Shown here in pieces: positions 1 through 20,042 of a stretch of DNA of 20,042 nt (the first letter of the stretch is position 1; each line of letters starts with the position of its first letter). The notes under the pieces are model-generated. The model made no database searches. It saw only the letters and a list, made by a program, of their open reading frames with translations, and was not told where the DNA came from. Source of the DNA: a virus; IMG/VR virus record IMGVR_UViG_3300037628_000085, positions 1 to 20,042 of that record. One strand, 5' to 3'. The position numbers and the translations under genes are program-made.

Positions 1-1481
1 AACGCTGTAGTTCCTGCTGAGTAAATTGGATAAGTTACACCATCAGCCTTAGCTGTTACTGTACCATCTTCCGCTACAAGAATCTCTAACAATATAGAAA
101 CACCATCAGCAAAATTAACTCCAGTATCAGTATTTACTGTAACTGCTGCTGCAAGTATACCTCTAGTAGTGATAGAATCACCATCAGCTATAGCTCCACC
201 AATTGCAGCCATATTAGCATAATCATCAATATCAGCTTCAGTTGCTATTCTTGGCTTAACACCTATAACAAAATCTACATCTGTAAAATCTGCAGCAACA
301 ACTCTTGCTGTTACAGAGTAATCAGATTTCCCTACTACAAAACCTTGAGTATTTATAGCAAGAATAGAAGGAGCATATTCAGCACCATCAGTTGCAGTTG
401 CATCTTGATCTAAATTCAAACCTGTTGCAGCTAAAGCTGGACCAGTAATTGTTTGTTCATTAATATTAGTATGAACAATTGAACCATAAGGTGTAGCAAA
501 AGTAGTTTCTGCTGCATCTGTAATAACAGGTACAACTCCTAAAGCTCCAGTATAAGTGAAAGGCTTATCAAAGAATTCAACAAGTGATAATTCACTTTCA
601 TTCAATTTAGCAACTTCTTTATGCATCTCTCTTTCAAATTCCTTAGAACCTGCTAAGTTAGCTACAGAAGCACCTTTACCATTATCAACAAATACTACAT
701 ATTCATTTTGGTTATAAGCCATTTGGCCTGTTTGGTTATGTCCTGCTACTAAAGTCAAAGAAGATATTAAGTAAGCATCATAAAATTGTCCAGAGATTGC
801 AAATGATCCATCTGCTGCTACTGGAGCATCTAATACACCTGATACTAATAATTGACTATAAGCTGCTATAATTGGCTCATTAGCAGACATTTTAACACCA
901 TCACCAAAAGAATAAACCGCTTCAGTTGTTAATGTTAAATCTGCAGCAGTCCAACCAATACCATCTTTATCAGTTACCGCTACTACTGTGTTTGCTCCTT
1001 TACGTTGACCTTGACCACCGTTAGAGCTTGCAGGATAATATCCAGCTGCATCAGTAAAAGTAAAACCATTTCCAGATCCTAAAGTTACAGCAGTTGCATT
1101 TACTACATTAGTAAGTTCATTTACTTTAATAATTAAAGCTGCATGAATTGCTTCACGTTGTAATGCTGGAGTATCACCTAAAGTAGCAATTACTGGAGGA
1201 GTTGTATAAGCGATTGTTGTACCACCTGTTTCTCTTCCTTCACGTCTTAACTCTACATCTACAACTTTAAATTTATAGATAGTAGCTGCAGTTGGAGTAT
1301 AACTAGAATCTCCTAGTGTAACAACCTGAACTACTTCAGCCTTATAGTTGATTTGACTAATTCCCGATATCGTATTCGACTCTACCGAACCTAAACCTGT
1401 AACAGTAAGCTTACCATTACTGCGCTGCACATCTGATTTAGAAGATGTTTTCAACAACGCTGATTTTCTCTTTGTTCCCAT
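1..1481 (-). CDS. Large virion structural protein, possibly major tail protein (3' end beyond window)
   Basis: An open frame of 493 codons runs leftward from the ATG at 1481 to the window edge without a stop, so the C-terminus is missing. The protein starts MGTKRKSALLKTSSKSDVQR. It is rich in Ala, Thr, Val and Gly, has almost no Cys, and shows no signal peptide or membrane helix, a composition typical of an abundant beta-rich virion protein. I recognise no family motif. It follows the head-neck genes, where tailed phages usually place the tail tube or sheath gene, so a major tail protein is a reasonable inference; a second capsid or decoration protein is the alternative. The start follows an A-rich leader (AAAACTAAAAAA), nearly the same as the leader of the capsid gene. 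It probably has its own promoter at 1520-1551. Coding potential is certain, function is weak. Confidence 0.75.
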   Translation of the reverse strand, partial: MGTKRKSALLKTSSKSDVQRSNGKLTVTGLGSVESNTISGISQINYKAEVVQVVTLGDSSYTPTAATIYKFKVVDVELRREGRETGGTTIAYTTPPVIATLGDTPALQREAIHAALIIKVNELTNVVNATAVTLGSGNGFTFTDAAGYYPASSNGGQGQRKGANTVVAVTDKDGIGWTAADLTLTTEAVYSFGDGVKMSANEPIIAAYSQLLVSGVLDAPVAADGSFAISGQFYDAYLISSLTLVAGHNQTGQMAYNQNEYVVFVDNGKGASVANLAGSKEFEREMHKEVAKLNESELSLVEFFDKPFTYTGALGVVPVITDAAETTFATPYGSIVHTNINEQTITGPALAATGLNLDQDATATDGAEYAPSILAINTQGFVVGKSDYSVTARVVAADFTDVDFVIGVKPRIATEADIDDYANMAAIGGAIADGDSITTRGILAAAVTVNTDTGVNFADGVSILLEILVAEDGTVTAKADGVTYPIYSAGTTA

Positions 1482-1519
1482 TTTTTTAGTTTTATGGATT
1501 TATAATTATTTAATTACTG

Positions 1520-1551
1520 TAAAGTTAGTACTTTATTTGATATACAAAAAA
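1520..1551 (-). promoter_or_regulatory. Putative Bacteroidota-type promoter for the large structural gene
   Basis: Read leftward, the sequence has a TTTTTTG box (1545-1551), 17 bases, then TAACTTTA (1520-1527). This matches the Bacteroidota promoter form TTTG / TAnnTTTG with one mismatch in the last base. It lies in the 127-base gap between the broken gene and the start at 1481, leaving a leader of about 35-40 bases. The call is by consensus only. Confidence 0.4.
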
Positions 1552-1608
1552 GTTATATTACATTATTTCTTATTGCTATATCGTGTTTCCTTCTGTGATA
1601 TTAAACCT

Positions 1609-1776
1609 TTAAAAATCCTCTTGCCAAAGTAAAGTAGCTAATTGGTCATCATTTGCTGCTGTTACCGCGCATATCGCTGATATAGTATATTTCTTATTAG
1701 GAGTCATAATTAAGCCTAATTCCTTGAAGGGTACAAAAACACCACCTTTACCGTCCTTTTCTTTGTGGGCATGTTC
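1609..1776 (-). pseudogene. C-terminal ORF remnant lacking a start (second half of a broken gene)
   Basis: This frame is open for 55 codons and ends in TAA at 1609-1611, but it starts directly after an in-frame stop (1777-1779) with no good start codon; the first Met is about residue 24. The peptide includes GGVFVPFKELG and TPNKKYTISA, and ends LLWQEDF. It is rich in plausible protein sequence and fills a gap that would otherwise be unusually long for this densely packed module. It lies in a different frame from the 45-codon ORF just upstream (1785-1922), and the two are separated by a run of nine G (minus strand). Either they are the two ends of one gene broken by frameshift, or they are ends of two different genes joined by a deletion. 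I do not recognise the family. Confidence 0.45.
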
Positions 1777-1784
1777 TTAACGTT

Positions 1785-1922
1785 CTATCCGTACCCCCCC
1801 CCATCTATAAAAGACTTCTTATAATGATTGACAGCCTCAACACCCATAATCGTAATAAAGTTTCTTACCTCCCTTACAACTTTGCGTTGTTGCTCTCGTA
1901 TTTTATTTGCCTGTTTTGCCAT
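1785..1922 (-). pseudogene. Truncated head-completion-like protein (HK97 gp10 / virion-morphogenesis type N-terminus)
   Basis: The ATG at 1922 lies 4 bases after the stop of the 90-aa gene. It encodes 45 residues, MAKQANKIREQQRKVVREVR..., then a stretch ending HYKKSFIDGGGYG. The helix followed by a (N/H)-(F/Y)-K-x-S-F motif and Gly-Gly resembles the N-terminus of phage virion-morphogenesis / HK97 gp10-like neck proteins, which normally run to 120-170 residues. The frame dies at TAG 1785-1787 just after nine consecutive G. If the run had eight G, the reading would continue as GGTDRTLRTCPQRKGR, closer to the family's usual continuation, before another stop. It is therefore probably a frameshifted or truncated gene; assembly error is a serious alternative. 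Confidence 0.45.
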
Positions 1923-1926
1923 AAAA

Positions 1927-2199
1927 TCACCTGTTTTTTATAGAGCTTCTTATCTGTCTTTTTGTTGCTTTTTTCCACTCCAACTTCTGGTTAACTTCAA
2001 AAGTGTAGGTCTTATGTTCGTTCATTTCCATAGTTTCGCCATCGGTAAATGTTACCATGATGATGGGCGACTTCGGCACTACTTTAACGTAGGATATTAT
2101 CTTTTCCTCATCAATACCATCTGTATTCTCAACAAACATTATCCTGCCTTGCATTACAGTATTTAGCTCTATTTCACGTGCTATAAAGTCTGCTTTCAT
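1927..2199 (-). CDS. Small protein of the head-neck module, unknown function
   Basis: This 90-aa protein starts MKADFIAREIELNTVMQGRI and has a lysine/arginine-rich C-terminus ending RSSIKNR. The pattern of alternating hydrophobic residues suggests a small beta-rich fold. There is no signal peptide or membrane helix, and I recognise no family. Its start overlaps the stop of the 275-aa gene by four bases (ATGA), so the two are probably translated in a coupled way. Its position between the adaptor group and the presumed tail gene is where head-tail stopper or joining proteins usually sit, but nothing in the sequence itself proves that. Confidence 0.7.
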   Translation of the reverse strand: MKADFIAREIELNTVMQGRIMFVENTDGIDEEKIISYVKVVPKSPIIMVTFTDGETMEMNEHKTYTFEVNQKLEWKKATKRQIRSSIKNR

Positions 2200-3023
2200 T
2201 CCTCTAAGTTTATATATTTACCATGTATTAAAACATCAATAAGAGACTCTTTAAATTCTGTCATATCTTCGTCTGCGTTTTGCATTTCATACCCCTTTGA
2301 GTCTAAACCTGCAAACTCGTAAACAGTCCCAGAAGTGCTTTCGATGTAATCTATAATGCCTGTCTCTGTTCCATAATTTATTCCTTTAATAGCTTGGTCT
2401 CTAAATGCCATATACAAATTTTCCACTGTCACAAAGAAATCTTGCGCGTCTTCTTTGCTTAAATATGTACCTACCTCTACATATAGCCTTAAAGCCTTCG
2501 CCCTTGCTGAACAGGACTCAATATCTAGTACATGATGGTACGCCCACTTATTAACTATTAATATCCTAGCAGACTCAACATCTGCTGCCTGTCCCGTACT
2601 CATTAGGTGGGTAACTTTGTTGACCTCATCTGCTAACTTAGAGATAGATGTCTCCTTTATATTTATACTAATCATGAAATCCCTTTCACTATCGGATAAA
2701 TTAGCCCATGTTTTACTGTCTAAAATTCCATTCTGATAGTCTCTAAACTGGTTGTAGTCGTTTGACTCTCCTACATTAACTGGCATAGGGTAGCCCTCTA
2801 TGGCAATAACCTCTTTTAAGGTTGGAGCGACTTCCGAAAAGTCCCACCCCCAATTCTTTAGCAAGTCGATTGAATCTGCGTTTACACCTAGATAGTCGGC
2901 CACGCTTAATGCGGGTGAATACTCACTGCAAAATGTACTAACTGCAGATGTTTCGTCGGTTGCGTCTTTAAATTCCTCTAAGGCTACTAAACCACCTCCT
3001 TTTTTTATTATTCCTACTATCAT
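2196..3023 (-). CDS. Structural-module protein, unknown function (275 aa)
   Basis: The protein begins MIVGIIKKGGGLVALEEFKD. It is acidic, mainly helical in appearance and soluble, with no membrane segment. A C-terminal region (about residues 165-240) with helices such as RAKALRLYVEVGTYLS and an aromatic-rich stretch looks like a compact domain. No known family is recognised. It overlaps its upstream neighbour (320-aa fibre-like gene) by four bases and its downstream neighbour by four bases, so it is a fixed member of this late operon. A virion or assembly role is likely from context. A distant head-tail connector or fibre-associated chaperone are both possible, and I cannot choose between them. 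Confidence 0.75.
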   Translation of the reverse strand: MIVGIIKKGGGLVALEEFKDATDETSAVSTFCSEYSPALSVADYLGVNADSIDLLKNWGWDFSEVAPTLKEVIAIEGYPMPVNVGESNDYNQFRDYQNGILDSKTWANLSDSERDFMISINIKETSISKLADEVNKVTHLMSTGQAADVESARILIVNKWAYHHVLDIESCSARAKALRLYVEVGTYLSKEDAQDFFVTVENLYMAFRDQAIKGINYGTETGIIDYIESTSGTVYEFAGLDSKGYEMQNADEDMTEFKESLIDVLIHGKYINLEE

Positions 3024-3982
3024 GATAATTCTTGTTTAAAGTACATTGTGCATTCCCCGGGCTTGTCGCTAGCATCCCACTCTATTTCTACATAATCACC
3101 TGCCAAAACGCTTACACTTATTGTTTCAACTCCTGATTTGTTGGCGTTCATTGAACTTAAAACAACCGTAGCCTGAACCACCCCATTAACATGAACCTTC
3201 ATTTGCGTTGAGGTTGTGCCATTTTTAGTTTGATATGCTAAACGTGTTAGTGTGCCTTCTTCTATTATCGGTTGCCTTGTTTTTGTTTTGCTTGTTTCGT
3301 CAGCGTCAGAAGATTTCCCATTGGCAACTAAAAACCGACCTATAGTGTCACTTTTAGCACCAAAAGGACAACAAACGATAACAGGCTTATATCCTACTAA
3401 TGTTGACCCGACCCTTTGTAATAACTCCCCATCGGCAATAGCACCTATTACCAATGATGTTGGCCCACTAGTTTCTGTGATAGCTACTACTTTGGGGTTA
3501 GGATACGTCCCTCCTAAATCACCCCCTGCGCTTCCACCACCTGCCGAAGCGACCCACCAAGCCTCACTCTTTCTTACATACTCCTGACCATCATTAGGAG
3601 CCTCGGGAAAAGACACCTTACCATTATTAGTAACTATATTAGATGATTGTGTTGGAGATATTGTTGTTGTGTTACCCTGCAAAACTTGCCCTGCACTAGT
3701 TCCAAAGTCTTTATTAAATGCTGTATTTTCTGAAAAGTTTGGCTTTGCTCCTATTTCAGCGGAAGTAGGAAACGTCATTATTACATCTGTAGCAGTTCCA
3801 CTAACTCCATTACCTGTTACAGTATTGACCAACCCTCCAGAAACGCTTATTAGCGCATTTGTTTCATCGTACATTTTCAACTTACCATCTAAACTATCAA
3901 CAAAGAGGTCTTCCCTTCCTATTGTTGAACCGCTTAGTGCAGTCGCTTGTGATATTGCTATTTGGCTTAATATACTGCTCAT
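3020..3982 (-). CDS. Fibre-like virion protein with GDLGGTYPNP motif
   Basis: The 320-aa product carries AGGDLGGTYPNPKV at about residues 152-165. GDL(S/G)GTYPNP is a recurring motif of tail fibre and appendage proteins in phages of many hosts. Before it lie low-complexity Ser/Thr/Gly/Asn-rich segments (residues 45-125) and a Gly/Ser hinge (GGGSAGG). After it lies a beta-rich C-terminal domain (about 200-320) that could be a trimeric knob or receptor-binding head. There is no signal peptide. It sits inside the head-neck operon, overlapping both neighbours by four bases, rather than among distal tail genes, so a head fibre or neck whisker is as likely as a tail fibre. The fibre class is fairly secure, its place on the virion is not. 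Confidence 0.7.
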   Translation of the reverse strand: MSSILSQIAISQATALSGSTIGREDLFVDSLDGKLKMYDETNALISVSGGLVNTVTGNGVSGTATDVIMTFPTSAEIGAKPNFSENTAFNKDFGTSAGQVLQGNTTTISPTQSSNIVTNNGKVSFPEAPNDGQEYVRKSEAWWVASAGGGSAGGDLGGTYPNPKVVAITETSGPTSLVIGAIADGELLQRVGSTLVGYKPVIVCCPFGAKSDTIGRFLVANGKSSDADETSKTKTRQPIIEEGTLTRLAYQTKNGTTSTQMKVHVNGVVQATVVLSSMNANKSGVETISVSVLAGDYVEIEWDASDKPGECTMYFKQELS

Positions 3983-4668
3983 AGTCCTATTTTTATAATA
4001 CCATTATTTGTTAAAACCCCATCATTCAGTATAGCCCCACTATGAACAACTAACCTCCCTCCGTTTTCTATTTCAATCCTAGACCCTAAATCCAAAATAA
4101 GGTTACAAGCAATAAAATACTCGTACCTGTCCTCTACTATAATAGAGTCTCCGCTTTGCAAGTGGTATAAAGATCCAGGATTACTGTTAGACTCAAGCCC
4201 TATTATAATTCCCGATACAAACCAAAAGCCATTTAAGTAAACCAAATCAATACTCTCATTCTTTCCTATACTAAAAGAACTATAAAGCACTCCATTGTAT
4301 TTTAACTTTTCATTACCAGTAAAAGTAATTACACCTGTAAACGAACTGTTAATTATATGATATAAAGGTAATAAAAATTTAGATAAAGGAGCTTTTAAGT
4401 TTTTACCTGCCAAATCTAATATATCATCATACTTTAATAAAGTACCATTAGAAACTAAAGACCTGGTTCTGTTTACTGATAAGTTAACCCAATAAGACCT
4501 TTTTGTTGGATTAGCTGTACTGTATGCTTTATCATAAACATAATTATAACCTGTATCATTATCTTCGTATCTATCCCCATCTACTCCCTTGATATTAAGA
4601 GTATTAGGTTCTCCTTCACTTACGTTTAGGTATTTACCAGATTCTAATTTTGTTCTAATTATAGCCAT
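3979..4668 (-). CDS. Putative virion appendage/structural protein with beta-repeat C-terminus
   Basis: The 229-aa protein starts MAIIRTKLESGKYLNVSEGE. Its last 50 residues show short repeated beta turns (LGSRIEIENGGRLVVHSGA, then LNDGVLTNNGIIKIGL), the look of a beta-helix or trimeric fibre shaft. The middle (95-150) is hydrophobic and aromatic and may form a beta sandwich. No family is recognised with certainty. It shares one base with the stop of the adaptor-like gene upstream (TAATG) and overlaps the 320-aa fibre-like gene by four bases. With that neighbour it may form a two-part appendage. Confidence in coding is high, in function low. Confidence 0.65.
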   Translation of the reverse strand: MAIIRTKLESGKYLNVSEGEPNTLNIKGVDGDRYEDNDTGYNYVYDKAYSTANPTKRSYWVNLSVNRTRSLVSNGTLLKYDDILDLAGKNLKAPLSKFLLPLYHIINSSFTGVITFTGNEKLKYNGVLYSSFSIGKNESIDLVYLNGFWFVSGIIIGLESNSNPGSLYHLQSGDSIIVEDRYEYFIACNLILDLGSRIEIENGGRLVVHSGAILNDGVLTNNGIIKIGL

Positions 4669-5459
4669 TAGCTCAATTCATTTTTATTCATTAAGTTTTG
4701 CTCTTTCTGATAATCATCTACCGTTCCTTCCATTATAGCTGCAGCATAAGAATTAATCTCATCCTGTATATGCTCTGGCATATCTGTATTGGTTACATTT
4801 ACTGCATCTATTACAGTTCCATTAACTATATTCAATGGTGCTGTTGCGGTGAAAGTAGAACCTTCTACATAAGTAGTACCATTATATAAAGCTTCATCAT
4901 ATACGTAATACGTTGTACCAGCTACTAAAGTTCCGGAACTATCTATTTTATCTTGATCCGTTCCAATACTTACAGTATCCGGCATCTTAATATAAACAAT
5001 CTCTGATAATGAAAATGTAGACCCTGTTGGTGTATCTATCTCCCAACCTAATCTATTCTCAGTATAATATGTTCGTACAGTAGAAGATCGTTTAAATGGG
5101 TTTCTTTCTATCAAACCCTTCTCATTGAATGTAATAGAACTACAAACATTTGTAATACCATCTACAGTATTCTCCATTGATAACAAATAATAGTAATCGC
5201 TTGGAAATGCTACTATTGCACCTGCAGGAGTTATAGGGGTTGTTGGTTGTACTAAGGTGTATAATTCATTCCTTAGTCTTGTTGTTGATTGAGCAGAATA
5301 CTTACGATCACGTTTAGTATTTTCAGTTCTGTCATCTAATATCTTTTTGATGGCTTCGTTAATAGCAGCATAATAACTATCATCGTGAAATCTAGGAGAT
5401 TTAACTCTATCTATCAATCTGTCTATTGCCAATTTTTGTTCTATTGCGTTGTAAACCAT
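4668..5459 (-). CDS. Putative head-tail adaptor / neck ring protein
   Basis: The 263-aa protein opens with a helical segment (residues 1-48) containing DDSYYAAINEAIKKILDDR. It resembles the start of many phage adaptor proteins, in which a helix with Y-x-x-x-(I/L)-N-x-A-x-(K/R) precedes a beta domain. A middle segment, FPSDYYYLLSMEN, followed by beta strands also fits adaptor and connector folds. The C-terminal tail (226-263) is helical and acidic. It is the third gene after the capsid gene, the usual place for an adaptor. The ATG lies only 4 bases after a TATATTTG box and 18 bases after a terminator stem, so its transcript from that box would be nearly leaderless. An internal Met is far downstream, which supports the start at 5459. 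Confidence 0.55.
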   Translation of the reverse strand: MVYNAIEQKLAIDRLIDRVKSPRFHDDSYYAAINEAIKKILDDRTENTKRDRKYSAQSTTRLRNELYTLVQPTTPITPAGAIVAFPSDYYYLLSMENTVDGITNVCSSITFNEKGLIERNPFKRSSTVRTYYTENRLGWEIDTPTGSTFSLSEIVYIKMPDTVSIGTDQDKIDSSGTLVAGTTYYVYDEALYNGTTYVEGSTFTATAPLNIVNGTVIDAVNVTNTDMPEHIQDEINSYAAAIMEGTVDDYQKEQNLMNKNELS

Positions 5460-5463
5460 AAAA

Positions 5464-5471
5464 CAAATATA
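5464..5471 (-). promoter_or_regulatory. TATATTTG box (possible -7 promoter element) before the adaptor gene
   Basis: Read leftward, TATATTTG directly follows the T-tract of the terminator and lies 4 bases before the ATG at 5459. It matches TAnnTTTG exactly. No clear -33 TTTG is seen at the usual distance, since that position falls inside the terminator stem. If used, it would start transcription at or near the start codon. Confidence 0.3.
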
Positions 5472-5504
5472 AAAAAAAATCGGGAGCTTTTATAACCCCC
5501 GATT
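5471..5504 (-). terminator. Intrinsic terminator after the 403-aa gene
   Basis: Read leftward, AATCGGG (5498-5504) pairs with CCCGATT (5478-5484) around a 13-base loop, and a run of T follows (5471-5477). The stem starts 22 bases after the stop at 5526. The orientation of the T-tract fits the minus-strand genes. It separates the capsid-associated gene from the head-neck operon. Confidence 0.85.
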
Positions 5505-5525
5505 AATTATTAATATTTAAACATC

Positions 5526-6737
5526 CTAACTAGTAGCCTTAGCCTTAGTTCTAATATCTTTAATCTTAGCTAATAAAAGAGTCCTATCAGTTGTTTGCTC
5601 TGCTTGTGCAAATCCTATACCTAATGCATACTTTTGCAAATCAGCTATATTTAATTGAGCAATATTAACTTTCTTAGGTTCAGCTTCCTTAACAGCTTCT
5701 TCTACTTGAACTCCTTTAACTTCTTCCATTTGCTTAGACATAGCATCAAATCTAGCCATCTTTTCATCCATAGCTTTTTCTTTAGCATTCATCCTTTTAA
5801 TCTGTGCAGCTAAATCAGCATCCATAATATAACCTTTGTCTTCTGGAGCTTCTGCTGCTTTTGAAGTTTCTATTTCAATAGCTTCCATTTCAGACTTATC
5901 AGCATGCTTCTTAAAGAAAGTATTTGAAGACTTAGACTCTCTATCAATTTGTTGTAATAGCGTCATGTGCTCAAGTAAATACTTAATAACCATAGATTCA
6001 TTATTACCTAATGGTAAACTATTCTGCCATAAGTATCCAGACTCTACAGTTTTAGTTATCAAACCAGTTGCCAACCCTCTCTTAAATGCTGTAATAACAC
6101 CTTTGTTTGTATTATCATATATCTCTAAGAATCTCTCAGGTTCTTTCTCAGCCTTATTAATTAAGTTAGCTTGTAACATTGCAGGGCTATTATGCTCTAC
6201 TGACATACCTAAATTAATAGACATATCATAAGTTTCGGCACCAGTTAACTTATCAATTATAGCTGCAGCTCTCACCTTAGATTTAGCTACCAAAATAGTT
6301 CTGTTTGCTTCTTTTTCTTCATCAACAACTCTGTATTTAGGCTTACCTCTTTTAAATGGTGATCCTATAACACATTCATGCATTTTAACAACACACCAAA
6401 TCTTTCTTTCCTGAACATTAGATAAATCAAACTGTAACATATCTCCCAATAAAATAGGTTGATACTTAATAATTCCAGTTCGTTCATCAAACTCTCCAGT
6501 AGGAATACCGTATATAATACCAGTATTTCTATCTACTTGTCTTTTGAATGTTGTTTTGGGGGTTTTAATTTGAACGCGACCTATCGCTTCAATAATAATG
6601 ATACCTTCTTGAGCTACCACATCTGGATTATCAAAATTACATATTTTGTTTTCAAATCCATTCTTGTCTTTCATTATGGTATACAAGTCCATACCATTCT
6701 TTGTTTTTGGGATCTTAGTCCCAGTTTCATTTTCCAT
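5526..6737 (-). CDS. Capsid-associated protein of unknown function with SAP/HeH-like C-terminus
   Basis: The 403-aa protein follows the capsid gene as its own transcription unit, with a promoter-like box and leader upstream and a terminator downstream. The N-terminal half (about 30-185) is a mixed beta domain including HECVIGSPFKRGKPKYRV. The region 285-350 is charged and likely coiled coil (MNAKEKAMDEKMARFDAMSK). Residues about 363-400 (IADLQKYALGIGF ... LLLAKIKDI) look like a short helix-extended-helix of the SAP/HeH/LEM kind, often DNA-binding. A protein that binds capsid lattice and DNA, or a head-completion factor, would fit, but I do not recognise the family. Monocistronic expression next to the capsid gene suggests it is needed in high amounts. 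Confidence 0.7.
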   Translation of the reverse strand: MENETGTKIPKTKNGMDLYTIMKDKNGFENKICNFDNPDVVAQEGIIIIEAIGRVQIKTPKTTFKRQVDRNTGIIYGIPTGEFDERTGIIKYQPILLGDMLQFDLSNVQERKIWCVVKMHECVIGSPFKRGKPKYRVVDEEKEANRTILVAKSKVRAAAIIDKLTGAETYDMSINLGMSVEHNSPAMLQANLINKAEKEPERFLEIYDNTNKGVITAFKRGLATGLITKTVESGYLWQNSLPLGNNESMVIKYLLEHMTLLQQIDRESKSSNTFFKKHADKSEMEAIEIETSKAAEAPEDKGYIMDADLAAQIKRMNAKEKAMDEKMARFDAMSKQMEEVKGVQVEEAVKEAEPKKVNIAQLNIADLQKYALGIGFAQAEQTTDRTLLLAKIKDIRTKAKATS

Positions 6738-6766
6738 GATGTTTGTTTTTTATAGATTATTACTAA

Positions 6767-6783
6767 AGGTTGATCGACAACCT
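6767..6783 (-). promoter_or_regulatory. Short hairpin in the 5' leader of the 403-aa gene
   Basis: AGGTTG and CAACCT form a 6-base-pair stem with a 5-base loop, seven bases downstream of the TATATTTG box at 6790-6797 and about 30 bases before the ATG. A hairpin at the very 5' end of an mRNA can protect it from decay; that role is inferred only. Confidence 0.4.
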
Positions 6784-6789
6784 ACTGTG

Positions 6790-6797
6790 CAAATATA
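6790..6797 (-). promoter_or_regulatory. TATATTTG box, putative promoter of the 403-aa gene
   Basis: Read leftward, an exact TAnnTTTG box lies between the capsid-gene terminator and the ATG at 6737, giving a leader of about 45-50 bases. The upstream -33 region is A/T-only without an obvious TTTG, so strength is uncertain. Its position in a gap that must contain a promoter, because a terminator precedes it, supports the call. Confidence 0.5.
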
Positions 6798-6810
6798 GAA
6801 AATTATTTAA

Positions 6811-6845
6811 AATAAAAAAAACCCCTCAAAATTAATTGAGAGGTT
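6811..6845 (-). terminator. Intrinsic terminator after the major capsid gene
   Basis: Read leftward, AACCTCTCAA (6836-6845) pairs with TTGAGGGGTT (6820-6829) around a 6-base loop, followed by a T-rich tract. One pair is a T-G wobble in the leftward RNA but would be a C-A mismatch in the opposite RNA. This shows that the hairpin serves the minus strand. It lies about 25 bases after the capsid stop. Confidence 0.88.
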
Positions 6846-6869
6846 TCTTTATGAATTGGTTATCTACAA

Positions 6870-8360
6870 TTAAGCAGACTTGTTAATAATACCACAAACT
6901 GCAGTGTTATAAACAATTACCATATCTTCCTTCAAGATTGCCATTTTATCAGCATCCTCTTCAGACTGAACTAATCCAGCACTACCAGTCAAACCATTAA
7001 TGTTTGCTGTCACTTTACCACGACTAATACCATTAGCACCTTTTGTCAAGATATCAACGTTCTTAGAATTGATTCCGTTACCCATGTTTAAGAATAAGTA
7101 CATAGAAGATTGTAATAATTTTCCATCTGCTCCACGCTCAGTAAAACGACTCTCATCATCCCACATTGGGTGCTTAACAAAAGTAATTGAGTTACCATTG
7201 ATATTGAATTTAGTAAAGTTAAACCCTACTTCAACATCTGCTCCACCAGTTTGAGAACTTTGAGAAACATTTTGATTAACTACAATGTTTTGGTTTCCTG
7301 CTAAGTTGATCATTTGTCTTTGTGCATTTGCATAACCATCAGTACCAGTCATACATACCCAGTTGTTTCCTTTAAGAACTGCTGATCTCTTTTCTAATTG
7401 AGCCATCATATCCTCAAAATCATCTGCTGTAGCTTCACCGTTGACACCTGAACCGTAAGATTCGTTACCACCAGCAATTTGCTCTAATAAACCATCACCT
7501 TGAATAATTGGATTTCCAGTTTCGTCATCAATTAAGTTAGAAGTAACACGTAATGTTCCATCTAAATTCTTCATTGTAGACTTACCATGAATCTTTTGGA
7601 ACTCATCTTCCATATTCATTTGAGCCATACCTTGTTGAATTGCTTTATGCATCCAACCTTTAACCATTCCTTTTGGTCCATCATAACTGATCCACAAGAT
7701 ATTAGATGCTGCAGTACCAGAAATCTTAACAGTTTTTCTTTGAATAGTTGTATGGTTAATAAATGTGTCAGGGAAATGACTACGAGAATAACCTCTTAAA
7801 GAAGCTTCACCGTAAGAAGTATAACCACCCATACAAGTTTTAACCGATCCTTGAGGTGCAATATGTGAAGCATAGCTAAACGGTTGCGCATCTGGAGATT
7901 TAAATTTGTAAATGTAGTTTCCTTGTCCACCTGTTGGTAAACCCATTACACGAGCTTGAAATCCTTGACCATGAAATAAAACGTTCATTCCCGGTACTAA
8001 GTAATTATCTTTTAAAGATAAGAAGAAAGAACCATCTGCTTCAGTAGAACCTTGTTGGTGGTTAATTACAGAAGGTACTTGAATACGTCCCATAACATCA
8101 AACTCATAAGCATAGTTTCCTATATCTTTTCCTTTATCAGATAACTTACCTAATTTAGTATTTACATTACCTACACCGTAAGGAGTAACTGCTCCAGATA
8201 CTAATAAAGGAGTCATCATTCTTTGATCAGCATACTCAATCATATTTCTGATCTGTGGAAATTTAGCTTGGTTCTCTACCAAGTTAGAATCTTTTGTACA
8301 AGTTTCTGTCCACTTTCCTTCTTTTACCTGAACTTTTCCAGGATTAAATGTTGTTGCCAT
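6870..8360 (-). CDS. Major capsid protein (putative)
   Basis: The 496-aa protein starts MATTFNPGKVQVKEGKWTET. It is Gly/Asn/Met-rich, soluble and without signal peptide. It lies directly after the portal and a scaffold-like gene, the standard place of the capsid gene in tailed phages. The size fits large HK97-fold capsid proteins. A stretch rich in beta and Gly (195-215, 345-420) and an N-terminal helix region with RNMIEYADQRMMTPLL would fit the E-loop and spine regions, but I cannot assign them surely. The gene has a strong A-rich leader (AAAAACTAAAATT before ATG), a leader hairpin and its own terminator, all expected for the most abundant virion protein. A non-capsid structural role is unlikely but not excluded. 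Confidence 0.72.
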   Translation of the reverse strand: MATTFNPGKVQVKEGKWTETCTKDSNLVENQAKFPQIRNMIEYADQRMMTPLLVSGAVTPYGVGNVNTKLGKLSDKGKDIGNYAYEFDVMGRIQVPSVINHQQGSTEADGSFFLSLKDNYLVPGMNVLFHGQGFQARVMGLPTGGQGNYIYKFKSPDAQPFSYASHIAPQGSVKTCMGGYTSYGEASLRGYSRSHFPDTFINHTTIQRKTVKISGTAASNILWISYDGPKGMVKGWMHKAIQQGMAQMNMEDEFQKIHGKSTMKNLDGTLRVTSNLIDDETGNPIIQGDGLLEQIAGGNESYGSGVNGEATADDFEDMMAQLEKRSAVLKGNNWVCMTGTDGYANAQRQMINLAGNQNIVVNQNVSQSSQTGGADVEVGFNFTKFNINGNSITFVKHPMWDDESRFTERGADGKLLQSSMYLFLNMGNGINSKNVDILTKGANGISRGKVTANINGLTGSAGLVQSEEDADKMAILKEDMVIVYNTAVCGIINKSA

Positions 8361-8374
8361 AATTTTAGTTTTTA

Positions 8375-8405
8375 GCGTTTAATTAATTTATTAGTTTATA
8401 AACGC
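8375..8405 (-). promoter_or_regulatory. Hairpin in the leader of the major capsid gene
   Basis: GCGTTTA (8375-8381) and TAAACGC (8399-8405) are perfect 7-base complements around 17 A/T bases, placed between the scaffold-gene stop (8415) and the capsid ATG (8360). There is no T-tract after it on the minus strand, so it is not a normal terminator. It could be a site of mRNA processing or a stabiliser of the capsid mRNA (inference). Confidence 0.4.
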
Positions 8406-8414
8406 ACCCAATTC

Positions 8415-9581
8415 CTATTCTAAACCTCCCCAGTTTCCTGCGGCCTCTTTAGGTTCTCCACTCTCTGATGACACTTGAGATCCTCCTTTTCCAATAACAG
8501 GAGGGATTTCGTGGAGCTTGTCCACTTTTTCATCTCGTCCTTTTTCGTAATTAGAGTTCTTAATATTTGCCATCGCTTTTTCACCGTACTCATGGTATAA
8601 TGCAAATGCTACAATTGTCTTAGGGTCCTTCATTAACTCGTGGTACTTTCCAGACTCCCAGCCTTTCATAATTACATCTCTACCTTTTTTACCTAACGGA
8701 GAATCCATAAACATATCGACTGTTTCAATATGCGTTCTCATAGATGCCGTTTCTTTATCTAACTTGGCTTGATGATTAGCCATATTATTCTCTATTAATG
8801 TTTGAACATCTTCTGCATTCTTAGATTCAATTTCTTGCTTTCTTGTATCAAGAGCAAATCTAACTTCTTTTGCAGCCATCTCCAAACCGCCTTCTTCAGC
8901 AAGTTTCTCCAACTTATGATCAATTAAATCTTGTGGATACTTTTCTGCTTTAAGACTTCTTTCTACTAATTCAGCATCATCTAAAGATTTCAAATCATCG
9001 ATCTCTTTAAATGGCTTTTGATACTCGTCAAGAGTTACACCTTCATTTAAAGCTAACATCAATGTTTGCTCCTCTGGCTTTAATGAAGCTATCTGCTCAT
9101 TAAAACTTTCTTTAGTAGCCTCTAATACCTTATTATCAATAAACTCTTCCTGAGCCTCTTTAAACGATGCTAAAGTATTCTCCTTAGCTTCGTATCCTAA
9201 CTCCTTAGCAAAGTTTTGAAATGTATTTTCATCATCTCCATCCTCATCTCCTTCTTTAGAAACAGGAGGAGAATCATCACCTAACTCTTTAGGTTCTTTC
9301 TTTTCTTCTTTTTCATCTCCACCTAAAGTCTTATCTTCAACCTCCTCTTCAGATTTATCTTTCGACTCTTCTTTAGATTTGTCTTCAACTTCCTCTTCGG
9401 TTTTAATTTCTTCTTTTTTCTCTTCTGCTACTATTTCTTCTGTAGCTGCTGCTGCTGCTTCGCCTGTAGGTTCATCGTTTGATTCCTCAAAACTAATACC
9501 ATCTAACTCAGACAAAGATTCAAACCCTGCTGGAGAATTGCTCTCGTCAATGCTTGGGGTTCCTGTTGTTTCTTCTGACAT
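8415..9581 (-). CDS. Putative head scaffolding protein
   Basis: The 388-aa protein lies between portal and capsid genes, the usual place of scaffolds. The N-terminal third (about 1-120) is highly acidic and low in complexity, with Glu/Lys/Asp repeats such as EEEVEDKSKEESKDKSEEE, and is probably disordered. Residues 125-345 are predicted long helices and coiled coil (EIESKNAEDVQTLIENNMAN). The C-terminus is short and Gly/Ser-rich. Acidic, helical, elongated proteins with this layout are typical of scaffolding proteins, whose C-terminal part contacts the capsid. No protease motif is visible. The start at 9581 gives an acidic N-terminus and follows a TACATTTG box at a normal promoter distance. 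I am moderately sure of the role from composition and place. Confidence 0.6.
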   Translation of the reverse strand: MSEETTGTPSIDESNSPAGFESLSELDGISFEESNDEPTGEAAAAATEEIVAEEKKEEIKTEEEVEDKSKEESKDKSEEEVEDKTLGGDEKEEKKEPKELGDDSPPVSKEGDEDGDDENTFQNFAKELGYEAKENTLASFKEAQEEFIDNKVLEATKESFNEQIASLKPEEQTLMLALNEGVTLDEYQKPFKEIDDLKSLDDAELVERSLKAEKYPQDLIDHKLEKLAEEGGLEMAAKEVRFALDTRKQEIESKNAEDVQTLIENNMANHQAKLDKETASMRTHIETVDMFMDSPLGKKGRDVIMKGWESGKYHELMKDPKTIVAFALYHEYGEKAMANIKNSNYEKGRDEKVDKLHEIPPVIGKGGSQVSSESGEPKEAAGNWGGLE

Positions 9582-9604
9582 GTTTATGATTATTGGTTAT
9601 AATA

Positions 9605-9635
9605 CAAATGTATTTATTTTTGTTTAATTATGCAA
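9605..9635 (-). promoter_or_regulatory. Putative promoter of the scaffold gene (TTG ... TACATTTG)
   Basis: Read leftward, TTG is followed after 20 bases by TACATTTG (9605-9612), close to the Bacteroidota promoter spacing. The -33 part overlaps the last codons of the portal gene (stop at 9628). The ATG of the scaffold gene is 23 bases downstream of the box. Confidence 0.45.
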
Positions 9636-11859
9636 GTCCTTCTTGAGACTGATCATTATTTATAGAATCTTGCTCTGATTTAGCTTGATCCACTATAACT
9701 TTATTTTGAGCATCATCAGTACTCTTATTCTGATTAACTCTTATATCAGCATTAGCTTGAGCTTCTATTTGATCCATATCATGAGATTGTTTATCCTCAC
9801 GATCTTCTCTTGCCAACTCTACTGCTGCTGCTTGAGCTGCTTTTTGTTGCTGACCTTGTTGCTCACCTGCTTGTAAGTTCTCTTGCTGTCTAATCTTCTC
9901 CATTTCCTCTTGCGCTCTCTCCAACACCTTAACACCTTCTTTCAATGAAGGAGCAAGTTTGAATTTAACAAAATCCTTATAACGTATATCTTTAGCATTT
10001 AACGATGCTTCAGCATGTCTATCAAACATATCTTTAAGAGCTACTTGCTCTCCACCATTAGTTAAGTGAATACCATAATCTTGATGAGCTATATTCTTAG
10101 TTACTTCCATAAACTTAAACTTCTCATCTCCTAAGATAATTCTACCTTTATCCTTCTTACCTAATCCCCAAGTCAGTTTTGTAGTTTCCACCAAACGCAT
10201 TAAAACTCTTTCCTGAAATAAAGACATTGTATAGTTAAACCCTTCGGTTATTGTTCTTGATGCATTAATAGAAGATTGTGCATTTGTAGCAGTAGAAGAC
10301 GCTGCAATATTACCTTCTCTATTTTCATTCACACCTGTCAAACGATCCAATGTTGCCATTATCTCTTGCTTAAAGGCTATTAGTGAAGGAAACGAATCAG
10401 ACAGTCCTAGATCGATCACCTTGAACATACTGGTAATATCCATATCTCTACCCGACATGTTTGTTTGTCCAGAGCTATCATAATCAAGGAATTGATCTTG
10501 AGCAGCACTATATATAACATCTACAATCTTTTTTCCTTTCGGTAAAACACCTCTATCAAATCCTAAGATCTTACCTTTTGCACGATTAATATCTTTCAAT
10601 ATTTGGTACATAGTAACATCAAACATATTAGAGAAGTTCTCAATAACTTGCATCATTGATACTCTTTCACCATTTACAGTATTAAACAAAGCTCCTACAT
10701 AAGAGAAGTTTAATACATCTGCTGGATTATCAACACTACGCATTGTAAAAGGTTTCTTTCTACAATAAGCCAATATATTATCGCCTATTCTAACACCTTC
10801 CCAAAGCACTTCTTTATATTTAGTTTTAATTTTATATCTACCTCTTTTAACTTCCTTGTCGTGTTTCTCTTGATTAAGTAAGTATTTTTCAGTATTAAGT
10901 TCTATTGTATGATCCTTTACTCTATCGTCAAATTCTAATTGAGATTTAGATTTAGGTGACACTTTATAATACTCCGCTTCCACAGATTTCCACTCCAGAT
11001 AAATAACATTAGCTGTCATCTGTCCATCAGTCATATTATAATTACTACTGTAACTTGTATCATTACCTCCAGTTCTAATAGCTTCTAATTCTTCTATCTG
11101 ACCTGGTTCTAAATCAAAAGTCATTAATATATCGTGAATAGGCATAACTTCTAAATGGCCCATTAATGGAGTTTTCTCCAAGAAAGTATCATCTTCAATC
11201 TCCTCAAAGATTGCTCTTTTACCCGGTATGAATTGGTAATCCTCATTACCTTTATAATCAACTTTTAATCTACCATAACACATTGAAGTTATAAGTAAGT
11301 CCTGAAAGTTCTTAGAAAACTTTAAAGTCATATCTAATGCCGGTATCTGCTCATCTAATATAGTTTGCATTACCACCTCATACTTATCCTTAGTGGATAG
11401 CATACTAAACTCAGATAACTTAGAAGCATCCGGAATATCCATCCCTTCCATTGGATCTACTCCATTCTCATTAAGTTTCTTGATAGCTTCTTTAGAATGA
11501 GCTGCTCCTAATAACATTTCCCAGTTATCTAACTTGGCTGTCTTAGCAGACTCATTTATAGTATATACAGTAGACTCTAAGGGTCTTTGTAAGAACTCAT
11601 TTGTTAGTAAATCTATTTTTGGCTTCCCTACCCTATACGATATAAATTTAGTCTTACTTGCTTTACCGTACTGTTTAGTCAGGTACTTCACAGAGTTCGG
11701 GACTCCTTTACCATTATAAACATTATACAATCTTTCAAACCTTGCGATCCTGTGATTTGAATTCTTTAATAAGGATTCAGCATAATCAAAGTGTAAACGA
11801 CACCAATCTTTATCCTTTTTAAGTTCTGATATATTTTGATTTGGGAAATTAGCCATCAA
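9628..11859 (-). CDS. Portal protein
   Basis: The 743-aa protein directly follows the large terminase. The order terminase, portal, scaffold, capsid is the standard head module. The N-terminal region holds a helical start and the stretch VPNSVKYLTKQYGKASKTKF followed by the typical wing of beta segments. Residues about 495-590 (MATLDRLTGVNENREGNIAA, then helices with NASRTITEGFNYTMSLFQER) match the crown/stem pattern of portals, in which a T-G-x-N segment precedes a Ser/Ala/Gln-rich helix. The last ~95 residues are Gln/Ala/Asp-rich helices, a C-terminal extension seen in many large phage portals, including crAss-like ones. Two ATG codons are adjacent (11859, 11856); either may be used. A TACATTTG box lies 20 bases upstream. 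Confidence 0.85.
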   Translation of the reverse strand: MMANFPNQNISELKKDKDWCRLHFDYAESLLKNSNHRIARFERLYNVYNGKGVPNSVKYLTKQYGKASKTKFISYRVGKPKIDLLTNEFLQRPLESTVYTINESAKTAKLDNWEMLLGAAHSKEAIKKLNENGVDPMEGMDIPDASKLSEFSMLSTKDKYEVVMQTILDEQIPALDMTLKFSKNFQDLLITSMCYGRLKVDYKGNEDYQFIPGKRAIFEEIEDDTFLEKTPLMGHLEVMPIHDILMTFDLEPGQIEELEAIRTGGNDTSYSSNYNMTDGQMTANVIYLEWKSVEAEYYKVSPKSKSQLEFDDRVKDHTIELNTEKYLLNQEKHDKEVKRGRYKIKTKYKEVLWEGVRIGDNILAYCRKKPFTMRSVDNPADVLNFSYVGALFNTVNGERVSMMQVIENFSNMFDVTMYQILKDINRAKGKILGFDRGVLPKGKKIVDVIYSAAQDQFLDYDSSGQTNMSGRDMDITSMFKVIDLGLSDSFPSLIAFKQEIMATLDRLTGVNENREGNIAASSTATNAQSSINASRTITEGFNYTMSLFQERVLMRLVETTKLTWGLGKKDKGRIILGDEKFKFMEVTKNIAHQDYGIHLTNGGEQVALKDMFDRHAEASLNAKDIRYKDFVKFKLAPSLKEGVKVLERAQEEMEKIRQQENLQAGEQQGQQQKAAQAAAVELAREDREDKQSHDMDQIEAQANADIRVNQNKSTDDAQNKVIVDQAKSEQDSINNDQSQEGLA

Positions 11860-11879
11860 TAATTATGTTATGTACATTA

Positions 11880-11902
11880 CAAATGTAAAGAAAAAAGGTC
11901 AA
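11880..11902 (-). promoter_or_regulatory. TTGACC ... TACATTTG promoter-like element before the portal gene
   Basis: Read leftward, TTGACC is followed by TACATTTG (11880-11887) in the 56-base gap between terminase and portal. The box matches TAnnTTTG exactly. The TTG is only 12 bases upstream, too close for the standard -33 element but the same arrangement as in the element at 19390-19414. Confidence 0.4.
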
Positions 11903-11915
11903 TATTAATAATAAT

Positions 11916-14006
11916 TTACAAATCTTCATCCTCGTCCTCGTCATCATCCAATCTATCAAAGGCTCCTTGCTGCATTTGAGCTATTGTTAATGCTCTTAAT
12001 TCAGGGTCTTTCATACCTTTAAGCAAGTCTGATCCAACTCCCTTAACGTGTATATAACCTTGGCCATCCTCTTCATATTCTGGATAAGCATAAGCATCTA
12101 ATTTAGCTATCTCATTCATATCCGTTACACCATATTGTAAACTCGTATCCTGAACTAAAGCAATACCTAATGCATCTACTGAATCATTATCAGATCCATC
12201 TTCCAATTCATCATAGTTAAGAAGTTCTTCTATTATTTGAGGGAAGAATATCTTATTACCATGATCTAATACAAATGTTTGTATCAATGAAAGCATCATC
12301 GGCTTAGAATAATTATTAATAGAAAAGCCATATATGTTAGTTTGTTCCGACTTCTCACTTTCAAACTTCTTAGGTCTTTTAGCTAAATAACGTCCACAAT
12401 CATTCTGTTGGTAATAAACTGCTATTGCAGGTGTTCTAACATCAAAAAGAGTATTATCTCTTAAATCATAATAGATACTAGCTTTCATACACATCTCATA
12501 GAACTTCTCTTTTCTACTTGGTCTACATCTTATAAGCAATACCGGCTCCATATTATTTACATTATGAATACTATTATTTCTTCTCAATATAACCATAGCA
12601 CCTAACGATTTAGACGTTTTAGATTGATCCTGATCGTAACTATCAATACCGGCCACATAAAGGTTTCTGTACCCATGCATAGGCTTTCCTGTATCTAATA
12701 TCATTACACATTCATTCTCATCGGTATCCTCCTTTGCAGGTTTAGCTTCAACCTCTCTTGGCATTAAAGGCAAACCATTACTATCCATCTTATATACTAA
12801 TACATATTTAGAATATTTTTTATCATTATCTAATATCTCATGCGCCTGGTCATTTAATACCTCAATAGAGAAATTATTAGAAGCTGCTCTCCTAAATACA
12901 TCTTTAGCATCTAATGGATTATCCTTACAGAATTCCCAGTAATCGGTTAAATCTGGAGACTTTAATAACTTAGCTTTCTTCTCCTCAATCTTCTCCAATG
13001 CTCTTTTCTCATCTTCTATACCAATTCTTTGAAAAGGTTCATACTTAAGTAAATTAGGAACATCTTCAATTAAGTTCCCTGCTCCATCAGTACTTCCACT
13101 TACACATGGTATATAATACTTAGTCCCACTAATAAAATACCTAAGACAATTATATGTATCTGGATCATACCATACTTGTTGAAAACCCTTAGATCCAGAC
13201 TTTACATTACCACCTGTACCATATATAAACTGTGTACCGTACTGAATATCTCCATCCATCACACAAGGTTTAGTTGCTTGATAAGTCTTTATAAGGTTAT
13301 CAAACTCCCCCGATTCCTCATATATAACGTCATTAAGGTACTTTCCTTTAAATACCTCTGGATCACTAAACATCGTTCTTACATAGATATTATTATCGGT
13401 TCCTTTCTTATCCCAACTACCATCCTCAGCTTTCTCTTCCCAACCACTTATAATATCACTGTCATTCTTACTTAACTTCTTGGTTTTGAACTCGTTAACC
13501 ATTAAAGAGTCTACATATTTCCACTTCTTTATAAAGTCTTCAGAGTACTCTTTTTTACCTGCTGCAATACCTGCTTTATAGTTAGGTAAAAACCTATACC
13601 CATAATCCACAATCCCTACTGTCATAACGGATACACCCTTTCTACGACCTTTAGGAGCAACGATGTTTTTGCGTAACCTTTTTGCTTCTTCGATAAGTAA
13701 AAAAAATTCGTACTGATAATCCACATAATTAGGATACATAGCACCTCCACCCTTTACAGATGAAGTCTTACAGAAGTTTAAGTAATGGTAATATCTACCC
13801 GGTATCCATACACCTGCAGTCATATATCCATTTATACATCTATGTACCTGTTCGTCCCAATACTCTCTCCAAGCTTCGGTTCCTCGAACTTTCTTATTTA
13901 TCTGGCTATTAGCATAAGCCGGAATCCCTTCAGTTACTACTGGTGAGGGATCAAACTTTCTTTGTTTTAAGAAAGGGCTTGCTAGTGGGTATGTATATAA
14001 ACTCAT
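11916..14006 (-). CDS. terL: Terminase large subunit
   Basis: The 696-aa protein is the ATP-driven DNA packaging motor and headful/site nuclease. An N-terminal ATPase domain shows a Walker A variant APKGRRKGVS at 117-126, Walker B with the acidic pair VIYEESGEF at 227-235, and a coupling motif FIYGTGG at 260-266. The C-terminal RNase H-like nuclease domain shows its first catalytic Asp in YVAGIDSYDQD (D455) and its last in DNDSVDALG (D608/D611). The tail ends in a run of Asp/Glu (687-696). The length fits the longer terminases of large Bacteroidota phages. It overlaps the 177-aa gene upstream by one base (TAATG). The Walker A lacks the classic GxxxxGK(S/T) form, which is usual for terminases of this type. 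Very sure. Confidence 0.95.
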   Translation of the reverse strand: MSLYTYPLASPFLKQRKFDPSPVVTEGIPAYANSQINKKVRGTEAWREYWDEQVHRCINGYMTAGVWIPGRYYHYLNFCKTSSVKGGGAMYPNYVDYQYEFFLLIEEAKRLRKNIVAPKGRRKGVSVMTVGIVDYGYRFLPNYKAGIAAGKKEYSEDFIKKWKYVDSLMVNEFKTKKLSKNDSDIISGWEEKAEDGSWDKKGTDNNIYVRTMFSDPEVFKGKYLNDVIYEESGEFDNLIKTYQATKPCVMDGDIQYGTQFIYGTGGNVKSGSKGFQQVWYDPDTYNCLRYFISGTKYYIPCVSGSTDGAGNLIEDVPNLLKYEPFQRIGIEDEKRALEKIEEKKAKLLKSPDLTDYWEFCKDNPLDAKDVFRRAASNNFSIEVLNDQAHEILDNDKKYSKYVLVYKMDSNGLPLMPREVEAKPAKEDTDENECVMILDTGKPMHGYRNLYVAGIDSYDQDQSKTSKSLGAMVILRRNNSIHNVNNMEPVLLIRCRPSRKEKFYEMCMKASIYYDLRDNTLFDVRTPAIAVYYQQNDCGRYLAKRPKKFESEKSEQTNIYGFSINNYSKPMMLSLIQTFVLDHGNKIFFPQIIEELLNYDELEDGSDNDSVDALGIALVQDTSLQYGVTDMNEIAKLDAYAYPEYEEDGQGYIHVKGVGSDLLKGMKDPELRALTIAQMQQGAFDRLDDDEDEDEDL

Positions 14007-14539
14007 TATTTGTTCCTTCTATTAGTTACTAATTTATAACGATCTTGATTCTCTATTAGATTTTCTAGGTAAGTCTTTCGACCACCACCTTTGATCTGCG
14101 CTTCTCTTTCTTCGTCATCGGTAACTTCACCTTCTAACTCCTCCAGAACCTTACGCATATCCTTCTGAGCACCAGTTATATTCTTAATTGCAGTAGGTGT
14201 TACAGCAGACATAAGATCATCTGACAATAGCTCTATCTTCTTCTGATAGGTCTTTATCAATTCTTTCTTAGGATTATACTGAAGTGCTTTATATGCTTCT
14301 ACAGCATTCTTCATTGTTGCACTATTAAACAATTTAGGCTTAATGCTACCATATACTTGATTACAAGCATTATTTATCCTTTCTATTTCAGGAAGGTTAT
14401 GGTATGGTGAATAGTCATCTACCACCAAAATTAAGATTAGTTTCTTCTTATCGTCTAATATTGCAAACTCAGGCATTAGCTCCATTGCATCGGGATGCAA
14501 CAGAACCGTACCTTGTTTGTTTACTGGGAATAAATACAT
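14006..14539 (-). CDS. Unknown, candidate terminase small subunit
   Basis: The 177-aa protein starts MYLFPVNKQGTVLLHPDAME. After a short beta part (1-45) it is helical, with long charged helices (95-165) that may form a coiled coil, and a basic C-terminus (KLVTNRRNK). It sits directly upstream of the large terminase and shares one base with it, so translation is coupled. Small terminase subunits are usually encoded just there, are 150-200 residues and oligomerise by helices. A clear helix-turn-helix is not seen, so this is a position-based suggestion. An alternative is another early-late boundary protein of unknown role. Confidence 0.6.
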   Translation of the reverse strand: MYLFPVNKQGTVLLHPDAMELMPEFAILDDKKKLILILVVDDYSPYHNLPEIERINNACNQVYGSIKPKLFNSATMKNAVEAYKALQYNPKKELIKTYQKKIELLSDDLMSAVTPTAIKNITGAQKDMRKVLEELEGEVTDDEEREAQIKGGGRKTYLENLIENQDRYKLVTNRRNK

Positions 14540-14540
14540 A

Positions 14541-14849
14541 TTAAATTAGTCTTTTAGTTTCGTCTTCTTGATTCTCATCTAGTACATCTGTATGATCTCC
14601 AAAGGTATCTTTATGATCTATATTAACAACACCTCTAGTAATATATCTGTATACCTGTTCTTGAAATCCATACATAGCAGTCATCAAGTCTTGACCCTTT
14701 AATCTATACAAATGAAGAACCAAATAGTACTTTCCATCCGTATGCTTTTTCCTAACATACGTTAAAATTTTATTATGCTCTACATTATTTGTAAATCCAT
14801 TCTCATACTTATAGTCTGGATAAACATAACTCATTTCTTTACTATTCAT
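14541..14849 (-). CDS. Small protein of unknown function upstream of terminase
   Basis: The 102-aa protein starts MNSKEMSYVYPDYKYENGFT. It is rich in Tyr, His and charged residues, with a central hydrophobic beta segment (KYYLVLHLYRLKG) and an acidic C-terminus. There is no membrane helix or known motif. It is packed tightly: one base separates it from the 177-aa gene downstream and one base from the nuclease gene upstream. Function is unknown; it belongs to the same transcript as the nuclease and terminase. Confidence 0.7.
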   Translation of the reverse strand: MNSKEMSYVYPDYKYENGFTNNVEHNKILTYVRKKHTDGKYYLVLHLYRLKGQDLMTAMYGFQEQVYRYITRGVVNIDHKDTFGDHTDVLDENQEDETKRLI

Positions 14850-14850
14850 A

Positions 14851-15645
14851 TTACACCTCCGTTAAATTATAATTATGTTTCTCCTTTCTAAGCATCTCAG
14901 TTCTAGCTTCAAGCATCTGCATTACTTCGTACTTAAGGTAAGGGGTGGGTATCCTTCTAAATGATAAGAAATCATCTGCAGGTATGTACATTATATTTAA
15001 TTTTCCTATTTTTCGTCCTGTAAGCTGCTCTAAAAGATAACTGTAAATACTTAATTGTAAACTATACTTATTATAATTACAATCTTCTAAGTGGGACAAT
15101 GGCCCCAACATAAACTTACCATAAGGACTTTCATATTCAATACCCTTACTTAAATTTGTCTTGTAATCATCAATATCAATTATACTCTTCTTACTTGATG
15201 TACGTGCCATTGGCTTATCTGCTGTACCCGATAACTTATACTTCTCACTATAAAATAAAGTCTCAGGATATGATCTGTAATATCCTTCATAATACTTCAT
15301 TATAGCCATTATAAAAGGTCTTAGGTCTTCATTCTTTGGATCTATTATCGTAGTCTTCTCAAACATCTCCAATGCATCGTGTAACCTATTACCATGATCT
15401 ATTGCTTCATTCTTATTGTCTTCCCATGCTTGAAGTACTTGGGCCTTTGTCATACCCATATACTTTCCTTTCCCGGCACATCTAGCAGCTATCATATCAC
15501 CATTAAAAGGTTCTGTGAATCTACCAATAAAATGAGACACACTTTCGTATGCCTCACCATTAGTATCTGCGTATGTATGGGAGATGGGTTCCAGAGATAC
15601 GAAATTATTATCGTATCCCGGAAAACCTCCGATTTGTTTTGTCAT
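14851..15645 (-). CDS. PD-(D/E)XK family nuclease (RecB/Cas4-like exonuclease)
   Basis: The 264-aa protein has the ordered motifs of PD-(D/E)XK nucleases of the RecB/Cas4/phage exonuclease type. These are an upstream helix with HGNRLHDALEMFE (84-96, His84/His89), an acidic residue in YSEKYKLSGTADKP (GTAD, D143), the catalytic IIDIDDYKTN (155-164, Asp160 and Lys162), and QLSIYSYLLE (197-206), the conserved Q-x-x-x-Y helix. Such enzymes process DNA ends for recombination, replication or packaging. No Fe-S cysteine set as in Cas4 is visible. It starts one base after the acidic-tailed 280-aa gene, so the pair may work together, for example as nuclease plus DNA-binding partner (inference). Confidence 0.85.
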   Translation of the reverse strand: MTKQIGGFPGYDNNFVSLEPISHTYADTNGEAYESVSHFIGRFTEPFNGDMIAARCAGKGKYMGMTKAQVLQAWEDNKNEAIDHGNRLHDALEMFEKTTIIDPKNEDLRPFIMAIMKYYEGYYRSYPETLFYSEKYKLSGTADKPMARTSSKKSIIDIDDYKTNLSKGIEYESPYGKFMLGPLSHLEDCNYNKYSLQLSIYSYLLEQLTGRKIGKLNIMYIPADDFLSFRRIPTPYLKYEVMQMLEARTEMLRKEKHNYNLTEV

Positions 15646-15646
15646 A

Positions 15647-16489
15647 TTAATCTGCTATTGTGAAATCATCTTCATCGTCTACTACAGAAAGTACTGGTCC
15701 TTCAGCTTCTTCTTCTGTAGAATCAAATTTCGGTTCATTACTATGTTCTTCTTCTAATACCATTGGCTCGTCCTCATGCATTGGTATTTCTGTTTGGTTT
15801 GGATCTTTATCAAAAGTGATCGTTTTTTCAGCTGATTCTATTTCAGCTTCTTCCTCTTCTTCGATAATAACCATTCCACCAGCCAACTCTAATATCTGAG
15901 TAGCTTTCTCTACTTGCTCTTTATGAGTCATTTTCTCAAGTGCTACTTTATCAAACCCTTCAATCGGTTCTTTAGCATTTACCGCTTCTATCAATTCAAT
16001 AGGCTTCAACCTCTTGTTTCCAGATAAGTATTCTTTAGTCTCAGCGTATATCCCTTCAATTATATCTACTATGTCGCCATAAGCAGGAAGATCAGCCTCA
16101 GACTTAAATAATGGTGTTACCAAGTTAATCTTGAAGTGGCCATCTAATACATCCAACGTACCGGTTAATATAAAACCCTTCCCCTTAGCATAAGATACTC
16201 CTGTAACTTCGGTGCCATTTAATAAGATTGCTCTATCAATCTCTTCTTGTTGATAACCACAAACATCTAAAAGGTGATTAGCCAAAGAAACAAAAAGATT
16301 CTGCATGTCTCCAGTTGCAGGAGCACCAAAACTTACATTCTTATATTCATTCTCAAATGCTACATCCTTCTTGCGCATATCTCTTTCTTTATAAGATACA
16401 ACTACACCATGCAGCCCACCATATACTAATTTTACTTTTGTTAAAGACTTGTCATCTCCTAATACTAATTTTTTACTTTTACTAGCCAT
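15647..16489 (-). CDS. Unknown protein with acidic tail, possible DNA-metabolism partner of the nuclease
   Basis: The 280-aa protein has a basic N-terminus (MASKSKKLVLGDDKSLTKVK) and a beta-rich domain over about 15-125 (GKGFILTGTLDVLDGHFKIN). Helices follow over 140-205, and the tail is long, disordered and strongly acidic from about 209, ending VVDDEDDFTIAD. A beta domain with an acidic tail holding a phenylalanine near the end recalls phage single-stranded DNA-binding proteins, whose tail contacts partners. The sequence does not show a sure OB-fold, so this is a guess from layout. The gene is next to the PD-(D/E)XK nuclease (one base gap), as ssDNA-binding and annealing proteins often are. 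Unknown in strict terms. Confidence 0.6.
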   Translation of the reverse strand: MASKSKKLVLGDDKSLTKVKLVYGGLHGVVVSYKERDMRKKDVAFENEYKNVSFGAPATGDMQNLFVSLANHLLDVCGYQQEEIDRAILLNGTEVTGVSYAKGKGFILTGTLDVLDGHFKINLVTPLFKSEADLPAYGDIVDIIEGIYAETKEYLSGNKRLKPIELIEAVNAKEPIEGFDKVALEKMTHKEQVEKATQILELAGGMVIIEEEEEAEIESAEKTITFDKDPNQTEIPMHEDEPMVLEEEHSNEPKFDSTEEEAEGPVLSVVDDEDDFTIAD

Positions 16490-16501
16490 CGTTTTTAATT
16501 A

Positions 16502-16837
16502 TTAATTGATTTGTAATTGATTAAACTCTCTTGAATATATTTGAGAAGCTTCTCTCCAGATAAGGACTTTACCATCCTCGAAGTTTTGCTTTCTCTCCGC
16601 AGTATCAAATATAATTATATCTACGCGAATATTACCCTTTTTAATATTATTTTTCATCTCAAACTCTAATATGGTTTCAGTCCTGTCAATTACTGCTGCA
16701 CCATAAGTTATCTGTGTTGATGATATATAACCTGCAGGCAAACACATTGCATCTATCTCTGCTTCTGCAAATAACTCCATTTCATCATTACCCCATCGAC
16801 TGTAAAAGTCTATTACTCCTGCTTCTATATTTTCCAT
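16502..16837 (-). CDS. Small unknown protein (111 aa)
   Basis: The protein starts MENIEAGVIDFYSRWGNDEM. It is acidic in its first half and carries beta strands in its second half (RVDIIIFDTAERKQ). Two cysteines at most, no membrane segment, no family recognised. It is separated by 12 bases from the 280-aa gene and by 2 bases from the 82-aa gene, so it belongs to the leftward accessory transcript. It may be an early accessory or anti-host protein, but only its position among such genes suggests this. Confidence 0.6.
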   Translation of the reverse strand: MENIEAGVIDFYSRWGNDEMELFAEAEIDAMCLPAGYISSTQITYGAAVIDRTETILEFEMKNNIKKGNIRVDIIIFDTAERKQNFEDGKVLIWREASQIYSREFNQLQIN

Positions 16838-16839
16838 AA

Positions 16840-17088
16840 CTATTTGATTTTCAGTTGTTTATTCTTAAATTCTGCATATTCCTCTGCATCCTTCTTATTG
16901 TAGAAAAAGGCTATTATTGGACCACCACTTACAGGTTGTTGAGGTCTTTCTATACTTAATCCCCCATTCCTTTTAGCTTTCTCCCTTTCAAAGAAGTTCT
17001 TCTTTTCTATTATAGTAGCTGTATAGTTAAGCATTACACTATAACCTGGAGATGACCCACTTTCTCTTACCTCATATTTACTATCCAT
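16840..17088 (-). CDS. Small unknown protein (82 aa)
   Basis: I take the ATG at 17088 (MDSKYEVRESGSSPGYSVML), because it is directly preceded by the A-rich leader GGTAAATAAAAAAAAT that is found before other genes here. A GTG six codons upstream (17106) would lie inside the 53-aa gene. The protein is basic at the end (FKNKQLKIK), has a mixed strand-helix pattern, and contains FFYNKKDAEEYAEFKN, like the short alpha-beta units in which a strand precedes a helix that monitors a list of residues. No family is recognised. Confidence 0.6.
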   Translation of the reverse strand: MDSKYEVRESGSSPGYSVMLNYTATIIEKKNFFEREKAKRNGGLSIERPQQPVSGGPIIAFFYNKKDAEEYAEFKNKQLKIK

Positions 17089-17095
17089 ATTTTTT

Positions 17096-17257
17096 TTATT
17101 TACCACTCATAGCAAACATAAATGCTATTGTAGTTCCGATTATCATAATCATTACACCCATCTTATGAATAGAATATCCCATTCTATCCAATACCGCTAA
17201 TAAGTATAATACACCTACCGCTAATACTATTGTTACTATTACTCCTATACCTGTCAT
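17096..17257 (-). CDS. Small two-helix membrane protein (53 aa)
   Basis: The ATG at 17257 opens a 53-codon frame ending at TAA 17096-17098. Residues 3-22 (GIGVIVTIVLAVGVLYLLAV) form a strong membrane helix. A short polar loop (DRMGYSIHK) and a second hydrophobic helix (about 33-50, Met/Ile-rich) follow. The leader TTTTAAATAAAAACA before the ATG fits the A-rich initiation signals of this phage. The stop is 7 bases before the next gene. The layout resembles tiny holin-like or membrane accessory peptides of phages, but no family is recognised. It may act in lysis, exclusion of other phages or counter-defence at the membrane (inference). Confidence 0.7.
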   Translation of the reverse strand: MTGIGVIVTIVLAVGVLYLLAVLDRMGYSIHKMGVMIMIIGTTIAFMFAMSGK

Positions 17258-17271
17258 TGTTTTTATTTAAA

Positions 17272-17345
17272 AGGAGAAGGCCCGAATCTAACGGCTACAC
17301 TCTTTCATTGCGAACGAGGATATATCACTTACCTCCACTTCTCCT
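17272..17345 (-). ncRNA. Possible structured RNA element (cloverleaf-like)
   Basis: Read leftward, AGGAGAAG (17338-17345) and CTTCTCCT (17272-17279) are perfect 8-base complements enclosing 58 bases. Inside lies a 4-pair stem GAGG/CCTC, placed as in a tRNA D-arm. A hairpin CTCGTTC/GAAAGAG with one G-A mismatch and a weak GCC/GGC hairpin follow. The total of 74 bases is tRNA-like, but the anticodon loop lacks U33, the T-loop lacks the invariant C and the spacing is short, so it is not a normal tRNA. It starts 8 bases after the stop of the Tad2-like gene and is followed by TTTT. It could be an attenuator, an RNA processing site or a decayed tRNA. Confidence 0.4.
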
Positions 17346-17352
17346 AATTGTT

Positions 17353-17751
17353 TTAATACTCTAATACTATCCAATCTTCTGCTAATATATCACTAGAAGA
17401 AGGAACCCAAGATTTTATATTATTCAACTCATCAACTATTTGCATTTGCGCATGATACTTAACCTCTTCATAATCACTACTAATAATTGATGATTCAAAA
17501 TGAGCAGTACCATCAGCAATCATCTCTCTCAATACTGAATGATCAATAATTCTTTGCTGAAGGTTTTTAGATACCAACTCCGGCAAACAAGACATTCTTT
17601 GAATCCTTTGCTTCTGTGTACTTGCAGGTTTCTCTAAAAACACTAACAACCCTTCACTATTCAATCCTTTACCATTCCACCCTTTACGTAGAATCATTTT
17701 ACCTTCTTTAATAGCCGTTAAAGCCTCTCCAAAATTTACTTGTTTTTCCAT
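17353..17751 (-). CDS. DUF2829 / Tad2-like protein (anti-Thoeris nucleotide sponge family)
   Basis: The 132-aa protein has both halves of the DUF2829 signature. The N-terminal part is NFGEALTAIKEGKMILRKGW followed by NGKG (6-29), and then a strand LLVFLEKPA (35-43). The C-terminal part is NIKSWVPSSSDILAEDWIVL (111-130), with the typical W-x-P-S-x-x-D-x-L-A-E-D-W. Characterised members (Tad2) bind signalling nucleotides such as 1''-3' gcADPR made by Thoeris TIR enzymes and so block host defence; some also bind cyclic dinucleotides. Here about 55 residues (44-99) are inserted between the halves, making it longer than the usual ~80-100 aa. The gene follows a RyR-domain gene by 19 bases and has the A-rich leader AAATAAAAAAA. 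Family assignment is strong; the ligand is unknown. Confidence 0.85.
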   Translation of the reverse strand: MEKQVNFGEALTAIKEGKMILRKGWNGKGLNSEGLLVFLEKPASTQKQRIQRMSCLPELVSKNLQQRIIDHSVLREMIADGTAHFESSIISSDYEEVKYHAQMQIVDELNNIKSWVPSSSDILAEDWIVLEY

Positions 17752-17770
17752 TTTTTTTATTTATTGATTG

Positions 17771-18118
17771 TTATTTTAAAGCATCTACTATTGCACTGAA
17801 CATTTTATCCTTCTTTTGTTGGTATAAAGGCAATAAACCAAAGTCTACCATACAGTGATGTGTCTTCTTTTTTTCATCTTTCTTTAGGCCATATACCCAA
17901 CCATCTGCCTTTTTCTCAGCCATCCAGTTATTATGCATAGCTTCTGGTCCTGCATTATAGTTTGTCAACCTAAATTGAACACCATTAACAGCACTTATCT
18001 TTTGCCAAGCACTTGCCTTATTCCAAGACTTCTGACTAAAATCATCATTCAATTCACACCAAGCTTTATTTGCCTCATGACAAACCTGTGCGATTTTTAT
18101 TACTTTCTCATTATCCAT
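17771..18118 (-). CDS. RyR-domain protein
   Basis: The 115-aa protein carries a RyR (ryanodine receptor repeat) domain at about 61-113. Diagnostic residues are MHNNWMAEKKADGWVYGLKK (N-x-W-M-x-E-K-x-x-D-G-W-x-Y-G-x-x-K), then KTHHCMVDFGLLP and KDKMFSAIV. The N-terminal half (IAQVCHEANKAWCELNDD, then WQKISAVNGVQFRL) is the helical region that usually precedes the domain in phage proteins. Stand-alone RyR proteins occur in many phages; their function is unproven, but comparative studies propose ligand binding related to nucleotide signals. It stands directly upstream of the Tad2-like gene, with an inferred shared role in countering nucleotide-based defence. It is soluble, without membrane helix. 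Family call is strong. Confidence 0.88.
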   Translation of the reverse strand: MDNEKVIKIAQVCHEANKAWCELNDDFSQKSWNKASAWQKISAVNGVQFRLTNYNAGPEAMHNNWMAEKKADGWVYGLKKDEKKKTHHCMVDFGLLPLYQQKKDKMFSAIVDALK

Positions 18119-18127
18119 ATCTATTAT

Positions 18128-18253
18128 TTATTTAATTAATTCCCAAAATGGTATTGCTACATACTTAATTAATGTCAAACTAGCCATCATTCCCAACGTG
18201 GAGAATAAAGCTATCTTACCTATAATTTCTACTACTGTTCCTACTGTTTTCAT
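18128..18253 (-). CDS. Small one-helix membrane peptide (41 aa)
   Basis: The ATG at 18253 opens a 41-codon frame ending at TAA 18128-18130, filling the gap before the RyR gene (9 bases later). The peptide starts MKTVGTVVEIIGKIALFSTL; residues about 8-27 are hydrophobic with small residues and could form one membrane helix, and the end is VAIPFWELIK. Its ATG overlaps the stop of an 18-codon frame upstream (ATGA). It resembles small phage membrane peptides of unknown function. The gene-like spacing on both sides supports that it is translated. Confidence 0.55.
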   Translation of the reverse strand: MKTVGTVVEIIGKIALFSTLGMMASLTLIKYVAIPFWELIK

Positions 18254-18306
18254 AATTTACTATTTAAAGTTTTACACACTTGATCGGCTAATTCGGTGCT
18301 TGTCAT
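18250..18306 (-). CDS. Very short possible leader ORF (18 aa), coupled to the 41-aa gene
   Basis: The ATG at 18306 gives MTSTELADQVCKTLNSKL and ends in TGA that overlaps the next ATG by four bases. It starts 10 bases after the stop of the 260-aa gene. The amphipathic helix-like sequence and the perfect overlap suggest a real coupled micro-gene, but at this length chance is a strong alternative. Confidence 0.25.
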   Translation of the reverse strand: MTSTELADQVCKTLNSKL

Positions 18307-18316
18307 TTCACCTACA

Positions 18317-19099
18317 TTAATAAGCCTTTCCTTGCTCTCCTAATTTATTTCTCCAATGCATATATTGATTAGCATCAAACCTAGACTTAAATACTACACC
18401 TAATTCAGATGGCTTAGTATCCTGCACACCTTTAATAAATATAGCACTAAATATTCTAAAATCCGTAAAATCCATCTGCCTAACAAAATATTTATAAACA
18501 AAATCTGCAGGTTTTGCACTAGGCATACTATTCATTACAACGCTTTCTGTCTCTTCAGCTATTTGTTTAGCATATTCCTCTATTTGATTCTGATACCAAC
18601 TTTTCTGACTAGCTAATGGAGTGCAATAATTATTATCTAAAATGTCACTATCAGCTGTTTTTTTAGCTGAAACATCGGTTTTTATATCATCCAATTGTCT
18701 ATTACTTAATAGATCACACACATGAGCATAACGAGTCTTACCATTATAAGAACCATCAGTAGGAAGCTTACTTAACTTCTGCTCCAAATTCAATAACTCA
18801 GCAGTACTTAAATCAGCTATTAACTTCCATCCTCCACTATGAACCAAATCATACTTCCATGGATAATCAATATAAGCATCCTTCAACTCGCCCGGCTTAT
18901 AACCCTTCTTCTCCTTTATCAATCTGCATACATTGTCATATCGCATTGCAAATACCTTATCAGTTGCTAAAATACCTACATCCCCCATACGCTTCTCTAC
19001 TAACTCCAAAGATTCTATAGCGCAATCCTCAGCCCTCATCCAAGGACCATCTTTATACAAATAAACAAACTCCCAATTATCCTCATAACTAATTTTCAT
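18317..19099 (-). CDS. Unknown 260-aa protein with an internal duplication
   Basis: The protein starts MKISYEDNWEFVYLYKDGPW after the leader TTTAAAAATAAAAAAAG. Two related units are visible: residues 30-61, ending MRYDNVCRLI, and 100-132, ending TRYAHVCDLL. Each starts with a helix of the form L-x-x-(V/L)-E-(Q/K)-(R/K) and ends in (M/T)-R-Y-x-x-V-C-x-L. The C-terminal part (165-255) is helical, with aromatic residues (FVYKYFVRQMDFTDFRIFSA). No membrane segment and no known catalytic motif. It overlaps the 86-aa gene by 11 bases. As one of the first genes of the leftward transcript it may be an early host-takeover protein; the family is not recognised. Confidence 0.7.
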   Translation of the reverse strand: MKISYEDNWEFVYLYKDGPWMRAEDCAIESLELVEKRMGDVGILATDKVFAMRYDNVCRLIKEKKGYKPGELKDAYIDYPWKYDLVHSGGWKLIADLSTAELLNLEQKLSKLPTDGSYNGKTRYAHVCDLLSNRQLDDIKTDVSAKKTADSDILDNNYCTPLASQKSWYQNQIEEYAKQIAEETESVVMNSMPSAKPADFVYKYFVRQMDFTDFRIFSAIFIKGVQDTKPSELGVVFKSRFDANQYMHWRNKLGEQGKAY

Positions 19100-19349
19100 C
19101 TTTTTTTATTTTTAAATTATTAATCCTTTCCATATAATCCCTATTATCCATAACCTTAGCCTCCAAACTAAAATTACCATCTTCTACTATCAACCTACCC
19201 TTAAACTCCTTAGAACCATAACCTATATGCACCCAACTGCCACTCCAATACTTATCAGTACCCCTAACTACTAAACCATTAAAGTTTAGATCAATAGCCA
19301 TAACAACACAATCATTGACCTCGTAAAGCCCTCCTATCTTAATTTCCAT
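19089..19349 (-). CDS. Small unknown protein, first gene of the leftward unit (86 aa)
   Basis: I choose the ATG at 19349 (MEIKIGGLYEVNDCVVMAID), since it follows the A-rich tract TTTAAAAAAGATATAT. An upstream ATG at 19370 would add seven residues (MNLKKIY). The protein is beta-rich in its first two thirds, with NGLVVRGTDKYWSGSWVHIG, resembling a small SH3-like or OB-like barrel, and ends in a charged helix (INNLKIKKDEN). No family is recognised. It is first behind two promoter-like elements at 19390-19467 and should be expressed early and strongly if these are used. Confidence 0.65.
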   Translation of the reverse strand: MEIKIGGLYEVNDCVVMAIDLNFNGLVVRGTDKYWSGSWVHIGYGSKEFKGRLIVEDGNFSLEAKVMDNRDYMERINNLKIKKDEN

Positions 19350-19389
19350 ATATATCTTTTTTAAATTCATACCAAAGCTAATAATATTA

Positions 19390-19414
19390 CAAACATAAAA
19401 ATAAATATCAAGAC
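19390..19414 (-). promoter_or_regulatory. Leftward promoter-like element, proximal copy
   Basis: Read leftward, TTGATA is followed after 16 bases by TAATAT, a good sigma-70-type pair (the TAATAT lies at 19383-19388). Overlapping it, TATGTTTG (19390-19397) matches the TAnnTTTG box. The element begins with the same 18 bases that recur 53 bases upstream. The start of the 86-aa gene is 34 bases downstream of TAATAT. Confidence 0.5.
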
Positions 19415-19467
19415 CTTACTTATAAACCATAACTGTTAATAACATACCAAAAAATAAATATCAAGAC
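19397..19467. repeat. 18-base direct repeat (two copies, 53 bases apart)
   Basis: AAAAATAAATATCAAGAC occurs at 19397-19414 and at 19450-19467. In leftward reading both copies give GTCTTGATATTTATTTTT, with a TTGATA box. The period of 53 bases is about five helical turns. The flanks are unrelated, so the conserved part is probably functional, either as tandem promoters or as binding sites for a regulator. Confidence 0.75.
19440..19467 (-). promoter_or_regulatory. Leftward promoter-like element, distal copy
   Basis: The second copy of the 18-base repeat contains TTGATA, with TATTAA 17 bases downstream. The -10 part is weaker than in the proximal copy, and no TAnnTTTG is present. It may be a second start site or only a regulator site. 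Confidence 0.35.
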
Positions 19468-19544
19468 TCCCATAAAAAATTATATAAAAAATTTTATAAA
19501 TATTATTTCTCTCTCGGTATATAAAAAAAATTTTATTTTTAAAA

Positions 19545-19624
19545 GTCCTCGTGCGGGGTACTCCCCCCTGTTTGACGCTTCAGGAAACAGGATGCCCTAT
19601 GGGGGGCTTAAATCTGGGAAGGAC
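19545..19624. ncRNA. GC-rich structured element of unknown type with competing hairpins
   Basis: In an AT-rich surrounding, GTCCT (19545-19549) pairs with AGGAC (19620-19624). Inside are GGGG-TACT-CCCC (19555-19566), CCTGTTT/AAACAGG (19567-19573 with 19585-19591), GCCC-hairpins near 19594-19607, and a long-range pairing of six C (19563-19568) with six G (19601-19606). Several of these exclude each other, as in a switch. It would lie in the 5' leader of the rightward 84-aa gene. In the leftward direction it is followed by TTTT and could also act as a terminator. It matches no RNA class that I recognise. Confidence 0.45.
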
Positions 19625-19679
19625 CTATATCTCATGTATTTATGTTATGATTTGTTATTAATCTATTAAACACGCTATT

Positions 19680-19934
19680 ATGAATCAATTGAATGAAATA
19701 CTTGCTGCTAATCACATAATCACACACACTATGAAGGTAGACAACGATGATAAAAAGAAAGCAATCCTTGACATCTATAAGAAGGAGGACAAGCTATGTA
19801 AAGTACGCTCAAGCTTCTATATGCTGTATGATAACACACTAGAGGATCTATTGTTCTATGATGAGTGCTTGAGTCAACACTTAGTGGCTAACATGCGTAA
19901 GGATAGGCCATATGTAGGTATATCAAGGAACTAG
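19680..19934 (+). CDS. Small unknown protein, first rightward gene (84 aa)
   Basis: This is the only complete rightward gene. It starts MNQLNEILAANHIITHTMKV and is helical and charged, with KKKAILDIYKKEDKLCKVRS and a Tyr/Leu/Asp-rich middle (YMLYDNTLEDLLFYDECLSQ), ending in a basic, Gly-containing tail. It has no membrane helix or known motif. The ATG is preceded by AT-rich sequence without a Shine-Dalgarno site. Opposite orientation to the late genes and its small size suggest an early gene, perhaps a regulator, but no DNA-binding motif is clear. Confidence 0.65.
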   Translation: MNQLNEILAANHIITHTMKVDNDDKKKAILDIYKKEDKLCKVRSSFYMLYDNTLEDLLFYDECLSQHLVANMRKDRPYVGISRN

Positions 19935-20022
19935 GTTTATATTTATTTTATTACTTGTATTGATTGTATTATCCTCTACCATAAGGAGTAATCGATACAC
20001 AAACTATTAAACATTATATATT

Positions 20023-20042
20023 ATGGCTCAAATTAAAGCTGT
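20023..20042 (+). CDS. Start of a further rightward gene (partial)
   Basis: The last 20 bases read ATG and five more codons (MAQIKA, then the window ends). The ATG follows an A/T-rich leader after an 88-base gap. The N-terminus MAQIK fits a soluble phage protein. Only position, frame and leader support it, so the call is tentative. Confidence 0.45.

Follow-up and report, generated by a model that had tools for sequence, protein, structure and literature searches.

A RyR-domain and Tad2-like gene pair in a putative distant crAss-like phage, and the association of phage RyR domains with nucleotide-signal sponges

A preprint of 29 May 2026 describes the action of phage RyR-domain proteins on immune signals of the ADPR type: RyDEP of mycobacteriophage DyoEdafos (gp78, PDB 35TM) cuts 2'cADPR and 3'cADPR as an inverting glycosidase, with H75, W78, H100 and D117 reported as catalytic or ligand residues (PMC13232231). 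None of eight further RyDEP homologues cleaved these signals despite their high conservation; six bound 2'/3'cADPR and two showed no cADPR-signal binding, so that membership in the RyR family (PF02026) carries no guarantee of a cADPR ligand, while one homologue from a Ruegeria phage and one from a Pectobacterium phage proved to be nanomolar sponges able to inhibit Thoeris (PMC13232231). The initial annotation of the locus described here, which took phage RyR proteins for possible binders of a defence nucleotide, was right in this respect; its remark that such a role has yet to be established no longer holds, given that RyDEP and its homologues hydrolyse or sequester 2'cADPR/3'cADPR and inhibit Thoeris. 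Among Tad2 proteins (PF11195; SPO1 gp34.65, HgmTad2/AcrIIA7, SptTad2, ModTad2), those of the long-insertion type have an insertion between beta2 and beta5 that binds CDNs, apart from the gcADPR pocket (PMC12043709). Acb2/Tad1 (PF24729) and Acb4 (PF13876; PMC11722364) are likewise small phage-encoded nucleotide-signal sponges and stand beside or fused with RyR domains elsewhere, but differ in that their main ligands are CBASS cyclic oligonucleotides.

The DNA that we analysed (the window) is a whole virus record of 20,042 bases, in which the terminase, portal and head proteins were assigned to packaging families of PHROG. The closest relatives of the terminase, distant at approximately 25% identity, are found in crAss-like phages and related phages of Bacteroidota, and judging from its genes the virus is a distant crAss-like phage. 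As first annotated, a RyR-domain gene and a Tad2-like gene are neighbours on one strand, 19 bases apart; these coordinates are exact and both products score above their Pfam cut-offs.

17771-18118, minus strand: upstream gene of the pair, a RyR-domain protein (PF02026, RyDEP family) of 115 amino acids, from its ORF, Pfam and PDB matches and model
17752-17770, minus strand: A-rich spacer of 19 bases between the RyR and Tad2-like genes
17353-17751, minus strand: downstream gene of the pair, a Tad2-like protein (PF11195) of 132 amino acids with a long insertion (approximately residues 31-100)
18128-18253, minus strand: hydrophobic, membrane-like peptide of 41 amino acids (by inspection), 9 bases upstream of the RyR gene
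16502-17257, minus strand: three small ORFs downstream of the pair (16502-16837, 16840-17106 and 17096-17257)

From the shared strand and the 19-base gap we infer that the pair is co-transcribed, and the 41-residue peptide may possibly lie on the same transcript as the RyR gene. The three downstream ORFs, which form an accessory-gene neighbourhood, had no significant family in Pfam and other profile searches; a PARP_reg match in an ORF downstream of the pair (E=0.065) fell below the cut-off and was rejected. PADLOC and NCBIfam gave no match for the pair, no Acb2/Tad1 (PF24729) or Acb4 (PF13876) was recognised in the window, and the window genes searched included no recognisable NARP1 gene. The 95-base gap at 17258-17352 contains, on the minus strand, a perfect inverted repeat of 8 bases (AGGAGAAG/CTTCTCCT) with T's after it; a tRNA suggested by a tRNA-like outline in this gap was unsupported by ARAGORN, Rfam and the fold z-score, its folding energy being unremarkable.

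Both domain matches greatly exceed chance expectation. The window RyR protein matches PF02026 at E=3.1e-9 (37.4 bits, cut-off 27.4), and its sequence matches in the PDB comprise RyR R12 domains, a B. thetaiotaomicron RyR-like protein and phage RyDEP 35TM. Its AlphaFold model (pLDDT 96.4) retrieved RyR R12 and related RyR domains as top Foldseek matches (E 0.002 and up, probability 1.00), from a fold library that predates 35TM and holds no match below E=1e-3. Mapped through Aegeus gp81 (L060), which is closely related to the 35TM chain, RyDEP residues H75, W78, H100 and D117 correspond to H62, W65, H87 and D104 of the window protein, and these positions are nearly invariant across the RyR domains surveyed (H62 and W65 kept in 296 of 296, H87 in 295 of 296, D104 in 292 of 294). 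The protein thus resembles RyDEP in its R12-type PF02026 domain, its four pocket residues and its form as a small stand-alone phage protein. It differs in sequence, with 21% identity to a RyDEP-like protein against 46% to a Ruegeria phage RyR and 45% to a Pectobacterium phage RyR, comparison proteins that come from the same phage groups as the preprint's sponges and are not necessarily the same proteins. It also differs in setting, its gene lying beside Tad2 and, as far as seen, in no NARP1 operon.

By sequence, the window protein appears closer to the sponge-type homologues than to the glycosidase. That it is instead a RyDEP-type enzyme converting 2'/3'cADPR to ADPR, while Tad2 next to it serves as a fast-acting sponge, seems improbable to us: the catalytic dyad H75/D117 is present as H62/D104, yet the same high conservation accompanied no cleavage in any of the eight other homologues (PMC13232231), and NARP1 genes were not recognised among the genes searched. 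Moreover, Q54 of RyDEP, one of the active-site residues tested by mutation, is paired with S42 of the window protein in a weakly aligned region, where serine occupies the column in 286 of 291 domains and the RyDEP-like L060 has Q; near-universal in the clade of the window protein, S42 gives a weak hint of the sponge type.

The Tad2-like protein matches PF11195 at E=3.5e-15 (56.7 bits, cut-off 25), and its sequence matches in the PDB are Tad2 structures. It shares with the described Tad2 proteins the ligand-site motifs GWNGKG and WxxSxxD...EDW, with invariant alignment columns at F7, G24-W25-N26-G27, W115, S118, D121 and D126-W127, as well as the predicted fold: all 24 Foldseek matches at E<=1e-3 of its AlphaFold model (pLDDT 76.4) are Tad2, including SptTad2 with cGG and HgmTad2 with 1',2'-cADPR among the top ones, HgmTad2 with cGG, and ModTad2 with hisADPR. 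Its insertion between beta2 and beta5 amounts to approximately 50 extra residues; modelled with low confidence, it is longer than in the solved members (132 residues in all against 101-104), and the pairing with RyR also sets the window protein apart from them. A contiguous match to SptTad2 covers residues 3-67, and a relative aligns with 8kbi (HgmTad2) through the SLP insertion; the window protein accordingly belongs to the long-insertion HgmTad2/SptTad2 type, whose SLP-containing insertion it shares, and by analogy probably also binds cyclic dinucleotides through that insertion. Entries of this family are named AcrIIA7 in the PDB (8kbi, 9kzr), and 8kbi shares the long-insertion form of the window protein, which would allow the protein to be a Cas9 inhibitor and no immune-signal sponge at all. 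We hold this to be very improbable, because the AcrIIA7 protein was also crystallised as HgmTad2 with 1',2'-cADPR and cGG (titles of 8kbj and 8kbk) and the fold matches are dominated by Tad2 structures with gcADPR and hisADPR.

We surveyed the recurrence of the pair in RyR loci of viral contigs and bacterial genomes, each taken with flanks of at most 10 kb to either side, scanned with profiles for Tad2, the Acb2/Tad1 hairpin and PF13876 and clustered at 90% RyR identity (n=204); genes were counted as adjacent when they lay less than 400 bases apart in the same direction or were fused. A viral-contig search with the window RyR as a single sequence found no relatives, and an alignment query was needed. 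Tad2 adjoins RyR in 2 of the 204 clusters, the window itself and L135, giving P=0.006 with the window and approximately 0.09 without it. Pfam Tad2 exceeded its cut-off in 1 of approximately 94 whole RyR virus records, and concatenated queries of INPHARED (50,697 phage records, approximately 297 RyR-bearing cultured-phage records among them) found no contiguous RyR and Tad2 genes. The exact pair is therefore rare across viruses, and its adjacency taken alone shows no statistically strong recurrence, with L135 as the one independent case.

The association of RyR with sponge families in general is strong and far above chance. RyR is adjacent or fused to the Acb2/Tad1 hairpin in 16 clusters (5 fused) against 1.5 expected (P ~1e-14, n=204), and to Acb4/PF13876 in 17 clusters (9 fused) against 1.7 expected (P ~4e-14, n=204); all ten Acb2-type proteins checked exceed the PF24729 cut-off. 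At least one sponge partner is fused or within 700 bases in 43 of 210 RyR proteins. PF13876 (gp49), at one point taken as a neutral anchor control, was dropped in view of the literature that makes it the Acb4 family, and a thymidylate synthase anchor yielded five loci only, so 14 other families served as neighbour controls. These gave no fusions to RyR and mostly chance-level adjacency (HNH 0 of 14, terminase 2 of 22), with the exceptions of Cpn10 (4 of 4) and SSB (3 of 9), which shared gene order can explain. An unbiased ranking of neighbours showed that structural genes also adjoin RyR in some lineages (12 of 12 and 9 of 9 loci); because gene order is inherited there, the adjacency counts overstate the number of independent events. 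Mapped on a rough tree of RyR, the association with Acb2 requires 18 changes for 18 occurrences and that with Acb4 18 for 25, upper-end numbers as many forks are unresolved. Where the initial annotation had looked to co-occurrence of RyR and DUF2829 genes, the exact pair thus stays near chance once the window is set aside, and it is with Acb2/Tad1 and Acb4 that the association emerges.

The fusions are distributed as follows.

L051:4983-5549, Sulfitobacter phage phiCB2047-B (SUFG_00048): RyR fused to the Acb2/Tad1 hairpin (PF24729)
L180, L232, L238 and L297: further RyR-Acb2/Tad1 hairpin fusions
L054:4509-5345, Erwinia phiEa2809: RyR fused to PF13876 (Acb4)
L055:4458-5330, Salmonella phage bering: RyR fused to PF13876 (Acb4)
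L093, L110, L130, L158, L234, L269 and L296: further RyR-PF13876 (Acb4) fusions

The RyR-Acb2/Tad1 fusion is a candidate natural two-signal sponge. The RyR-Acb4 fusion is likely to be common in Kuttervirus, many cultured phages there having a RyR match, and the domain architecture suggests what the unexplained extensions described for some Acb4 homologues (PMC11722364) may be, RyR domains taking that place in several phages. These associations also bear on whether the window RyR might bind some other ligand, be it a host metabolite, an adenine nucleotide or another immune signal, and lie beside Tad2 by chance in an accessory region. Such a reading would fit the 2 of 204 clusters, the absence of the pair among the cultured phages searched and the two of eight tested homologues that did not bind cADPR (PMC13232231); it appears unlikely to us in view of the conserved cADPR-pocket residues of the window protein, the link of RyR to three sponge families and the 14 clusters with Acb2 or Acb4 fusions. 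As a separate observation, the RyR domain in L142:9314-10351 follows a long series of repeats (CTFKTGSNCTFTT...) that may form a beta-solenoid.

One virus lineage carries a slot before Acb4 in which these genes are exchanged, with near flanks approximately 83-98% identical on both sides and L352 more distant at approximately 71-77%.

L135:6050-6820, and matching places in L340, L341, L101, L095, L342, L343, L345 and L377: swap slot upstream of Acb4
L135: Tad2-RyR
L101 and L095: Acb2-RyR
L340: Acb2-Tad2
L341, L342, L345 and L377: Tad2 alone
L343: RyR alone, with exactly the Tad2 gene missing

Since Tad2, RyR and Acb2 interchange in one slot, they likely do related work, and we regard this arrangement as the strongest argument that the window RyR and Tad2 would form a functional pair. 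Several further features were seen in these families. Many Tad2 domains (L135:6053-6200, L009, L013, L028, L062 and others) and, in Pectobacterium phage CB4 (L058:4773-4990), a RyR domain are fused to a short N-terminal module (YxGTKxxxAxP...DGYxSWSPKxxF). A C-terminal tail, DFPLGKAxxxSxEGxCEACQ, is common to RyR proteins (L050, L116, L138, L119) and an Acb4 protein (L135:6822-7286), which suggests domain exchange. In Tenacibaculum phage Gundel_1 a gene for an Acb2/Tad1 hairpin, scoring narrowly over the Pfam cut-off, lies directly upstream of Tad2 (L063:5687-5974 and 5992-6258), and Tad2 is fused to a crAss001_48 domain (PF21825) in Bacteroides phages BS-TP1 and BS162P1 (L061:5584-6303, L062:5671-6297).

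We propose, with a probability of roughly 0.7, that the window pair would act as a two-protein nucleotide-signal sink, anti-Thoeris and possibly anti-CBASS, in which RyR would be a sponge and not a glycosidase. The Tad2-like protein would sequester Thoeris cyclic ADP-ribose signals in its conserved GWNGKG/S-x-x-D pocket, with its long insertion probably taking up cyclic dinucleotides too, and the RyR protein would bind 2'cADPR/3'cADPR in its R12-type pocket, most likely as a sponge. Made together, the two proteins would leave Thoeris, and perhaps CBASS, effectors unactivated, to the presumed benefit of the phage. Against such a unit count the overlap of the cADPR signals that the proteins would bind, the two of eight RyDEP homologues that showed no cADPR-signal binding, and the rarity of the RyR-Tad2 adjacency, which loses significance when the window is left out. 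The two-part counter-defence unit of the initial annotation is thus retained as the most likely reading, although not as a widely recurring gene pair.

The family function of each gene is already known, that of phage RyR included (PMC13232231); within the literature searched, the RyR-sponge cassettes and fusions are new. The RyDEP preprint (PMC13232231) makes no mention of Tad2 and the Acb4 preprint (PMC11722364) none of RyR. More broadly, the literature searched mentions neither the RyR-Tad2 pair nor the fusions of RyR to Acb2 and Acb4 nor the swap slot, although other papers or supplements may do so. An evenly balanced conjecture is that phages assemble multi-sponge cassettes of interchangeable parts, with RyR, Tad2, Acb2/Tad1 and Acb4 as alternatives or stacked together, some with bifunctional RyR-Acb2 or RyR-Acb4 fusions that would neutralise both Thoeris and CBASS signals, the window pair being a crAss-like instance. 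The associations give independent genomic support for phage RyR proteins as part of a nucleotide-signal counter-defence toolkit, and they suggest a testable design in which two sponges for different signals come as one unit or one polypeptide. The cassettes and fusions can also be used to find counter-defence genes by neighbourhood, an unfamiliar gene in the same slot being a candidate.
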